A stretch of 64,000 nucleotides of DNA from Streptomyces sp. NBC_00569. Lineage in GTDB: Bacteria > Actinomycetota > Actinomycetes > Streptomycetales > Streptomycetaceae. The position numbers and the translations under genes are program-made. A model generated the notes under the pieces. The model was not told where the DNA came from. It saw only the letters and a program-made list of their open reading frames with translations, and ran no database searches. Below are positions 1-64,000 of the stretch, piece after piece. The DNA lies in the NCBI RefSeq assembly GCF_036345255.1, contig NZ_CP107783.1:1-64000 (forward strand), in the 5' to 3' direction. Each line of letters opens with the position of its first letter. Positions within the stretch are counted from its first letter, which is position 1.

Positions 1-7
1 ATGACGC

Positions 8-251
8 GGAGTGACTGCGTCACTCCCAGGGGACCGCGCGCTGCGCGGCGCCGGGGGAAGTGATCTCGGCTGGCAGTCACCTGCGGTGACTGCGGGGCTG
101 CCCGGCTTGTACCGGGTCTGCGGGCCGTCTGAAGAGCCGGCCCCTGCCCAGACTCCCCTGAAGGAGAGTCATAATCCCTGCTCAAGGGGCTGATTCGGCC
201 GCTGAACCCCCGGTGGTGATTCCCTCGGCCCTGCGGGCCTCCGGTCACCGG
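8..251. repeat. Cluster of tight telomere-like palindromes
   Basis: Several perfect inverted repeats with very short loops are packed here. They are GGAGTGAC/GTCACTCC around TGC (8-26), CCGCGC/GCGCGG around GCT (34-48), GCAGTCACC/GGTGACTGC around TGC (73-93), CCCGG/CCGGG around six bases (101-116), GGCCC/GGGCC around TGC (227-239) and CCGG/CCGG around TCA (241-251). Just beyond is a tandem 3 x GCGCTCCC (255-278). Read on the other strand, the TGC loops are GCA triloops, the hairpin type known from Streptomyces telomere 3' overhangs. No gene is convincing in 1-564. It could be a replicon end or an internal remnant of one. Confidence 0.6.
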
Positions 252-564
252 GTCGCGCTCCCGCGCTCCCGCGCTCCCTTGCAACTACAGAATGCTCCCA
301 CAAGTGAGGCTGTGTCAAGCCAAACCACACCCCTGACAGACCATCACCCACAGCAACATGACACACCATCACCCATTGGAAATAGGTCTACACCACCATA
401 GAAAGGGCGCCGATTCCATATCGAGCCGAAATCCGCTCCACGCCCAACCCGCCCCATCCCCAAAAACAAAAGACGCACCAACAAGAAAGGCCGCACGCGA
501 GAGGGCCCGAGAATCACAGAAAGAAGCCCACCAAACCCCATACCAAAACCGCAAAACACAACCC

Positions 565-617
565 TATGCGGAAAGTGCATTCCCCCAGACCCTTCAAGAA
601 AATGCACCTTCCGCATA
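565..617. repeat. 17-bp inverted repeat with 19-bp spacer
   Basis: Arms 565-581 and 601-617 (TATGCGGAA.GTGCATT) match at 16 of 17 positions when one is reverse-complemented. The element lies about 20 bases past the end of the leftward zinc-ribbon gene, so it may act as its transcription terminator. It could also be a protein binding site or a transposon end. The flanking DNA at 340-560 is locally A-rich, unlike the rest of the window. Confidence 0.6.
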
Positions 618-636
618 CCTGGATTACTGCGATCCT

Positions 637-975
637 TTACCCGTCAGGCGACGACTCCGGCGCGGCAGGCTGCCACGAAATCGAGGCAGCGCCCAACGCT
701 TTGTCCAGCGCCGCGCGAGCCGCATACGCAGGGTCAGGGCAGCCGCCAGAGGCGGCCAGATCGTCGATCGCTTCGGCGATCACTTCGAGCGAAAGGGCCG
801 GGTGGACCACGTACCCGAGAGCGCCGGAGGCGTCGACCGCCCACACGTGCCCGCCGTCCAAGTCCACGTCCTGCAAGGTGAGTTGGTGGCCGCTCGGGCA
901 CTCAAAGGTCCGGTCAGGCAGGACGCGGAGCATCCCGGTGCCGGTGACGCAGGTACCGCAGACGATCGCGCGCAT
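637..975 (-). CDS. Small CGTC zinc-ribbon-like hypothetical protein
   Basis: A 112-residue protein. The first 30 residues hold the Cys pairs CGTC (6-9) and the segment FECPSGH, spaced like a small zinc ribbon. The rest is an acidic, helical region with no family I recognise. The start at 975 is preferred because the ATG overlaps the TGA stop of an upstream frame (TGATG), which implies translational coupling to a gene now truncated by transposase debris. Longer in-frame starts upstream run into that other gene. Function is unknown. Confidence 0.55.
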   Translation of the reverse strand: MRAIVCGTCVTGTGMLRVLPDRTFECPSGHQLTLQDVDLDGGHVWAVDASGALGYVVHPALSLEVIAEAIDDLAASGGCPDPAYAARAALDKALGAASISWQPAAPESSPDG

Positions 976-976
976 C

Positions 977-1228
977 AGGCCCCCTCGTACACCGTGACCG
1001 TGACACTGACGCGCTCCAGACCCATCGTGGCGTGGAGCAGGTCGGGGATGGGCCACTCACAGGCGAGCGCCTGCGCCCTCGCGGGCGTGGTGACCGCGAA
1101 GGCCGGACGCGGCAGCGGCACGGCCGTTCACCGCTGTCCGTGCCGGTGCAGACCGCTTCCAGGGCCAGGCCGTCGGCCGGGCGTACCGGGAGGATCGCGT
1201 CGGAGACGATGCGTGCGGGGCCGTCGCG
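977..1228 (-). pseudogene. Truncated reading frame coupled to the zinc-ribbon gene
   Basis: A protein-like frame (GPARIVSDAILPVRPADGLA ... LLHATMGLERVSVTVTVYEGA) ends at a TGA that overlaps the next gene's ATG. Its N-terminus is missing, because upstream of about 1228 the sequence is a transposase fragment. A frame change is also needed near the middle (around 1100). I read this as the tail of an unknown gene whose head was lost in a transposition or deletion event. The family is not recognised. Confidence 0.4.
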
Positions 1229-1382
1229 ACAGCTTCCACGGCCGGCCCCGCCCGGGCTCGTCCGCGCCCTCGCTTCGCAGCGCCGTCACCAACTTCCCGA
1301 AGCAGCGCGGGCTCAGCCCGGTGAACGGGGCTATCCAGGACGGTTCAGACGCCGTGATCACACCAGCCACGGCCGCGATCAT
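1229..1382 (-). pseudogene. IS5-family transposase N-terminal fragment
   Basis: The first 50 or so residues (ITASEPSWIAPFTGLSPRCF ... GRGRPWKLS) match the conserved N-terminal helix-turn-helix region of Streptomyces IS5-family transposases. The frame is open from ATG 1382, but the similarity stops abruptly after GRPWKLS near 1229, where unrelated coding sequence begins. No catalytic domain is present, so it is a dead fragment. Confidence 0.65.
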
Positions 1383-1398
1383 CGCACATCGTGATCAC

Positions 1399-1995
1399 TC
1401 AGCCATCGAGACTGAATTGCTCGATGACCTGCTTCGCAACGTCTTCTGGCGAGAGGTGGGTGTTGTCGATCCGCAGGTAGTCCGTACGGTCCTGGAACTC
1501 CGTAGTGGAGTTGAGCCGGTGCCTCTCGTCCATATCCAGGAGCCGACCCCGCGACGCATCGAGGTCACGCTTGGATGGCTTCTCCGCGAGCCGGGACGCG
1601 CCCATGTTCCGCTGCAGCCTGGCTTCTTGGCTCGCCTTCAACTCGAGGTAGAGAACTCGGCCGCCTCGCTCACGAAACGGAAGGGCGTACTGCTCCAACG
1701 CCCGCTGACCGTCTGGCTGGTCGAATGCCCACACGTAGGTGAAGATCAGGCCAGGCAGGTCGCTCGCGGCGACTTCCTCGATCAAGCTCTGCCGGAACCC
1801 GTCAACGAGGCGCACGAACGCCGGGCTGCCGAAGTCGAAGAAACGAAGGACCGGCTCGATCGCCATGTGGTTGTGGAACAGGCGAAGCCCGGTGCGCGTG
1901 GCGATCTCGTGACCGACGGTCGCCTTGCCAACAGCAGGCGGCCCGACGATGTACAAGAGCGTCGGAGCAGTGAGAGAAGATCCTTCGGCCATCAC
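1399..1995 (-). CDS. P-loop NTPase, shikimate/adenylate-kinase-like
   Basis: A 198-residue cytosolic protein with a Walker A motif GPPAVGKAT at residues 18-26 near the N-terminus. This follows a hydrophobic beta strand (LLYIVG), as in small AAA or kinase-fold NTPases. Stand-alone members of this size often phosphorylate small molecules, but no substrate can be read from the sequence. The likely start is GTG 1995 or the ATG three bases inside it. The gene stands alone, divergent from the phosphotransferase at 2203. It looks intact and full length for the family. Confidence 0.75.
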   Translation of the reverse strand: MMAEGSSLTAPTLLYIVGPPAVGKATVGHEIATRTGLRLFHNHMAIEPVLRFFDFGSPAFVRLVDGFRQSLIEEVAASDLPGLIFTYVWAFDQPDGQRALEQYALPFRERGGRVLYLELKASQEARLQRNMGASRLAEKPSKRDLDASRGRLLDMDERHRLNSTTEFQDRTDYLRIDNTHLSPEDVAKQVIEQFSLDG

Positions 1996-2202
1996 CCGAA
2001 CCTAGACGGGACGTGAACTCCTTGGCCAGCGCTTTCCTACTGAGCCCTCACTCTCCCTGGTCAACAGCCTGCACTCGGTCAGGTCAGGCCGCTACTCAGA
2101 AGGCGCACCGCTTACGGGACAGCCCTTTGGGCGTAACGCGCTGACTGTTGTGCGCGCCGATATCCATGACGACGACGTGGGCGGCAGGACTACCCTGACC
2201 CA

Positions 2203-2973
2203 ATGATCGCGGATGGCGCTACGGACAAGGGCAGCGTGACCACGGTGCGGCGGATCGGAGAGACGATCCGCCGGCCCATCGGCGAGTGGACGTCCGCGGT
2301 ACACGCCTTGTTGACCCACCTAGAAACGGTGGGTTTCGCTCGGGCTCCGCGGGTCCTTGGCACTGACGGCACCCATGAGGTGCTGTCGCTGGTGCACGGC
2401 GAACCCGCGTTCTCCCCTTGGCCGTCGGCTCTGCGATCGACCCTCGGAATCAGCGAACTGGGGTGCTGGCTGCGCGAATACCACGACGCTGTCCGGGACT
2501 TCCAGCCGCCGGCCGACGCACGATGGCAGGGCCAGGAGGACGCCTGGAAGCCCGGCATGATCATCAGGCATGGAGACCTCGGTCCATGGAACTCCATCTG
2601 GAACGGCGACCACCTGGCCGGGTTCATCGACTGGGACTTCGCAGCACCCGGCCACGCCCTCGACGACCTTGCACAACTGGCCTGGTACGCCGTGCCACTG
2701 CGCCCCGTCGAGCAGCAGCGAGCAGCAATCGCCGGTGAGCACACCCTTCGGGGCCGCCTCGACGCCCTTTGCGCCGCCTACGGGGCACGGCCGGCAGACG
2801 TACTCGATGCCCTGGAGGCCGTCCAGTCCCGCGAGGCAGAGCGCATCGAAAAACTCGGCCGCCAGGGCCACGAGCCATGGGTAACCTTCCTCGCCCGCGG
2901 CGATGCATCCGAGATGCTAGCCGAGCGATCTTGGCTCCGATCGCAACGCACGGTTCTCCTCGGCCGCGAGTAG
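2203..2973 (+). CDS. Aminoglycoside phosphotransferase (APH) family protein
   Basis: A 256-residue protein of the APH/choline-kinase fold. The Brenner-type catalytic loop HGDLGPWN lies at residues 123-130, giving the catalytic Asp and metal-binding Asn, and FIDWDFA at 141-147 supplies the DFG-equivalent Asp. The length is typical for family members that phosphorylate small molecules such as aminoglycosides, homoserine or macrolides, and the true substrate cannot be told. The weak glycine-rich N-lobe suggests a housekeeping or unknown substrate rather than a classic resistance enzyme. It is monocistronic and divergent from the NTPase at 1399-1995. Confidence 0.8.
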   Translation: MIADGATDKGSVTTVRRIGETIRRPIGEWTSAVHALLTHLETVGFARAPRVLGTDGTHEVLSLVHGEPAFSPWPSALRSTLGISELGCWLREYHDAVRDFQPPADARWQGQEDAWKPGMIIRHGDLGPWNSIWNGDHLAGFIDWDFAAPGHALDDLAQLAWYAVPLRPVEQQRAAIAGEHTLRGRLDALCAAYGARPADVLDALEAVQSREAERIEKLGRQGHEPWVTFLARGDASEMLAERSWLRSQRTVLLGRE

Positions 2974-3058
2974 GAGGCCGACGACGCAGCGTCCAGCGCC
3001 GCGAGCACGGAGGGGTGCACGTCCGTCGTCGTTCGTTCCTGTCTTCCGGTTTGGCGCC

Positions 3059-3910
3059 TCAGGACGTCGTGCGCGTGGAGTCTTCGCCGGGGAGGACGGT
3101 GTAGATGAACGTGGCGCAGTAGTCGAAGCCCTCCCCGGCGTTGACCCGGTGGTAGGGGCCGCTGCTTTTCATGTAGATGTGGACATCCCGGCGCGCGGCG
3201 ATGTCGGCACTGCTGACGCGCCAGACGATGTCGAGATCTCGGCCCGTGTAGCGGGGGTTGTCTGTGTCGCGGGTCGGAAGGACCCACCACGTGAGGTCAC
3301 GGCTCTGGGGGTCGGTGCCGCGGCACCGGAAGGTGATCGTGTCGCCTGGGTGCAGCACCGCTCGGGTCCGAAGCGCGACCCCGGGCTCCATCGGGTCTGG
3401 CGGGAAGCTGTCGATGCAGTTCCCGAGGCTGTCCGTGACGCTGTCGATGCGCGCGAAGTAGTCCCCCGTCAGGTCCTGGCTGCTCATGTAGATGGTCACC
3501 CTGTTCCGGATCTCGCCGGCGATGCCGCTCAGGAGTTCCTCTTCGAAGGGAAGCAGGTCCCGGCTGTGTGCCACGGAGTTGCGCAGTGCTTCGAAGCGGC
3601 TGAGCAGCCCCAACGTCTCGCTCTGATTGCCCAGGGCGGGCTTGAAGTCTGCCCAGTACTTCTTCAGCAGGGCGAGGATGTCGAAGAACTGGGCGTACGC
3701 CAGCTCGCTACTTGGTACCGAAGCGACCCCGCGGCGTGTGCGGCGGCCGGCCTCTTCATCCCGGATCCCCCGGATCTTGATCACCCGTTCCTCGGGGAAC
3801 ACCTGGGAGACCCAGTCCTTGCCCAGCTTTTTGGCCAACACCGTGGCGATCAGGCTCCGCAACGCCTGCTCACACGTCGCCAGCGCCTCCGCCGGTTGCA
3901 TCTGTGGCAT
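3059..3910 (-). CDS. Swt1-type HEPN domain protein
   Basis: A 283-residue protein. Its N-terminal half is helical and contains the HEPN signature R-X4-H (RNSVAH, residues 110-115) in an Swt1/ApeA-like context, with a conserved helix around FFDILALLKKYW. HEPN domains are usually metal-independent RNases or nucleotide-binding modules in defence and toxin systems. The C-terminal half (about 150-283) is beta-rich (ITFRCRG, WWVLPT, IVWRVS) and unassigned, perhaps a sensor. The start at 3910 has GGAGG correctly spaced; the longer frame to 3949 lacks one. No partner gene is adjacent. Confidence 0.7.
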   Translation of the reverse strand: MPQMQPAEALATCEQALRSLIATVLAKKLGKDWVSQVFPEERVIKIRGIRDEEAGRRTRRGVASVPSSELAYAQFFDILALLKKYWADFKPALGNQSETLGLLSRFEALRNSVAHSRDLLPFEEELLSGIAGEIRNRVTIYMSSQDLTGDYFARIDSVTDSLGNCIDSFPPDPMEPGVALRTRAVLHPGDTITFRCRGTDPQSRDLTWWVLPTRDTDNPRYTGRDLDIVWRVSSADIAARRDVHIYMKSSGPYHRVNAGEGFDYCATFIYTVLPGEDSTRTTS

Positions 3911-4116
3911 CGGTTCCTCCACCCCGTGTGGCCGCAGGACCAGCATCATCCCGAAGGCGCAGGCCTCACGTCACTGGGTTATCCCCGGCAGAGGCCCCGG
4001 GCGGCACGTCCGGGGCCTCTGTGCGTTCCACTCGGATCAGGTACTCACCTCAGCGACCGGTGCCCGGGCAAAAGCGGGTGGCTGTGCCGACGACGAGCAG
4101 CACGACGACCGTCACC

Positions 4117-4332
4117 TCAGGCGGAGGACTCCTCGTCGACACGGCGGCCGGCTCCGAGGGTCCGCCGCGGGGCCGGCCCTGTCTCCGTGGGGCCTCCGAC
4201 CACGCCCCGGGCGCGCAGCTCGGCAACGTCCGGGAGCCGGATGCCTGGCAGAGCGTCGATCAGATCGGCCTGCGAGGCGCGGATGGTGCGCGCGGCCTGA
4301 GGACCGGAGCCAAGAACACGACGAACTGTCAC
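4117..4332 (-). CDS. Small hypothetical protein
   Basis: A 71-residue frame from GTG 4332. Its helical core (ARTIRASQADLIDALPGIRL) looks protein-like and it has an arginine-rich tail. No ribosome binding site is obvious and I do not recognise the family. It might be a small DNA-binding or antitoxin-type protein, but nothing in the sequence proves this. Confidence 0.35.
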   Translation of the reverse strand: MTVRRVLGSGPQAARTIRASQADLIDALPGIRLPDVAELRARGVVGGPTETGPAPRRTLGAGRRVDEESSA

Positions 4333-4508
4333 ATGATCATCGTACGGGCGGTCTCCCGATGATCCGGCCTGAGCAGCCCGAAGTGCCCCGCCCCTGCGCC
4401 TCAGCAAGTGCGGGTCAGAGCCCCGCGCCCGCCGCGGCATGCGACGAATGAGAGACCGGTGCGCGTTGTCAAGGACCCCGCTGGCGTTGGTGCTCGAGGG
4501 AACACCCG

Positions 4509-5033
4509 TCACTGATGTTCGAGGGCGCCGTCCGGATCGTCGAGGGCGGATCGGGCCAGCTCCCGGAAATGAGTCAGGCTCGGCCAGTGCGCAGGCGTGA
4601 ACGATGGCGGGTCGCGTCGTCTGGCTGGTTCGAACCCCAGCCTCACGAGAGTGCTACGCAGGATGAACCCGTATCCCCGCGTCACCGACTTGGCTTCCGT
4701 GGCTACGCGGCCAGGCCCTGCCAGCCCCACCGCGTTCTCTGCCTTCGAGAGCGCTGACATGAGCCGTCGCGCTTCTAAGACCCTTTCCTGGAGCTCCGGT
4801 GGTGCTGGATCCGAGGCGCGGGTGATCGCAGAGAGCGCTGGTGCAAGATCCTCTGCCGCGCTGACGAACTGGGTGTAAGCATCGGCCCGAGTCTGCCGAC
4901 GCCAGTGCTCATGCTGCGAGCGCCGCTGTGAACTACCTGCATGCCTGGCAGCACGGACGGCCCCGAACGCACCAAGACCCGCGCCAACTACCGCCGCTGC
5001 AGCGGCGATTGATGCCGTTCCCCCTAGATCCAT
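4509..5033 (-). CDS. Hypothetical protein with one N-terminal membrane segment
   Basis: A 174-residue protein. Residues 5-28 form a small-residue-rich hydrophobic segment (SIAAAAAVVGAGLGAFGAV), probably a signal anchor. A basic stretch (RRSQHEHWRRQTRADAY) and a helical cytoplasmic domain follow, the arrangement common to many short Streptomyces membrane-tethered proteins of unknown role. The start at ATG 5033 puts the membrane segment at the N-terminus; a longer frame to 5123 adds nothing recognisable. It follows the RelE-like gene in the same direction with a gap of about 100 bp. Confidence 0.6.
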   Translation of the reverse strand: MDLGGTASIAAAAAVVGAGLGAFGAVRAARHAGSSQRRSQHEHWRRQTRADAYTQFVSAAEDLAPALSAITRASDPAPPELQERVLEARRLMSALSKAENAVGLAGPGRVATEAKSVTRGYGFILRSTLVRLGFEPARRRDPPSFTPAHWPSLTHFRELARSALDDPDGALEHQ

Positions 5034-5133
5034 TTGCGCATTGTGCCAACTGCTCGCCCCGAGGTGTAGACCGTCCATCGCCCTCTGTTCACGTTGGCGG
5101 AATCCTTGTCCCATAGCCGCCACGAAAGGCCGG

Positions 5134-5526
5134 CTACCCGAACCAGGCGATGTTCAGGACGGCCAGGCGGTGCCGGGGCCTGTTGATCCAGTAGAAGAGG
5201 GACAGCTGACCGACGGACGCGAGGCGCACGTCCTCGCCTTCGGGGTCGTCAGCATTCCACTGGCGAAAGCCCCACGGGTCGGCCGCGGCGGCGTCCAGGA
5301 CATCCCACACAACCTCTTCGGCGTGCTCGGGCAGAGTGTCGAGCACCTTCGCGGCCGACGCGGAGAATCGGAATCTGAGCCAGGCCCCGCGACGTGAGAA
5401 GCCCCGGAAGCCTGCCTGGCTACCCGGGCTGCCGGACCGCCCGACACGCCCCGCCGTCGCCCACCAGGCTGCCAGCGCGGTGTAGATCGGGTCGATCAGC
5501 CCGGTGCGCTCGGCGAGGAGGTCCAT
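5134..5526 (-). CDS. RelE/ParE-like toxin-fold protein
   Basis: A 130-residue protein. The last 80 residues (FSASAAKVLDTLP ... LSLFYWINRPRHRLAVLNIAW) have the strand pattern of RelE-family toxins that cleave ribosome-bound mRNA: a 'VLDTLPEHAEEVVWDVL' helix followed by a terminal beta hairpin. The first 45 residues are low-complexity and may not belong to the original gene. The start at 5526 has a GGAG upstream. No antitoxin gene lies directly next to it, so it may be an orphan or a decayed module. A C-terminal Arg/His-rich strand could supply active-site residues. Confidence 0.55.
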   Translation of the reverse strand: MDLLAERTGLIDPIYTALAAWWATAGRVGRSGSPGSQAGFRGFSRRGAWLRFRFSASAAKVLDTLPEHAEEVVWDVLDAAAADPWGFRQWNADDPEGEDVRLASVGQLSLFYWINRPRHRLAVLNIAWFG

Positions 5527-5867
5527 CGAGGCTCCGCCGTCGTAGGCGGGCTTGAGTGACGGGGTGGGCCGCCCGCCCAAGGGCCACGACGTGCACCTGC
5601 ACGCAGTGGCAAGGGTGTGTGGGGGCTGGCTCCACCGGCTGGCTTCCGGCACCAAACCTCCTGCTCAGGGGGTATTGCTTTTGATTACAAACCAAGCTAT
5701 ATGGGATTTATAGGGCGTAGCAGCTCGGTGAGAGAGGGGTGCTCCCGTTGGTGCTGTTGCAAGCCGCGTGCAGGATGGCCGCCGTGTGAGCGGAGGCCAT
5801 CCTGCGACGTCGCCCGCGGGCCCTCAGCCGCCCGCATCGGTGGGCGTTCCCGACACAGGCTGAGGGG

Positions 5868-6281
5868 GTGAAGTTGATGGACTGGCTGAGGGTGTCGTCC
5901 CGTCGCCACGAGGGATGGACGGTCGTCGAGGTGAGTGGTGAGCTTGACGTCGCTACCGGGAACCAGTTGGGCGACCACCTCGAAGAGGTCATTGCCGAGC
6001 GCACCCCGGCACGGGTCGTTCTGGACATGTCCGGGCTGGACTTCTGCGATGCGAGCGGCCTGAGCGTGCTGGTCGCCGCGCATCACGCGGCCAAGGGCCG
6101 TCAGGGCCAGCTTCGCCTGGTATGCCCGCAGTGGCGCATCCGGCGCCTCCTGCACATCACGGAGTTGACCGACGTGATGCCCGTCTTCGACACAGTTGCC
6201 CAGGCAACCGCGACGGTGAAGGATCGCGAAGGCGAGGTGCTCCAGCCATGGCCCGGCTTACAGTCCGAGGTGACGAGTTGA
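5868..6281 (+). CDS. STAS-domain anti-sigma factor antagonist
   Basis: A 137-residue protein whose core (residues 8-115) is a STAS domain. Motifs are GELDVAT near residue 25, LDMSGLDFCDASGL at 52-65 with the expected phosphorylatable Ser63, and a C-terminal helix. In Streptomyces such proteins bind anti-sigma kinases and release stress sigma factors, or act as partners of SpoIIE-type phosphatases, two of which are encoded in this window. The C-terminal 20 residues extend past the domain and overlap the next gene's start at 6248, suggesting coupled translation. Upstream, 5656-5867 has an AT-rich patch but no gene. Confidence 0.85.
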   Translation: MKLMDWLRVSSRRHEGWTVVEVSGELDVATGNQLGDHLEEVIAERTPARVVLDMSGLDFCDASGLSVLVAAHHAAKGRQGQLRLVCPQWRIRRLLHITELTDVMPVFDTVAQATATVKDREGEVLQPWPGLQSEVTS

Positions 6282-6712
6282 TTGTCAGGCTGGCCTGGTG
6301 GGAGAAGGTCGTCGCACGCCGGGGCGATGTCAACGTGCCGCTGTGCGCGGTGACAAAGGCGACCGTTGAGCCTTCCTGGCGCCGCGTCCTGCGCGGCACA
6401 CCCGGTCGGGGCGTGTGGATCCCAGGCGCACTCTGCCTCGGTGTGCGGGAGCACGCGGGGACGCAGGATTTCGTCGCGATCCGCCCCCGCAAACTCCCGG
6501 TGACCCGTATCGATTTCCACTCAGCGGCCTCGCCGTTCGCCCGTATCGTCATTTCGGACCGGGTCCCCCAGGCGACAGGGGCCATGATGCGCAGCATCCT
6601 GGACCGGCTCCCCAGCGACTCCGGCCAGTTGAACGCCCCCACCGCGTCGGCCCCCAAGCCCGCCTGGCTTCCCGGAAGCTCGCCCGCGCCCTGCCCGACA
6701 GCTGGCCCCTGA
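6248..6712 (+). CDS. Hypothetical protein coupled to the STAS gene
   Basis: A 154-residue protein starting inside the 3' end of the STAS gene. The overlap of 34 bases indicates an operon. The N-terminal 110 residues are beta-rich with a PH-like look (RLTVRGDELIVRLAWWEKVV, GVWIPGALCLG, DFVAIRPRKLPVTRIDF). The tail is Pro/Ala-rich. It resembles small Streptomyces proteins of unknown function and may work with the STAS regulator. Confidence 0.65.
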   Translation: MARLTVRGDELIVRLAWWEKVVARRGDVNVPLCAVTKATVEPSWRRVLRGTPGRGVWIPGALCLGVREHAGTQDFVAIRPRKLPVTRIDFHSAASPFARIVISDRVPQATGAMMRSILDRLPSDSGQLNAPTASAPKPAWLPGSSPAPCPTAGP

Positions 6713-6944
6713 GCTGATCCCCGGCCCTACCCGGCGGCGGCGAGGCCGTCGGCCTCGCGGCGCGGTCAGCGGTCGGTTGCCTCTGGGGTCCAGGCGGAAG
6801 CGTGACGCGCGAAAGGGGATTACCGAGGGCGCGCGCCCGATGCGGAATCCTCAACACCACCCACATACACAAAACGCAAAAGGGCCCGTCGTCGCGATGT
6901 TGGCCGAGGTGGCATCCGGAGCGGTGGCGATGGACGCTTAAGGC

Positions 6945-7711
6945 ATGAGGGCCCTGTGGTCCGGCGTGATCCAGTTCGGGCTGGTCGTGCTGCCCGTGAA
7001 GCTGTTCTCGGCGACCGAGGAACACAAAGTCCGGCTTCGGGAGATCCATGCCGCGGACAGCGGCAGGGTGCAGCACCGGCGGTTCTGTGAAGCCGAGGAC
7101 CGTGAAATCCCGTACGAGGAGGTCGGGCGCGGCTGGGAGCTGCCGGATGGGCAGCTGGTGCCGTTGACCGATGAGGACCTGGAGCGTCTGCCGCTGGCGA
7201 CCCGGCACGTCGTGGACGTGCTCGGCTTCGTGCCCGGGCAGGACATCGACCCGATCTCGTTCAGCAGGCCGTACTACGTCGGCCCCGACGGCCCGCCGGC
7301 GACCGGCCGTACGCGCTGCTCGTCGCGGCGCTCGCCCGCACGGGGCAGGTTGGCGTGTGCAAGGTCGCCGTGCGCTCCCGGGAACGGATCGCACTGCTGC
7401 GGCCACGCCACGGCGTGCTCGTCCTCCAGACATTGCTGTGGCAAGACGAACTCCGCGATCCGGCGGGCCTCGCCCCGGCCGCACCGGTCACCGACCGGGA
7501 GCTGGAACTCGCCGAGGCGCTCATGCGCGAACTCACGGGTGTCGAGGTCGACCAGCTCCAAGATGAGTACCGTCACGCACTCGAGCAGCTGGTCGAGGCG
7601 AAGGTGTCCGGCGGCGAGCTGGCCGCACCGCCCGAGCCCGCGCCGGCGATGGACTTGATGGCCGCGCTGGAAGAGTCGGTGCGAGCCGCACGCGCCCACC
7701 AGGACGACTGA
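6945..7711 (+). pseudogene. ku: Ku DNA end-binding protein, frameshifted
   Basis: The first frame (6945 to about 7302) encodes the typical bacterial Ku start, MRALWSGVIQFGLVVLPVKL, then LREIHAADSGRVQHRRFCEA. The second frame (about 7303-7711) continues the Ku core with RPYALLVAALARTGQVGVCK and the C-terminal region ERIALLRPRHGVLVLQTLLW. Joining the two gives one normal Ku. A single base appears lost near 7302 (GCGACC where GCGGACC would restore frame). Ku binds DNA ends and recruits LigD for end joining. Either the gene is dead or the base call is wrong. Confidence 0.85.
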
Positions 7712-7775
7712 GCCGCACCGTCTCAGCCTGGGCGCCGTATCATTTCTTCGTTCAACTAGTCGAAGGACGACCGCG

Positions 7776-7973
7776 ATGGCTGCCCCGGCCCTCGAAGAGG
7801 TCACGTACGAGCCGCCCACGTGCCCGGCCTCCTTCACCGGCCCCTGCGCGGGCCCGCGGTGCGAGAACACGACCCAGAAATACGGGCCCGCCGCGTACGG
7901 CCGCCCGGCCAGCCCGCTGTGCAACGTCTGCCTGGCGAAGGTCGAGGCCGGGCGCGTCAAGCCCGCCGGCTGA
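7776..7973 (+). CDS. Small four-Cys hypothetical protein
   Basis: A 65-residue protein with Cys at CPASFTGPCAGPRC and a final CNVC, the spacing of a small zinc-binding knuckle. AAGGACG sits just upstream of ATG 7776, a credible ribosome binding site. The upstream stretch contains TCAACTAG, similar to a repeat in front of the antitoxin-like gene at 8830. The family is not recognised. It is probably a plasmid or prophage-type accessory protein. Confidence 0.55.
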   Translation: MAAPALEEVTYEPPTCPASFTGPCAGPRCENTTQKYGPAAYGRPASPLCNVCLAKVEAGRVKPAG

Positions 7974-8006
7974 GCACGCAACGCCTGGACGGTCCCGCCG
8001 GCGCGG

Positions 8007-8363
8007 TCAGCGGTCGGTGGCCTTGGGGTGGCCGGTGGAGGCGCGGTCGATCCAGACCGTGCGGCGCTCGACGTCGAGCAGGTACCAGACGCGGCCGCCG
8101 GCGGTGACCTCGATCTGCCAGCGGTCCATCGTCTCGCCGCGGTGCTCGCCGTGGGCCAGCTCGCCCTTGAGCCGGTGATGGCGCTCGGTGCGGGCGGCCG
8201 GGGCCGGGTCGGTGCGCATCAGGTGCCAGGCGGCGCGGGTGTTGCCCGCGGCCTGGGTACTCAGCTGCTCCCATCCTTTGGCGGCTTCGCCGCCTGCGAA
8301 GCGGATGTCCCACTCGTCGGGGCCCGGCGGCGGGGCGGCGCGGTCTCCGCGCTTTGGGCTCAC
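8007..8363 (-). CDS. Putative toxin of a coupled toxin-antitoxin-like pair
   Basis: A 118-residue basic protein. The segment AAKGWEQLSTQAAGNTRAAW followed by RHHRLKGELAHG and the C-terminal strands RWQIEVTAGGRVWYLLD resembles the RelE/ParE toxin superfold: a helical N-terminal hairpin, then a beta sheet with conserved Arg and His. Its ATG overlaps the stop of the upstream gene (ATGA), so the two are translated together, antitoxin first, the usual order. If active, it would be an mRNA interferase or gyrase poison. Confidence 0.6.
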   Translation of the reverse strand: MSPKRGDRAAPPPGPDEWDIRFAGGEAAKGWEQLSTQAAGNTRAAWHLMRTDPAPAARTERHHRLKGELAHGEHRGETMDRWQIEVTAGGRVWYLLDVERRTVWIDRASTGHPKATDR

Positions 8364-8830
8364 GCGGCAGTTCCGGGTTCGGGCACCGGTCCGTAGTCCT
8401 CGCCCGAGTCGGTGGTCAGCGCGGCGTAGAGCTCAGGGTCGGCGTGCACCTCGGCGGTGTGCCGCCACTCGGTGAGCAGCTGGGCGACGCCCGCGGTGTT
8501 GTCCAGCAACGTTGCGGCGCCGAGCGCATCGACCAGCTCGACAGAGAAGGCGCGCACGTCGTGCGCGGGGAGGTAGCGCACCCACGGGAAGGTCGCCGGC
8601 AGCACGTCCAGGACCAGGGTGCGGCCCTTGGGGGTGCGCATCATTTCCACGAACATCCGGCTGGTGGCGTCCATCACCTCGTGGTCCTGGTCGGCCCGCG
8701 CGGCGGTGGTCAGCACCAGGTCCTCGTCATCGCGGCGTCGGAGCACTATCCGCCGTGTGCCGCGCAGGTTCGCCAGCGTGGCCTTGGGCTTGTTCAGCAG
8801 CTCCGAGAGAGTCAGCTCCAGTGCGCTCAT
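8360..8830 (-). CDS. Putative antitoxin (Phd/YefM-like)
   Basis: A 156-residue protein. The start MSALELTLSELLNKPKATLA followed by RRIVLRRRDDEDLVL matches the Phd-type pattern, in which an N-terminal DNA-binding strand-helix is followed by a strand with the consensus 'LRRRDDEDLVL'. The longer C-terminal part (60-156) is helical and could neutralise the coupled downstream protein. Directly upstream (8831-8855) the transcribed strand reads GTCAACTAAGCTTCAACTC, with a TCAACT direct repeat around a HindIII palindrome. This is a likely autoregulatory operator. The very short leader allows leaderless or near-leaderless translation. Confidence 0.6.
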   Translation of the reverse strand: MSALELTLSELLNKPKATLANLRGTRRIVLRRRDDEDLVLTTAARADQDHEVMDATSRMFVEMMRTPKGRTLVLDVLPATFPWVRYLPAHDVRAFSVELVDALGAATLLDNTAGVAQLLTEWRHTAEVHADPELYAALTTDSGEDYGPVPEPGTAA

Positions 8831-8868
8831 GAGTTGAAGCTTAGTTGACAAGTCCGGGATCTGCGCGG

Positions 8869-9159
8869 TCACCGGGACCGGTCCCAGCGGATCGGGTACG
8901 ACACAGTCGGCGTCGGCCGGGGCGCCGGATTCTTCCAACCCCGGAACTTGACCGGGTACACCGACGTCGACTGCGGCCGGGGCGCCGGTTTCCCTTGCCC
9001 TCTCCCGCCTTCGCCGCTCGCCCCGGTCCCGCTGAATCCGACGATCACCAAGGCGACGAGGGCCAGGACCGTCATCTGTCCCCGCGCGCCCGCCGCCCAC
9101 CGGGAGTGGGACCTGACCTTCGTACCGTCCGCGCGCTCGTATGCCTCCACGTGCACCAT
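8869..9159 (-). CDS. Small single-pass membrane protein
   Basis: A 96-residue protein. An N-terminal region VHVEAYERADGTKVRSHSRW precedes one transmembrane helix (TVLALVALVIVGFSG) and a Pro/Arg-rich tail with two WKN/SYP-type repeats (STSVYPVKFRGWKNPAPRP and TPTVSYPIRW). The start at 9159 has GGAGGGGG nine bases upstream. Small proteins with this VEAYERADGTKV start are common beside mobile genes in Streptomyces. Function is unknown. Confidence 0.6.
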   Translation of the reverse strand: MVHVEAYERADGTKVRSHSRWAAGARGQMTVLALVALVIVGFSGTGASGEGGRGQGKPAPRPQSTSVYPVKFRGWKNPAPRPTPTVSYPIRWDRSR

Positions 9160-9325
9160 GGGCTGCTCCTCCCCCTCCAGCACCGGCATGCCCCTTGGCG
9201 TGCCGGACCCACCAGGGAACCAGCTGCCACTGACAACACGTCAGGGCGCGGACCGGCTGTCCTGCGCCAGCGAACCACTTGCCATCGAAGATTGAGCGGT
9301 GGGGCTAGGCACGTGACGGCCCGGC

Positions 9326-9622
9326 CTACCTGACCGGACCTTCATCCTCTCCTGGCTGTTCATCGGGCATGTCCAGGATGTCCTCTCGGGTGAGGAACTG
9401 AGGGCTCCCTGGGGGTGGGGCCACCCTCGGGGCCATGAGCTCGGTGAGGAGCCTGCCCAGGTCATCCGTGGATAGCGCCAGACCCAGGATCTGCACGATG
9501 CGCAGAGCGCAGTCCCGGATGGACTGAGCGTCCTTCTCGGGGGCCGCCGTGCTCCTAATCTCGTCGCGCACTCGACTGAACTGCTCGGCACTGATTGTTG
9601 GCCGGCTTACCGGTTGCGCCAT
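9326..9622 (-). CDS. Hypothetical acidic protein
   Basis: A 98-residue protein with a strong ribosome binding site (AGGAGG, 7 bases before ATG 9622). It is helical in the middle (IRDCALRIVQILGLALSTDD) with an acidic tail (ILDMPDEQPGEDEG). No family is recognised. It lies downstream of the SpoIIE phosphatase gene in the same direction with a gap of about 180 bp, which carries a degenerate partial copy of its own upstream sequence. Confidence 0.5.
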   Translation of the reverse strand: MAQPVSRPTISAEQFSRVRDEIRSTAAPEKDAQSIRDCALRIVQILGLALSTDDLGRLLTELMAPRVAPPPGSPQFLTREDILDMPDEQPGEDEGPVR

Positions 9623-9805
9623 GGTGCGCTCCTCCTGGAAGAGCGGGCCGTTCCACCCGCTCTTCCAGAAAGCGCTGAGCACGCCCCAGCGGCAACTGGA
9701 GAGAGCCGGCGCGCAGGCGCCGCCAGAGCCGCTCAGACTCCGTTGGCACGCGCTCAAGGTGCGCTGAGGACGGCGTACAAGCAGCGAGGCTCGGCGCAAT
9801 GCCCG

Positions 9806-11014
9806 TCATCGGTGCTGCGGGTGCCATTCGAAGAGCAGGATGGTCGCGTCGTCCCGCAGTTGGTTGCGCTGGTGGTCGAGGATGGCGTGGATGAGCAGCC
9901 GCAGCACCTCGGCCGGGCGCTGGCCGGCGGCGGAGGAGCGGATGATGAAGTCGGTGAACCGGTGGAGGCCGAACTCCGCGCCGTCCGTGTCGCGTGCTTC
10001 TATAACGCCGTCGGTGTAGAGCAGCACGCAGTCGCCCGGTTCCAGTGTCGTCTCGTGGACCTGTCGGGCTGCCGGGGCGAGTTGGCCGGCCAGGCCGATC
10101 GGCGGCTGCGGGGGGCTGTCCAGTGCCCCATCGAGCACCCGCTCGGCACGGATCAGCAGCGGCGGTGGGTGACCGCAATTGACCCAGCGCAGCACCCCGG
10201 TCTGCGCGTCGAGCCGGCATAGCACGCCGGTGCAGAACTGGTCGGGCAGCCACCGGGCGAGCGCTTGGTCGACGAACCCGACGACGTCGGCCAAGTCGCA
10301 ACCGCCGCGGCGGGCGTTCCGCGCCGCTGCCATGGCGACCGACGCGGTCAGGCCGGAGGTCAGATCGTGCCCCATGGAGTCGAGGATCAGGGTGTGCAGC
10401 ACGTCCTTGACCACCGAGTGGTCGAAGGCGTCGCCGGCGACGTCGTACGCCGGTTCCAGGACCGCGGTGGAGACGCACCTGCTGCTGCCGATGGTTCGTG
10501 GTGGCAGGAAGGCCCGCAGCATCTCGGTGGGCAACCGCATGGTCTCGGTGCGGGTGCGGGCGACGAGCCAGTCGCTGTAGGCGCGCTTGGAGGTGATCAG
10601 CATGGCGAGCAGATGCGCCAGTATCAGGCTGCGGCGTATCCGCGCCCCGTCGAGCGAGGCGGTCCGAACCGCCAGCACGCCCAGCCGCTCCGCACCGTCG
10701 ACCAGAGGCATCCAGACGATCACGCCGTCGTCGGCGTCGGCCACCCGCGGGGAGACGGTGCGGTACGCCCAGCCGGCCAACGAGTCGGCCACCGGTAGCG
10801 ACTCCAAGGTCTCGTCGAGTGGGATGAGCAGCCGTTGTTGCAGGTCGACGAGGTAGATCAGCACGGTGTCCAGACCGAGGGCCGAGGCGCACCGGTTCGC
10901 CAGGGCGGGCAGTTCGACGGGCAGGGCCGTCTGCGCCTCGATGATCAGGCCTTCCAGCCGATTCTCATCGACGACGGGGTCGGCACTGGCGGACGCGTGC
11001 GATGGGTCCGACAT
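9806..11014 (-). CDS. GAF-SpoIIE (PP2C-type) serine phosphatase
   Basis: A 402-residue cytosolic protein. Residues about 20-165 form a GAF-like sensor (LPVELPALANRCASALGLDT, then LIPLDETLESLPVADS). A linker (RLPTEMLRAFLPPRTIGS) leads to a SpoIIE/PP2C domain with AGDAFD, ILDSMGHDLTSGL, CVLLYTDGVIEA and DDATILL supplying the metal-binding Asp residues. In Streptomyces these enzymes dephosphorylate STAS anti-anti-sigma factors and so control stress sigma factors; the STAS gene at 5868 is a possible target. The start at 11014 has GGAAGGG upstream and removes an arginine-rich non-protein-like extension. It appears intact. Confidence 0.85.
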   Translation of the reverse strand: MSDPSHASASADPVVDENRLEGLIIEAQTALPVELPALANRCASALGLDTVLIYLVDLQQRLLIPLDETLESLPVADSLAGWAYRTVSPRVADADDGVIVWMPLVDGAERLGVLAVRTASLDGARIRRSLILAHLLAMLITSKRAYSDWLVARTRTETMRLPTEMLRAFLPPRTIGSSRCVSTAVLEPAYDVAGDAFDHSVVKDVLHTLILDSMGHDLTSGLTASVAMAAARNARRGGCDLADVVGFVDQALARWLPDQFCTGVLCRLDAQTGVLRWVNCGHPPPLLIRAERVLDGALDSPPQPPIGLAGQLAPAARQVHETTLEPGDCVLLYTDGVIEARDTDGAEFGLHRFTDFIIRSSAAGQRPAEVLRLLIHAILDHQRNQLRDDATILLFEWHPQHR

Positions 11015-11241
11015 GGGGATCACCCTTCCGGGCCCAGTCTCACACCGATCCCGACCTCTCTCACGTGAGGCACGATCGCGCCGGGTACGGCCGCGGCGGG
11101 GGCTGTTCCGTGTCACCGCGGGTACCAGACCACTCGCCCGCAGCATAGCTCTACCTGCGGTTATGGGCGGTTGGACGCGCTACCAGCGGCCGTCCGGACG
11201 CACTGCTGGATGAGCATCAGGGTCCGCCGAGGCAGCGTGCC

Positions 11242-11318
11242 GATCAATGTTCCATGGCGCGAACTGACTGATCGTCAACCTTCGCTGGCAACGATCAATC
11301 TTCAATGGCACGGGACAA
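11242..11318. repeat. Three imperfect ~20-bp direct repeats
   Basis: GATCAATGTTCCATGGCGCG at 11242 recurs at 11293 as GATCAATCTTCAATGGCACG (17 of 20 identical). A weaker copy begins at 11270 (GATCGTCAACCTTCGCTGGC). They lie about 80-150 bp upstream of the LexA-like gene. This could be a tandem operator or iteron-like array. Confidence 0.5.
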
Positions 11319-11337
11319 CCGGCGAGGCGGCGGTGGG

Positions 11338-11359
11338 CGAGTCCCCTGCCGGGGACTCG
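11338..11359. promoter_or_regulatory. Perfect 9-bp hairpin before the LexA-like gene
   Basis: CGAGTCCCC and GGGGACTCG flank TGCC. The hairpin lies 35 bases before ATG 11394. Immediately after it, TCGAACACATG resembles a half of the actinobacterial SOS box (TCGAAC-N4-GTTCGA), so this region is probably the gene's promoter-operator rather than a terminator. Confidence 0.5.
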
Positions 11360-11393
11360 CCCAGAAAATCGAACACATGCTCTACTGAAATGC

Positions 11394-11627
11394 ATGAGCA
11401 CTACCGCCCCGTACGCCCTTACCGACCGGCAGCGCCGCATCGTCGCGTGCGCGCGCGAGTGGATCGCCGAGCACGGCGAGGCGCCGTCCGTGCGCGAGCT
11501 CGGCGCGGCCGTGGGACTGACCAGCACGTCCAGCGTCGCCTATCACCTGCGGCGGCTGCGGGAGCGGGGCCTGGTGGTCGAGACCCGAGGCCGGCCCAGC
11601 GGCCGGTGCCCGCACTGCGGGCAGTGA
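11394..11627 (+). CDS. Minimal LexA-type winged-helix DNA-binding protein
   Basis: A 77-residue protein that is only the LexA N-terminal DNA-binding domain: TDRQRRIVACAREWIAEHGE, PSVRELGAAVGLTSTSSVAY and HLRRLRERGLV are the three helices and wing. It lacks the S24 autoprotease domain completely and ends in CPHCGQ, perhaps a metal-binding tail. It cannot be cleaved by RecA like LexA. It could compete for SOS boxes or control a mobile element. Such truncated LexA-like proteins are common on Streptomyces plasmids and prophages. No promoter other than the hairpin region just upstream is visible. Confidence 0.8.
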   Translation: MSTTAPYALTDRQRRIVACAREWIAEHGEAPSVRELGAAVGLTSTSSVAYHLRRLRERGLVVETRGRPSGRCPHCGQ

Positions 11628-11795
11628 CCCGTGCCGACAGCGCCTGGCCTCGCGGCGAGGTCGCAATGTTCCGCCTGAGCGGGCCCTCTAACGGGAGAAG
11701 GGCAGAGTGTCCGACTCCCGAGCGAGCTCATCGACGGCCGCCTCGCCAGGACCAATCTGGCCCACGTGACTCATCCCTCACCACATAATTGAAGA

Positions 11796-11978
11796 TCACA
11801 ATCCGGCGAAGGAGACATTGCCCAGGATGAGCCAGGCCACGGTTCCCCCGAGCATCAGGAACGCCAGCACCCGAATCACCGCGCCACCAAGCGGGTGCCC
11901 CGTGAGCTGCACTTTGACCCCGCCCCTGTGAACGATCGGGAAAACGGCAGATATCGCCAGAATGCACAAGAAACCCAT
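11796..11978 (-). CDS. Small two-helix membrane protein
   Basis: A 60-residue hydrophobic protein with two likely membrane segments (FLCILAISAVFPIV and VIRVLAFLMLGGTVAWLILG). GAGGGGG lies just before ATG 11978. Function is unknown. Confidence 0.55.
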   Translation of the reverse strand: MGFLCILAISAVFPIVHRGGVKVQLTGHPLGGAVIRVLAFLMLGGTVAWLILGNVSFAGL

Positions 11979-12102
11979 AATCCCCCTCTGTTGGGACCGC
12001 CCCCAGCGAACCTGGCTGCCAAACCTTACTGAGTTCGAACTTGAGACTTGCGAGCAGGCAACCCCGGCAGTTGCTGATGCCCGGACAGCTCGGACGTCGG
12101 CA

Positions 12103-12247
12103 TCATGCGCTGATGCCGACGGAGGACACGTAGGCGTAGGCGGCGTAGTCGCTGTCGAGGTCGGTGATGATGTCGTCCCAGATCGCGGATCAAGTTCTCC
12201 CGGCGGCGGACCCAGTACGCACTGTCGAGGCGCTCCAGGTTGGCGCA
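12103..12247 (-). pseudogene. Internally deleted copy of the telomere terminal-protein gene
   Basis: Read leftward, the frame NLERLDSAYWVRRRENLIR is identical to part of the terminal-protein-like gene at 16578-17177. After about 60 missing residues, the sequence continues (in another frame) with WDDIITDLDSDYAAYAYVSS and its own stop. The C-terminal 28 residues differ from the intact copy at only a few positions. So a second terminal-protein gene once lay here and now survives as a head-less, internally deleted remnant. Confidence 0.75.
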
Positions 12248-12257
12248 GGTAGCGCAG

Positions 12258-12401
12258 ATGATCGAACCCGACCCCGGCGACGCCCAGCCCACGGTCAACC
12301 CGATTTTGAATCCGACCCCGGGCGACCAGCCCGCCATCGACCCGATCCCCGCCCCCACGGGCGACGCGGTCACCGCGGTCACCCAGGGTGCCGGTACGTA
12401 G
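12258..12401 (+). CDS. Short Pro/Asp-rich reading frame
   Basis: A 47-residue frame (MIEPDPGDAQPTVNPILNPT and on) rich in Pro, Asp and Thr, with the repeated phrase PTPGD/DPIP. It lacks a good ribosome binding site and may be the C-terminal tail of a lost gene truncated at the terminal-protein remnant. Listed because the composition is protein-like. Confidence 0.3.
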   Translation: MIEPDPGDAQPTVNPILNPTPGDQPAIDPIPAPTGDAVTAVTQGAGT

Positions 12402-12493
12402 TGAGACGGTTGCGCGGAGCGCGACCAGGTACTCGGTTCCAGACAGCGCACAGCCCAGGCAACCCAGAGAACTCGGAATGAGGAGGTATCGAC

Positions 12494-12847
12494 GTGCACT
12501 CGATCAGGATGGGAAGGATTGCGGTCCTCTTGGGCGCCGCCGTCTTCTGCCTCGCCGCTCCGGCCCAGTCGTTCGCCGATTCCGGCACGGCCCCCAAGGC
12601 CGCCTACTGCGGGACGGATGGGGCCACCGGGCTCGCGGTGTCGGCGACCGGGAACGTGTCCTGCGGCGCCGCGCTGCAGGCGGCGGCCGCCTACACCAAG
12701 GCCTGGCACGGCACGGCGGCCAAACCCGTCCAGGTCCGCAGGGCGGGCACCACGTGGCAGTGCCAGGAGCGGCCGGGCGACCCCAACCCCTACCAGGCGT
12801 GCGTCGACGCACAGGACCACACCCGGCTGGTCACGCTGTCGTCCTGA
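12494..12847 (+). CDS. Secreted small protein
   Basis: A 117-residue protein with a Sec signal peptide (GRIAVLLGAAVFCLAAPAQS, cleavage likely after AQSFA) and a mature part with four Cys (YCGTDG, VSCGAA, WQCQER, QACVDA) that could form two disulfides. GTG 12494 is preceded by GAGGAGG at ideal spacing. It is paired with a second secreted protein 35 bp downstream. Homologues are exported Streptomyces proteins of unknown role. Confidence 0.7.
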   Translation: MHSIRMGRIAVLLGAAVFCLAAPAQSFADSGTAPKAAYCGTDGATGLAVSATGNVSCGAALQAAAAYTKAWHGTAAKPVQVRRAGTTWQCQERPGDPNPYQACVDAQDHTRLVTLSS

Positions 12848-12881
12848 CCCGACCGGCTCCGCCACCGAAAGGCCCTCCCCC

Positions 12882-13166
12882 ATGATGTCCCTGCGACTGC
12901 CGTCGATCGCGGCCGGCGCCCTGGTGGTGCTCGCGCTCTCCCCGATGGCCCATGCCGCTCCCATCGCTACGCGCGACGTGTGCACCACGGCGATGGCCGC
13001 CGCCGACAGCGCCGAGAACGACTACAACGCCATCAAGAAGGACCTGGAGCGCCGCATCGCCGACGACGGTCACCCGGACAAGTCCGAACTGCAGGCACTC
13101 CAGGATGCCGACGCGAAGCGCGTCATGACCGCCTCCCAGGCCCAACGCGCCTGCGGGCTGCTCTGA
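12882..13166 (+). CDS. Secreted helical small protein
   Basis: A 94-residue protein with a signal peptide (MMSLRLPSIAAGALVVLALS, cleavage after AHA) and a charged helical mature domain (DSAENDYNAIKKDLERRIAD) with one Cys at each end. It lies in an operon with the preceding secreted protein. Function is unknown. Confidence 0.65.
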   Translation: MMSLRLPSIAAGALVVLALSPMAHAAPIATRDVCTTAMAAADSAENDYNAIKKDLERRIADDGHPDKSELQALQDADAKRVMTASQAQRACGLL

Positions 13167-13306
13167 CTGGCTTCGTCCACGAGAACGGACAGCGTTTCGG
13201 GAGGCGTTCGGCCGTCTCCGCCTGGTGAATGTTCACGAGTTCAACAGCGCTGGGCTCCGTCTCAGCGGTGCTGTCGAGTTGCGGATCCGCGTGGTCGAGC
13301 ACGAGC

Positions 13307-13852
13307 TCAATCGGACGGCGTGACCGACCTCCACACGCCGAACCACTGCTCGGCGCCGTAGTCCTCGTACCGCTCCACCTCGGTGAACCCCAGCTTTGCC
13401 GCCAGGCGCATCGAGCGCTCGTTGGCGGTCTGAGTGCGCAGCACCACCGCCTCGCCGGGAAGCGCGTCGGCGAACCAGTCGAGTGCCGCTGCGCACGCCT
13501 CGGTGGCGTACCCGTGTCCCCACGCCTGCGGCAGGAGCAGGTAGCCGAGCTCGGTCTTCCCGATGTCCGGACGGACGTGCCCCGGACCCTCTGCGTGCGG
13601 ACCGAGCATGATCGTGCCGATCATCGCCCCGTCAAGATCGATCACAAAATAGCCGGGGCGCTGCCCGGGTACCTCGGGCACCGTGCGTTCGAGCTCGGCA
13701 CGCGGTTGAGGGCCACCGAGGTAGGTGCCCACCTCTGGCGAGGCGTTGAGCTCGATGACCGCCGGACGATCCCGGGCTTCGGACCCGCGGAGTACGAGCC
13801 GCTCGGTCTTGATCGGAGCAGGTGGCCAAGCGAGGGCTCTGGGGTCAGTCAT
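13307..13852 (-). CDS. GNAT family N-acetyltransferase (RimJ/RimL-like)
   Basis: A 181-residue enzyme of the acetyltransferase_3 type. It opens with TERLVLRGSEARDRPAVIEL, carries ELGYLLLPQAWGHGYATEAC (the acetyl-CoA pyrophosphate loop Q/R-x-x-G-x-G/A corresponds to QAWGHGYA) and ends with NERSMRLAAKLGFTEVERYE. Such enzymes acetylate ribosomal-protein N-termini, amino acids or antibiotics. The substrate cannot be read from the sequence. The start is either ATG 13852 or 13861. Confidence 0.85.
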   Translation of the reverse strand: MTDPRALAWPPAPIKTERLVLRGSEARDRPAVIELNASPEVGTYLGGPQPRAELERTVPEVPGQRPGYFVIDLDGAMIGTIMLGPHAEGPGHVRPDIGKTELGYLLLPQAWGHGYATEACAAALDWFADALPGEAVVLRTQTANERSMRLAAKLGFTEVERYEDYGAEQWFGVWRSVTPSD

Positions 13853-14045
13853 GCCGGCCAACCTAGCCAGCAGGCTCAGAAGTGATCAAGACTCGCCGAC
13901 CGATACTCACCGGCCCAGGGACCTACCCTCACCAACGGGGCTGGGCCCTACAAGCCGGGCCTGCCAGGGACGAGATGCCTCCCGTTCTCGTGATCGGCTT
14001 CGGCAGCGGCCGGCCGCCTCCCGAAGTGCCGTACATCTGCTGCCG

Positions 14046-14801
14046 GGATCCGGGTTCTGGCTCACATTCTGTGGAGATGCACGCCAAGTAACGACTGCGT
14101 GTGTGCCGTCGAGCCTGCTTCTCGCTGTAGATGCAGTTCTGCCTGGATGGGACCGAGGGTTCTCCATCCGCCATGCTGGCGTGATGAACGATGCTGCGGG
14201 TGCGCTGGTGAAGGTGCGGTTCGCCCTTGACCAGGACGAAGAGGGCTGGCCGCCGGTAGGTGGCGAGAGCCTCTGGGCGGTTGATGTCGGCGACGAGTTG
14301 GTCCGCATCGACAACGTGCCGTTCTTCGTTCGTGATCTGGCGTGCGGCGACATTGTCCGGACTCGCGTGGAAGGAGACGGACGCCGCTACTTCCAGGAGC
14401 GGGTGCAGTGGTCGGGTAACTGCACCGTGCGCGTGATTCCGTTCTCAGACGGGCCGTCGCGACTGGAACGGCAAGCCGTGCTCGACCTGTTCGCACCGCT
14501 GGGTGTTTCCGGCGAGGGCGTGGACCAGTTCGGGATGGTGGCACTCAATGTGCCCGCGAACGCCGACTTTATGGCGATCCGGGAGTTGCTGACCCAGGGA
14601 TCGACCGATGGGCGGTGGGATTACGAGGAAGGCTGCGTAGGGGACGCATGGGAGACAGCCACAAGCTGACTGCTGTGGTTGAACCTCGTGCACAGCGGAG
14701 AGCCGAGCCTGGCCATTCAGGCACCGCTCCGAGCGACGGTTGGATCGGTAACTGTCACTCAGCGTGCACGCTCCACGGAAAGTGAGCCAGAGCCGGGATC
14801 C
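14046..14801. mobile_element. Inverted-repeat-bounded unit carrying DUF4265, no transposase
   Basis: Left end 14046-14086 and right end 14761-14801 are imperfect inverted copies (about 40 bp, common core GGATCC.GG.TCTGGCTCAC and GTGGAG). Both point inward. The core resembles the terminal repeat of the ISL3-type element at 38483-40797 (GGTTCTGGCACAGATCTTGG). Between the ends lies only the DUF4265 gene. This looks like a non-autonomous element mobilised by an ISL3-family transposase. Confidence 0.55.
14184..14669 (+). CDS. DUF4265 domain protein
   Basis: A 161-residue protein of the DUF4265 family: VKVRFALDQDEEGWPPVGGE at the N-terminus, then ESLWAVDVGDELVRIDNVPF and the characteristic FFVRDLACGDIVRTR. 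The C-terminal domain (RLERQAVLDLFAPLGVSGEG ... NADFMAIRELL) completes the family. The biochemical function is unknown, and the gene often sits as a single accessory gene or beside toxin loci. It is the only gene between two inverted repeats. No obvious ribosome binding site is seen before ATG 14184. Confidence 0.75.
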   Translation: MNDAAGALVKVRFALDQDEEGWPPVGGESLWAVDVGDELVRIDNVPFFVRDLACGDIVRTRVEGDGRRYFQERVQWSGNCTVRVIPFSDGPSRLERQAVLDLFAPLGVSGEGVDQFGMVALNVPANADFMAIRELLTQGSTDGRWDYEEGCVGDAWETATS

Positions 14802-14944
14802 GTGAATAGAACCACCCTGACCCATCCGCCACTCACCCCCGTCGGAAGTCCGGCGCCGGCCAACACCGCCGCGATGCCTGCGGCGTTGCGCGGCACCCGA
14901 TCCGGACCGTGCGGAAAACCACCTACATGCGCAAAACGCAAAGG

Positions 14945-14972
14945 GCCCGGCACACGATCGTGTGCCGGGCCT
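14945..14972. terminator. Perfect 28-bp palindrome, bidirectional terminator
   Basis: GGCCCGGCACACGA is followed directly by its reverse complement. It sits between the rightward DUF4265 gene and the leftward VapBC-like operon that ends at 15031, preceded by AAAG and followed by CTTG. It fits a shared terminator. A second hairpin (CTTTGTCCA/TGGACAAAG) follows at 14986-15010. Confidence 0.7.
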
Positions 14973-15030
14973 TGAGCGCCATGGCTTTGTCCACGAGTTC
15001 TGGACAAAGTCATGGAGTGGGGCTCCTGCG

Positions 15031-15417
15031 CTATTCGCTGGGGTCGAGGGGCGTGATGCCGGTGTCCGCGTAGAGCTCTGGCTGGAGGGACAGCACGGTG
15101 ACGGGGGTCCCGGCGAGTCCGGCTTCCCAGGCAATCGCCGCCGGGTGCGTGGCGGCGAGGTGAGTGCGCGGCCAGGTTGCGGCCTGCAGTGCGTGCTCGG
15201 TGGTCAGTGGCAGATGCTCGACATGGCGGAGCTGGGAGGCGTGGACACCGGCTCCCGGGCGGGCTACCTCTGCGGCCCACACGCACGCGGCCGGCACCAC
15301 GATGTGTCCGCGCTGGTGGCTGGCCTCGATGTAGAGGCCGGTGAAGAACTCGTCCGCGTCGTACAGGGCGACGAGCGCTGTGTGGTCCAGGACGGCGGTC
15401 TCGCTGTGGTCGCTCAC
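15031..15417 (-). CDS. PIN-like toxin of a VapBC-type pair
   Basis: A 128-residue protein. AVLDHTALVALYDADEF at the N-terminus has the PIN-fold strand with an acidic residue; VPAACVWAAEVAR and the later acidic and hydrophobic strands fit a reduced PIN domain (VapC ribonucleases cleave tRNA or rRNA). GTG 15417 overlaps the antitoxin stop (GTGA), so expression is coupled. The acidic quartet is not fully clear by eye, so activity is uncertain. Confidence 0.65.
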   Translation of the reverse strand: MSDHSETAVLDHTALVALYDADEFFTGLYIEASHQRGHIVVPAACVWAAEVARPGAGVHASQLRHVEHLPLTTEHALQAATWPRTHLAATHPAAIAWEAGLAGTPVTVLSLQPELYADTGITPLDPSE

Positions 15418-15692
15418 GCGGCGCGGCCGCTGCTGTGGCCGGCCGCCCGGTGGGTGCGGATCTTCTCCCAGGCCGAGGCCCCGGTCGCCTTCATCTTCGG
15501 GGTGTACTCGATGCCCAGCTCGCGGGCCGCGTCCTGGGCCCGCTGCTCGCGCTCGGCCTCGGTCGGCTCCCGCTCGGCGAGCTCCGCCAGCAGCGCGGTC
15601 AGGGTCATGTGACGCTCGTCTGCCAGGACCTTGAGCCGGTCGCGGACGGCTTGTGTGGTCTTGATGCTGGTCGTCGCTTTCGTCTCGCTCAT
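15414..15692 (-). CDS. Antitoxin-like DNA-binding protein (ribbon-helix-helix type)
   Basis: A 92-residue protein. Residues 4-40 (KATTSIKTTQAVRDRLKVLA, then MTLTALLAELAERE) read as a ribbon-helix-helix DNA-binding domain. The tail (EYTPKMKATGASAWEKIRTH) would wrap the PIN toxin encoded next. It precedes and overlaps the toxin gene, and a perfect palindrome lies three bases before its start. That arrangement suggests autorepression at the promoter. Confidence 0.75.
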   Translation of the reverse strand: MSETKATTSIKTTQAVRDRLKVLADERHMTLTALLAELAEREPTEAEREQRAQDAARELGIEYTPKMKATGASAWEKIRTHRAAGHSSGRAA

Positions 15693-15694
15693 AC

Positions 15695-15723
15695 ACCCGA
15701 CTCTACCGCTGGTAGAGTCGGGT
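15695..15723. promoter_or_regulatory. Perfect 13-bp palindrome: toxin-antitoxin operator
   Basis: ACCCGACTCTACC and GGTAGAGTCGGGT flank GCT and end three bases before the antitoxin ATG (15692, leftward). On the transcribed strand TAGAGT sits seven bases before the ATG, a good position for a -10 box of a leaderless mRNA. The repressor complex would then cover the -10 element directly. Confidence 0.75.
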
Positions 15724-16140
15724 GTCAGGAGAACACGTGCCCCGTCTCAACGGTCACCCGCGACGGCTTTGGCGCCCCCGCAGTCGCGGTTCCGCAACCC
15801 CGACGTCGCCGAGGGCGCAGTCTCGTTGTCGCAGGTCAGAGCCGGACCCTGGGGGCGCGTCGCCCGGAGGCGCCTCACGGCCTCAGACCTGGGTGTCGAC
15901 ACCGTCAATCGGCATCGCCAAGGGCCTGGACCAGGTGCCGGTCATCCCTGTCAGCTGCCGGGCGAGCCGGTCGAGTTCGCGGAACGTTCGGCGGTACTGC
16001 CGGTGGGGTGCGGTGGTCTTGCAGGTGTTGTTGGCGGCGGAGGGGTTGTTCTTGAGCGGAGACAGTGGTGACCGGCCGGGGGCCTCTCGCGTGCCCGGAG
16101 AGCCACGGGGGTCGGCCCCCGGCCGGTGGTCTGTGCTCGG

Positions 16141-16341
16141 CTACCGGTGGGACGACACCGTCGGGTCGGTGTCCGGCGTGCGCGTACCGCCTGTGTGCTC
16201 GCTCTGCGCCTTGAGGTGGCGGGCCTGGTCCTTCAGGCGCTGGCGCTCCTGCGGGTCAGTGGCGCGTTCCGCGGCCTGTTCGAGGTCCTTAGCCCGGGCA
16301 CGCATCTGCTGGGCACGACCGGACTCGCCTGCAACGCTCAT
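16141..16341 (-). CDS. DUF6381 family small helical protein
   Basis: A 66-residue, highly charged helical protein: SVAGESGRAQQMRARAKDLE, then QAAERATDPQERQRLKDQAR. The sequence matches the small Streptomyces DUF6381 family of unknown function. ATG 16341 has AAGGAG upstream. It is the last gene before the terminal-protein operon. The flanking regions 15724-16140 and 16342-16577 hold no convincing gene. Confidence 0.75.
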   Translation of the reverse strand: MSVAGESGRAQQMRARAKDLEQAAERATDPQERQRLKDQARHLKAQSEHTGGTRTPDTDPTVSSHR

Positions 16342-16577
16342 GATCACTCCTTGGGTGATGAGGAAGAGCGGGCCACATCAGCGAAACAGGCCTCGCCACC
16401 CCTGGCATCTCGATCAATCACCCACTGTTATATGCGCAGTTGGAGAAGCTCACGCGGAACGACTTGTGTGCCGGACCCTGCTCACGTCGTGGGGTGCCTC
16501 GCTCAGTGGCCCTAGTGCAGCCGATATGAAGCGGAGCGTGAGACGGTGCAGCGAAATCTGAGACCTTACATCTGGCG

Positions 16578-17177
16578 TCAGGCGCCGATGCCGACGGAGG
16601 ACACGTAGGCGTAGGCGGCGTAGTCGCTGTCGAGGTCGGTGATGACGTCGTCCCAGATTTCGTCCATCAGGCCGGCGTCCTGGGCGGCCCAGGCATCGAC
16701 CATGTCGGCCCACACGTATCGGACCGTGATCGAGCGTTCGGTGATGTTCGTCCGGGCGCGGCTGGGGGTGACGGCGCTCTGGTCGACGGGGTAGATCTCC
16801 ATGCGGCGGCCTTGGCCGTCGTTGTCGAGGTGGCGCTTGAGTGAGCCGGAGCGGATCAGGTTCTCGCGGCGGCGGACCCAGTACGCGCTGTCGAGGCGTT
16901 CCAAGTTCGCTTTGGAGGGGCGGGACTTGCCCTTAAACCATGAGCGCATGGCGCGGTCGGTGACGCCCTGGGCGCTCAGCTCGGCGCGGCCGGCCTTGCT
17001 GTCGAGGTAGCGCAGCCGGGCGTTCTGGCCGCGAGTCGAGGTGATGGGTGAGGAAAAGCCGGACTCGTAGACGATGCGGTTGAGTTCCAGGATCAGGGCC
17101 TCGCCGCCCTTCATCCCGCGCGTATCGAATTTCTTCCAGTCGCCCCAGCGTGCCCACAATTCTGGCGACCCGGCCAC
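16578..17177 (-). CDS. Telomere terminal protein-like (Tpg/Tpc analogue)
   Basis: A 199-residue basic protein, the second gene of a pair whose first gene resembles the telomere-associated protein Tap. Residues 60-115 (AELSAQGVTDRAMRSWFKGK, SKANLERLDSAYWVRRRENL) look like a helix-turn-helix. The C-terminus (IWDDVITDLDSDYAAYAYVS) is a Ser/Asp/Tyr-rich stretch of the kind that could carry the DNA-priming hydroxyl. Terminal proteins attach covalently to the 5' ends of Streptomyces linear DNA and prime end patching. GTG 17177 overlaps the TAG stop of the upstream gene (TAGTG). A decayed paralogue is at 12103-12247. The name is inferred from arrangement and general resemblance. Confidence 0.65.
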   Translation of the reverse strand: MAGSPELWARWGDWKKFDTRGMKGGEALILELNRIVYESGFSSPITSTRGQNARLRYLDSKAGRAELSAQGVTDRAMRSWFKGKSRPSKANLERLDSAYWVRRRENLIRSGSLKRHLDNDGQGRRMEIYPVDQSAVTPSRARTNITERSITVRYVWADMVDAWAAQDAGLMDEIWDDVITDLDSDYAAYAYVSSVGIGA

Positions 17178-18946
17178 TATCGCTTACCCCCGAGCGTGTA
17201 GAGCTTCTTTTCCTTGACCTGGTTCAGGTCGCGCCCCTGAGGGAACACCGGACGCCAGTCCCCCGCAACGTGAAGTTCGTCCGTTCCGGAAATTTCCACC
17301 ACCGTCAACCCCGCCGTGTTCGCCTTATAGGCTTTGCGCCACAGGTTCGTGAATGCCTTGGCGCGGATGATGTGCATCCAGTCCGGACGGCGAATATCCG
17401 TATTGGTGCTGGATTCACCGATCGTGGACACGAACTTAGAATACATGGATTTCACGTACTCCACGGCGACTTCGTCGCCTTCCGCAACAGCCGTTTTCCG
17501 TGATTCCGCCAGAGCACGGCGCAGCTTTTCGAGCAGACTTTCCGTACCGCCGGACAACAGGGCCCGGTGGATGACGGGCGCCTCACACAGACCCCACCGC
17601 GCGCAGTCGAGCAGCAGCCGCAACAGGGAGTCAGGAACCCACAGCGGCCCGGGCTCCTGCCGGTTCCCCAGCGGGTTGGGCAGGTTGGCGTGTGTCCACT
17701 CGGCCGGGGTGATCTGGTAGACACCGGACTTTCTCGGCTCGTGCACGCCCGTCGTGTCTTCCACCAGCTTTCCGACCGGGAGCCAGCACTTGAACGCGGA
17801 CAGGTAGGCCGCATTCATGTCCAGGGCAGTCACCTCGATGTCCTGGCCCTTCCTGGCCAGATCGAAAGCCGTCTTATTGCGCCACTTCGGGCGGCCCTCC
17901 CAGATTTCATCCGCACCCTTCTGCGACTTCTTCCGCAGAACGTCATCGGTCGGCGGGAACTTGGAGTGCGCGTAGCGTCCGCCGACCCGGGAGCGCTCGA
18001 ACAACGCCATCACGTCCGGGATCGCACGCTTGATGAGAGCCGCCTGCGCCGTCTCGACGTCTCCCTGATGCTCACTCAGGACATCCCGCACACGGGCGTG
18101 GATCTGGTCGACCAGCGTCCCCGAGGCGTAGCCGGGTGCCCGACTCACCGTCGGCCGCGAAGCCTCCGCAGCAACCGGAGCCAGTTCCCCGACGACGGCC
18201 GGAGCGGGCTCCCCCTCCGGCACGGGTACGGGCGCCGGCACGGCAGGCTCCACGGGCGCCACGGCCGAGTCAGGCTCCGGCGCGGGCACCTGCCGAACGG
18301 ACTCACACGCCGCAGGTGCAGCCGAGACCGCGACGACGTCCGAGCCGACATCCGCAGCCTCGGCCTCAGGCTCAGGCTCAGGCTCAGGCTGCGGATCGCC
18401 GGGGTACGGCGCCGCAGGCTCCCCCGGGCCGGTAGGCGCGAACTCCTCCTCCTGGTCTTCGCCTTCGGTGTAATCGGCCAACGGCGCGAGCGGCGCAGCC
18501 GCGTCCAGGGCCTCGGTGCACTCCTCGCTCGTCAGGTGCTGCCACATGCCCTCCACCGCCTCCGTGGCAGGCTCCCCGCACAGCACGCACGGCCCGCCCA
18601 AAGCCTCATTGCGCGGCACCGGCGCAGGACTTCGCGTGAGCGCTGCGGGGGACGCAGCAAGCAGGAGCGAGGCCTGCGCGGCACCACCGTCGCGGTCCGC
18701 GGCGAGGGCTGTCACTGCGTGCGTCGGGCCGGCCAGCAGATCCAGCACCCCCAGCCCGTAATGCGCCGCCAGCCGGTCCACATCATCCAGAGTCCAGTGC
18801 TGCTTACCCGACTGCTTACGCGACACCTGCGCCTGAGCCTGCCCCAACGCAACCGCAAGATCCCCCTGCCGCTCACCCACCCGACTCATCAGCGCCGACA
18901 CCGTAAGCCTCAACAGTTCTTCAGTACCAAGCGACATGTATGACAC
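17177..18946 (-). CDS. Telomere-associated protein, Tap-like
   Basis: A 589-residue protein. Residues 8-65 form a Cro/XRE-type helix-turn-helix (RVGERQGDLAVALGQAQAQV, KQHWTLDDVDRLAAHYGLGV). A Cys4-like motif (CVLCGEP) and a long Pro/Glu/Ala-rich linker (about 150-270) follow. The C-terminal 300 residues contain TALDMNAAYLSAFKCWLPVG, ANLPNPLGNRQEPGPLWVPD and a final SGTDELHV. That order (D-x-N-A-Y/F-L, then LPNP..., then a V.S.TDEL-type end) is what I recall of Tap, which recruits the terminal protein to telomere overhangs. It may be related to B-family polymerase palms (D-x2-SLYPS). The start is 18946 or ATG 18937; the leader is very short. Confidence 0.65.
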   Translation of the reverse strand: MSYMSLGTEELLRLTVSALMSRVGERQGDLAVALGQAQAQVSRKQSGKQHWTLDDVDRLAAHYGLGVLDLLAGPTHAVTALAADRDGGAAQASLLLAASPAALTRSPAPVPRNEALGGPCVLCGEPATEAVEGMWQHLTSEECTEALDAAAPLAPLADYTEGEDQEEEFAPTGPGEPAAPYPGDPQPEPEPEPEAEAADVGSDVVAVSAAPAACESVRQVPAPEPDSAVAPVEPAVPAPVPVPEGEPAPAVVGELAPVAAEASRPTVSRAPGYASGTLVDQIHARVRDVLSEHQGDVETAQAALIKRAIPDVMALFERSRVGGRYAHSKFPPTDDVLRKKSQKGADEIWEGRPKWRNKTAFDLARKGQDIEVTALDMNAAYLSAFKCWLPVGKLVEDTTGVHEPRKSGVYQITPAEWTHANLPNPLGNRQEPGPLWVPDSLLRLLLDCARWGLCEAPVIHRALLSGGTESLLEKLRRALAESRKTAVAEGDEVAVEYVKSMYSKFVSTIGESSTNTDIRRPDWMHIIRAKAFTNLWRKAYKANTAGLTVVEISGTDELHVAGDWRPVFPQGRDLNQVKEKKLYTLGGKR

Positions 18947-19210
18947 ACTAGCAAGTTCGATACTGAAACCGTATAGAAGATGCTGCTTCTCGCTCCTTGA
19001 TTCGCCTCAGACGCGGGTTAGTTCATAAGAGCCCAGTGAATGGCCCTGGTGGGGGCAAGCTGTGGCAACTGGACATCTCCGGCGGCACGGGTGGTCAGGT
19101 GCACCAAGATGCCGTCGCACGACGCGCAGCAAAGGTTGCGTCCAGGGAAGTGGTGTACGGGTTCGACCTGATCCGGGGGTTTGCCCCGGCATCGGGATGG
19201 TGCCCGCATA

Positions 19211-20540
19211 GATGAACGGCCACCGGCTGATCTTCGAAGTGACGAAGCCTCGAAGGAGATCAGCACGATGACCGCACCTGACAGTCTGCCCCTGCACGCC
19301 CTCGCGGAAGACAACCTCGCCACGGCGAGTCCGGATCTGCTGCGCGCGATGGTCAAAACGTTCGCCGACGCACTCATGTCCGCGGAGGCGGATGCCCTCT
19401 GCAACGCCGAATACGGGCAGGTCAGCGACGACCGCGTCAACCACCGCAACGGCTACCGCCCACGCGAGTGGGACACGAGGACCGGCACCGTCGAACTGGC
19501 CGTTCCCAAGCTGCGCCAGGGCAGTTACTTCCCCCACTGGCTCCTCGAGCGACGCCGCCGGGCCGAACAGGCCCTCATCTCGGTGGTCGCCACCGCCTAC
19601 CTCCTCGGCGTGAGCACGCGCAGAGTCGAGAAGCTCGCCGCCTCCCTCGGCGTCACCCAACTGTCGAAGTCCCAGGTCAGCGCGATGGCCAAACACCTGG
19701 ACGAACAGGTCACAGCCTTCCGCAACCGGCCGCTCGACGCCGGCCCCTACACGTTCGTCTGGGTCGACGCACTGACCCAGAAGGTCCGCGAGGGCGGCCG
19801 CATCACAGGCGTCCACGCACTGATCGCGGTCGGCGTGAACGCCGACGGACACCGCGAGATCCTCGGCATCGACGTCGCCTCCAGCGAGGACGGCGCCGGC
19901 TGGCTCGCCTTCCTGCGCTCACTGATCGCCCGCGGCCTGTCCGGCGTCCAGCTCGTCATCTCCGACGCCCACGCAGGCCTCGTCGACGCGATCGGTGCAG
20001 TGCTGCCCGGAGCTTCGTGGCAAAGGTGCCGCACCCACTACGCCCGCAACCTACTCAGCCAGGTTCCGAAATCGGCCCAGCCCTGGGTGGCCACCTTGCT
20101 GCGGACCGTCTTCGAACAGCCCGACAGCGAGGCGGTCCAGGCCCAGATGCGGCACGTTCTGGACGCGCTGGAGGCCAAGTTCCCCAAGGCAGCAGCCCAC
20201 TTGGACACCGCCCAGCACGATCTGCTGGCGTTCACCGCGTTCCCGCGGGAGATCTGGCGGCAGATCTGGTCGAACAATCCTCAGGAGAGGTTGAACAAAG
20301 AGATCCGCCGTCGCACCGACGTGGTCGGGATCTTCCCCGACCGCACCGCCGTGATCCGGCTCGTCGGGGCGGTCCTGGCCGAGCAGAACGACGAGTGGAC
20401 CGAAGCCCGCCGCTACATGGGACTCGACCTCCTCGCCAAAACCCGCCTCCACCCGATCGAGTCAGAAACCGACGACACCGCCCTGCCCACCGAACTCACC
20501 GCATAGCCTCAAAACGAGATCACCGAGTGGCCGTCAATAC
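19211..20540 (+). mobile_element. IS256-family insertion sequence
   Basis: Boundaries are estimated from inverted ends. The left end contains GAACGGCCACCGGCTGATCT from about 19214; the right end (reverse-complemented, 20512-20540) contains TGACGGCCACTCGGTGATCT. It contains one transposase gene. About 190 bp upstream (19020-19200) is not part of a recognisable gene. The element lies just upstream of the telomere-protein operon promoter and points away from it. Confidence 0.75.
19268..20506 (+). CDS. IS256 (mutator) family transposase
   Basis: A 412-residue transposase, full length. The N-terminal region (LLRAMVKTFADALMSAEADA ... YRPREWDTRTGTVELAVPKL) is diagnostic of the mutator family. The catalytic domain carries the DDE residues in FVWVDALTQK, LVISDAHAGL and a Glu in SNNPQERLNKEIRRRTDVVG, and SWQRCRTHYARN is the C/H signature of the family. 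The frame is uninterrupted, so the element may be active. The start ATG 19268 follows AAGGAGATCAGCACG. Confidence 0.92.
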   Translation: MTAPDSLPLHALAEDNLATASPDLLRAMVKTFADALMSAEADALCNAEYGQVSDDRVNHRNGYRPREWDTRTGTVELAVPKLRQGSYFPHWLLERRRRAEQALISVVATAYLLGVSTRRVEKLAASLGVTQLSKSQVSAMAKHLDEQVTAFRNRPLDAGPYTFVWVDALTQKVREGGRITGVHALIAVGVNADGHREILGIDVASSEDGAGWLAFLRSLIARGLSGVQLVISDAHAGLVDAIGAVLPGASWQRCRTHYARNLLSQVPKSAQPWVATLLRTVFEQPDSEAVQAQMRHVLDALEAKFPKAAAHLDTAQHDLLAFTAFPREIWRQIWSNNPQERLNKEIRRRTDVVGIFPDRTAVIRLVGAVLAEQNDEWTEARRYMGLDLLAKTRLHPIESETDDTALPTELTA

Positions 20541-20763
20541 ACCACTCCAGCGGACGTGACCCCCGCGTATCCGGTTGGTGGCGGCCATAGGGGGGCGCGG
20601 AGTGACTTGCCGGACCCTCAACCGCGGTCGTCGCTCTGGCACTTGACCTCACTAACCATCGTGCTCCACCTCGTAACGACCCAGGGTCTATCACGGAGGT
20701 CAACGGCTGCGTAGACGATCGAGGTCACAAGCCGCCGGTGAGCAGATACGGATCAGAGCGAGG

Positions 20764-21291
20764 TCACCTCGGCTGGCGAGCCAACCGCTTGAGCGTTCGG
20801 CACGGCATCGCGCTCTCGACACCGGCCCCCAGGCTGGAGAAGAGGTCTGCGTCCCCGGCCTGCAGCGCGGCAGCTGCGCGGACGACGCCTTCCTTGTCCG
20901 GGTAGATCGACAGGCTCACCGGGCCCTTCGTCTCCTCATGGTGGGCCAGCCCGAGGAAGAACTCCTTCTCTTCCGGCTCCTGCGCGCCGAAACGCACCGA
21001 GAGGTCGAACGTGCTCGGTTGCCGCCCTTTGAGGACGAGGAGCACCTGGGCGTGGTCCGGTGCGACCCGCCAGTGTGCGTCGATCGTCGTTCCCGTGCTC
21101 TGGATGCCTGTTGTCCCGTCGAGCGAGGCCTCGGTATAGGCCTCGTCCAGTCCCGATACGGCGTCACGCGGCACGGGTTGTAGCAGCATCATGCTCGGTC
21201 CCAGTTCCACGAACAGTGGGAAGGCCGTCGCGTCGATCGTTGCATCCGGGTCTGAGTCACCGTTCGATCCTACGAGGTCATGGCCATCCAT
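20764..21291 (-). CDS. Hypothetical protein
   Basis: A 175-residue protein of mixed beta composition (AHWRVAPDHAQVLLVLKGRQ, STFDLSVRFGAQEPEEKEFF). It lacks a signal peptide or recognisable motif. The start is uncertain and 20541-20763 holds no clear gene. It could be a small accessory protein left between two mobile regions. Confidence 0.5.
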   Translation of the reverse strand: MDGHDLVGSNGDSDPDATIDATAFPLFVELGPSMMLLQPVPRDAVSGLDEAYTEASLDGTTGIQSTGTTIDAHWRVAPDHAQVLLVLKGRQPSTFDLSVRFGAQEPEEKEFFLGLAHHEETKGPVSLSIYPDKEGVVRAAAALQAGDADLFSSLGAGVESAMPCRTLKRLARQPR

Positions 21292-21556
21292 CTCAGGCCG
21301 CGCAGCCGCCCCTCCAGATGTGGCAACGGACCGCCTGACGCCGCGACTTGTGATGGAGCGCCCCCGCTGTCGACCTGGGTTTCCTCAATACGCACCCTCA
21401 CGCCATCGGGCCGTTCGGCCCTGTACCTATGGCTCTGTCCAGCGCTCAAGTTGCGCGTGTCTGGACGACCGTCTGGTGACGCGCTGGCTGACTGGCCGCA
21501 TCGGCGGGCAGTTGGCTCGTGAGGGCCTGGCCCAGCCCGGTTGTCAGTGGCGACTC

Positions 21557-22225
21557 TCAGGCCGCGCCCACAGCGAGGGCGCGGCCCCCGCGCGGAGCGG
21601 TGGAGTTGAGCGATGGCGCGCACCGGACGCCCATGGAAGGATCCCCGGGAGCCAGCAGAGAGGCCTGTGGGCTGGTGTGCAGCTCGAAGAGCGTGGTGTC
21701 CTCGGCGGTGAGCTGGTACAGGAGCGCGGCGACGACGGCTCGGGCGTACCCGCGACGCCGGAGGTCGGGGTGGGTGACGACGAGTTACACGCGTGCGGCC
21801 TGGCCTCGGAGATAGGACGGGGGCCGGGGCACCTGGGCGAGTTCACCGCGGTCGGCTGGTATGGCCCAGTCCAAGACGTCCCAACGCCGCGGTTCCTCGT
21901 CGTCCGCAGTGCGCCGCACGTACGCCTGCGGCATCAGCACTTCGCGGGGCAGCGCCAGCAGCGCTTCACTCACAGGGCCTGGTCGTACATCGCCCGCGTC
22001 GCGGACTCGCGTGACCATCGCCGCCCGCATGGCTGCGATGTCCGATTCGTCCTGGGGAGCCGCAGCCGTCCCGAGGGTCGCGTCCACAGCCTGACGTGGC
22101 CTGGACCGCCTGAGGATTGGCGGTGACCGTCGTCTGGGGGTTGTGCCCGGGGTCACAGGGCCTCTCCTTCGCCCGTACAGGCTGCTCCGGGGCGCGACGG
22201 CCCCGGTAGCACTGGTGGGGTGCAC
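21557..22225 (-). pseudogene. Chimera of FxLD-type methyltransferase head and GNAT tail
   Basis: The N-terminal part (residues about 60-130: AAMRAAMVTRVRDAGDVRPG, ALPREVLMPQAYVRRTADDE, WDVLDWAIPADRGELA) matches the start of PCMT-like methyltransferases of the actinobacterial FxLD lanthipeptide system. It breaks off before the SAM-binding domain. The same frame then meets a TAA and continues with GNAT-like sequence (VVTHPDLRRRGYARAVVAAL and on) to a stop at 21557. So two gene fragments are fused and dead. The head overlaps the MFS gene end, so it was probably the last gene of that operon. Confidence 0.6.
21560..21586. terminator. Hairpin after the peptide-export operon
   Basis: GGCCGCGCCC and GGGCGCGGCC flank seven bases. 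The perfect 10-bp GC-rich stem lies at the end of the leftward operon and its decayed last gene, so it is a plausible factor-independent or assisted terminator. Confidence 0.6.
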
Positions 22226-23526
22226 TGTTCGGACATGGCGGAGTCCCCGGCGTCAGAAGGCGAGGACGGGTGGCCGGGCATGTGACGCAGACCTCGAAGG
22301 GGCGAGCACGTCAGGACGGCGAACGGCACGGTGAGGAGAGCCGCGCCGGTGATCAGCGCGGGACGGACACCCACCCACACGCCCAGACCTCCGGCGAGGA
22401 GTGCCGCTAGTGGGCGGGCAGCCGAGGTCAGACAGGTGCTGACTGCTTGCATGCGGGCCTGCATGCAAGCTTCCGTGACGATCTGCCGGATCGAACGCTG
22501 CGTGGTGCCGGCCGCTCCGGCGCACGCCAGCTGCACGAACAGCGCACCTCCGATCACGGTCTGCCAGGCGAGGCCGGGAGAGGCGAGCAGCAGGGGCAGT
22601 TGAGTTGCCGGGGTCATAGCGAGGGCGGTGAGCATCATCGGTCCCGGCCCGTAGCGGCGGGTGAGGCCAGGCGCGGTCAGGGCTCCCGTGGCCGCGCCGA
22701 GGGCGCCGGCTCCCAGGACGACGCCGAACGCTGTCGCGCTGATCTGCAACGTCCGCAGCAGATACAGGGCCCACAGGGTGTTGAGGAGCCCGAGGGCGAG
22801 CGAGGTCGTGGCGTTGACCAGGGTCAGGGTCCATAGCCGCTCGTCGCCGCGTACGTACCGCAGGCCCTCTGCGATCTCGCGGCTTAGCCGGCGGGTCTCC
22901 GCGCGTGCGCGGGCGGGTTCGGCGGTCTGGATGCGGGCGGTGCATACGACGCTGATCAGGTAGGAGACGACGTCGCCGAGCAGGGCCCGAGCGGGGCCGA
23001 GGAGCGCGGTCAGCGCGGCGCCGAAGTGGCTTCCGGCGGTCGCAGCGACGGCGAACAGTGCGCCCACGCGACTGTTGCTCCGCTGGATCAAGGACCGTTC
23101 GACGAGGCTGGGCAGCAGGCTGATGGCCGCCGCGTCATGGAGCACGCTCGCCGCTCCCTGAACCACGGCCACGATCATGAGCTGGGACAGGGTCAGGGTG
23201 CCCAGCGCGGCCGAGAGCGGCACGGTGGCGAGCACCGTGGCGCTGACCAGGTCACCGGTGATCATCTGCCGGCGCTTGGAGTGCCGGTCGGCGAGGGCGC
23301 CGGCGTGCAGGGCAAGCAGCGCGGGCGGGAGCTGTCCGAAGAACGCCAGCCAGGCGACCTGGGCGGTGGTGGCGTCCAGATGGAGCACGGCCAGGACCGG
23401 CAGCGCCATCTGCGTGATCGAGCTGCCGGTCACGCTCGCGGCCTGGCCGGTCAGGTACCGGCGGAAGTCCCCGTGCCGCCACAGCGAGGTGCCGGAGGCG
23501 GATGGAGTCTCAGCACGGGGCATCAC
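22153..23526 (-). CDS. MFS transporter
   Basis: A 457-residue integral membrane protein with the even spread of hydrophobic helices typical of a 12-helix drug:proton antiporter. It starts with WRHGDFRRYLTGQAASVTGS, has the motif-A-like loop AGALADRHSKRRQMI after helix 2, and ends in a Pro-rich cytoplasmic tail (HPSSPSDAGDSAMSEQCTPP). It is the fourth gene of an operon: small peptide, ABC exporter, triple-Nudix protein, MFS. Export of a modified peptide or uptake of a substrate are both possible. The start is GTG 23526 or the ATG three bases inside it. It overlaps the upstream end of a methyltransferase remnant. Confidence 0.85.
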   Translation of the reverse strand: MMPRAETPSASGTSLWRHGDFRRYLTGQAASVTGSSITQMALPVLAVLHLDATTAQVAWLAFFGQLPPALLALHAGALADRHSKRRQMITGDLVSATVLATVPLSAALGTLTLSQLMIVAVVQGAASVLHDAAAISLLPSLVERSLIQRSNSRVGALFAVAATAGSHFGAALTALLGPARALLGDVVSYLISVVCTARIQTAEPARARAETRRLSREIAEGLRYVRGDERLWTLTLVNATTSLALGLLNTLWALYLLRTLQISATAFGVVLGAGALGAATGALTAPGLTRRYGPGPMMLTALAMTPATQLPLLLASPGLAWQTVIGGALFVQLACAGAAGTTQRSIRQIVTEACMQARMQAVSTCLTSAARPLAALLAGGLGVWVGVRPALITGAALLTVPFAVLTCSPLRGLRHMPGHPSSPSDAGDSAMSEQCTPPVLPGPSRPGAACTGEGEAL

Positions 23527-23613
23527 AGTGCACCCCCGGCTCCTCCAGGCCCTTCCGCGCCGCGCGCCTGGGCTCGGGCCGGGCCCTCTCCACGATGGGT
23601 GTGCTCACCCTGC

Positions 23614-25086
23614 TCACCAACTGAGTTGGGAGTAGGGGCGGCCTTCGGCGATCGCGGCGATGGCCGTTCGGGTGTAGGAGACGATCCGGTCCGGCAGCTC
23701 GTGTCGCGGCCACCATTTCCACGTCAGGCACTTGTCGGGCTCAAGGACTTTCGGTTCCCCCTCCCACCGGCTGGCCTTGAAGAACAGTTGCATCAACGGC
23801 AGCGAGCCCGGGGTGTCGACGACGTGGACGACGTGCGCGAGCTCCACGTCCGCGGGGTCGATGACCAGGCCGGCCTCCTCTCTCGCCTCGCGGACCAGGC
23901 AGGCGAGGGCGGACTCCTGCTCGCATCGGCCGGCGAGGTAGTGCCATGTGTCGCCCGCGTACTTTGATTCGGGGTGGCGCAGGCCGAGAAGTACCCGGCC
24001 TTCGGCGTCTTCGAGGTGGAGGTGGACTCCGATGCCATTCAGCACCGTCTGGCTGCCCCCGTCCCACACGGCGGGAGCCGCGGCCTGGTTGGTGTCTGGG
24101 GGGTTCTCGGCCGCGTGCCGGTGAATCAGGTCCCGGGTGGCGGGGCTCAGACGCAGCCGGTCCAGTTCATCGGGGGCGAACCAGCGCAGCAGCACACCCT
24201 CGTGCAGCGCGAGACGCTCGGCGTTGCCGCGCCACCGGGCGGCGAAGACCTGGACGGGGACGCTGAGGCCGTCGATGCTGGTGTCGGCCTCCACGGCGTA
24301 GGGCCTCACGTCCTCAAGGCGGAGCTCGGGCACCTCCTCGGACAACTCCCGCAGCAGCGTGTCCTCAAGGCTCTGGTCGTCGTGCGTGCGGCCGCCTCCG
24401 AGAAGAGCGAACGCCCCCGACTGGCAGATGAGGCCGGGTTTGTGGTCGCGCAGATGGAGCAAGTAGCGACCGGCCCCGTCGTGGATCAGCGCGCAGGCGT
24501 TCACGGGTTCCGGCTTCCCGTCCATGCCCTGGGCGCGCGCGGCCAGGAGCTTGTTGCGCAGGGTCGACGAGCGCACCTTGGCCAACTCGAGCCATTGGGC
24601 ACCGTCGACCTCCTCGTCCTGCAGCGCGAGCTCAGGATGCTCGTCGGAGCTGAGGTAGAAGGCATAGCGGAAGTCGAAGTGCTGATGCGGGCGTTCGCCT
24701 TTGGAGGGGTTGGCGTCGATGTCGTGGGTGTCGACGTCGATGGGAGAGCCGAGGAACTGCGGGATCAAGCAAAGATCCCTCGCCTGCAGCCCGGTCTCCT
24801 CACAGACCTCGCGCAGCGCCGCAGCCAGGAGCGTCCGGTCTCCCTCGATGTGGCCTCCAGGGGTCAGAAGCAAACCCGTGTTCCGGTGACCGATGTGCAG
24901 GACGCGCTGTTCCCGGTCGATGACCACCGCGCTGCACGTCACGTGTCCGGGCAGCGTCGCACGGTCGGTCGGGTCGCCGGCCCCGTTCAGGAGCGTGATC
25001 AGCCCGGCGAGGGCGTCGCGCTCGGCTGGGTGGCGGGCCAGGTACTTTTCGGCAGTCCTGCGGATGTCGGAGCGTGTGAGCGGCAT
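23614..25086 (-). CDS. Triple-Nudix-domain hydrolase
   Basis: A 490-residue protein made of three Nudix folds. Box 1 lies at residues 77-99 (GGHIEGD ... REVCEETGL), box 2 near 230-252 (GGGRTHDD ... RELSEEV) and box 3 near 385-406 (AGRCEQE ... REAREEAGL). All three keep the REx2EE core, though box 2 has a less regular G5E spacing. Nudix enzymes hydrolyse nucleoside diphosphate-linked compounds; here the substrate may relate to the peptide operon. One Nudix domain is usual in bacteria and three in one chain is rare. ATG 25086 follows AAGGTGA. It sits between ABC exporter and MFS genes. Confidence 0.85.
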   Translation of the reverse strand: MPLTRSDIRRTAEKYLARHPAERDALAGLITLLNGAGDPTDRATLPGHVTCSAVVIDREQRVLHIGHRNTGLLLTPGGHIEGDRTLLAAALREVCEETGLQARDLCLIPQFLGSPIDVDTHDIDANPSKGERPHQHFDFRYAFYLSSDEHPELALQDEEVDGAQWLELAKVRSSTLRNKLLAARAQGMDGKPEPVNACALIHDGAGRYLLHLRDHKPGLICQSGAFALLGGGRTHDDQSLEDTLLRELSEEVPELRLEDVRPYAVEADTSIDGLSVPVQVFAARWRGNAERLALHEGVLLRWFAPDELDRLRLSPATRDLIHRHAAENPPDTNQAAAPAVWDGGSQTVLNGIGVHLHLEDAEGRVLLGLRHPESKYAGDTWHYLAGRCEQESALACLVREAREEAGLVIDPADVELAHVVHVVDTPGSLPLMQLFFKASRWEGEPKVLEPDKCLTWKWWPRHELPDRIVSYTRTAIAAIAEGRPYSQLSW

Positions 25087-25172
25087 GTCGTCACCTTGAG
25101 ATGTTGCGAGGGTGGGTGCGGCGGTAGGGAGGGCTTCTGCGGCGGGGCGCGTGGGGGTGGCGCCGTGCCCCC

Positions 25173-27155
25173 TCACGCGGAAGCCTCTTGCATGTCGCCG
25201 TCGGCCTCGGAGGCGATCTGGTAGGACAGCAACTTCGCGAAGGGGCCCTCCTGGTCGCAAAGCTGGGCGTACGTCCCCTCTTGGACGATCTTGCCGTCGT
25301 CGAGGACCACGATGCGATCGGCGATGGCGACACTGGTCATGCGGTGAGTCACCAGCAGGACGGCTCGGTTGCGGGCCAGGGTTCGCAGCCGCTGGAAGAT
25401 GCGGTACTCGGCGCGGGGGTCGAGGTTGGCTGTCGGCTCGTCGAGGACCAGCAGTCCGGCCTGCCGGAAGAATGCTCTGGCCAGGGCGATGCGCTGCCAC
25501 TGACCGCCGCTCAGCTCTTCGCCGTTGAGCCACTCGCGGGCCAGGAGAGTGTCCAGACCCCCGCGGAGCTTGTCGACGACCTCGTCGGCGTCGGCGGCCT
25601 GGCACGCCTCGCGGACCGCCTCGTCGCCCCGCTCGGTGGGCTGCCCCTGATTCACGTTCTCGCGCACGGTCAGCGGCCAGTGGGCGTAGTCCTGCGGCAC
25701 GAGGGCGACTTGCTGCCACAGCGCCTGCGGGTCGATGGTGTCGGTGGGAACTCCGTCCCAGAGCACCTGTCCGCCGCCGGATGGCAGGTAGAGGCCGCTG
25801 ATCAGCTTCGACAGCGTCGACTTGCCCGAGCCGTTGAAGCCCACCAGTGCAGTGACTTCGCCCCGGCGCAGAGTAAGAGAGACATCGGACAGGGCGTCGC
25901 GGTCCTTGCCCGCGTAGCGATGGGTGAGCGACTTGACCTCGATCGTCTCCGGCGCCGGGGGCCGGTGCGGGCCGCGGCGCATGCGGAAGCCGCCGGCTCT
26001 GTCCAGGAAGCGGGTCCAGTCGTCCATGTAGAGCCCGGTCCGTACGGCGCGCGCGCCGACGGACACCAGGCCGCGGACCGACATGCCGGCAGTCTGCAGG
26101 GCGAAGACAGCCGTTCCGGCGTGTCCGACGGTGATCCGGCCGGTGGCGAGCAGCCATACGACCGCTGCCCACACCACTGCTGACCCCAGCCCTCCGCACA
26201 GTGCGCCGATCAGAGACATGCGGGCGCCTTGGTCGGCTGCGGACCGGTCCTCGCGGTTGATCCGGGCGACGGTGCTGCGGTAGCGGCCGGAGAGGAAGGG
26301 GGCCATGGTGCCGGCGCGGATCTGGTCGGCGGCGTCCTTGGTGTAGATGTGCCAGCGCAGTACCGACAGCATCCGGGCGTCCCCGTTGCTGCGCAGGTTG
26401 GCCAGGTAGCGGACGCGTGCGGCACTGACCTGGGCCACGGCTTGCGGCAGGCTGGCGGCGACGAGGAGGGGGAGGAGGACCCAGTGCACCCCGGCCAGGA
26501 CGATAGCCCCGGCGAGGAAGGCGGCGGCCGAGGCGATCAGGTCCTGGCCCTCATTGATCAGGTCGCCGGTGACCTGGGCGCCGCGGTCGGCGGCTTCGCG
26601 GTCGCGGTTGAATTCCGGGTCGTCGTAGGCGCACAGCTCGACCTCGGCGCAGCCTGTGAGCAGCATCTGCTCGGCCTCGCGGGTCATCAGCGGACTCAGG
26701 CGGGAAGACAGCCAGTTCACGGTGATGCCGAGGAGCGCGCGCACACCGGCGGCCCCGGCGAGCAGAGCGACGGAGGGCCACGCCTGAAGGAGCCGGTGGT
26801 AGACGTCACCGTCACGCAGCAAGGCGGTGAGGGTACCGGCGATAGCGACCAGGCCCAGGGCCTGCATCACGCCGGTGATCAGCTGGCACAGGAGAAGGCC
26901 GACGGTCGCCCGTCGGTCGACGCGCCAGGCCAGGGCCAGCGAGCGGCGCACCAACTGGGGCAGGCGGCGGGCCATGTCGCGCATCCGGATCGAGCGTCCG
27001 GCCGCTTCGCGGCTGCCGGTCACGTCGACGAAGCGCATCTGCTGCCCGGGTGGAACGGCGTCGCCTGGCGCTGCAGCGGCAGAGGGGGCGGACGGCCCCG
27101 CGGTGGTGCGCGGTCCTGGAACGCTGTCGGCTGAGACATGGGTGGGCTCACTCAT
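25173..27155 (-). CDS. ABC exporter (fused permease and ATPase)
   Basis: A 660-residue half-transporter. After an 80-residue hydrophilic N-terminus come about six membrane helices (VGLLLCQLITGVMQALGLVA, AAAFLAGAIVLAGVHWVLLP, AVVWAAVVWLLATGRITVG). The nucleotide-binding domain has Walker A GFNGSGKST, signature ELSGGQWQRIALARAF, Walker B GLLVLDEPTANLD and switch His in LLVTHRM. It is of the lipid A/peptide exporter type without a peptidase domain. Its ATG overlaps the stop of a 40-codon frame (ATGA), and it precedes the triple-Nudix gene by 86 bp. The likely substrate is the adjacent peptide or its product. Confidence 0.9.
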   Translation of the reverse strand: MSEPTHVSADSVPGPRTTAGPSAPSAAAAPGDAVPPGQQMRFVDVTGSREAAGRSIRMRDMARRLPQLVRRSLALAWRVDRRATVGLLLCQLITGVMQALGLVAIAGTLTALLRDGDVYHRLLQAWPSVALLAGAAGVRALLGITVNWLSSRLSPLMTREAEQMLLTGCAEVELCAYDDPEFNRDREAADRGAQVTGDLINEGQDLIASAAAFLAGAIVLAGVHWVLLPLLVAASLPQAVAQVSAARVRYLANLRSNGDARMLSVLRWHIYTKDAADQIRAGTMAPFLSGRYRSTVARINREDRSAADQGARMSLIGALCGGLGSAVVWAAVVWLLATGRITVGHAGTAVFALQTAGMSVRGLVSVGARAVRTGLYMDDWTRFLDRAGGFRMRRGPHRPPAPETIEVKSLTHRYAGKDRDALSDVSLTLRRGEVTALVGFNGSGKSTLSKLISGLYLPSGGGQVLWDGVPTDTIDPQALWQQVALVPQDYAHWPLTVRENVNQGQPTERGDEAVREACQAADADEVVDKLRGGLDTLLAREWLNGEELSGGQWQRIALARAFFRQAGLLVLDEPTANLDPRAEYRIFQRLRTLARNRAVLLVTHRMTSVAIADRIVVLDDGKIVQEGTYAQLCDQEGPFAKLLSYQIASEADGDMQEASA

Positions 27156-27274
27156 GCCGCCCACCCCGTATCCGGAATTGATGCGGCGCGCAGCTGACCG
27201 GTGCTGGGCAGCTCGGCGGCAGGGCGCTGTCCGTTTTCGGCAGGCTGATGCATGGGGGCAGGGGTGCAATTCAT
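27152..27274 (-). CDS. 40-codon frame: candidate precursor peptide
   Basis: A 40-residue frame (MNCTPAPMHQPAENGQRPAA, then ELPSTGQLRAASIPDTGWAA) with GAGGAG nine bases before ATG 27274. Its TGA overlaps the ABC exporter's ATG (ATGA), so translation is coupled. It is short, hydrophilic, with Pro/Gln-rich leader-like N-terminus and a C-terminal SIPDTGWAA. Placement immediately before an exporter, in an operon that once had a PCMT-like methyltransferase, makes a ribosomal peptide precursor plausible. It could also be a leader peptide that merely regulates the operon. It is too short to classify by sequence. Confidence 0.5.
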   Translation of the reverse strand: MNCTPAPMHQPAENGQRPAAELPSTGQLRAASIPDTGWAA

Positions 27275-27559
27275 GGCGATATTTCTCCTCAAGTGGTGCA
27301 GCACAGCTGGTGCCGCAAGGTGCCCAACTGCGCCTAAATGCAGATGGGTTGGTGCTTTGTGATGGTGTCTTGGTCAACGACGGGGCGGGGTGGATCGAAC
27401 ACGCGTGTTTTGGACGAAGCGGGTTCGCCGAGGGCGTGCGGGATGCGCCCGTTCCGAACACCTGAGCCCTTGTGTTTGTGCGGGTGGCATCACGAGAGGG
27501 ATTGGCCGAAACGCCGCAGCTGATACGCATGTGACGTATGAGGTTCGCTGTCAGGTGCC

Positions 27560-28008
27560 CGCCGCCCTCCACAGCCAGTCCCCTCGATCAGATCCGCGCG
27601 CTCCCCCGGGCGTGGACACCCCGTGGGCCGTTCGCTGCCTGGCTTGCGGCGCTCCCGGCACCCCCCACGCTGGGCTCCATCCGCAGGGGTCAGGGCGGCT
27701 GCGGGCCCTGCGGCCGGCGCAAGGCCAACGAGACGATGCGTCATGACCCTGTGGAGGCCGCCGCAGTGATGCGGGCGGCGGGCCTAGAGCCTCTGGAGCC
27801 GTATCCGGGGTCTGCGTTCCCGTGGAAGAGGCGCTGTACCGGGTGCGGCGCCATCGTTTCCCCGCGGCTGGGCTCCATGACCGGCAAGAACCGTCCGGGA
27901 TGCAAGCTGTGTGGCAACCGGCGCGCGGAGTGGCTCCGGACCGGCCATGGTCCCCACGACATCGAGCGGCCCCCGACCCAGGGCTACACGGGGCAGGAGA
28001 CTGCCTAG
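27560..28008 (+). pseudogene. Zinc-ribbon repeat protein, frameshifted and 5'-truncated
   Basis: Two tandem modules share the pattern PG(V/S)..PW..RC..CG....P.LGS...GQGGC..C. The first lies in one frame (27590-27660: PPGVDTPWAVRCLACG), then the frame changes in a run of six C near 27660 and continues with TLGSIRRGQGGCGPCGRRKA and EPLEPYPGSAFPWKRRCTGC. The repeats are of a phage/plasmid protein type with treble-clef fingers. The 5' end is missing. One extra C accounts for the break. Confidence 0.6.
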
Positions 28009-28151
28009 GTCGCGCGACTGATGGCAGGGGCCATGCGCCGCGCCACGGCCGTGACCGCTCACCAGTTCTGGGGCAGTCTTTCCGGTCCGGAGCTGGTCGA
28101 GGCGCGCGTGGGCCTCATCAGCGCGGCGAAGGCGCCGGCGGCGCGGCCCAC

Positions 28152-28541
28152 GTCGTCGAGGGGGCCTAGGAAACGGCGCCTCCCCAGCCCTCTCCTCTGG
28201 TCCGTGGGCGACCTGCATGCCGGGCTGGCCCCACCAGCACGCCCGGTGCACGACGCTCAGCGAGCCGTCCCCGTCGATCGCCACGTGATAGGCGATGCGT
28301 CCGTCGCGCCATGTGTCCCGCTGTGTGACGGACGCGTACCGCCATTCCCGCCGACGTGCACGAACAGGGCGGTCCTACCGTCGTATGGCCAGGCGTGGGC
28401 CGTCGGGGCAGGTCCGTCCTCGGGCCGCCACGGCGGTGCCTGCTCGGGTTCCTCCGGAAGGTCGTCAACGCACACGTCTCGACCGTACGCCCACCACCCG
28501 CCACGGCTCGCGGCCCTCTGGGTATGCCCGGGCCCCTGCAC
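28152..28541 (-). pseudogene. Hypothetical gene with a frameshift
   Basis: The N-terminal frame reads VCVDDLPEEPEQAPPWRPED ... YDGRTALFVHVGG. At about 28350 a one-base shift leads to EWRYASVTQRDTWRDGRIAY and VAIDGDGSLSVVHRACWWGQ, which are clearly protein-like and continue to about 28170. Both halves together would be one acidic protein of about 130 residues, family unknown. The stop and the true 3' end are unclear. Confidence 0.45.
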
Positions 28542-28619
28542 CTCCGACGGGTGCAGGGGCCCGGTCTCCGTCCGCCGGTCCGCTACGGGGGGCGCGGACC
28601 GGCGGGGTTCAGGGATGGC

Positions 28620-29711
28620 TCAGCGGCTGAGCGTGGGTAGGTGCCAGCCCGGGCCGCCTGTCTCTCGGTACGTGACGGTCTGCCGGGTCGGGGTGATGGT
28701 CAGCAGGAAGTCATCACGGGCGATGTTGTCGGTGAAGGTCGCGGCGAGTTCCTCGACGCGGTCCCACAAGCGTCGGGGACCGCTCTGGCGCACCGTGCCG
28801 GTGGTGTCGACGGTGGCGACGGAGCCGTCCTCGGTCCACAGGCCGACGGCCGTGACCTGTCCGTGGTCGTCCTTCCACGTACACGAGGTGTAGCCGGGCA
28901 GGGCGAGCGACAGAGGGAACTTCAGACGCTCCAGGACGTCGCGGGGCGCCACGGAAGTCCTGCCGGGATTCTCGCCCCGGACCGCGTCGAGATCGGGCGC
29001 CGTGGAGGCCGCGCGGAGGGCCATGAAGTGGGCGGGGGTGGGCAGGAAGCGGCCGGTGGCGTGCCCCGGGGCGGTCACCTGCGCGCGGATGATGCCGTAG
29101 CCGAGCGGGGCGACAATGACCGCGCCCTCGGCGGCCTGCTCCAGCAGTGCGGGCGGGATGGCGTGCAGGCCTGCGGTGGCGATGATGCGGTCGTAGGGGG
29201 CCCGGCGCGGGTAGCCCAGTGCACCGTCGCCGGCCGCGAGGGTGGGGCTGTGGCCTGCCTGCTTCAGGCGGCCGATCGCTGCGGCCACCAGCCCGGGGTC
29301 GACGTCGACGCTCGTGACGCGTGCCTCGCCGAGGCGGTGTGACAGGAGCGCGGTGTTGTAGCCGGTTCCGGTGCCGAGCTCGAAGACACGGTGGCCGTCG
29401 TGGACGTCGAGGGCCTCCAGCATGGCGAGCATCACCGACGGCTGGCTCGACGAGCTGGTGGGGATGCCCTGTTCGTCGAGCTGGGTCGTCAGCGCGACGT
29501 CGGCGTAGACGGCCTCCAGATACCCGACGTCGCCCCAGGACACGGGCTGCCATGCCGCGTCGGTGCCCTGCGTGAAGAAGCGCGGCACGAACACGTGCCG
29601 CGGGACGTCGGCGAACGCCTGGAGCCACTCGCCGTCGCGCTCCAGGGCAAGATCCGTGGCGTACTTCTGCCGCAGGGCGGCCGAGGTACCGGTGTCCGGC
29701 CAGGAATTCAT
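28620..29711 (-). CDS. tgmC: PCMT-like methyltransferase of a graspetide cluster
   Basis: A 363-residue SAM-dependent methyltransferase related to protein-L-isoaspartate O-methyltransferase. The SAM motif VFELGTGTGYNTALLSHRLG is at about 115-134, with the post-motif VTSVDVDPGLVAAA. The N-terminal catalytic loop is YLEAVYADVALTTQLDEQGIP with SSSSQPSVMLAML. The C-terminal 120-residue extension (YTSCTWKDDHGQVTAVGLWT) is typical of the ATP-grasp peptide maturase system. Such enzymes methylate an Asp of the cross-linked peptide so that it collapses to an aspartimide, as in fuscimiditide. ATG 29711 overlaps the ATP-grasp stop (ATGA). The symbol is by analogy. Confidence 0.9.
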   Translation of the reverse strand: MNSWPDTGTSAALRQKYATDLALERDGEWLQAFADVPRHVFVPRFFTQGTDAAWQPVSWGDVGYLEAVYADVALTTQLDEQGIPTSSSSQPSVMLAMLEALDVHDGHRVFELGTGTGYNTALLSHRLGEARVTSVDVDPGLVAAAIGRLKQAGHSPTLAAGDGALGYPRRAPYDRIIATAGLHAIPPALLEQAAEGAVIVAPLGYGIIRAQVTAPGHATGRFLPTPAHFMALRAASTAPDLDAVRGENPGRTSVAPRDVLERLKFPLSLALPGYTSCTWKDDHGQVTAVGLWTEDGSVATVDTTGTVRQSGPRRLWDRVEELAATFTDNIARDDFLLTITPTRQTVTYRETGGPGWHLPTLSR

Positions 29712-30688
29712 TCGATGACTCCTTGCAGGTAGTCGGCGTGCGCGGCGGCGATCGGCAGGGCGGTGCGGTTCTCCACCCAGGCCCAGGTTCCGGCGGGATT
29801 GTTCTCGAAGAACACCCACTGTCCCGCCGGCGTGACGGCGAAATCGAAACTGCCGAAGACGATGCCGTAGTACGCCAGGAAGCGGCGTACCGCGGTCGCG
29901 ATGTCGTCGGGGACGGTGATCGTGCCGTACTCGATGTGCTCGTAGTCGGTGCGCCAGTCCGTGGCGGCCTTGGCGGACGTGGTGTGCAGCGTCCCGCCGA
30001 AGACGCGGTCGCCGACGGCGACGAGGCGTACCTCGAAGGCCTTCGCGATGGCCTCCTGGAGGTAGTGGGCCGACAGGCGGATGCTGTCGTCGAAGTCGAG
30101 CGGGTCGACGTGGTGGGTCGCCACCATCAGGGCGCGGCCCTCCTCGATGGGCAGGCGGCCGCCCAGGACCGGCTTGCAGATCAGCGGAGCGTCGATCTGC
30201 TTGGCGAAGTCGCGTGCAGCGGCGGGGGCGTTGGTGACCAGACTGCGCGGCACGGTGAGCCCGCAACGGGTCGCGGCGACGAGCTGCTGGGGCTTGTGGG
30301 CGGCGAGGCGGTCGGCGTGCGGGTTGTTGATCCACGGGACGCCCGGCAGGGCCGCCAGGACGTTCAGCAGGGCGGCATCGGCCTGGTTTTGGGCCCACGT
30401 GCGGTAGGGCTCGGGAACGGAGTCCGCGATGAGGGGGCGCCCGGGCCGCCGCCAGTAGATGGCCCTAACGTCCTCAAGCCGCGCCGTCCGGCGCCCGTCG
30501 TCGAGGATCCCGCTCCAGCCCGCCTCACGGTCTGCATGCGCGGCGGTGAGGGTGAGCTGCTGCGGGAAGGCGGCGGCGTCGAAGCGGATGACCGGGACGT
30601 CGCGCTGGTTGAGCTGGTCGACGACCATGTCGGCGGACGCGTCCAGCTGCTCGGCGACCACGAGCACCGGGCGGGCGGCGGCGGTCAT
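29708..30688 (-). CDS. tgmB: ATP-grasp peptide ligase of a graspetide cluster
   Basis: A 326-residue ATP-grasp enzyme of the SAV_5884 (MvdD-like) type. An N-terminal Rossmann-like half (PVLVVAEQLDASADMVVDQL ... AIYWRRPGRPL) precedes the ATP-grasp half with DAPLICKPVLGGRLPIEEGR (ATP-binding Lys and glycine loop) and metal site VFFENNPAGTWAWVE. Graspetide ligases activate Asp/Glu side chains with ATP and form esters or amides with Thr/Ser or Lys of a ribosomal peptide. It overlaps the precursor stop and methyltransferase start, giving one tightly coupled operon. The enzyme is full length. Confidence 0.93.
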   Translation of the reverse strand: MTAAARPVLVVAEQLDASADMVVDQLNQRDVPVIRFDAAAFPQQLTLTAAHADREAGWSGILDDGRRTARLEDVRAIYWRRPGRPLIADSVPEPYRTWAQNQADAALLNVLAALPGVPWINNPHADRLAAHKPQQLVAATRCGLTVPRSLVTNAPAAARDFAKQIDAPLICKPVLGGRLPIEEGRALMVATHHVDPLDFDDSIRLSAHYLQEAIAKAFEVRLVAVGDRVFGGTLHTTSAKAATDWRTDYEHIEYGTITVPDDIATAVRRFLAYYGIVFGSFDFAVTPAGQWVFFENNPAGTWAWVENRTALPIAAAHADYLQGVIE

Positions 30689-30906
30689 GACGCGGACGCG
30701 AAGTACGGGTCCTGGACGTCGTCGCCCTGCCCGTCGAGGTTGGTGTCCGTCGTCGAGGCGGCCATGTCCCCGGTGTGCCAAGGGCTGCCGTCCTCCTGCT
30801 GGTTGATCTGGAGCTCCTCGTTCCACCTCACGCCCTTGATCGAGGTCGCAACGAGGCAGGGCGGGGCCGCGGCCCGCGCGGCGAACGGAATGGTGGCAGT
30901 GGTCAT
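30685..30906 (-). CDS. tgmA: Graspetide precursor peptide
   Basis: A 73-residue precursor. The leader has the family's PFA.R and the basic recognition stretch (GVRWNEELQINQQEDGSPWH). The C-terminal core, residues 49-73, is AASTTDTNLDGQGDDVQDPY plus FASAS. Nucleophiles available are Ser51, Thr52, Thr53 and Thr55; acceptors are Asp54, Asp58, Asp62, Asp63 and Asp66. The Asp58-Gly59 pair is a classic succinimide-prone site for the PCMT-like enzyme. GGAGG is nine bases before ATG 30906. Ring connectivity cannot be read from sequence. Confidence 0.9.
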   Translation of the reverse strand: MTTATIPFAARAAAPPCLVATSIKGVRWNEELQINQQEDGSPWHTGDMAASTTDTNLDGQGDDVQDPYFASAS

Positions 30907-30944
30907 CGGATCCTCCGTGGGGGTTGAGTGGATGGTGCCAGGGG

Positions 30945-30991
30945 CCCGCTCCCCGGGTGCCGAATGCCTTGCGCAATGCCCGGGGAGCGGG
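30945..30991. terminator. Strong hairpin between operon head and graspetide precursor
   Basis: CCCGCTCCCCGGG (30945-30957) and CCCGGGGAGCGGG (30979-30991) form a perfect 13-bp stem 39 bases before the precursor start. It could be an attenuator or an mRNA-processing and stability element that sets precursor level apart from the two genes upstream. Confidence 0.65.
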
Positions 30992-31043
30992 ATCTTGCGG
31001 CCCGCCGCGTCTCGGCCTTCCTGTACCAAGGCGCGACGGAGGC

Positions 31044-31145
31044 TCAGGGGAGGCTGTGCCAGAAGGCGATACCGATCGCGCCGATGGCGGCGACCGCGAG
31101 GACGGTAGTGATCAGTGCCTCGATGATCCGGATGCGGGCCCTCAC
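31044..31145 (-). CDS. 33-residue membrane peptide in the graspetide operon
   Basis: A short frame from GTG 31145: basic start VRARIRI, then one membrane helix (ALITTVLAVAAIGAIGIAFW). Its GTG overlaps the stop of the upstream gene (GTGA). It lies between the leading gene and the precursor, so it may be a membrane anchor, immunity or export helper. It is below usual gene length, but the overlap supports translation. Confidence 0.55.
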   Translation of the reverse strand: MRARIRIIEALITTVLAVAAIGAIGIAFWHSLP

Positions 31146-31516
31146 GCCGTGTCCGCATCGAGCAGCTCGGCGAGTGCGGCGGCGCTGTAGGCGAGGCTTT
31201 GCAGGTACTTCCAGGCAGCCCAGTCCGAGTCGAGCGTGGTGGGCCTGGTCGGCGAGTCCAGGACCAGGTAGGCGGCACGGAAGATCGACGTCGCGTACGC
31301 AGGGCGGCCCGGGCCGTCCTCGCGGATCATGCGCCGCACATGGGCGGCCATGCACCGGGTCCGCTCGTCGATCCCGGCGCGTTCGAGCGCGGCCAGCGGC
31401 GTGTCGTTGACCCCCGCGACAGCGGCCCGCACCGCCCGGAAGTCGATCGGCTCCTGCCCGTCGCCGGGCTCAGTGCCCTCACGCGATCTGGCGTGGTGTG
31501 AGTCCACGATGCTCAC
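31142..31516 (-). CDS. Hypothetical protein leading the graspetide operon
   Basis: A 124-residue acidic helical protein (IDFRAVRAAVAGVNDTPLAA, SDWAAWKYLQSLAYSAAALA). GTG 31516 is preceded by GAGGGGGCGCC. It is the first gene of the leftward operon and is followed by a 33-residue membrane peptide, precursor, ligase and methyltransferase. Similar proteins occur beside actinobacterial ATP-grasp peptide genes, but I know of no assigned activity. It is divergent from the regulator at 31736, which probably controls it. Confidence 0.6.
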   Translation of the reverse strand: MSIVDSHHARSREGTEPGDGQEPIDFRAVRAAVAGVNDTPLAALERAGIDERTRCMAAHVRRMIREDGPGRPAYATSIFRAAYLVLDSPTRPTTLDSDWAAWKYLQSLAYSAAALAELLDADTA

Positions 31517-31590
31517 GGCGCCCCCTCGTCTGGACTGGCTTGCTTGGCCCACAAGCCTCCCGGCGCGACAGGAACGGCACCATCCACCCG

Positions 31591-31610
31591 GGGTCTCACC
31601 TGGGTCTCAC
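31591..31610. promoter_or_regulatory. 9-bp direct repeat in the divergent promoter region
   Basis: GGGTCTCAC occurs at 31591 and 31602, spaced by 11 bp, one DNA turn. GGTGGGTATCACC, a small dyad, lies about 20 bp further on. These sit between the graspetide operon (leftward) and the regulator gene (rightward) and are the best candidates for the regulator's binding site. Confidence 0.5.
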
Positions 31611-31735
31611 GAATCCAGACGGGCTATCAGGTGGGTATCACCTACATCGTGAACGGTTCCCGGGCAGTCTGGTCGGGCGATATTCACGATGCTGACCGGC
31701 TGTCACCACCGGGGCGCGTCCGTCAGGAGGACCTC

Positions 31736-33058
31736 ATGTCGCAGCAGCCACGCAATCTGCTTCATTCACTGGTCCTGGCGCGTTCGTGGACGTACGCGGA
31801 GGCCGCGAAGGAGTACCGCAGAATCGGTCGGCTCATCGGCGACGAACGCGATGACGCCCGCTACCGGTCGGCGGATGTCTCCGAGCCGACGTGGAGACGG
31901 TGGACAAGCGGCCAGCAGCGTCGGGCGCCGAACCCGCCGGCGCCGCTCATCCTGCACAGGATATTCGGAGCGCCGGTGCTGGAGTTATTCGCGCCCATCC
32001 AGCAGGCAGCGGTCACCTTGCAACCAGCGCTCAACGAAAGCGATATCGCCATGACTGCTCGTGACGCCGCCGCCCATGCCGGGAACGCCGCCTCGGCCCA
32101 TCTACCGGACATGACGCTGGACCAGATCGACGACGACGTGCAGACGCTGGCAAAGGACTACGAGACGACGAACCCCGTCGCCGCGTTCCGCCGCGCCGAA
32201 GAACTCCTGCTGGACGTGCAGGACAAGCTGGAGCGCACACAGCGGCCCCGGCAACAAGAACGCCTGTACCTGGCGGCCGGGCAGGCCGGGTCCCTGTTGT
32301 CGGTGGCCGCGTTCGACCTCGGCGTGCTCGGTCCAGCAACCCAGTTCGCCCGCACCGCCGCCATGTACGGGCAGACCATCGAGCACGGGCCGCTCCAGGC
32401 CTACGCGCACGGCGTACTGGCGTACCTGGCCTACTGGGACGGCCGCCCGACGGCCGCCATGCGCAACATCCACATCGCGAAATCGTTCGGCGGCGTCGGC
32501 GCCACGGGACACATGCGGCTGTCCGCGATCGAGGCCCGCGCCTACGCGCACCTGGGACGCCCCCGCGACGCCGAACGCGCCGTGCAGCAGGCACTCGACC
32601 CCGGCCCCGAGGTGCGCGACGAGCTGCACGACGACGTGGGCGGCGAGTTCGCCTTCGGGCCCGCCCGGGCCGCGATGAGCCACGCCACCACGTACCTCGT
32701 CCTCAAAGACTCACATCGCGCCGAGCGATCCGCACTCCACGCCTTGCAGCTGCTCGACGACGATCCCAACGCGGACCGGCCGGTGCAGATGCAGGTAACC
32801 GTCGACCTCGCACGGGCCCGCCTGCTGCGCGGCGAACTCGACGGCGCCGACGAAGCCCTGGAACCGGTGCTGGCCACCCCCGTGGAATGGCGCACCATCG
32901 GCCTGGTCGACCGGGTCACCCAGCTGCGCGGCGAGCTCGCCCGGCCCCAGCTCGAACAGGCGCCCGCAGCACGGACGCTGGCTGAGCAGATCGAGGACTT
33001 CGTCGCCCGCGCGGCCGCCCGGCCCTTGCCCGGCAGCCGCCTGGCCATAGAGGGCTAA
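31736..33058 (+). CDS. Regulator with N-terminal HTH-like and TPR-like domains
   Basis: A 440-residue protein. Residues 10-65 (SLVLARSWTYAEAAKEYRRI ... ADVSEPTWRRWTSGQQRRAP) resemble an XRE-type domain. The C-terminal 320 residues are helical repeats (AGQAGSLLSVAAFDLGVLGP, RLSAIEARAYAHLGRPRDAE) like TPR regulators. This layout is common for regulators next to Streptomyces ribosomal peptide clusters. AGGAGG precedes ATG 31736. It is divergent from the graspetide operon. Its TAA overlaps the stop of the convergent epimerase gene by three bases. Confidence 0.8.
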   Translation: MSQQPRNLLHSLVLARSWTYAEAAKEYRRIGRLIGDERDDARYRSADVSEPTWRRWTSGQQRRAPNPPAPLILHRIFGAPVLELFAPIQQAAVTLQPALNESDIAMTARDAAAHAGNAASAHLPDMTLDQIDDDVQTLAKDYETTNPVAAFRRAEELLLDVQDKLERTQRPRQQERLYLAAGQAGSLLSVAAFDLGVLGPATQFARTAAMYGQTIEHGPLQAYAHGVLAYLAYWDGRPTAAMRNIHIAKSFGGVGATGHMRLSAIEARAYAHLGRPRDAERAVQQALDPGPEVRDELHDDVGGEFAFGPARAAMSHATTYLVLKDSHRAERSALHALQLLDDDPNADRPVQMQVTVDLARARLLRGELDGADEALEPVLATPVEWRTIGLVDRVTQLRGELARPQLEQAPAARTLAEQIEDFVARAAARPLPGSRLAIEG

Positions 33059-34068
33059 CGAAGCTCGGCGACGATGCGCATCTCCTTGTCGGGGTCGATG
33101 CCGTGGTCATCCCAGCGCGGATGCTCCACCGGCACCGACCCCGACGTGAGCCACTCCCAGGTGTCGGCGACGGTCTGCGCGAGCGGACGGCACACGAGCC
33201 CAGCAGCTTGCGCGCGCGTGCTGTCGACGGCCCACGTGCCCTTTGCCGTACGCCACAGCGGGAGCTCGGTCCACTCCCGAACACCGTGCGCGGTGAGCAG
33301 CTCGTCCGGCGCCCACGCCAGGCGCCCGCGGCTGCCGGTGACGGCCAGACAGGCCATCAGCAGGTCACGCATGGTGTCCCGGTCACGCGGCGCGGCCACG
33401 TTGTAGGCGCCGGGCGCTGCCGTGAGCGCGAACTCGGCGACGTCCCGGACATCGACCGGCTGAACGTGCGTGCCCGGCTCGCCCGGGGCGAGGATCGCGC
33501 CTCCCCGCCTGGCCCGGTTCAGCCACCACGGCAAGCGCCCCACGTACTCGCCAGGACCCAGGATCACGCCCGGACGCAGCACCGTCGCCCGGTCCCCGAA
33601 CTGAGACAACACAGCCGCCTCGCATCCAGCCTTCTGCATGCCGTAGTGCACGGTCACACCGCCGCCGGCGCCGTACTCACGGGACGCGTCCGGCGGCGCC
33701 GCATAGACGGGACTGTCCTCCGTGAGGGGCTCGTGCGGCCATCCCCGGTAGGCATTGACCGTGGAGACGTACACGTACCGCTCCGCCTCTGCCGCCAGCA
33801 CGCGCGTGCCGTCGAGGACCTGGCAGGGGGCCATCTCGGAGGCCGAGGTATCGACGACGAGGTCCCACGGGCCGTGACCGGCAAGCCGCTTGAGGTCGTC
33901 CGCACTGGTGCGGTCGCCGTGCACCGGCTCGGTCCCTGGCAGGTCAGGGGCGCTGCGGCCGCGGTTGAAGGTCGTGACCCTCCAACCACGCGCCAAGGCG
34001 TTCTCGGCGACGGCGCGCCCCAGGAACCAGGTGCCGCCAAGGAGAAGAATCCGCATAGGCCTGATCAT
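33055..34068 (-). CDS. NAD-dependent epimerase/dehydratase family protein
   Basis: A 337-residue short-chain extended dehydrogenase. LLLGGTWFLGRAVAENALAR near the N-terminus is the GxxGxxG NAD(P) loop, followed by VTTFNRGRS. ERYVYVSTVNAYRG and VTVHYGMQKAGCEAAV provide the Ser and YxxxK catalytic residues. A C-terminal substrate-binding part (HVQPVDVRDVAEFALTAAPG) completes it. The family includes sugar epimerases and reductases and the substrate is not clear. GGGAGAGG precedes ATG 34068; an inner ATG 34056 is possible. It is convergent with the regulator, with a stop overlap of three bases. Confidence 0.85.
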   Translation of the reverse strand: MIRPMRILLLGGTWFLGRAVAENALARGWRVTTFNRGRSAPDLPGTEPVHGDRTSADDLKRLAGHGPWDLVVDTSASEMAPCQVLDGTRVLAAEAERYVYVSTVNAYRGWPHEPLTEDSPVYAAPPDASREYGAGGGVTVHYGMQKAGCEAAVLSQFGDRATVLRPGVILGPGEYVGRLPWWLNRARRGGAILAPGEPGTHVQPVDVRDVAEFALTAAPGAYNVAAPRDRDTMRDLLMACLAVTGSRGRLAWAPDELLTAHGVREWTELPLWRTAKGTWAVDSTRAQAAGLVCRPLAQTVADTWEWLTSGSVPVEHPRWDDHGIDPDKEMRIVAELR

Positions 34069-34393
34069 TGCGCCTCTCCCCCAGTGACCGCCAGGGCTCG
34101 CCCCTCGCCCTAGGCGGCGTCCGGGGCGACTCTCGCTCGAGCTTTCCAAGCGGCGGTCGCACCCGTGATGCCCGTGTGCTGGTGCAGCGTGAACCGGATC
34201 CTGTCCGGGTCTACAGTTGCCATCCTCACGACTGCAGATCTGGCCGAGGCAATCCGCGCGGTGCGTACCTTGCTGGGTATTGGACTGTCAGTGAGGGCGA
34301 GGCGGACTTCGAAGCCGTCATCAGGCCGCCCGATGTCCTCGCGCACGGTACAAGGTCGCAGGCGGCTCTGACAGTGCCCGGTGCCGTGGGCGC

Positions 34394-35350
34394 TCAGTTG
34401 GTGGTGTCGGGGAGCCGGTATTCGTACTTGCGGGGCCTCAGGTCCTCTTCGGCCGGCTCCCAGTTGGTGAAGAGGGTGACTTTGTTGCCGCTGGCGGTGT
34501 ACGGGTCGGTGCGGGTGTCGACCTTGATGTCGCTGACGACGTAGAGGTCGACGGTGTTGTCCTTGTCCCTGGCGTGCAGGACCTCGTTGATCGTCAGCTC
34601 TACGCTCGTCGCGGCCCCCGTGGTGCCCTTGACCTCGACATGACGTTCCTCCGCGCCGCGGGTGCAGCGCAGGTCGTAGGGCTTGCCCAGCCTCTCGACC
34701 GTCCAGCCGTCCTTCTCGTAGTGGGCTATCGCGTGGTCCTCGGCGTGCAGTTCGATGGCTCTGCGTTTCTTGGGGTCGGAGATGTAGCCGGCGCCGCGGC
34801 GGCGCCGCTGAGGCTTCTTCTTGCCCTCAACCTGTTCCGCCGTGAAGCCCGGCGACTTGTCCAGGGGAACGTCTTCGGGCTCGTCGGGGTCGAAGGGGAT
34901 CCCGGCGAGCTCCAGGAGGCGCTGGGCGGGCATCTGGACGAGCTTGCCCATGCCCCGGTCGGTGCCTGAGCGGCGGATGGCGTCGCTGCCGGCTTCGGTG
35001 AGCGGTCCCTTGGGGCCCAGGGGGATGTTCTCGAGCCGGGCGAGGGGTTCGATGCCGAAGCGCTGGGGGTACTTCAGTCGTCGCTCGGCCTCTTCGTCGG
35101 GCCAGTGCCAGGACCGGCCCTCGTAGAAGCCACCGCGGACCTGGAAGAGGTAGAGCGTTGCGGTGTCGTGAAGCCAGTTCTCGAGCTGGACTCGCGGCGA
35201 GGCTCCGGTGGCCAGGAGCGCGAACTGAGGGTGGGCGTCCCTGTATTCGGGTTTTTCCTCGGGGAAGCCCCAGGACAGTGTCTCGATGCCGTGGATGAGG
35301 TTGCGCTGGGCTTCGGTGCGTCGTAAGCGGGACGAGGGCCGCGGCGGCAC
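34394..35350 (-). CDS. Putative modification-dependent nuclease, DUF3883-like
   Basis: A 318-residue protein. The C-terminal domain (residues 205-290) has the DUF3883/PD-(D/E)xK pattern: PYDLRCTRGAEERHVEVKGT gives the acidic pair and VEVKG motif, then VELTINEVLHARDKD. The N-terminal part (LSWGFPEEKPEYRDAHPQFA ... YEGRSWHWPDEE) is an unassigned beta/helical domain that could read modified bases. Similar pairs are type IV restriction enzymes (McrA/McrBC-like) acting on methylated or phosphorothioated DNA. A basic linker (GKKKPQRRRRGAGYISDPKK) joins them. The start at 35350 is uncertain. No partner gene is seen. Confidence 0.65.
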   Translation of the reverse strand: MPPRPSSRLRRTEAQRNLIHGIETLSWGFPEEKPEYRDAHPQFALLATGASPRVQLENWLHDTATLYLFQVRGGFYEGRSWHWPDEEAERRLKYPQRFGIEPLARLENIPLGPKGPLTEAGSDAIRRSGTDRGMGKLVQMPAQRLLELAGIPFDPDEPEDVPLDKSPGFTAEQVEGKKKPQRRRRGAGYISDPKKRRAIELHAEDHAIAHYEKDGWTVERLGKPYDLRCTRGAEERHVEVKGTTGAATSVELTINEVLHARDKDNTVDLYVVSDIKVDTRTDPYTASGNKVTLFTNWEPAEEDLRPRKYEYRLPDTTN

Positions 35351-35399
35351 CGTCGCCCCTCCGCGCCGGCGGTTGCAGGGCCCGCCCCCCGTACAGCCG

Positions 35400-35777
35400 C
35401 TACTCGTCCAGCGCGTCCCGTACCGCCCGCTGCACCGTCTCCCCGTCCGCGCCCAGGCCCCGGGCCTCGGTCACGAAGCGGAGGGCCAGTTCCGCCAGTT
35501 TGGCCGGGTCTGGTGTCCGGGTCGGTGCCGGAAGCGGGGCCACCCGTGTCCCCGCCCCACGACGGGTGCAGATCAGGGACGCCGCCTCCAGTTCGCGGTA
35601 GGCCCTCGCCACCGTGCCCGCCGCCAGGCCCAGGTCGGCCGCCAGCTGGCGCACCGTCGGCAGGCGTTCCCCCTCCGGCATACGGCCCGTGGTGATGAGT
35701 GCGGCCAGCTGGGCGCGGATCTGTTCGTAGGGCGGGACGGGGCTCGCGGTGTCGACGTGGACGGCGGGACCGTTCAC
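35400..35777 (-). CDS. GntR-family regulator (YtrA-like)
   Basis: A 125-residue protein with the winged-helix domain of GntR regulators: PYEQIRAQLAALITTGRMPE, GERLPTVRQLAADLGLAAGT and VARAYRELEAASLICTRRGA. The short C-terminal helix is typical of the YtrA subfamily, which has no large ligand domain. GTG 35777 overlaps the stop of the upstream membrane protein (GTGA), so it regulates its own operon. A perfect 37-bp palindrome lies upstream at 36546-36582. Confidence 0.9.
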   Translation of the reverse strand: MNGPAVHVDTASPVPPYEQIRAQLAALITTGRMPEGERLPTVRQLAADLGLAAGTVARAYRELEAASLICTRRGAGTRVAPLPAPTRTPDPAKLAELALRFVTEARGLGADGETVQRAVRDALDE

Positions 35778-36523
35778 CGGCGCACCCCTGCCTTGGGCGC
35801 GATCACCGTGAACAGACACCACGGCACGGTGACGAGGGCGACCAGGGCCGTGGGCCACAGTGCCCAGTTCGCGAGGCGCCCCACCGTGCCGTCGCAGCCG
35901 ATGTCCATCAGCGCGCCCGATGCCGTCGAGGCGGCGCCGAGAAGGGGCGCGGAGACCAGCAGCCCCCATGCGGCGACGATCGCCAGCGACCGGTCGCGGC
36001 GGGTCTGCTCGTCGCCGGGGCGGCGGGCGATCCGGGTCAGGGACCAGACGCACGCGGTGGTGGATACGGCGAGGGCGGCGAGGATGGGCAGGCCGTAGAA
36101 GAGGCCCGGCCAGGGGCTCGTGCTCGCCGTGCTTCCGTCCGGGCAGGTCACGGTCAGGGAGCGCCCGGCGCGGCCCATGTCGTCGGGCGAGGCGACCACG
36201 GCGGCCACCGCCAGCAGGACGACGAGGACGGCGGCCTCGGCGAGGAGCAGCAGGGTCATGCGCGGTGGCACGTAGTCGCGAATGCGGCGCGGCGCGAGAC
36301 CGGCCGTGCGGACGGTTCCCCGCGGCGGCGGTGTCAGCGCGTCGCCCACCAGGACGCCGGCGACCGCGCAGAGCCCGAACACCGGGATGGCGTACAGGAT
36401 GCCGACGCCGAGGCCGTCGTTCGAGCCGACCAGGCGGGCGGCGACGAGTCCGACGAGTAGCCCGGCCCAGCGCGCATAGCGGTCGGTGGCGGTCGGGCGT
36501 GGGACGGTGCCGAGTTCGCGCAT
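35774..36523 (-). CDS. Membrane protein of a GntR operon
   Basis: A 249-residue integral membrane protein with about six helices (WAGLLVGLVAARLVGS, VGILYAIPVFGLCAVAGVLV, LLLLAEAAVLVVLLAVAAVV, GLFYGLPILAALAVSTTACV, LAIVAAWGLLVSAPLLG, ALWPTALVALVTVPWCLFTV). It looks like the DUF1648-like membrane proteins that often accompany YtrA regulators. Function is unknown. ATG 36523 has GGGGG six bases upstream. It is coupled to the GntR gene downstream and probably repressed by it. Confidence 0.75.
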   Translation of the reverse strand: MRELGTVPRPTATDRYARWAGLLVGLVAARLVGSNDGLGVGILYAIPVFGLCAVAGVLVGDALTPPPRGTVRTAGLAPRRIRDYVPPRMTLLLLAEAAVLVVLLAVAAVVASPDDMGRAGRSLTVTCPDGSTASTSPWPGLFYGLPILAALAVSTTACVWSLTRIARRPGDEQTRRDRSLAIVAAWGLLVSAPLLGAASTASGALMDIGCDGTVGRLANWALWPTALVALVTVPWCLFTVIAPKAGVRR

Positions 36524-36545
36524 GAGAAACCCCCGTGTGCTCGCA

Positions 36546-36582
36546 CTTGTACTCACCGCTTGTATCAAGCGGTGAGTACAAG
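36546..36582. promoter_or_regulatory. Perfect 17-bp inverted repeat: likely GntR operator
   Basis: CTTGTACTCACCGCTTG and CAAGCGGTGAGTACAAG flank TAT, ending 23 bases before ATG 36523 (leftward). A degenerate half site (CAAACGGTTGGTACAAC) follows at 36608-36624. The dyad includes GTAC, as in YtrA-type sites. Confidence 0.75.
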
Positions 36583-36639
36583 ATGCGGCCCAGTAGGGGT
36601 TTGTGTCAAACGGTTGGTACAACTCGCATGTCCGGCACC

Positions 36640-36785
36640 ACCCGGCCGGTCACCTCTCCGAGCCCGACCCGTGTCCCGGCCGGATGCACGACCAGAGTGC
36701 CGTGAGAACGGAAGGGATCGCCGACCTGTTCGAACAGTTCCCCGACGTCAAGGCCAAGGTCGACTCCCCCACCTGGGGTTGGTGA
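36640..36785 (+). pseudogene. IS5-family (DDE_Tnp_4) transposase fragment
   Basis: HLSEPDPCPGRMHDQSAVRT followed by EGIADLFEQFPDVKAKVDS matches the conserved core downstream of the first Asp of DDE_Tnp_4 transposases (PG..HD.....G). It ends abruptly at SPTWGW. The N-terminal half and the catalytic Glu region are missing. Confidence 0.55.
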
Positions 36786-37150
36786 GTGTGCGCGGTCCGA
36801 ACTCACCACGGCCTGGCCCACTTACCACCACGCTTACCACCAGGCCCACGGCCGCTCACCACTGCAGGAGTTATGGCCCCGTGACGGCGTCAGGCCAGTG
36901 CTGGGAAGCGGGACGGTGAGAGGGCGGGCCAAGAGTGACGGCACAGCCTCAATCCCACTCTGGAGGAGCCGTCGATGCCCGCTTCCCTGCGCCGTGACCG
37001 GCGCGGCCCCCAATCAGGGCGCACTTGCCGATCCAGCCGACCGGAGAATGCGGCCCCCGCAGCGGCCCTGCGACCAGGCCAATCCGATGGGCACGAACCG
37101 GGCTGGTCGGGCGTCGGCATACTTGCCGATGCCTCTGACGCCGGCTCTCC

Positions 37151-37705
37151 TCACGGCCGCGAGCTTTCCATGACCGTGAGGAGGACGCTCGCCGTGGGTC
37201 GGATGCTGCCCGCCCTATCGGCAGGGTTCAGCTGGAGGGCGATGTCGACGATCTCTTCCTGGCCGTCCAGCGCCTCACGCTGCTTGTCGATGAGTACGGC
37301 AGGCGCCTGGATTTGAGCCACATTCCCACACAGCCCGAGACTCGACGGGGCGGCACCGACGTCACCAAGCTCGAACCGTCCGTCGTTGAGGTTGCGCTGC
37401 CCCTCTGTCACGATCTTGTTCTCCCGCAGATACGCCTGCATCGCCTGCGAGGTGCTGCGGAACGCCACGGCCAGCCGAACACCTCCGGCCGCCGCCGTAG
37501 AGTGCGTGACGTAGTGGACATTTTCGGCACCAGCGGGCAGAGCAAGGCGTACGACATCAAGCTCCTGCTGCAGCGGAACATCGCTCCCTTGGCAGGCCCG
37601 CGCGTCACCGAACGGATGCCCCTCGTCCATGAATCCCAGCCAAAGGCCCACGCCCAACGCCGCCAGGACGCACCCGCTCCCGGCCGCCCACCACAGCCCA
37701 CGCAT
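37151..37705 (-). CDS. Exported or membrane-anchored hypothetical protein
   Basis: A 184-residue protein. Residues 1-25 (MRGLWWAAGSGCVLAALGVG) form a signal anchor. The mature part is mixed (QELDVVRLALPAGAENVHYV, AGGVRLAVAFRSTSQAMQAY) with two Cys. AGGAGG precedes ATG 37705. The region 36786-37150 has no recognisable gene. The neighbouring gene is also exported, on the same strand. Confidence 0.65.
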   Translation of the reverse strand: MRGLWWAAGSGCVLAALGVGLWLGFMDEGHPFGDARACQGSDVPLQQELDVVRLALPAGAENVHYVTHSTAAAGGVRLAVAFRSTSQAMQAYLRENKIVTEGQRNLNDGRFELGDVGAAPSSLGLCGNVAQIQAPAVLIDKQREALDGQEEIVDIALQLNPADRAGSIRPTASVLLTVMESSRP

Positions 37706-37897
37706 AGGCTCCTCCTTTTTATATTCCGGGCCGCCGTTCACCGCACCGAAGCGGTTCTCCCACCAGCCCGCGGAAGATCGCGCATGCCGATCTCAGCTGA
37801 CGTTCACCCGACCGTGGCCGCTCACTCAAACCGATGCTCAACACGATCTATGGGGCAACGCGTTCGGAGACCACACCAGAGAATCTGACTCAGGTAA

Positions 37898-38272
37898 CTA
37901 GCGGGTCAGCATCTCGAAGCCGACATCGTCGCAGTACTGCACGACGCGCCCCTCCGCCTCGGAGTCACGGTTGTTCATCGCTGCCACCGTCGCCTCCGCT
38001 AAGGTGCGGCCTCCGTCAACGGGCTCATCCCGGAGCGGTCGCATCGCGAGGAAGGCGTCCTGAGCGACCGCCCCGACCTCGTCGTACCCGGACGGCTCCG
38101 GAGTGTCCGTGCCCGCCGCGTTCCGCGCCTCCTGCCACGCCCCCAGCTGCGTGCAGTAGTTCTCCCGCTGCGTGGTCAGCCGTTCCTCGTCCCTGCCCTC
38201 GGACGAGGAACACCCCGCCACCACCGCCACCAGGGCGAGGACCGGGACTACCGCCTTAAGCACACGCACCAC
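37898..38272 (-). CDS. Lipoprotein
   Basis: A 124-residue lipoprotein. The N-terminal helix (VLKAVVPVLALVAVVAGCSS) ends with the lipobox VAGC. The mature domain is helical with two Cys (ENYCTQLGAWQEARNAAGTD, QYCDDVGFEMLTR). GTG 38272 follows AGGGGG. Function is unknown. Confidence 0.7.
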   Translation of the reverse strand: MVRVLKAVVPVLALVAVVAGCSSSEGRDEERLTTQRENYCTQLGAWQEARNAAGTDTPEPSGYDEVGAVAQDAFLAMRPLRDEPVDGGRTLAEATVAAMNNRDSEAEGRVVQYCDDVGFEMLTR

Positions 38273-38559
38273 ATTGCCCCCTGCTGAAACTGCGTCCGCT
38301 CGCCCCTGCCACCTGCAACTCCCGCAGCAGAATACCCGCGTCGGATATCTTGGCCGCCGCAGCGGTCGCTGACTGAGCGGCGCAGCGCCCGTACGAAACG
38401 CGATGGCAGGCCGTCCTCTACCATGTCGTCGCCCGCGCACAGATGAGATGTAGCCGCCCATGCCCCAGCGCTGTCAAAACTCGGTTCTGGCACAGATCTT
38501 GGGGAGTCGTCGCGGAGGGTGACGGTGTCGTTCGATTGAGGGCGCGGGTCCGGGGCCCG

Positions 38560-38841
38560 TCAGCGTTCTTGCATTCTGGTCCACCACCAGCCGAACACCG
38601 CCAACTCAATATTGTTGGGGTCGGGCAGGGTGCGGCGCTCGAATTCCTCATCGATGCGTGTGATCAGTCGGCCCAAGTCCCGTTGTGCTCCGGGAGGAAG
38701 GTGCCGCATCGCCCACTCGAGGTCATCACGGGCATCTCCCACCCCGGGCGATTCGAACTCGGAGGCGTCCAGATAGCGTCCCGGCTGGTTAAAAGCTCGC
38801 TCGAAACGCGAGAGCGCATTGGCGACCGCGTTGGGCCACAT
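38560..38841 (-). CDS. Passenger hypothetical protein inside the ISL3 element
   Basis: A 93-residue helical protein (NAVANALSRFERAFNQPGRY, ARDDLEWAMRHLPPGAQRDL) ending with VFGWWWTRMQER. It lies between the left terminal repeat and the transposase gene, in the same direction. An upstream frame reaches 38970, so the start is uncertain. The family is not recognised. Its position makes it a passenger carried by the element. Confidence 0.5.
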   Translation of the reverse strand: MWPNAVANALSRFERAFNQPGRYLDASEFESPGVGDARDDLEWAMRHLPPGAQRDLGRLITRIDEEFERRTLPDPNNIELAVFGWWWTRMQER

Positions 38842-39029
38842 CTCCTGGTCTTCGACCCGGCGGATCGCTGTACGAGTCCGCGCGGAGACACCGCGGACTC
38901 TTAGGACCGAACACTGCCATCGTGGCCGCCACCGCTCTGCGCGGACGGCCTTGGGACGCCTACGCGGCATCGCCCTTTCGGATCAACATGAGCCCATCCT
39001 GCCACGGGTGGGCGGCTGCTCGCGCAGTG

Positions 39030-40633
39030 TTACTGGAGCAGGATCATCTTGCGGAGGAGTTCGAATCCGGCCCGGCCGTAGAGCTGGCGCTTGATCTTCT
39101 TGATGCGGTTAACGGCGCCCTCGATGCTGCCGGAGCTCCAGTCGAGAGTGAGCCCAGCTATCACGGCGTCAAGGTCCCGCAGAAGGTGGAGCGCGAAGCC
39201 GGTGAGACCGGGGAGCTGGCTGTCATCGACTGCGTCGATCCAGGTGGGGAGTGTGGAGCCGAGGCGGTCGGTGAGTATCTCGCCGAAGTCGCGGACGTGT
39301 CCGGCGGCTGTGTCCAGTTCAGGGCAGCGTGCAAGGACATCCTTCAGGCCGGCCCGGTCTTCCTCGCTCAGCGCAGTGGGGTGTCGGGTGAGCCAGCCGG
39401 TCAACTGACGCACCGTCGGAGTTCGGGGTGGCGTGCCGGCGGGAGTCCTGCGGAGGGTGGCGATGTGGGCGCGGACCATCTGGTAGGTGACGGGCGCGTT
39501 GTCGGCGACGAGTTCGCTGTGGAGCTGGGTGACGCTGGTGCATCCCGCGGCGAAGCGTCGCTCCAGGTAGAGCTTGTAGGGGTCCAGTCTGCGGGGGCGG
39601 GGCCGGTTTTCGCGGATGGTGTCCTGCCAGTTCGCGGCGTTCGCGTATCTGAGCACGGTGTTGAGACCCCAGCCCAGGTGCCGTGCAATCGCCCGGCGTG
39701 AGTGACCTTGAGCAAGAAGCTCGTGGACCAGGGCATGTGCTGCCTTCTTCCGCTCGGCCCGCCGTCCGACGGGCACCGAGTCGTCCTGCGGCAGACTGGA
39801 AGCCAGCCGGGTGGCCTCCGGCAGGGTGCCACTGGGCGAAGGATTGCTCAGGCAGTCGCGATGGGCGGCGACGCAGGTCTCCACGGCGCGGCCGAGGCCC
39901 TGCCATAGATGGAACCGGTCAGCGACCTGCAGAGCATCAGGGGCACCGCGGCGGGCACCCTCGGCATAGGCGCCCGCCCGGTCCCGGCAGATGATCTCCA
40001 CGCCGGGGTGACGGACAAGCCACGCGGCCAGCGGTCCGGCTTCACGCGTCGGGAGCACATCGACCACGCGATGGTCTTCGACGCTGGTCAAGACCGTGGA
40101 GTACGTCTGGCCGCGACGGATCGCGAAGTCGTCCATGCCCAGCACACGCGGCGTGCTGAACGCGGGATCAGGCAATGCAATGACCCTGCGCAACAAGGTC
40201 ATCCGGCCAGCTCCGAAGCCCAGCTGGGCAGCCAGCCGGGCGCCGGTCCGCGCGGCCAGCGCGAGCCCCACCCGTTCCAGGGCACGGTTGAGCCGCATGG
40301 TGAACCGTGCGTGCGGGGCGGCCAGCCGGGAGAACGGCTCGGCGAACGTCCGGCGCGGGCAGTCCGCCGACCCGCAGATGAAGCGCCGGACCGTCAGCCG
40401 GATCACGAAGCCCTGCTCAGCGAGTGGAAGGTCCCTCAGCCTGCGCTGGTATCGGTCGTGGACCCGTCCCGAGACCGGCCACAGTCCGGACACGCAGCCC
40501 CGGCCGCGCGGCCTATCGCCACCACCTCGACCGTGCCGAACGCGGCCGTAACCGCCTCGACATCCACATCATCGATCCCCTCGAACACCAGCGAGCCCCA
40601 GAACGGTGCATCGGTCTGCTTGACCAGCACCAT
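39030..40633 (-). pseudogene. ISL3-family transposase, frameshifted
   Basis: The first 50 residues (VLVKQTDAPFWGSLVFEGID ... ACPDCG) are in one frame, then a single missing base near 40480 shifts to SGRVHDRYQRRLRDLPLAEQ and continues open for 480 residues. The body has the N-terminal zinc ribbon (CPDCG, FICGSADCPRRTF), the DDE core (RVLGMDDFAIRRGQTYSTVL, VEIICRDRAGAYAEGARRGA, SSGSIEGAVNRIKKIKRQLY) and the ISL3-specific linker HTH. It would be about 535 residues if the frame were intact. Confidence 0.85.
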
Positions 40634-40981
40634 CACCGTCCGCAACCGACCGCAGCAGCAATCGGCAGACACCTGAGGGAGCGTCAATTCCGTCCGTGGG
40701 ATGACAAGGCGTACGCCGTCTCACACGAGCCCGTCTCCTCGCAATCGAACGTCGAGGTAACGCTCCGCGACGACTCCCCAAGATCTGTGCCAGAACCCGA
40801 AACTCGTGAACATCACCCGACCGTGGATCTGGGTGCCTCCCAAACCCGTGAACAACCGACAGCACTACTCGTGAATGAAGCCAGCGGAGAATGGTGGGGC
40901 ATGAACGCTCGGCGCGTGAACTGGCATCGCTTCCTGAAGTCTGCCGGTGGCCAGTTCGCCGTGGTCACCCTGCTCGTCCTA

Positions 40982-41735
40982 GGCCGTGTATCGAAAGTGG
41001 ATCTTGAGTGACGGATGGGGGACGATTCGCTGCCGGACCGTAGGGTGCGCCGTGAGGTAGACGTTCAGAGAGGAATGGCCATGGGGGACGTGCAGCTGGC
41101 GTGGCAGCGACTGGTGGACTGGCTGGAGACGAATGCACCGACGACTGCATCGTCGGTTCTCGCTCCCGCTCCGCCGGCAGCGATCACTGCGGCAGAGAAG
41201 CGCATGGGCGTCGTTTTCCCGGCCGACCTTCGGACGTGGCTCCTGGCCTCCGGGGCCGACAACGGCCCTGTTGGTGTCACGGAGGGGGTCGTGCCCGGCA
41301 ACAACCGCGATTTGCTGGGACTCGCGGCCATGGAGCGGACGTACCACTTCAAGATGGAGATCGAGCGCGACGACCCGTCCCCCGATCCGGAGTTTCCCTT
41401 CTGGCATGAGCAGTGGATTCCGATCATCTCGGACGATGAAAGTTGTTACGGCAAGTTCCTGGATGCGCGTAGCGGTCAGATCGGTTCATTCGGCGATGGG
41501 GATGAGCCATCTTTCGGAGTTCACGAGTCACTGACCGCTCTGTTCAGCCAGATGGTCGCCCTCATGGCGCAGATTTCCGCGGGGGAGCAGCGCGCTGCTG
41601 GACGTGTTCAAGACGGCAGGCTCATCTGGGACTGACGATCGGCGTACGCACATAGGCCCACGGTGCCGACCGACATCTCCCACCGTGATTTGAACCTTCG
41701 CCGCACCGTTCGAGATCCATTTCCGATACACGCCC
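40982..41735. mobile_element. Inverted-repeat-bounded unit carrying an SMI1/KNR4 gene
   Basis: Left end 40982-41008 reads GTGTATCGAAAGTGGATCTT; the right end reverse-complemented (41709-41735) reads GTGTATCGGAAATGGATCTC. CTAG lies at each outer edge. The only gene between is the SMI1/KNR4 gene; no transposase is present. The right end abuts the left repeat of the next IS (41735-41751). Confidence 0.6.
41081..41635 (+). CDS. SMI1/KNR4 family protein
   Basis: A 184-residue protein of the SMI1/KNR4 (SUKH) fold: ITAAEKRMGVVFPADLRTWL at residues 35-55 is the hallmark, followed by EGVVPGNNRDLLGLAAM and QWIPIISDDESCYGKFLDAR, the conserved WIPI..D..G... strand. Bacterial members are typically immunity proteins against polymorphic toxins, but no toxin gene is nearby. 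The start is ATG 41081 or 41075, with GAGAGGAATG upstream. The only gene within a bracket of inverted repeats. Confidence 0.85.
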   Translation: MGDVQLAWQRLVDWLETNAPTTASSVLAPAPPAAITAAEKRMGVVFPADLRTWLLASGADNGPVGVTEGVVPGNNRDLLGLAAMERTYHFKMEIERDDPSPDPEFPFWHEQWIPIISDDESCYGKFLDARSGQIGSFGDGDEPSFGVHESLTALFSQMVALMAQISAGEQRAAGRVQDGRLIWD

Positions 41736-41736
41736 T

Positions 41737-43347
41737 AGCTTGATCTTTAACGTCCGTCGTCGAATGACGGGTCGAACTTGATCACTCGGTTCGGTAACTG
41801 GCGTACGCGGAAGCGGCCTTCGGCTGAACATGTGCTCCGACCAAGGAACACACACGTCCAGCACGAAGGCCGTGAGAATGAGTCTGCTGCATCACGACGC
41901 CCGGTCGGAGGCATTGGCCCAACTGTCATGCTTCCGGGGCGAGTTCTACTCCTGCCTGACCGCCCGTTCGGACGCGTTGTTCGAGCTGGCTGATGCCGTT
42001 CTGTGCGGCGACGGGCCGGTGAGGTCACTGGCCGAGCTGTCGCTGGTGGGCGAACACCGCCGCGGACATGGAGGGCTCTACGCGGCGGTGGCCCGTGGAC
42101 GCATCGATGCCGGCCGACTGCGGCGGGCACTGGCCGAAGTGCCACTGCCACGGGCTGCTGACGGCCGGCTGGTCCTGGCCATCGATGTCACCTGCTGGCT
42201 GCGGCCCGACGCCCACACCTCACCCCAGCGGATCCTGTGCCACACATACGGCCGGGGCAAGGACCAGCACATCCCGGTCCCCGGCTGGCCCTACTCGATC
42301 ATCTGCGCGCTCGAGCCGGGCCGCAGCTCATGGACCGCACCGCTGGACGCACTGCGTCTGACGCCCGGAGACGACACCGCCACCGTCACCGCCCGGCAAC
42401 TGCGCGATCTGCTGCAACGGCTGATCGCAGCGGGACAGTGGCAGACAGGCGACCCGGACATCCTCATCGTCGCGGACGCCGGATACGACGCACCCCGCCT
42501 CGGCTTCCTCCTGGGTGACCTGCCGGTCCAGGTGCTGGCCAGGATGCGATCCGACCGCGTTCTGCGCAGGCCTGTCCCGCCCCGGCTGCCCCACACTCAG
42601 GGCCGACCGCCCCGGCACGGCGGCGAGTTCGTCTTCGGTCAGCCCGACACCTGGGGCACCCCGGACACCGAAACGATTACCGACACACGTCTCTACGGCA
42701 CCACCAGGGCCCGCTCCTGGGACCGGCTGCACCCCAAGCTGACCCACCGCTCTTCCTGGGCAGCCGACGACGGCACCCTTCCCATCGTCGAAGGGACAGT
42801 GATCCGCCTTGACATCGGCCACCTGCCCAGCGGAGCAACACCGAAGCCGGTCTGGCTGTGATGGTCGGGCATCGACGCCACTGCGGCAGACGCCGACCGT
42901 CTCTGGCAGGCATACCTGCGACGCTTCGACATCGAACACACCTTCCGCCTGTTCAAACAGACCCTCGGCTGGACCTCCCCAAAGATCCGCACCCCCGAGG
43001 CAGCCGACCGATGGACCTGGCTCATCCTCGCCGCCTACACCCAACTACGCCTCGCACGACCGCTGGCGGCCGACCTGCGTCGCCCCTGGGAGAGACCAAC
43101 CCCGCCGAACAGGCTCACCCCCGCCCGAGTCCGCCGCGACTTCCGGCACATCCGCCCCAAAGCCAGCTGCCCAGCCCAAGCACCGAAACCCTCCAGCCCC
43201 GGCCCCGGACGACCCCCACGCAGAAAGAACACCCGGCCCACACCCCGCCACGACGTGCACACACCCCGCAAAACGCAACCTGCGAAACAGCGAACAAAGA
43301 AGTCAACGACCCCACGACCACGCCGCACAGGTTAAAGATCAAGTTAG
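41737..43347 (+). mobile_element. IS4-type insertion sequence (degenerate)
   Basis: Inverted ends CTTGATCTTTAAC at 41739-41751 and, reverse-complemented, at 43331-43343 bound one transposase frame. The element is inserted flush against the SMI1/KNR4 unit. The transposase is broken by an internal stop. Confidence 0.8.
41878..43335 (+). pseudogene. IS4-like (NF041680-type) transposase with an internal TGA
   Basis: The frame (MSLLHHDARSEALAQLSCFR ... RLVLAIDVTCWLRPDAHTSP ... DILIVADAGYDAPRLGFLLG) runs to 42861 where a TGA replaces a Trp codon (PVWL*WSGIDATAADADRLW). The same frame then continues past it with HTFRLFKQTLGWTSPKIRTP, including the catalytic Glu region, up to a TAA at 43333-43335. 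The first Asp lies in LAIDVT, the second in VADAGYD. One base change therefore inactivates an otherwise complete transposase. Confidence 0.85.
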
Positions 43348-43508
43348 AGCAGGCGCCTCAAGACTCGAGAGATGTTGCTGGAACAGTGCGCCGGCACTCC
43401 GGGCAGCTATCTGTGATTTCAGGGCAGCTGAGGCTCGTGCCCCATCCGTGCCCGATAGACCGGGGACTCACGGAGAATCGCGGTCACCAGCAGTCAACGG
43501 GCATGGCG

Positions 43509-43545
43509 AAGGCCCCCGACCGATTTTGCTCGTCAGGGGTCCTTC
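43509..43545. terminator. Hairpin between IS and repeat-protein gene
   Basis: AAGGCCCCCGA and TCAGGGGTCCTT form an imperfect stem around a 14-base loop with T4. It lies downstream of the leftward secreted repeat gene (stop 43614), so it is likely that gene's terminator. Confidence 0.55.
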
Positions 43546-43613
43546 AATGTGCGCGGTGGGTGTGGAGGTTGAGCCCACGGTGATTCTTACCTGCGCCTAC
43601 GCCGCGAGCCTCA

Positions 43614-44228
43614 TTACATGTTTGGCGTGTTCGGTGTGTTCGGCATGTTCGTTGTGTTGGGCACCGACTTCTGCGGCGGCAGGCTCGGGAACCGCTGATA
43701 GTCCGTGCACACCTGGACATCACACGGATCCGTCCCCTTCTGCGTGTTCGGCGTGTTCGGCACCGACTTCTGCGGCGGCAGGCTCGGGAACCGCTGATAG
43801 TCCGTGCACACCTGGACATCGCACGGATCCGTCCCCTTCTGCGTGTTCGGCGTGTTCGGCACCGACTTCTGCGGCGGCAGGCTCGGGAACCGCTGATAGT
43901 CCGTGCACACCTGGACATCACACGGATCCGTCCCCTTCTGCGTGTTCGGCGTGTTCGGCACCGACTTCTGCGGCGGCAGGCTCGGGAACCGCTGATAGTC
44001 CGTGCACACCTGGACATCACACGGATCCGTCCCCTTCTGCGTGTTCGGCGTGTTCGGCGTGTTGGGTGATGGCGGCGGCACCGACCTGTCCACCGCGTAT
44101 ACCGCCGTTGGGCCACCGCGTGCCAACGGCAGAGCCGTGGCGTTGGCCACGCCGCCTGCTCCCAAGAGCAGAGCGACGACGGCCGACACACCTACGATGC
44201 GCGGAGTGCACTTCTTAGTAGAAACCAT
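43614..44228 (-). CDS. Secreted protein with four 33-residue repeats
   Basis: A 204-residue protein. The signal peptide (VGVSAVVALLLGAGGVANAT) is followed by a short linker and then four near-identical 33-residue repeats (QKGTDPCDVQVCTDYQRFPS with LPPQKSVPNTPNT). Each has a CDVQVC pair that could form a small disulfide loop. The C-terminus is a NTPNT/TNMPNTPN low-complexity tail. Repeats are 99 bp each and almost identical in DNA, so the count may vary by slippage. It could be a surface adhesin-like protein or a precursor processed to repeat peptides. No processing protease is encoded nearby. ATG 44228 has GAGAGG upstream. Confidence 0.75.
   Translation of the reverse strand: MVSTKKCTPRIVGVSAVVALLLGAGGVANATALPLARGGPTAVYAVDRSVPPPSPNTPNTPNTQKGTDPCDVQVCTDYQRFPSLPPQKSVPNTPNTQKGTDPCDVQVCTDYQRFPSLPPQKSVPNTPNTQKGTDPCDVQVCTDYQRFPSLPPQKSVPNTPNTQKGTDPCDVQVCTDYQRFPSLPPQKSVPNTTNMPNTPNTPNM
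43617..44056. repeat. 99-bp tandem repeats, about four copies
   Basis: The motif GTCCGTGCAC recurs at 43701, 43800, 43899 and 43998 (exact 99-bp steps). Copies differ by only a base or two (TCACACGG/TCGCACGG). They code in frame for the secreted repeat protein. Confidence 0.9.
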
Positions 44229-44788
44229 GAGACGCCTCTCATCTACTCTCTTGCCTAAGAGCTGCCCCTGATCACCGGTGGCGCGGCGTCAGATGCGGTA
44301 CATCGCGAGACTGAGGATCATTACTCATCTTGGACGTGTTTGTACGGTCGATAACGCAGCGAGGTGCCGTAGCTGTCCTCGCACGCCTGCCGGGGATTAC
44401 ATGAAATCCCTTAGCCAAAATTCCACAGTCGGCGGACGGCATGTTTCCTAAAAAGAATCGTCGCCCGACTGGGGCACAACAAACACGAAAGTCCAAAAAG
44501 AGTGGATCGGCGCGTTGTCCATTCCAGCGAGATCCAGCGGCTCAAGGCTCCCCATACGCCTTGCAGCTCAGAGATTTGAACGGGCTGTAGGGATCGCTCA
44601 TCCGGTCTATGGCGCAGCCACTTCCCGTGGCGGGCCGTAACCCCGATAATTTCATTTTACCTTCGGGCTGGCACCTTCGCAGCGGGCGTCCTCGCTGCAA
44701 TCAGGCGACTCGACGGGAGGATGGGCCCGTATCCTTGCCCCTCTGCCAGACGAGTACCAAACGGTCTGACATCACTGACATTTAGACG

Positions 44789-45209
44789 TCATCTCAATTG
44801 GTGACTGGCGGCATAAATAGTCGCTGGCAGGTGTGCTGTGGGGGACGGTTGAATGTCTAGGTCAGCGCCGTCCAGCTCCCCCTCGGCCTGAGCTTCCCCC
44901 GTTCCGAGGAAGGCGCCTGGGTTGTCCGCGCATACCAGCGCCAGTGAGCCGAACTTGCTCACGCAGACGACGATCCGGGTTCCGCATACGGTCGCGTCAG
45001 CCGGCACGACGAGGCGTCCGTACTCGCTGGAGTCCTGGGTGTCCTGCTCATCCGTGCAGCGAGCTCCGAAGTCGCCTTCGAGTCGGGTCAGCAGACCACC
45101 GAAGCGGGGCTGCGGTCTCGGCACGGTCGTAGTGCTGCGGCCACTCCAGCCACTCAGGATCATCAAGCTCACGCAGCAACGCCAGCAGATCCGCTTCGCT
45201 CTCGGTCAT
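44789..45209 (-). pseudogene. Hypothetical acidic protein, frameshifted
   Basis: From ATG 45209 the frame reads MTESEADLLALLRELDDPEW and LEWPQHYDRAET, then near 45110 a shift leads to PRFGGLLTRLEGDFGARCTD and IVVCVSKFGSLALVCADNPG in the second frame, which ends at 44789. The whole would be a 140-residue acidic protein of unknown function. The 44230-44788 stretch holds no convincing gene and is poorer in GC than its surroundings. Confidence 0.5.
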
Positions 45210-45231
45210 ACGCTCATCATGCTGATCCAAT

Positions 45232-46826
45232 TTGCCGCCGGGCAGCCGCTGTGGGGCGAGCCCAGGAGCGCTCCTCCTCAACCTCCCCGCCGCCCGCGTG
45301 CTCCTCCTGGACGGCGACCCCGACGCTGCCCGCGCCATCGCACTGGAAACCGCCACCAGCAGCTGGAGCGACCGCGCCGACATCCTCACCATCGGCCTCG
45401 GCACCGAACTGCCCACCCGACTCCCCCAGGGCCGCCTGCGCGCCGTACCGCACCTACGCGCCGCGCAAAGAGACCTCGGCGAACTCCTCCTGGAACACCA
45501 CCAAAACCCCGCCGACGAAGACGAAACGACTCCTCTTCCGTGGCTGCTGATCTGCGCCGCCGATGCCGCCGCAGACGACGCCCAGCACCTCGCGGACGCC
45601 CTCGCCGCGGCCCGCACCCTGCCCCTCGCCTTGGTGCTCCCCGCCCGCGGCACCCGCCACGCCTTCCCCCACGCCGAACGTCTGACCGTCGGATCGGCGA
45701 CACCCCAGCGCCTCGACCTGCTCGACACCGACGTCCTCGTACAGTCGATGACCGACGGCGAATACCAGGACCTCGTCGGCGTGTTGAACATTGCGGAAGA
45801 ACCCGCCCGCCCCGCCGAAGGCCCCTGGCAGCAGGTCCCCGCCCCCGACCAGCCCGGCCACTCCCCCACCTCGCCCGCCTCGCCCACCGCCGTCCCGGAC
45901 ACACCCTTCACCGCACTGACCGCCACCACATCCCTGCGCATCATGCCGCCCCCACAACAGGCCACCGAAGACAACTTGGCCCAAGGCACCGCCACCACGC
46001 CCAGTCCGGAAGCTGTGCCCCCACTCGCCGAACAGGTGCCCGCGGAAGCCGAGGAAGGGGAAAGCGAAGCGTCAGGGGCCTTCGACCTGCACGCCCCCGA
46101 CATTCAGGTCCTCGGCCCCGTCACCGTTGCGGGCATCGAGGCCTCCGGACACGGCTTCAAACTCGCCTTGCTCGCCGCGCTGCTGTACTTCAAGCCCGGC
46201 ATCAGCAGCGACACCGCACGCGAGGCCATGGACCCACGCAAGCCCTGGACCAAAGCAACCCTCCAGTCCCGCATCTCCGAACTGCGCAACCGCCTGGGCA
46301 CCGACTTGGACGGAAACCCCTTCCTGCCCCGGGACCGCACCGGCACCTACCGCCTCTCCCCCACAGCCCGCTGCGACTGGACGCGGTTCACCCAACTCGC
46401 CGAACGCGGACTCGCCAAGGGCCCAGAAGCCGGCGCCGGCATCGCCGACCTGGAGGCGGCACTCGACCTCGTGCGCGGCCGGCCCTTCGGCGGCGCCGAC
46501 CTGGCCTGGGCCGCCGCCCGCATCCAGGAAATGCTCGTCCGCATCACCGACGTCGCCCACACACTCGCGACCTGGCACCGCACCGCACCGCGCCGCGCCC
46601 CGACCTCACAGCCGCCCGCCACGCCGTCACACGCGGACTCGACATCGACGACAGCGCCGAAATCCTCTACCAGGACTAGATGCTCATCGAGGACCAGGCA
46701 GGCAACCGCGCCGGAGTCAGCGCCGCATACGAAACCCTCCGCGGCGTCAACCAACGCCTCGACATCGGAATGGAAGGCGAGACGGAGAAAGTCTTCGACA
46801 CCATCATGAGCCGGACCGCGTCCTGA
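45232..46826 (+). pseudogene. BTAD-domain protein, truncated and frameshifted
   Basis: The frame encodes a nucleotide/receiver-like half (AARVLLLDGDPDAARAIALE ... DILTIGLGTELPTR), a Pro-rich linker and a C-terminal winged-helix plus BTAD-like region (IQVLGPVTVAGIEASGHGFK, KATLQSRISELRNRLGTDLD, ADLEAALDLVRGRPFGGADL). After about 46590 the true frame moves by one (RPDLTAARHAVTRGLDIDDS) and then meets a TAG in place of Trp near 46678 before the real stop at 46826. The 5' end is missing. These belong to LysM/BTAD proteins of Streptomyces integrative plasmids. Confidence 0.75.
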
Positions 46827-47121
46827 GCGCGGTTGGAAGATCCACAACTTCCTGTTCGCACTCCGGTTGCGTAAGAGGCGGGGAGCACCGCGGCGAGTTC
46901 GCGGGCGCGGACCGGGCCTGAGGCCGCGCGGAACTGCGCGCCCGCGAAGTCGACCCGCCCTTCGTTGTAGATCAGCCTCCCCGTCGAGGACCGTGCCGGG
47001 GCGTAGCGAGTTCATGCCCGCCACGGCCAGATCCATCCACGCTGAGATGACCGTCCGACCGGACCGGGCCTGTAGCCGTACGGTCTCGGCGTCGCGCCAC
47101 AGGATGGTTCTGTGTCCGTCG

Positions 47122-48792
47122 TTCTCCAGACTTTGCCGTGTCTCATGAGACATGGGCCCCTCGATACGGGCTGGGGCGCCTGTGTGTCTCGGCTTTGCTG
47201 CTCAGCAGCGGGGCGGAGACGGCCAGCCCGTTGTCGGGTCGTGGCTGGAGTAGTCGTGACGGCTGAGTCCGCGGCGGTCGGACGTCGGGAAGCAAACTCA
47301 TTTCCGTGAACACAGAACACAGCGATCTGCACTTATTGTGGCTTTTGTGTGTTGACGCTCGCTGTGGTGATTCTCAGGCTGGTAGGCGGGGCTGGTGGAA
47401 GGGACTGCGGTCGTGAGTGGTGGGCAGAGTGGACTTCCCCGGTTGCTGACGGCAGCCGAGACGGCGGCGCCCGTGGATGCCGTCGACGTGATCGCGGAGG
47501 ACCTGCGGCGGCGTTTCGAGGCAACGAAGGTCTCTTTCCTCATCGTGGACCTGACAGGGAAGGCGGTGGCGCGGCTGTCGACCGCCCCTGCGGAGGATGG
47601 GCGGGGGGTGGAGCGGATCCCTTTGTTCGGCAGTGTCTACGAGCAGGTGGTGCGCACTCAACGGCTTTATCAGGAGGTGACCGGTCAGGGGCAGCGGGTG
47701 ATCGTGCCGGTCACTAACCGGGGGGATGCGATCGGATTGCTGGAACTGCTCCTGCCGGCCGATCCCGGCGAGGACGTCCTTGATGAGGTCGGGGAAGCCG
47801 CCCATGTCCTGGCCTACATCGTGATCGCCAACGGACGTTTCACCGACTTCTACACCTGGGGCAAACGCTCCAGACCGCCCACCCTGGCAGCGGAAATCCA
47901 GTACCAGCTGCTTCCCTCGTCTCTGTCGTGCGAGGCCGCGCAGTTCACGCTGTGCGGGAGCCTGGAGCCTTCCGAAGACCTCAGCGGCGACACCTTCGAC
48001 TACACCCTGGACCGGGACGAACTGCACGTGTCGGTGACCGATCCCATGGGCCACGACCTCGATTCGGCCCTGGCTGCCACGGTCCTGGTGAGCGCCTTGC
48101 GTGGGGCCCGCCGCGCAGGAGCCGGCCTGGCCGAACAGGCCCATCGGGCCGACCGGGCACTCGTCGACCACGGCCACGGGCACGCCACCGGGCAGCTGCT
48201 GCGCATCAATCTCCGCACCGGGCGGGCCCAGCTCGTCAACGCGGGACACCCCTGGCCACTGCGCATGCGCGAGGGCGCTGTGGAGGTGATCACCTGCGAG
48301 GTGGACCATCCTTTCGGGCTGTCGGAGTTCACGACGCTGCCCTACCGTGTTCAGGACCTCGATCTGCGCCATGGTGACCGTCTGCTCATGTTCACCGACG
48401 GCATGGTCGAACGGCACGGGGAGAAGGTCGACCTGCCTGCCCTGCTGGAGCGCACCCGGGGCCTGCACCCGCGGGAGACCGCATTGATGCTGACGTCCGC
48501 AGTCCGGGACGCTGCCGGCGGGCGGCTCGAAGACGACGCCACCGTGATGTGCCTGGACTGGCACGGCCCGCAGGAGACCCAACGACACGTCAGCTCCGGC
48601 GCGGACGCCCAACAAGCCTCAGCCACCCGCACGAAGCAGCAGCCGTGACCAGAGTGCTCTCCTGGACGGTGCCGGGCTGCCGCTGAGCAGCTCTCGCGCC
48701 GCGTCCTCCTGGAAGCCTAAATTCCCGCCCTTCCCCAGCTACGGGCGGCCCCGGGACCTACCCGAATGAGACATCGCGAGGTGTCTGGAGAA
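47122..48792 (+). mobile_element. Transposase-less insertion in the ligase gene
   Basis: The 1,671-bp segment starts and ends with TTCTCCAGAC (inverted), followed at left by TGTCTCATGAGACA (a 14-bp palindrome) and at right by a related TGTCTCAT. A 6-bp direct repeat, CCGTCG, flanks it (47116-47121 and 48793-48798), as expected for a target duplication. The only gene inside encodes a SpoIIE phosphatase. Confidence 0.85.
47413..48648 (+). CDS. SpoIIE-type (PP2C) phosphatase, passenger of an insertion
   Basis: A 411-residue protein. Residues about 20-160 form a GAF-like region ([40 protein letters not shown]). Residues 185-390 form the SpoIIE phosphatase domain with [43 protein letters not shown] and [14 protein letters not shown] giving the metal ligands. 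It is related to the protein at 9806-11014, with the same domain order. GTG 47413 has GAAGGGA upstream; a GTG 47395 start is possible. Such enzymes control anti-sigma networks. The gene stands alone inside the insertion. Confidence 0.85.
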
Positions 48793-48998
48793 CCGTCGAG
48801 CTTGATCTCGTACCACCAGCCCTTGCCGCGGGGCAGCGTCGGCACGGCCTCGGCGAGGGCGACAGCGACGGGGTACTCCACAGGGCCAGCCTGCGACGGT
48901 CGAGCCAGGGGTGCGCGCTGGCCTACGCTGCGCTGCGGGTTTTGGCCCGGTGCGGGTGGCGGTAGCGGGCCACAAGCCCGGGCCACGGGAGCGCTGGG

Positions 48999-51059
48999 TC
49001 AGCGCTTGACGCGGTTACGGACGGCCAGGACCGCAAGGCCCAGAAGGATGGGCTCGGTCACACGGGACGCCATCTCGATGTAGGTGCCGGACGTGGTCAG
49101 GTCTTGGTCGGCGGAGCGGAACACCACCGAGTTCAGCGTGACGTTCAGGGCCTTGTCGAAACGCTCGCCGGTGAGCCTTTCCCCGGTGGGGTTCTGGGGA
49201 TCTGCCTCGTCGATCTCGAAAGTGACTTTGCCGCCGCCGGCCGGGACGGTGCCGGTCGCTGCCTGCTTCGGGGTGTCCTTCGGGAGACCGAGGCCCATCA
49301 GCAGCACGATGGTGACGAGCATGGCGGCGCCGAGCCACGCCAGCGCCCGGGAAGCGCGCATGCCGTAGCCAGACAGCGCCCAGTAGGCAGTCAGAAGACC
49401 CCGCTCGCTTCGGGGTATGTCGTCGGCGTGGCGGCGCATCTCCATTTCCCCGTAATAGAAGTCGGCGGCCCCAGGCTCGTGCTTGCCATCCTCGAGCGCT
49501 TTGCGAAGCGCGCGGTACACCGGTGCCAGTTGCAACGGCCCGACGCGCCCGGCGCCGAACACGGCCACGTTCCAGCCAGGAACGGCCCCTGCTTGGCTCG
49601 CGCGCCAGTGGTGCTCTTCGGCGAGGGTGCGGCGTTGGGTGAACCGGATCGGACGCCAGCCCCGCCAATGCATTGCGGGCGGGACCGTGTCGAAGGTGCA
49701 TGCGCCCTCCAGCCGAATCTGGTCCAGGTGCACGGTCCCGGTGAACAGGCATCCCGACAGATCGACGTCGGCGAGGACCAGATGGGCCGCGTCCACCCCA
49801 CGCAGCGAAACTATTCGCACCGTGGCGTCGGGCGCGCCGGCAAGAGCCTGTTCTGTCACCGGCCGCCCGTCGGAGAGCACGAAGGGCGCGGCCTCCGCGG
49901 CGATCGTGAGGGGGTACTCGAAGACGGCATGGGAGAAGTCCACCGTTGTGTAGCGCAGCCGTAGTTCGGCTGTCGACATCCAACGGGTTCGCCGGCACTC
50001 CACCCGACGTGCCACGCACGGCAAGGTCATCGGACCGCCGAACACCGCACCAACCAACGACACCCTTCCGGCACACACAAACGGCCCAAGATCAACCGGA
50101 CTCTTGAAGGTCGCCGCCCCGAACCAGGCGTCGCCCTCGAAGGTCGCCGACTCGAACCTGGCGCTGCCTTCGAAGGTCGCTGTCCCGAACCCGGCCCTGC
50201 CCTCGAAGGTCGCCGATCGAAACCATGCGCCGCACTCGAAGCTCGCTGACTCGAACTCAGCCCTCCGCTTGAAGCTCGCTGACTCGAACCCCGCTCTCCG
50301 CTTGAAGCTCGCCGACTCGAACCCGGCGAGGTCCTCGAAGGCCGCCGCCCCGAACCCGGCCCTGTCCTTGAAGGTTGCCGCCCCGAACCAGGCCCTGCCC
50401 TTGAAGGTCGCCGAATCGAACGCGGCTTCGCCCTCGAAGGTCGTCGACTCGAACCAGGCGTCGTCCTCGAAGGTCGCCAAATCGAACCAGGCCCTGTCCT
50501 TGAAGGTTGCCGACTCGAACCCGGCGTCGCCCTTGAAGGTCGCCGACCGGAACCCAGCGTCGCCCTCGAAGGTCGCCGACTCGAACCCAGCTTCGCCCTC
50601 GAAGGTCGCCGTCCCGAACCCGGCCGTGTCCTCGAAGGTCGCCGAATCGAACCAGGCCATGTCCTTGAACTTCGCCGACCCGAACCAGGCCATGTCCTTG
50701 AAAGTCGCCGACTCGAACGAGGCTTCGCCCTCGAAGGTCGCCGCCCCGAACCCGGCGTCGCCCTCGAAGGTTGCCGCCCCGAACCCGGCGACGCCAAGGT
50801 GAGGTTGTCCGGTGCCAGGGTCACGAAGAGCGCCGAGTAGCTCGCTGAGGAGTGGGGCAGTGAAGGACGTGCCGCGGTGATCGACATCGTCTCCGGGCTC
50901 CAGGCCGGCCAGGTAAACAGCCCGCTCGGGGTCAGCAAGGTGAGCCAGACAGGCGGTGTAGCCGAGCACGCGAATGCCGTTACAGCCCACCGGATCGTCC
51001 GGGGCAGCTCCGTGACCGCAGTGAGGCCAGGGAAGCGGCTCTGGGGATGGTGTGGTCAT
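48999..51059 (-). CDS. Pentapeptide-type repeat membrane protein
   Basis: A 686-residue protein. Residues 90-315 contain about 21 copies of an 11-residue repeat (FESATFEGDAG-like), the alternating F-x4-F-x5 form of pentapeptide proteins that folds as a right-handed beta helix. A later A/DL-type stretch follows (RIVSLRGVDAAHLVLADVDL). Then a conserved region (EPGAADFYYGEMEMRRHADD) precedes two membrane helices (LAWLGAAMLVTIVLLMGLG and VTEPILLGLAVLAV) and a basic tail. The layout resembles channel-like pentapeptide proteins in actinobacteria. The start ATG 51059 lacks a clear ribosome binding site. Confidence 0.8.
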   Translation of the reverse strand: MTTPSPEPLPWPHCGHGAAPDDPVGCNGIRVLGYTACLAHLADPERAVYLAGLEPGDDVDHRGTSFTAPLLSELLGALRDPGTGQPHLGVAGFGAATFEGDAGFGAATFEGEASFESATFKDMAWFGSAKFKDMAWFDSATFEDTAGFGTATFEGEAGFESATFEGDAGFRSATFKGDAGFESATFKDRAWFDLATFEDDAWFESTTFEGEAAFDSATFKGRAWFGAATFKDRAGFGAAAFEDLAGFESASFKRRAGFESASFKRRAEFESASFECGAWFRSATFEGRAGFGTATFEGSARFESATFEGDAWFGAATFKSPVDLGPFVCAGRVSLVGAVFGGPMTLPCVARRVECRRTRWMSTAELRLRYTTVDFSHAVFEYPLTIAAEAAPFVLSDGRPVTEQALAGAPDATVRIVSLRGVDAAHLVLADVDLSGCLFTGTVHLDQIRLEGACTFDTVPPAMHWRGWRPIRFTQRRTLAEEHHWRASQAGAVPGWNVAVFGAGRVGPLQLAPVYRALRKALEDGKHEPGAADFYYGEMEMRRHADDIPRSERGLLTAYWALSGYGMRASRALAWLGAAMLVTIVLLMGLGLPKDTPKQAATGTVPAGGGKVTFEIDEADPQNPTGERLTGERFDKALNVTLNSVVFRSADQDLTTSGTYIEMASRVTEPILLGLAVLAVRNRVKR

Positions 51060-51249
51060 ACAGCAAGGGACGATCAAGCACGGCCGGCAGTTGCCGTCCG
51101 CGGCGCCCTCCCCGCAACACGGAGCCCCTGGAGACGACAGGCCACCACGGCCGGCGGGGCTGAGGCCCGGCGAACGCACCCCGCTTCACGTCTGGATCCC
51201 GGATAACCTCCCCTCCCCATATCCGGGCGGCATGGGCCCTGAGGGACGG

Positions 51250-51984
51250 TCAGGTGGTGCTGTCCTTCGGCGGTTCGGGCTGGGTATGAAGGATGTCGCG
51301 GGCCTGCTCGGCCGCGCGCACGATGCTTTCGGAGACGAAGTCGAGGAAACGGGCGATATTCTCCAGACGGGTCGCCGCCGGAGTACCCGACCCGAGGACG
51401 CCGACACCCTGCCGTGCGATGTCGACCATGTGGGCCGTGGAGCGGGCGGACGCCATCATCGACTGGTACATGATGTCGTTGTCCACGACATATCGCTCAC
51501 GGCGACGCTCATCACGCTCCCGCCGGACCATGCCCTGACTCTCCAAGAACGCGACCGCCTTCGAGACGGACGCGGGGCTGACCTGCAGACGCTGGACGAG
51601 TTCGGCCGCGGTCAGACTGCCCGTATCGGTGAGGGTCAGGCAGGACATCACCCGCGCCATCATCTTCGGCGTGCCCGACTGTATGAGAACGGTCGTGAAC
51701 ATCTCCTCGTACGCACGCACCGCCTCCGCATCACGCCCATGCGGCTGGGCAGGCGTGCCCCGATCACGGGGCGCCGCCGGCTGCTTGCGGCGGGCACGCT
51801 GTTCCGTGGCCCGGTGCGCGAGGTCCGCACGGTAGGCGGTCGGGCCGCCGTTGCGCATCACCTCGCGCGTGATCGTCGACGTCGGACGCTCCAGGTTTCT
51901 GGCGATCTCGGCATAGGCGAGGCCGTCGGCCAGCCCCAGGGTGATCTGCTGGCGTTCCTGTTGGGTGAGTCTGCCTCCCGGCAT
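51250..51984 (-). CDS. MarR/GbsR-like regulator with extra N-terminal HTH
   Basis: A 244-residue protein. The N-terminal 60 residues (RLTQQERQQITLGLADGLAY, AEIARNLERPTSTITREVMR) form a transposase-like IS30/Hin HTH. The C-terminal 150 residues form a GbsR/MarR winged helix (LTDTGSLTAAELVQRLQVSP, ASVSKAVAFLESQGMVRRER) with a helical dimer tail. ATG 51984 has GAGGGAG upstream; a longer start at 52011 is less likely. It is divergent from the DUF4097-DrrAB operon, and two inverted 12-bp sites lie between them. It probably represses that operon. Confidence 0.85.
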   Translation of the reverse strand: MPGGRLTQQERQQITLGLADGLAYAEIARNLERPTSTITREVMRNGGPTAYRADLAHRATEQRARRKQPAAPRDRGTPAQPHGRDAEAVRAYEEMFTTVLIQSGTPKMMARVMSCLTLTDTGSLTAAELVQRLQVSPASVSKAVAFLESQGMVRRERDERRRERYVVDNDIMYQSMMASARSTAHMVDIARQGVGVLGSGTPAATRLENIARFLDFVSESIVRAAEQARDILHTQPEPPKDSTT

Positions 51985-52097
51985 TGCTGTCTCCCTCTTC
52001 TTCGCAACCATGCGCCAGTTGCTGGCATACCTGTCTCGCGCCCAGTGTCCGACGTCCGCAACTGAGGTCCGCCCGGCCGACTATAGCGTTCACTCTC

Positions 52098-52160
52098 ATT
52101 TCATTGCAACGACGGGCGGTGGGGCCTGTTGCATTAGAGCCCAGACCATTGCAATGAAAT
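52098..52160. promoter_or_regulatory. 12-bp inverted repeat and TTGCA-type sites: putative operator
   Basis: ATTTCATTGCAA (52098-52109) and TTGCAATGAAAT (52149-52160) are perfect inverses 51 bp apart centre to centre. Single copies of TTGCATT occur near 52129 and, reversed, near 52216. They lie between the MarR-like gene and the DUF4097 operon. Confidence 0.65.
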
Positions 52161-52271
52161 CCCTGCAACTACCTGCGTTTATAGGGTTCTTGCGCAACAA
52201 GGGTGTTGCTCGATCCTTGAATGCAACGTAGCGTTTCGCCCATCAGAAACCACGGGTTCAAGGAGCACACC

Positions 52272-52943
52272 ATGCAGAAGTTCGACACCCCCTCCCCCAT
52301 CACCGCCGTCCTGGACATCCCCGCCGCACGCATCCAGTTCATCGCCGCCGACCGCGCCGACACATGCGTCGAGATCCTGCCCGCCGACAAGTCCAAGACC
52401 CGCGACCTCAAGGCCGCCGAACAGGCCACCGTCACCTACACCGACGGCGTTCTGCGCATCGAGGCGCACGCGGCGAAGAACCGGATCCTCGGCAACTCCG
52501 GCTCCCTCGAAGTGACCGTCCAGCTGCCCGCCGGCTCCCACGTCGAGGCGAAGGCCGCCAGCGCCGAACTCCGCGGCGTCGGACGCCTCGGCGACGTCAC
52601 CTTCGAAAGCGCGCAGGCCGTGGTCAAGCTCGACGAGAGTGCGAGCGCCCGCCTCACCCTCCAGGCCGGCGACGTGCTCGTCGGCCGCCTGACCGGCCCC
52701 GCACGCATCAGCACCCAAAAGGGCGCCCTGGACATCGCCGAAGCCCAGGGCGGCACCGTCGAACTGCGCACCGAGTACGGCGACATCACCATCGCCGCCG
52801 CCTCCGGCACCTCCGCCACCCTCGACGCCGGCACCGCCTACGGCCGCATCCACAACACCCTCCAGAACACCGCAGGCGCCACCGCCGACCTCAACATCCA
52901 GGCGACCACCGCCTACGGCGACATCACCGCCCGCAGCCTCTGA
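52272..52943 (+). CDS. DUF4097-family protein
   Basis: A 223-residue beta-helix-like protein (repeat strands such as VTVQLPAGSHVEAKAASAEL, ARLTLQAGDVLVGRLTGPAR, GGTVELRTEYGDITIAAASG). It belongs to the DUF4097 family often linked to stress or ABC transporter operons, with no signal peptide here. AAGGAG precedes ATG 52272. It is the first gene of an operon with a DrrAB exporter and presumably assists or senses it. Confidence 0.85.
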   Translation: MQKFDTPSPITAVLDIPAARIQFIAADRADTCVEILPADKSKTRDLKAAEQATVTYTDGVLRIEAHAAKNRILGNSGSLEVTVQLPAGSHVEAKAASAELRGVGRLGDVTFESAQAVVKLDESASARLTLQAGDVLVGRLTGPARISTQKGALDIAEAQGGTVELRTEYGDITIAAASGTSATLDAGTAYGRIHNTLQNTAGATADLNIQATTAYGDITARSL

Positions 52944-52972
52944 CCACCCGCAGTCTCTGAGGAGCAGTCACC

Positions 52973-53941
52973 ATGACCAACCTGGCCATCGCGGCGAACG
53001 GGCTGCGCAAGTCGTACGGCGACAAGACCGTCCTCGACGGCATCGACCTCGCCGTCCCTGAGGGAACGGTCTTCTCCCTGCTCGGGCCGAACGGCGCCGG
53101 CAAGACCACCGCCGTCAAGATCCTCTCCACCCTCCTCTCCCCCGACCCCGCCTCCGGCGAGATCCGCGTCGGCGGGCACGACCTCGCGACCAAGGCGCAG
53201 GCGGTACGCGGCGCGATCGGTGTCACCGGGCAGTTCTCCGCCGTCGACGGCCTGATCACCGGCGAGGAGAACATGCTCCTCATGGCCGACCTGCACCACC
53301 TGCCCAAGCGTGAGGGGCGGCGCGTCGCCGCCGAACTCCTCGAGCGGTTTGACCTCACCGACGCCGCATCGAAGCCCGCCTCCACCTACTCGGGCGGCAT
53401 GAAGCGCCGCCTCGACATCGCCATGACCCTGGTCGGCAACCCCCGGATCATCTTCCTCGACGAGCCGACCACCGGCCTCGACCCCCGCGCCCGCCACAAC
53501 ATGTGGGGCATCATCCGCGAACTCGTCACCGACGGGGTCACCGTCTTCCTCACCACCCAGTACCTGGACGAGGCCGACGAACTCGCCGACCGTATCGCCG
53601 TCCTCAACAACGGCAAGATCGCCGCCGAAGGCAGCGCCGACGAACTCAAGCGACTCATCCCCGGCGGACACATCCGGCTCCGCTTCACCGACCCCGACGC
53701 CTACCAGTCCGCCGCCCTCTCCCTGCGTGAGGTCCAGCGGGACGACGAGGCGCTCGCGCTGCAGATTCCCAGTGACGGCAGCCAGCGCGACCTGCGCTCC
53801 ATCCTCGACCGGCTGGACTCGACCGGCATCGAGGCGGACGAGCTGACCGTGCACACCCCCGACCTCGACGACGTGTTCTTCGCCCTCACCACCACCAACG
53901 TGCCGGCCCAGCCCAACCAGCCCAAGGAGGAAGCCCGATGA
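52973..53941 (+). CDS. DrrA-type ABC transporter ATPase
   Basis: A 322-residue ABC ATPase of the daunorubicin-resistance type. Walker A GPNGAGKTT, signature YSGGMKRRLD, Walker B IIFLDEPTTGLDPR and switch His-equivalent LTTQYLDEADELAD are all present. The C-terminal DrrA-like extension (RLIPGGHIRLRFTDPDAYQS) completes it. Its TGA overlaps the permease ATG (ATGA). Drug or lipid export is likely. It is regulated with the DUF4097 gene. Confidence 0.93.
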   Translation: MTNLAIAANGLRKSYGDKTVLDGIDLAVPEGTVFSLLGPNGAGKTTAVKILSTLLSPDPASGEIRVGGHDLATKAQAVRGAIGVTGQFSAVDGLITGEENMLLMADLHHLPKREGRRVAAELLERFDLTDAASKPASTYSGGMKRRLDIAMTLVGNPRIIFLDEPTTGLDPRARHNMWGIIRELVTDGVTVFLTTQYLDEADELADRIAVLNNGKIAAEGSADELKRLIPGGHIRLRFTDPDAYQSAALSLREVQRDDEALALQIPSDGSQRDLRSILDRLDSTGIEADELTVHTPDLDDVFFALTTTNVPAQPNQPKEEAR

Positions 53942-54729
53942 GCTCCCTGTCCCTCGCCGTGCGCGACTCGACCACCATGCTGCGCCGCAACCTCCTGCAC
54001 GCCCGCCGCTACCCGTCGCTCACCCTCAACCTGCTGCTCACACCGATCATGCTGCTCCTGCTCTTCGTCTACATCTTCGGCGACGTCATGAGCACCGGCA
54101 TCGGCGGCCACGACGCCGACCGCTCCGTCTACATCGCCTACATCGTCCCCGGCCTGCTCCTGATGACCATCGGCTCCACCACCATCGGCACCGCCGTCTC
54201 CGTCTCCAACGACATGACCGAAGGCATCATCGCCCGCTTCCGCACCATGGCCATCCACCGCGGCTCCGTCCTCATCGGACACGTCATCGGCAGCGTCCTG
54301 CAGTGCATCGCCAGCGTCATCCTCGTCGGGGCCGTCGCCGTCGCCATCGGCTTCCGCTCCACCGACGCGACCGCCCTCGAATGGCTGGCCGCGTTCGGGC
54401 TTCTCGTGCTGTTCGCGACGGCGCTCACCTGGATCGCGGTCGGTATGGGGTTGATCAGCCCGAACGCCGAGGCTGCCAGCAACAACGCCATGCCCCTGAT
54501 CCTGCTGCCCCTCCTGTCCAGCGCCTTCATCCCCACCGACACCATGCCCGGCTGGTTCCAGCCCATCGCCGAATACCAGCCCTTCACCCCCGCCATCGAA
54601 ACCCTCCGCGGCCTCCTCCTCGGCAGCGAGATCGGCAACAACGGCTGGCTCACCATCGCCTGGAGCCTCGGCCTCACCATCCTCGGCTACTACTGGTCCA
54701 AGGCGAAGTTCAACGACGACCCGAAGTAG
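53938..54729 (+). CDS. DrrB-type ABC-2 permease
   Basis: A 263-residue ABC-2 type membrane protein with six helices (LTLNLLLTPIMLLLLFVYIF, YIVPGLLLMTIGSTTIGTAV, IASVILVGAVAVAIGF, LAAFGLLVLFATALTWIAVG, PLILLPLLSSAFIPTDTMPG, GWLTIAWSLGLTILGYYW). It pairs with the overlapping ATPase gene. The intact operon is DUF4097, ATPase, permease. Confidence 0.9.
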   Translation: MSSLSLAVRDSTTMLRRNLLHARRYPSLTLNLLLTPIMLLLLFVYIFGDVMSTGIGGHDADRSVYIAYIVPGLLLMTIGSTTIGTAVSVSNDMTEGIIARFRTMAIHRGSVLIGHVIGSVLQCIASVILVGAVAVAIGFRSTDATALEWLAAFGLLVLFATALTWIAVGMGLISPNAEAASNNAMPLILLPLLSSAFIPTDTMPGWFQPIAEYQPFTPAIETLRGLLLGSEIGNNGWLTIAWSLGLTILGYYWSKAKFNDDPK

Positions 54730-54864
54730 CCCGGATGACCAGGCGGACCACCACGCAAAACCCGCACGCACCACCCCGTGACGGCCACACAACCCCTACC
54801 GCACCACCTCGTGGCGGCGCACCCCGACACCACGTCGGAGTACGCCGCCACACCCGTACGCGCA

Positions 54865-54985
54865 AGGATCAGCGGGCGAAGGGTGACTGCCTATCTGCGG
54901 GGACTGATGCTGGACGGGCGGCGAGCCGATCCAACCGATGGCAGAGCGACTGCCGGACGGCAACAAGCAGAACCTGCAGCAGGCG
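54865..54985 (+). pseudogene. IS701-like transposase N-terminal fragment
   Basis: VTAYLRGLMLDGRR in one frame is followed after a shift by PIQPMAERLPDGNKQNLQQA, the conserved N-terminal stretch of IS701-family transposases. The remainder is lost. The stretch 54986-55212 has no recognisable gene. Confidence 0.6.
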
Positions 54986-55212
54986 CCGCCCCGAACAGAA
55001 CCGGTTTCTGGACGCAGCCGCGTCCACTCTGGCCATCCTCAACGAGATCCACCATGTTCCAGAGGCAGCAACGCCCTTGCCGAAGTTGCCTGACTCCTGC
55101 CTTCGTCGGTCCGGCCTTGGTCCCCACAACCCGGCTCAGACCACGGTCATAGGGGCGCCCCGAGAAGTCCGGCGGTTCTTCGCACGGTGAGGCCGGAGTC
55201 GAAGTGCACGGG

Positions 55213-55602
55213 TCAGAGGTAGGAAATCCCGGTCAGCACAAGCAGCACGACAGCGACTGTGCCCACGATTTTTGGCACCCAACCACTGGTTCTCTGGTGC
55301 ACAACCTCTGAGTAGCCAGGGGTTTTGGCATCGTAGATCACGTCCAGTCGCTGTCCGACGCCGACCGGTGCAGACGGGAAGGGCAGGCTGTCGCAGTAGT
55401 ACTGCACGCCCTCCACCTCATAGAGCAGGCGGAGCCTGACCGTCCCCTTGTCGGTGCGCTTCGATTCCACGCATTTGGCCCGGACAACCACTCCCCTGCG
55501 CCGCAGGTTCACGTCCCGCCAGATGAAGAGCAGCGCGCCCACCAGCACGGGGACCGCCGTGATCAGAACGCCGATCGCATACGAGTGCAGCCCGTCGAGC
55601 AT
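55213..55602 (-). CDS. DUF3592-type membrane protein
   Basis: A 129-residue protein with two membrane helices at the ends (SYAIGVLITAVPVLVGALLF and KIVGTVAVVLLVLTGISYL). The central domain (VVVRAKCVESKRTDKGTVRL, YDAKTPGYSEVVHQR) is the DUF3592 beta domain. AGGGGGTGGGG precedes ATG 55602. Function is unknown. Confidence 0.8.
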   Translation of the reverse strand: MLDGLHSYAIGVLITAVPVLVGALLFIWRDVNLRRRGVVVRAKCVESKRTDKGTVRLRLLYEVEGVQYYCDSLPFPSAPVGVGQRLDVIYDAKTPGYSEVVHQRTSGWVPKIVGTVAVVLLVLTGISYL

Positions 55603-55879
55603 CGTCCCCACCCCCTGAAAGCAGTCTCGGGCACAGGGGACTTTACTCGTCACAGCAATCCATCGACCGTCCTCGGCAACCTCGATGAGCGGCATCAGGA
55701 GTGGTCGGGCCTGTACCGCGATGTCTGTCTCGCTGCCACGATCCGCGCACTGGCTTGCACCGAGAAGGGCGGGGTTCCTGACCTGGTTCCTGCTGACTCC
55801 AACGACAAGCCGAGCAGGGACCCCACGGCCTCGTGTTGCAGCTCGAGACCACCGAGAGCCGGTATCGTGCCGGCATTTG

Positions 55880-56457
55880 AGGGTTTTGTACTGACTTTCC
55901 GAGTACGGATTGTCATTCGATGTCTTCGGTCGCGAGTGGGACTTGGTGACGCCCATATTGCTGAGCATCTGCGCGGCATTGTGGGCGATCATCGCCGATC
56001 CCCGGTCGGAGTGGATCGTCAACTGCCCCCGCCCAACGGGGTACTTGGTGATCGTGGAGGACAGGAACTGCTCGGCGAGCTCCTTATTCTCGGATGCGGA
56101 AATCATCCAGCCGACGGTGTAGCGGCTGTAGATATCAATGATCGTGTAGAGGCAGAAGTAGCTGCCCCGATACGGGCCCTTGAGCTTTGTGATGTCCCAC
56201 GACCACACCCGGTTCGGCGCGGTCGCGATCAACTCAGGCTTCTTGCGGGGCGGATGGACGGCCTGGCGGCGGCGCTCGCGGACCTCGCCGTGCCGGCGCA
56301 GGACCCGATACATCGTCGCCACCGGCCCCATCAGGGCATCGCGAACGCCCGCCCCCTGAATCCCTTGCCCGCGCCGATCACCGATCCGGACCGGATCGCC
56401 TGCCTCGAGGTACGACGACGCGATCGCCTCGGCGGCATCCTCCACGAGTACGAACAT
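55880..56457 (-). pseudogene. IS3-family transposase (OrfB) fragment
   Basis: From ATG 56457, ALMGPVATMYRVLRRHGEVR then RPRKKPELIATAPNRVWSWD precedes the integrase core TKLKGPYRGSYFCLYTIIDI with the first Asp in WSWDITKLKG, the second in SDRGSAMIAHNAAQML, and SNDNPYSESQYKTLK carrying the Glu. The C-terminal part is missing and the frame runs on into unrelated sequence. The 5' end is also degenerate. Confidence 0.85.
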
Positions 56458-56589
56458 GCCGCATGACCTGCCCGGACGAGGATTTCGGCAAGGGCACGGT
56501 CGGCGCTGAAGGTGCGCGCATCACCTTCTGAGCGCGGGGGCCGGCGGCATGGGTGTGGCCTTCCCGTGCCGCGCGGCGCCCTCGTGATG

Positions 56590-57222
56590 TCAGGCGGCGC
56601 GCTTCACGTGGCGGACCAGCCACATCAGCAGGGCGTCCAGGTCGGCGGCGGCCGAGCGGACCCGGTCGACCGCTTCGTGGGTGTGCAGCCACTCCTCGCA
56701 GCCGAGGGGACGGGCGGCGATCAGCGAACGGTGGCGCAGCAGGTTGGTACGGGAGTGGTCCGTCGGATAGCCGCGCGGGGGGCGTTTCATCACGTCCCCG
56801 GAGATGTCGTAGCCCTTCTTCCGCACGTCCTCGACAATGGCGGACAGTTCGCGTCCGCTCCCCTCGGAGGCGACGGCTTTGCGGAACATGTCCACCTGGC
56901 CGGGATCGGGGTACCACCAGGCGCCCTGGATGAGAAGGCCGTCCAGGGCGAATCGGAGACTGATCTCGATCTTGCGGCCGAGTCGGATCACCGCGCCCTG
57001 GTGCTGCCACCACCAGGAGTCGGTGCGATAGTGCCAGACGGAGAAGTCCTCATACCGGGGGTCGGTGTCCGCGATCTCGTTGAGCAGGGCGATCATCGGC
57101 TGCCGGACCAGGCGTTCGCGGTCCGCGCGGTAGCGCTCGCGGGTCGCGTGGGCGGGTTCGCCCTGGAGCTGCCACAACACGTCCATGGCCTGCTCCGGCC
57201 AGCCGGTGAACTGTCCGCGCAT
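56590..57222 (-). CDS. DUF2461 (TIGR02453) family protein
   Basis: A 210-residue protein of the DUF2461 family: FTGWPEQAMDVLWQLQGEPA at the N-terminus is the characteristic FxG(F/W)...A...L..L, and WWWQHQGAVIRLGRKIEISL is the middle core. The function is unknown. ATG 57222 is chosen because the conserved region starts right after it; a longer frame extends to 57432. The stretch 57223-57966 holds no confident gene, although a short fragment EHVMNIGFAA ends at 57440. Confidence 0.75.
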   Translation of the reverse strand: MRGQFTGWPEQAMDVLWQLQGEPAHATRERYRADRERLVRQPMIALLNEIADTDPRYEDFSVWHYRTDSWWWQHQGAVIRLGRKIEISLRFALDGLLIQGAWWYPDPGQVDMFRKAVASEGSGRELSAIVEDVRKKGYDISGDVMKRPPRGYPTDHSRTNLLRHRSLIAARPLGCEEWLHTHEAVDRVRSAAADLDALLMWLVRHVKRAA

Positions 57223-57966
57223 GCGCGGAGGATAGCTCACCCATGATCCGCGCGCGGAGAGTGAGACGGGCAGGGAGGCGGAGCCCCAGACAAAGGTAGG
57301 AGGTGCTGCGGCCCGGCTCTCGCCGGCCAGTTCGATGTGCCGTGCGCGGTGGGCGAGTTCGTCGAGAAGCGCGGAGAGTGCAGTCGGTATGAAGCGGGCG
57401 GTGAGATTGTGCAGCCGAACTTGAGATCCCACAGCACGCTTAGGCAGCGAAGCCGATGTTCATGACGTGCTCGTAGGCGCCGTAGGACGCGCAGCGCAAC
57501 GATCTCCTCCTGCGGGGTGAGCTTGTCTACCCGTCATCGATCGATCTGTCCACCCGAACCCTGCCGTACCTGACCTGCCAACTCGTGATCCGACGGCGAG
57601 AGATCGGCACGCGGTGCCGGCGCCTGACGGCGGGACGACAGGCTCTCCTCGCGCTGATGAGGATCTGTGAAAATCACCGCCCCGGCTCTTCCTACCCACT
57701 TGATTGAGTAGTCAATGAAGTGGGGGGACTTGGCTGTCAATCGAGAATTCGGGCCCGCTCCTCGCCGTGAACGCCGCTTGCAGCATCGCTCCGGGATGGG
57801 CTGCGTCCATCACCTTGCAAGGCTCGCACCGGCCCAAGCGCGGGCTGCGCCGGATGAATCCGGACGAACAGCGGCCCGCTGCGGCTGGCGACCCTTTGTG
57901 TCCAGGGTTCCTGCTTTTGCCCGAGCCGCACATCCAGACGGTGTATCAAGCCGGAGCACAACGGCC

Positions 57967-59802
57967 CTAAGGGGTGGTTGGTGCGTTAGCGAGCCAGTCC
58001 TGGAGTTCGCGATGGCGGAACTGGTAGGCGATGCCAGCACCGCGGAGCAGACTGGCATCGGTGGCCCAACGCAGGAACCTGCCCAGACGCCAGGGCAGAG
58101 CCTGGGACCCGCGGCGGGTACACAGAAGCAAGGCGATATAACGCATGTCCCCCGCACTCCCGAACCCCACCCACACCGACCCAAGCCCCCAGAACCCGGA
58201 CGCGAACCCGTTCACAAGCCAGAGCTGGATCCTGTAGCCCGTTGTGCGCCGATCCTGAGGGGTACGCAGCCACACCTCGGCAGCCCACGAAGGCTCTGGC
58301 CACGCAACGGACCATGTGAGCCCAAATATCAAAAGGGCCAGCGCGATGAACAGGCCCGTCAAGAGGGTAGGGCCGTCCGTCCACAGATACAGGGCGGTAA
58401 TCCCCAGGGGCATCACCGCCAGGAGGGCGGCGTGGACGATGCGGGGACGACTGCCTGCCAAAGGCCACAGTTCGTGCAGGACCAGATCGGTGCCGGACAG
58501 GGTCCGGCCGGCCACGGTGCGGCCGGTGACGGCATTGGTGTTCAGGTAGGCGGCCAGCACTCCCAGCCAGGCCCGGACCTGGGCGGGGGTGTAGGTGCCG
58601 CCCCGCTGGGTGCGGTGCCGGGCGGTGGCGTCCCGGAGGAACAGCTCAAGCAGGTAGTCGCGGATCGCCCGGTCGGTGCCCAGTACGGGGCCGAGTAGGT
58701 CTTGGGGTGAGTGCAGGTAGGCGCCAGTGAGATCGCGCTGCTCGTGGACGGTCACGGCCACGGTCAGCCGCCACGGGGTGGACAACGCCCGCGCCAGCGG
58801 CGAGGACGGGGCCCGGCCGAGGGTTTCCAGCACGCCCTGCCACCGCGGTGTGCTCCCCACCCGCCTCTGGATGAACAGGCGCGCCTGATCGGGACTGATC
58901 TGGCTGATCTCCACGCGCACGGCGTCTTTGGCCCACACCTCCAATGCCTCCAGCGCCCGGTACTGCCCGCTGCGGCAAGTCAGCACCAAGCCTGCTTTCG
59001 CCCGGCCGCGTTGGAAGGCGTTGAGCACGTCCAACGCCTGCCGGGCCCGGGAGCCGTACCCGGGCGTGTCCCCAGCGTCCATCTCGTCCAGCCCGTCCAG
59101 CACCGGCAGGATGAGCCCTGCGTCCATCAGCGCCTCGGCGGTAGTCGGGGAGATCCGATAGCGGCTCAGATGCCGGCACACCCACGCCCGTATGACCTGC
59201 ACTGCCTCGCCCGGGTCGAGGGCGGTCCCCGCACTCATGCTCGGCCCGGTGCCGGGGTGGGCGACAGGCAGCGTGTCCCAAGAGGCCAGAGGTAGCCGTA
59301 CCGGGACCGGGTCCTCCGGCTTGCGCTCCTCCAGCAGGGCAAGGAGGAGTTCGAGGGCGAGCACGGTCTTGCCTGACCCTGGTGCCCCGGTGATCACCAG
59401 ACGCCCTGGTCGCAGCTGCCGGTAGTAGCTCACCACCTCGCTCAATCGCCCCTCCAGGGCGGCACCTGCGGCGTCCCTGGCCGCAGCCGGGCGGAACCTG
59501 AACCGCACATCGATCGTCGTACCGTCCCCGCCAAGTAACTGTGCCCGCGCGTCGGTCTCCGCTCGCAGCACTGCTTGCGCCAATCGGCCCGCCATGGCCA
59601 CCGCGTCGCTCTCCTGGTGGCGCAGTCCTTGCCAAGACAGCCATCCCGACCAGCCCGCCACCACAAGCCCGGCAAAGGCGAACGCCGCGCCGACCGGGTC
59701 GACATCACCCCGCTTAAGCCCCTGTAAACCCCACGCCGCCACTGTCGCCACTGCTACCACGCACACGAACGCCCACAACCACCCTGCCTTACGCCTGTTC
59801 AT
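57967..59802 (-). CDS. Membrane NACHT NTPase
   Basis: A 611-residue protein. Two N-terminal membrane helices (LWAFVCVVAVATVAAWGL, GAAFAFAGLVVAGWSGW) precede a NACHT module with Walker A TGAPGSGKTVLALELLLALL (138-157) and Walker B LPVLDGLDEMD. A helical winged region follows (DLTGAYLHSPQDLLGPVLGT). The C-terminal part has about four more membrane helices (IVHAALLAVMPLGITALYLW, GLFIALALLIFGLTWSVAWP, GFASGFWGLGSVWVGFGSAG) and ends in IAYQFRHRELQDWLA. NACHT ATPases of this type act in immunity or signalling. A membrane-bound form suggests envelope-stress sensing. GGAGGAACCCG precedes ATG 59802. Confidence 0.9.
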   Translation of the reverse strand: MNRRKAGWLWAFVCVVAVATVAAWGLQGLKRGDVDPVGAAFAFAGLVVAGWSGWLSWQGLRHQESDAVAMAGRLAQAVLRAETDARAQLLGGDGTTIDVRFRFRPAAARDAAGAALEGRLSEVVSYYRQLRPGRLVITGAPGSGKTVLALELLLALLEERKPEDPVPVRLPLASWDTLPVAHPGTGPSMSAGTALDPGEAVQVIRAWVCRHLSRYRISPTTAEALMDAGLILPVLDGLDEMDAGDTPGYGSRARQALDVLNAFQRGRAKAGLVLTCRSGQYRALEALEVWAKDAVRVEISQISPDQARLFIQRRVGSTPRWQGVLETLGRAPSSPLARALSTPWRLTVAVTVHEQRDLTGAYLHSPQDLLGPVLGTDRAIRDYLLELFLRDATARHRTQRGGTYTPAQVRAWLGVLAAYLNTNAVTGRTVAGRTLSGTDLVLHELWPLAGSRPRIVHAALLAVMPLGITALYLWTDGPTLLTGLFIALALLIFGLTWSVAWPEPSWAAEVWLRTPQDRRTTGYRIQLWLVNGFASGFWGLGSVWVGFGSAGDMRYIALLLCTRRGSQALPWRLGRFLRWATDASLLRGAGIAYQFRHRELQDWLANAPTTP

Positions 59803-59817
59803 CGGGTTCCTCCGTGG

Positions 59818-61185
59818 ATACCCCTGCCTTCAGGCAGGGGAGGAAACGGACTCCTGCGGAGCAGGGCAAGGTGTGGGCTTTCGCCCCCAGGGCGAAAGGC
59901 CGTGCTCTGGCCCGCAGGTTTGGTCTCACACATCGGTCGCACTAGTTTGTGAGCGTGGCCACGACTTGTGTGAAGCGGGCGTTCAAGTACCGCTTCTATC
60001 CGACCGATGCGCAGGCTGCCGAGCTGTCGCGCACGTTCGGATGCGTGCGCAAGGTCTACAACCTCGCGCTTGCCGCCCGCACCGAAGCGTGGGCGCGGCA
60101 GGAGCGGGTCAACTACAACGCCACCTCGGCCATGCTGACCGCATGGAAGAAGACCGGGGAACTGGCGTTCCTCAACGAGGTTTCCTCCGTACCGTTGCAG
60201 CAGTGTCTGCGGCACTTGCAGGCGGCGTTCAGTAACTTCTTCGCCAAGCGGGCTAAGTATCCGCGCTTCAAGTCGAAGAAGAAGTCGCGGAAATCTGCCG
60301 AGTACACCACCAGCGGTTTCCGGTTCCGTGCCGGGGAGCTGACTCTGGCGAAGATGGCCCGGCCGCTGGACATCGTGTGGTCGCGCCCGCTGCCCGAGGG
60401 CGCGTCCCCGTCCACGGTGACCGTGTCGCAGGACGCGGCGGGGCGCTGGTTCGTCTCCCTGCTGTGCGAGGACCCGGCCATCGAGCCACTTGCCGCTGCC
60501 GATGCGGCAGTGGGAATCGACGTCGGTCTGGATCACCTGCTGACCCTGTCCACCGGGGAGAAGATCGCCAACCCTCGGCACGAACGCAAGGACCGTGCCG
60601 CCCTCGCCCAGGCTCAGCGCCGCATGGCGAAGAAGGAGCAGGGCAGTGCGAACCGGGCCAGGGCCCGGCGCAAGGTCGCCAAGATCCACGCCCGCATCGC
60701 CGACCGTCGCCGCGACCACCTGCACCAACTGACCACTCGACTCGTTCGTGAAAACCAAACGATCGTGATCGAGGACCTGACCGTGCGCAACATGGTCAAG
60801 AACCGGAAACTGGCCCGCGCCATCTCGGATGCGGCGTGGTCGGACTTGCGGAGCATGCTGGAGTACAAGGCCGCCTGGTACGGGCGGGAAGTGATCGCGG
60901 TCGACCGCTTCTTCCCCTCGTCCAAGCTGTGCTCCCACTGCGGCAGCGTGCAGGGCACGATGCCGCTCCACGTCCGTACCTGGACGTGTGAGTGCGGAAC
61001 GACCCATGACCGGGACGTGAACGCAGCACGCAACCTTCTGGCCGCCGGGCTGGCGGTGACAGTCTGTGGAGCTGGTGTAAGACCTCAACGGAGTTCTCCG
61101 GGCGGGCAGTCGGCGACGAAGCAGAAAGCCCCACGGCGCGAGCCGTAGGAATCCCCCTCCTTCAGGAGGGGGAGCATGTCAAGTA
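59818..61185 (+). mobile_element. IS1341-type IS200/IS605 element (TnpB only)
   Basis: Ends carry matching hairpins: CCCCTGCC/GGCAGGGG around TTCA (59821-59840) and CCCCCTCC/GGAGGGGG around TTCA (about 61154-61173). There is no tnpA. Precise ends are uncertain; the right end is near GCATGTCAAG. The element lies 16 bases upstream of the NACHT start codon, on the other strand, within that gene's leader. Confidence 0.85.
59949..61148 (+). CDS. tnpB: TnpB RNA-guided nuclease
   Basis: A 399-residue protein. The N-terminal helical region (RAFKYRFYPTDAQAAELSRT) is typical of TnpB. The RuvC residues appear as Asp in GIDVGLDHLL, Glu in VIEDLTVRNM and Asp in CGTTHDRDVNAARN; the zinc finger CSHCG ... 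CECG lies between the last two. TnpB uses the right-end RNA as guide to cut DNA and so keeps the element in place after excision. The frame is intact. GTG 59949 is the start. It is one of several active-looking genes of mobile origin in the window. Confidence 0.93.
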   Translation: MSVATTCVKRAFKYRFYPTDAQAAELSRTFGCVRKVYNLALAARTEAWARQERVNYNATSAMLTAWKKTGELAFLNEVSSVPLQQCLRHLQAAFSNFFAKRAKYPRFKSKKKSRKSAEYTTSGFRFRAGELTLAKMARPLDIVWSRPLPEGASPSTVTVSQDAAGRWFVSLLCEDPAIEPLAAADAAVGIDVGLDHLLTLSTGEKIANPRHERKDRAALAQAQRRMAKKEQGSANRARARRKVAKIHARIADRRRDHLHQLTTRLVRENQTIVIEDLTVRNMVKNRKLARAISDAAWSDLRSMLEYKAAWYGREVIAVDRFFPSSKLCSHCGSVQGTMPLHVRTWTCECGTTHDRDVNAARNLLAAGLAVTVCGAGVRPQRSSPGGQSATKQKAPRREP

Positions 61186-61190
61186 CAGAT
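61000..61190 (+). ncRNA. Likely omega-RNA (reRNA) of the TnpB element
   Basis: In IS200/IS605 elements the guide RNA comes from the 3' end of tnpB and its right end. Here that stretch ends in the stem CCCCCTCC/GGAGGGGG. The guide segment would begin right after, near 61180-61190, and the predicted spacer is the adjacent flank. The extent is inferred from the family, not seen directly. Confidence 0.6.
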
Positions 61191-61329
61191 CATGGCAACC
61201 GTGGCACACCTTGCACCATGAACCTGACAGGAACTGCTTGGAGTCTAGGCAGATGGGTGGGGAGAGAAAGTGAGCAGGCCTGGGGAGCCCATGAGCAGGG
61301 GGTGGGGATTTTCAACGAGCGCCATCAGC

Positions 61330-61773
61330 GCTGGCCCACCTGCGGTGCGGCGACACCTATACCCAGCTCGCCGCCGGGTTCGGTATCGGGATCGCGACCG
61401 TGTTCGGCTCCATCCGCGAGGCCGTCGAGGTGCTGGCCGTCATCGCCCCGTCCCTGGCCGAGGCGATGAGGACGATCCGGACCAAGGCGTTCGTCATTCT
61501 TGACGGCATCCTGCTGTCGATCGACCGCATCGCCGCCGGCACCCCGTACTACTCGGGAAACATAAACGCCACGGCATGAACGTCCAGGTCCTCACCGATC
61601 CGTTCGGCCGCCTGCTCTGGGCCTCACCGGCCCTGCCCGGCTCGACCCACGATCTGGCCGCCGCCCGACAGCACGGAATGAAGGGCTGGCGCCTACTTCG
61701 ACTCCGCTGCAGCACCAACCGCATCACCGACATCGTGAAGGCTGTCCTCGTCCTCCACGACGCCTCAACATGA
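61330..61773 (+). pseudogene. IS5-family (DDE_Tnp_4) transposase, decayed
   Basis: Frame one has TYTQLAAGFGIGIATVFGSI, then RTKAFVILDGILLSIDRIAA and PYYSG. A lost G near 61558 changes the frame to HKRHGMNVQVLTDPFGRLLW and ASPALPGSTHDLAAARQHGM. An internal deletion then joins to RLLRLRCSTNRITDIVKAVL and the stop at 61773. The N-terminus is missing too. It sits directly downstream of the TnpB element. Confidence 0.8.
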
Positions 61774-61854
61774 GGATGGAAAACGCTCAGTGTTCCGCGC
61801 GACACATGGGCCTAGTCTGACGGAAGTTGACGGAGCACGATCCAAGGAGGGGCC

Positions 61855-62850
61855 GTGGCGGCGCACATCGAGGGCGTGGAGCATCACAGCATCAAGGTCA
61901 AGGGCCTGACCCTGCACTACGCGGCTGCGGGCGACGAGGACGCTCCGCTGGTGGTGCTGCTGCATGGCTTCCCGGAGTGCTGGTACTCCTGGCGCCACCA
62001 GCTCACCGCGCTCGCCGCGGCCGGCTACCGCGCCGTCGCCCCGGACCAGCGCGGCTTCGCCCGCAGCGACGCGCCGGCGCTCGTCGAGGCGTACACGCTG
62101 GCGAACCTCGTCGGCGATGTCGTCTCACTGGTACGGCAGTTGGACCGCGAGCGCTTCGCCGTGGTCGGCCACGACTGGGGCGCCCCCGTCGCCTGGCTCA
62201 CCGCGCAGCTGCGCCCGGACCTGGTGCGCGGCGTCGTAGGCCTGAGCGTGCCGCCGCCGGTGCCCGACCCCGGTCACACCCCGCCGCTCACCGCGCTGGC
62301 GGAGATGTTCGACGGCCGCTTCTACCAGAACTACTTCTGCCAACCGGGCGTGGCCGACGCCGAGTTCGCCGAGGCCCCGGAGAACACCTTCCGCCGCTTT
62401 CTCTACGGAGCAAGCGGCGACAACCCCCAGACCGACCCGCCCCCGCAGCCCCTCGTGCCCCTGGGCAGCACCTTCCTGGAGACCCTCGCCGAGCCGAAGG
62501 AACTGCCGGCCTGGCTGACGGAGGACGACATCGCGGTGTTCGCCGAGGAGTACCGGCGCAACGGCTTCACCGGCGGTCTGAACCTGTACCGCAACATCGA
62601 CCGCAACTGGGAGCTGGGTGCGGCCTGGGACGCCCTCCCGATCCAGGTTCCCGCACTCTACGTCGTAGGCGACCGCGACCTGGTGGGCGTCTTCCCCGGC
62701 ATGGACCAGCTTCTGCCCGCACTCCAGCAGCTGAACCCGACACTCCACCCCACCGTCACCCTCCCCGGCTGCGGCCACTGGACCCAACAGGAACGCCCGG
62801 CCGAAGTGAACGCGGCACTGCTCGACTTCCTGGGCGGCTTGCCCGACTGA
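61855..62850 (+). CDS. Epoxide hydrolase-like alpha/beta hydrolase
   Basis: A 331-residue cytosolic enzyme. The oxyanion motif HGFPE is at residues 37-41, the nucleophile Asp107 lies in GHDWGA (105-110), a cap domain with FRRFLYGASGDNPQ and LNLYRNIDRNWELG provides the cap Tyr, and the acid/base pair lies in VGDRDLVGVFPG and GHWTQQERP. An Asp nucleophile rather than Ser indicates epoxide hydrolase (or haloalkane dehalogenase-like) chemistry. GTG 61855 has AAGGAGG upstream. It is intact and monocistronic. Confidence 0.9.
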   Translation: MAAHIEGVEHHSIKVKGLTLHYAAAGDEDAPLVVLLHGFPECWYSWRHQLTALAAAGYRAVAPDQRGFARSDAPALVEAYTLANLVGDVVSLVRQLDRERFAVVGHDWGAPVAWLTAQLRPDLVRGVVGLSVPPPVPDPGHTPPLTALAEMFDGRFYQNYFCQPGVADAEFAEAPENTFRRFLYGASGDNPQTDPPPQPLVPLGSTFLETLAEPKELPAWLTEDDIAVFAEEYRRNGFTGGLNLYRNIDRNWELGAAWDALPIQVPALYVVGDRDLVGVFPGMDQLLPALQQLNPTLHPTVTLPGCGHWTQQERPAEVNAALLDFLGGLPD

Positions 62851-63398
62851 ACCCGGCCGCCCGCCGCGCGGTCAGGCTCCGGCCTCGGCCCCGCCCTTCA
62901 GGGCAGCGACGATCTCCTCGTCTTCGAGATGTCGTCGTGCTCCTCACCTGGTACACCCTGCGGGACCCGGCCTGACGCCGACCTCTTCGACAAGATCTGC
63001 CTGGATGCCCGACTGCGTTTCGAGCTGGTGACCACGGCGCGACGGTCAACGCCCTGTGGGCCTGGCTCTGCCACCGACTGCCTTGAAGGCCGAGGGCTGA
63101 TGAATAGGTGGCACTTGCCGGGCGCCAGCTCGCGCCTGGGCCCAGGTGTGCGGCCTGGCGTCATTGATCGTCCATTGCTCATCCCGCAACGAACACGGCG
63201 CGCGAGAAGGTCTGGGACCTGGACGAGTGCGCCATGCGCGCCGCGATCACGGCCCGCAGGCCGCACTCGACTTCTTCGGACAGGACCCACCACCGCCTCC
63301 GCACCCGCTGGCGCCAGCCCCGCGCCGTTTCGGACACACCAGCCCGCGTTCTTCAGATTGAGGCATGTCTCACGAGGCACAAGCGCGGCCTTCGGGGA

Positions 63399-63968
63399 TC
63401 AGTGCCTCGCAGCTCCTCCAACGTGCCCCATCGCCTCTTCAGTCGACGTGAGCAGGTCGTTCCAGGCGATCTCGAACTTGGCGACGGCCTCGTCCTCGAG
63501 CTGCTGGGTGACCTCGTCGTAGGAGATGCCGAGCGCGTCGGCGGCCTTGAGGTCGGCGCGGGCCTGCTCGTAGCCGCCCGTGATGGTGTCGCCGGTGATC
63601 TCGCCGTGGTCGGCGGTGGCCTTCAGGGTGCCCTCCGGCATCGTGTTGACCGTGCCGGGCGCGACGAGCTCGTCGACGTACGGGGTGTCCTTGTACGCGG
63701 GGTCCTTGACGCCGGTGGAGGCCCACAGCGGGCGCTGCTTGTTGGCGCCGGCGGTCTCCAGCTTCGTGGCGCGCTCGGAGGCGAAGACATGCCCATCGGT
63801 CAGACGTCCTCGACTCCCAGCATCTCTACGGCCGGCCCCGTCGTGAGCGATGCTTTCGAGTTCGTCGTCGATCGCGTCCAGCAGCACCTCAGGGGCCGGC
63901 TCAGGGACGGGGGACGGTGCGGGCAGGTACGCCATCGCTTCGGCCTTCCGCTCCCTGGGCAGCTCCAC
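63399..63968 (-). pseudogene. tal: Transaldolase C-terminal fragment fused to unrelated sequence
   Basis: Residues 63-180 ([60 protein letters not shown] and the rest) are the C-terminal third of transaldolase, the sugar-phosphate enzyme, but the catalytic Lys domain is missing. The N-terminal 60 residues ([20 protein letters not shown] and [20 protein letters not shown]) come from another source. Fusion lies near 63775. The stretch 62851-63398 has no confident gene. Confidence 0.8.
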
Positions 63969-64000
63969 GCTCCACCACAGCGGAGGCCTTCGCTGTTCAG

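Follow-up and report, generated by a model that had tools for sequence, protein, structure and literature searches.

How did a DNA ligase gene of Streptomyces sp. NBC_00569 come to be split by a phosphatase gene, and by what means was the phosphatase gene moved? The window (the whole stretch of 64,000 nucleotides [nt] that was analysed) forms the left end of a 10.3 Mb linear chromosome and falls within a terminal inverted repeat that is at least 104 kb long; the insert is therefore present twice in the genome, as identical copies. Where compared (4 kb left out), the arms of this repeat are identical apart from a single gap within the outermost 20 kb. Two copies of the 6-mer CCGTCG, at 47116-47121 and 48793-48798, flank an insert of 1,671 base pairs (bp) at 47122-48792, the borders of which read TTCTCCAGAC from 47122 and GTCTGGAGAA up to 48792. 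The inverted ends are perfect over 10 bp, or 11 bp with the adjoining base, and a repeat search returned arms at 47121-47131 and 48783-48793 (11 nt, 100% complementary). A second inverted block, GTCTCA, lies 8 bp further in at one end and 10 bp further in at the other. The sole recognised protein of the insert is a SpoIIE-family (PPM/PP2C-type) phosphatase of 417 aa, encoded on the plus strand from a GTG start codon (47395-48648; PF07228 SpoIIE, E = 7.2e-36); within the insert, the family scan covered this protein. The original prediction had described inverted ends, CCGTCG on both sides and a phosphatase with no transposase, and this description is borne out: no recombination gene was found in the 1,671 bp. 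Proteins A-D of related elements (discussed below) have no match in the window (tblastn, E ≤ 1e-6).

The interrupted ligase gene, which is ATP-dependent by type, lies on the minus strand, with its N-side, to motif I (...WWYEIKLD), at 48799-48890 and its C-side, from motif I (DGHRTILWRD...), at 46974-47121. Across the insert the ligase reads ...WWYEIKLDG / HRTILWRDAETVRLQARSG..., and the cut falls in motif I (minus strand: ...WWYEIKLD / DGHRTILWRDAETV...). The predicted continuation of the ligase as KLDG/HR across the gap is upheld by the joined 87-aa peptide, which matches PF01068 DNA_ligase_A_M (E = 3.4e-6) and has matches in 42 of 150 genus genomes (E ≤ 1e-12). Intact ligase homologues, which had been proposed as a way of confirming the target site, were found: uninterrupted K-x-D-G-x-R junctions are present in 18 of the 20 ligase loci fetched (L173-L192, where L180 is the window's own interrupted copy). 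The window's ligase itself reads as a remnant, since similarity could be followed for approximately 53 residues past the junction and the sequence beyond is not ligase-like by eye. Next to the broken ligase is a gene (48999-51179, minus strand) for a 726-aa protein in which pentapeptide-like repeats can be made out by eye, and a protein with a similar start is encoded near a ligase-inserted end in another genome (G075, L090:15535-17517).

The same cassette is found in the ligases of other genomes. A copy in genome G338 aligns with window positions 47115-48797 at 89.2% identity over 1,687 columns, so homology stops within one base of the element plus its 6-mers. This copy interrupts a different ligase (...PGWAAEPKWD / DGFRALVSVD...), is bordered by GGATGG and GGACGG (a pair outside the 17 counted below) and encodes a phosphatase 94.7% identical to that of the window. 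When 500 bp of flank from the two loci were compared, the best match was 22-24 bp in length (E = 0.007). Further phosphatase cassettes lie in other ligases in G170, the G117 group and S. cellulosae, and in G003 with one end; a second, shortened copy in G338 shares approximately 110 bp of ligase flank with the first and was therefore not counted as independent. Because an 89% identical copy with the same borders occurs between dissimilar flanks in another genome's ligase, the window's insert, read here as a non-autonomous mobile cassette, appears to have moved as a unit. An unrelated rearrangement was rejected on the basis of the G338 copy with the same borders. No uninterrupted ligase with the same phosphatase flanks was seen among the loci read (an unsystematic look).

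These copies could instead be dead relics, that is, old insertions spread by gene exchange and by homologous recombination between ligase genes, with no recombinase moving the cassettes. The flanking ligases are often broken, L205 and L206 have approximately 110 bp of ligase flank in common, and L074, L075, L076 and L096 look like one insertion, all of which would fit; against this, the window and G338 copies combine 89% identity and the same borders with dissimilar flanks, and the same junction codons recur in diverged ligases around different cargo. We regard the relic explanation as very unlikely, and continue with a cassette that moves as a unit.

The ends of the insert belong to a family. 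The pattern TTCTCCAGACN{6,12}GTCTCA has five matches in the window's genome, compared with no control matches: the two ends in the window, their two counterparts in the copy at the opposite end of the chromosome, and one more. Across the genus, the pattern is present in 41 of 392 genomes, compared with 1 of 392 for the reversed control; among 396 genomes drawn from the phylum, it occurs only in the window's genome and in one other, and the latter match looks like chance. Chance as the origin of the ends was rejected from these pattern counts and their controls in the own genome, the genus and the phylum. A lone distal end is present in the window's genome (G000:C1:9257170, L071:8171), without a ligase flank or recognised partner end.

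Two types of end can be distinguished. The first, the recombinase-proximal type or A-end, reads TTCTCCAGAC N10 GTCTCA (48767-48792 in the window, minus strand) and is the type that precedes gene A in relatives L081, L083, L163 and L164. The second, the distal end, reads TTCTCCAGAC N8 GTCTCA (47122-47145, plus strand) and runs into a perfect palindrome, TGTCTCATGAGACA (47139-47152, plus strand), so that this end type spans 47122-47152. Each base of the palindrome is conserved in at least 95% of 45 distal ends, partly by construction, as the motif was used in sorting and in the scan. The 32 stretches of the named distal-end scan comprise 24 from Streptomyces, two each from Micromonospora and Embleya, and one each from Catenulispora, Actinacidiphila, Asanoa and an "Actinobacteria bacterium". 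One contig, L091 (G149:C10), looks like an inverted duplication, with an end of a 3-kb pentapeptide/ALF-repeat cassette in both of its arms.

What these ends flank was assessed with 71 distinct exact ends collected without a flank condition (46 duplicates dropped); this sample is non-random, as the named scan for distal ends included the palindrome in its search pattern and many of the loci had been fetched on account of a first match. DGxR, in the junction frame, opens the flank at 27 of the 45 distal ends (34 within one mismatch), compared with 3 of 11,550 background positions, and [KR]xD closes it at 15 of the 26 A-ends, compared with 0.5% of background positions. A ligase profile matches the flanks of 20/45 distal ends and 6/26 A-ends (E < 0.01; 0/900 and 0/520 for shuffles); the profile was derived from 17 ligases of the same type as that of the window and fails to detect ligases of other types. 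Some ends are off target: 11 of the 45 distal ends differ from DGxR at two or more positions and 7 of the 26 A-ends have neither K/R nor D. Examples of ends off the ligase motif are L083, L145 and L164, the first and last of which are full elements. The apparent target of the family is thus mostly motif I of ligase genes.

Full elements with the same ends indicate what kind of enzyme may be involved. On a Streptomyces sp. NBC_01023 plasmid, an 8.8 kb element has its A-end at KMDG and its distal end at DGFR, with genes A, B, C and D following the A-end in that order and MFS, GntR and DUF6191 genes lying between D and the distal end. Same-ended full elements encode three tyrosine-recombinase-like proteins (A, B and C) and a small protein (D). 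Protein A matches PF02899 and PF00589. A and C keep the residues R, HxxR, H and Y over 10-11 relatives, with one or two rows departing, and C has the first arginine in 10/10 rows. B has the H and Y in 11/11 rows and is without the HxxR histidine; its first arginine is present in 4/11 rows (L163, L164, L165 and L083), which are those closest to the family of the window's element. D is short, with a conserved stretch that is helix-turn-helix (HTH)-like by eye. Searches against the sequences of solved structures gave a single weak topoisomerase match for B (E = 0.16) and, as the best match for C, a Cre, also weak (E = 0.088). With AlphaFold models as queries, the top six Foldseek matches of B in the PDB are all XerH (probability 0.93-1.00) and the top matches of C, likewise of high probability, are Cre; E-values are 0.006 or more and TM-scores are low; mean pLDDT is 73 for B and 76 for C, falling below 50 around the catalytic residues (B 427-485, C 487-520).

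The C profile matches three of the four other genomes asked (G175, G354 and G128, not G017), and in the window's own genome no A (E ≤ 1e-20) and no B or C (E ≤ 0.001) was found. In G354, a 21.6-kb span (L081/L082) is a four-gene element in which C is split by approximately 13 kb with another integrase and an HTH gene. L083 (G175) has two A-type ends, at 4606 and 5853, in the same orientation and 1.25 kb apart, ahead of its four-gene element; either could be the working end, and the arrangement might illustrate how cargo is acquired. Outside the actinomycetes, the same four-gene set is present in L166 (plasmid pSinB of Sinorhizobium, an alphaproteobacterium), followed by mercury-resistance genes. 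It had been proposed that the ends be sought with and without a transposase. They do recur with and without recombination genes; in the full elements examined, these genes encode tyrosine recombinases.

The 6-mers beside the ends bear on the same issue. In 17 ligase-inserted pairs (of which L131 and L150 may be one insertion, and for some of which the second end came from a search favouring a GACGG/CCGTC flank), the two 6-mers are equal in 6, the window's included, and unequal in 11; in 7 of the 17 they differ at the first base. The repeat is therefore best read as a recombinase spacer rather than a transposase duplication. The window's own 6-mers are equal, so this copy alone cannot tell the two apart. 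At the 15 A-ends with [KR]xD, codon x is TGG (5), TTC (5), CTC (3), GTC (1) or ATG (1), and never TGC, TTG or ATC; the 6-mer at the A-end thus always fits a usual ligase codon. This agrees with the asymmetric 6-bp rule of SE elements (discussed below) in the 11/17 unequal pairs and in the fit of the A-end 6-mer to codon x, from which a donor origin of the other 6-mer may be deduced. CCGTCG at the A-end (48793-48798, plus strand) would then be the target's own 6-mer (C GAC GG of KLDG), and CCGTCG at the distal end (47116-47121, plus strand), judging by the 11/17 unequal pairs, a donor-site spacer. If the SE rule holds, CGACGG at the window's distal end would imply that the donor also sat in a ligase-like site.

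The original prediction had taken the 6-mers for a target repeat, which corresponds to a MITE-like mini-transposon of the DDE-transposase type, with a 6-bp target duplication and a transposase that is not seen. Terminal inverted repeats and equal 6-mers in the window copy, together with the six ligase pairs with equal 6-mers, are what such an element would leave; 11 of the 17 pairs differ, however, the two annotated same-ended full elements have tyrosine recombinases and no annotated transposase between their ends, and the target is mostly one codon motif of one gene family. A DDE insertion sequence or MITE with an identical target duplication was accordingly rejected as a candidate, equal 6-mers being found in just 6/17 pairs, and we consider the mini-transposon highly improbable. 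Of the clean transposition of a phosphatase alone that was first proposed, movement as a unit is supported (the G338 copy has other flanks) and the "target repeat" in the transposase sense is not. A recombinase spacer remains our reading of the 6-mers.

Including that of the window, 13 paired elements without intact recombinase genes were read, ranging from 545 bp to 3.0 kb. A search for other cargo genes, also suggested at the outset, returned methyltransferase, LysE translocator, glyoxalase, GPP34, pentapeptide and ALF-repeat proteins by Pfam, with SMI1_KNR4 and Cyt_bd_oxida_II matches below the cut-off and two proteins with no Pfam match (the scan left out L086, L145 and L150). In the S. 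glaucescens element the beginning of A is fused to the last part of D, and in L087 the beginning of A persists; these remnants indicate that at least some cassettes arose by internal deletion. Single-gene cassettes that share a docking site in a catalytic motif also bring to mind an integron-like gene-cassette array, or a homing element of the intein or intron type. Such an origin is scarcely credible here, as the ends are inverted arms around a 6-bp spacer and the ligase frame continues into the insert as KLDGSPDTS....

The phosphatase gene also occurs apart from the ends. Orthologues (approximately 80% identity or more over 1.2 kb) are present in 20 of 198 other genus genomes, and in 13 of these 20 the alignment begins 43 bp before the start codon, at position 47352 or, in one case, the preceding base; in the remainder it begins later. 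This defines a conserved phosphatase leader (47352-47394, plus strand). At least one end is found at 5 of the 20 orthologues, and at the other 15 no end was found within the stretches read. When eight end-less phosphatase loci were compared, two shared flanks with each other. At L077, L078, L079, L080 and L021-L024 the phosphatase gene aligns from 43 bp upstream in mostly unrelated contexts, with no recognisable ends. The copies with ends do not form one clade (at least two label changes are forced over 24 rows), so either there were several captures or ends were lost. A distant relative of the phosphatase (28% identity) is encoded elsewhere in the window (9815-10948, minus strand).

Three tyrosine-recombinase-like proteins with a small protein are a known plan, that of GInt and SE elements; the likeness drawn here rests on gene plan, ends and footprint, the elements being set beside them by their descriptions. 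GInts (Bardaji et al. 2017, PMC5385486) are described as having, at one end, an operon of four genes (for three recombinase-like proteins and one small protein), followed by cargo. They are also reported to insert site-specifically into a gene and to have imperfect att repeats and a 6-nt stagger (PMC5385486), features that have their counterparts here at the level of sequence. The window copy is without the ginABCD operon and so falls outside the GInt definition, whereas full same-ended relatives carry the four-gene set. The target also differs, being ligase motif I, as does the residue pattern: GinA and GinB have RHRHY and GinC is reported to be missing the first arginine (PMC5385486), whereas in our relatives C keeps it (10/10 rows) and it is B that departs. 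The terms "Streptomyces", "Actinobacteria", "ligase" and "non-autonomous" are absent from the main text of the GInt paper (PMC5385486).

The strand-biased circularizing integrative elements, or SEs (Idola et al. 2023, PMC10214605), are described with a recombinase, a tyrosine-recombinase-like protein, a second recombinase and a small protein, in the order found here. In SEs (intA-tfp-intB-srap) the second protein is without the catalytic RHRY motif; the relatives fit this gene order and their second protein departs most, yet its H and Y are kept in 11/11 rows. SEs are also described as circularizing with a strand bias and no empty site. They have imperfect inverted ends and a 6-bp footprint whose two sides differ, with the asymmetry running the same way as here: by the published rule, the 6 bp of the target remain beside the recombinase-proximal end, and the opposite end receives those of the donor (PMC10214605). 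They differ in being restricted to Gammaproteobacteria by that paper's own search and in their median length of 15.7 kb, and the term "non-autonomous" is absent from the paper's available text (PMC10214605). Elements of the Tn554 family resemble ours in their tyrosine recombinases with a TnpC protein, their target specificity and their 6-bp footprint (PMC10214605). Compared by description, they differ in having two recombinases. The target of Tn554 lies in radC. RIT (recombinase in trio) elements share the three tyrosine recombinases and are not known to have a fourth small gene. At L171 (plasmid pHG1 of C. necator), a run of three integrase genes separates what appear to be A and B of a four-gene element; the trio may be a RIT within a GInt-like element. 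No ligase-targeted or non-autonomous form was listed in searches of the open-access literature; a single-gene form that is free of recombinases, and a target at ligase motif I in actinomycetes, are new to us.

Taken together, it is very probable, in our estimation, that the insert is a recombinase-free cassette belonging to a site-specific mobile family of Streptomyces and some other actinomycetes. The sequences compared above show the family of ends, the ligase target, the tyrosine recombinases of the full elements, mobility of this cassette as a unit and the unequal spacers. Under this model, both cassette ends would be recombinase-binding arms, and A, B and C, with their tyrosine-recombinase features, and the small protein D, all encoded by full-length relatives, would recombine these ends in trans. 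A helper of this type would once have been present. The ends would be joined into a circle (GTCTGGAGAA-6 bp-TTCTCCAGAC), which would insert into ATP-dependent DNA ligase genes at GACGG in motif I (KxDG). The A-end would then be bordered by the 6-mer of the target and the distal end by the spacer of the donor, as in SEs. The cargo in our window would be the SpoIIE phosphatase with its leader, in other elements other genes, and some of the cassettes would be internal-deletion derivatives.

Mobilisation of the cassettes in trans is likely, given the number of cassettes and their cargo. We go no further than "likely" because the available accounts of the two systems differ on this point: mutants in each gin gene of GInts were complemented in trans (PMC5385486), whereas intA or intB of SEs supplied in trans failed to restore recombination, for which the authors suggest coupled translation (PMC10214605).

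The model identifies an insert that was otherwise unexplained and predicts that actinomycetes contain a class of small cassettes, which annotation would miss because there is no recombinase inside them. Since the motif I target recurs in diverged ligases, more than one docking site would be available in a genome with several ligases. Two points become testable with this system: the action of GInt/SE-type recombinases in trans on short cassettes, where the two papers, as far as their accounts go, point in different directions, and the asymmetric 6-bp rule outside the Gammaproteobacteria. In its broadest form, a proposition to which we give an even chance, Streptomyces and related actinomycetes would possess a dispersed gene-cassette system: recombinase-free single genes between recombinase arms, with a ligase active-site motif as the common docking site and with the previous ligase host recorded in the distal 6 bp. 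A tyrosine-recombinase machine of four proteins would move these genes in trans, probably in the form of strand-biased circles.
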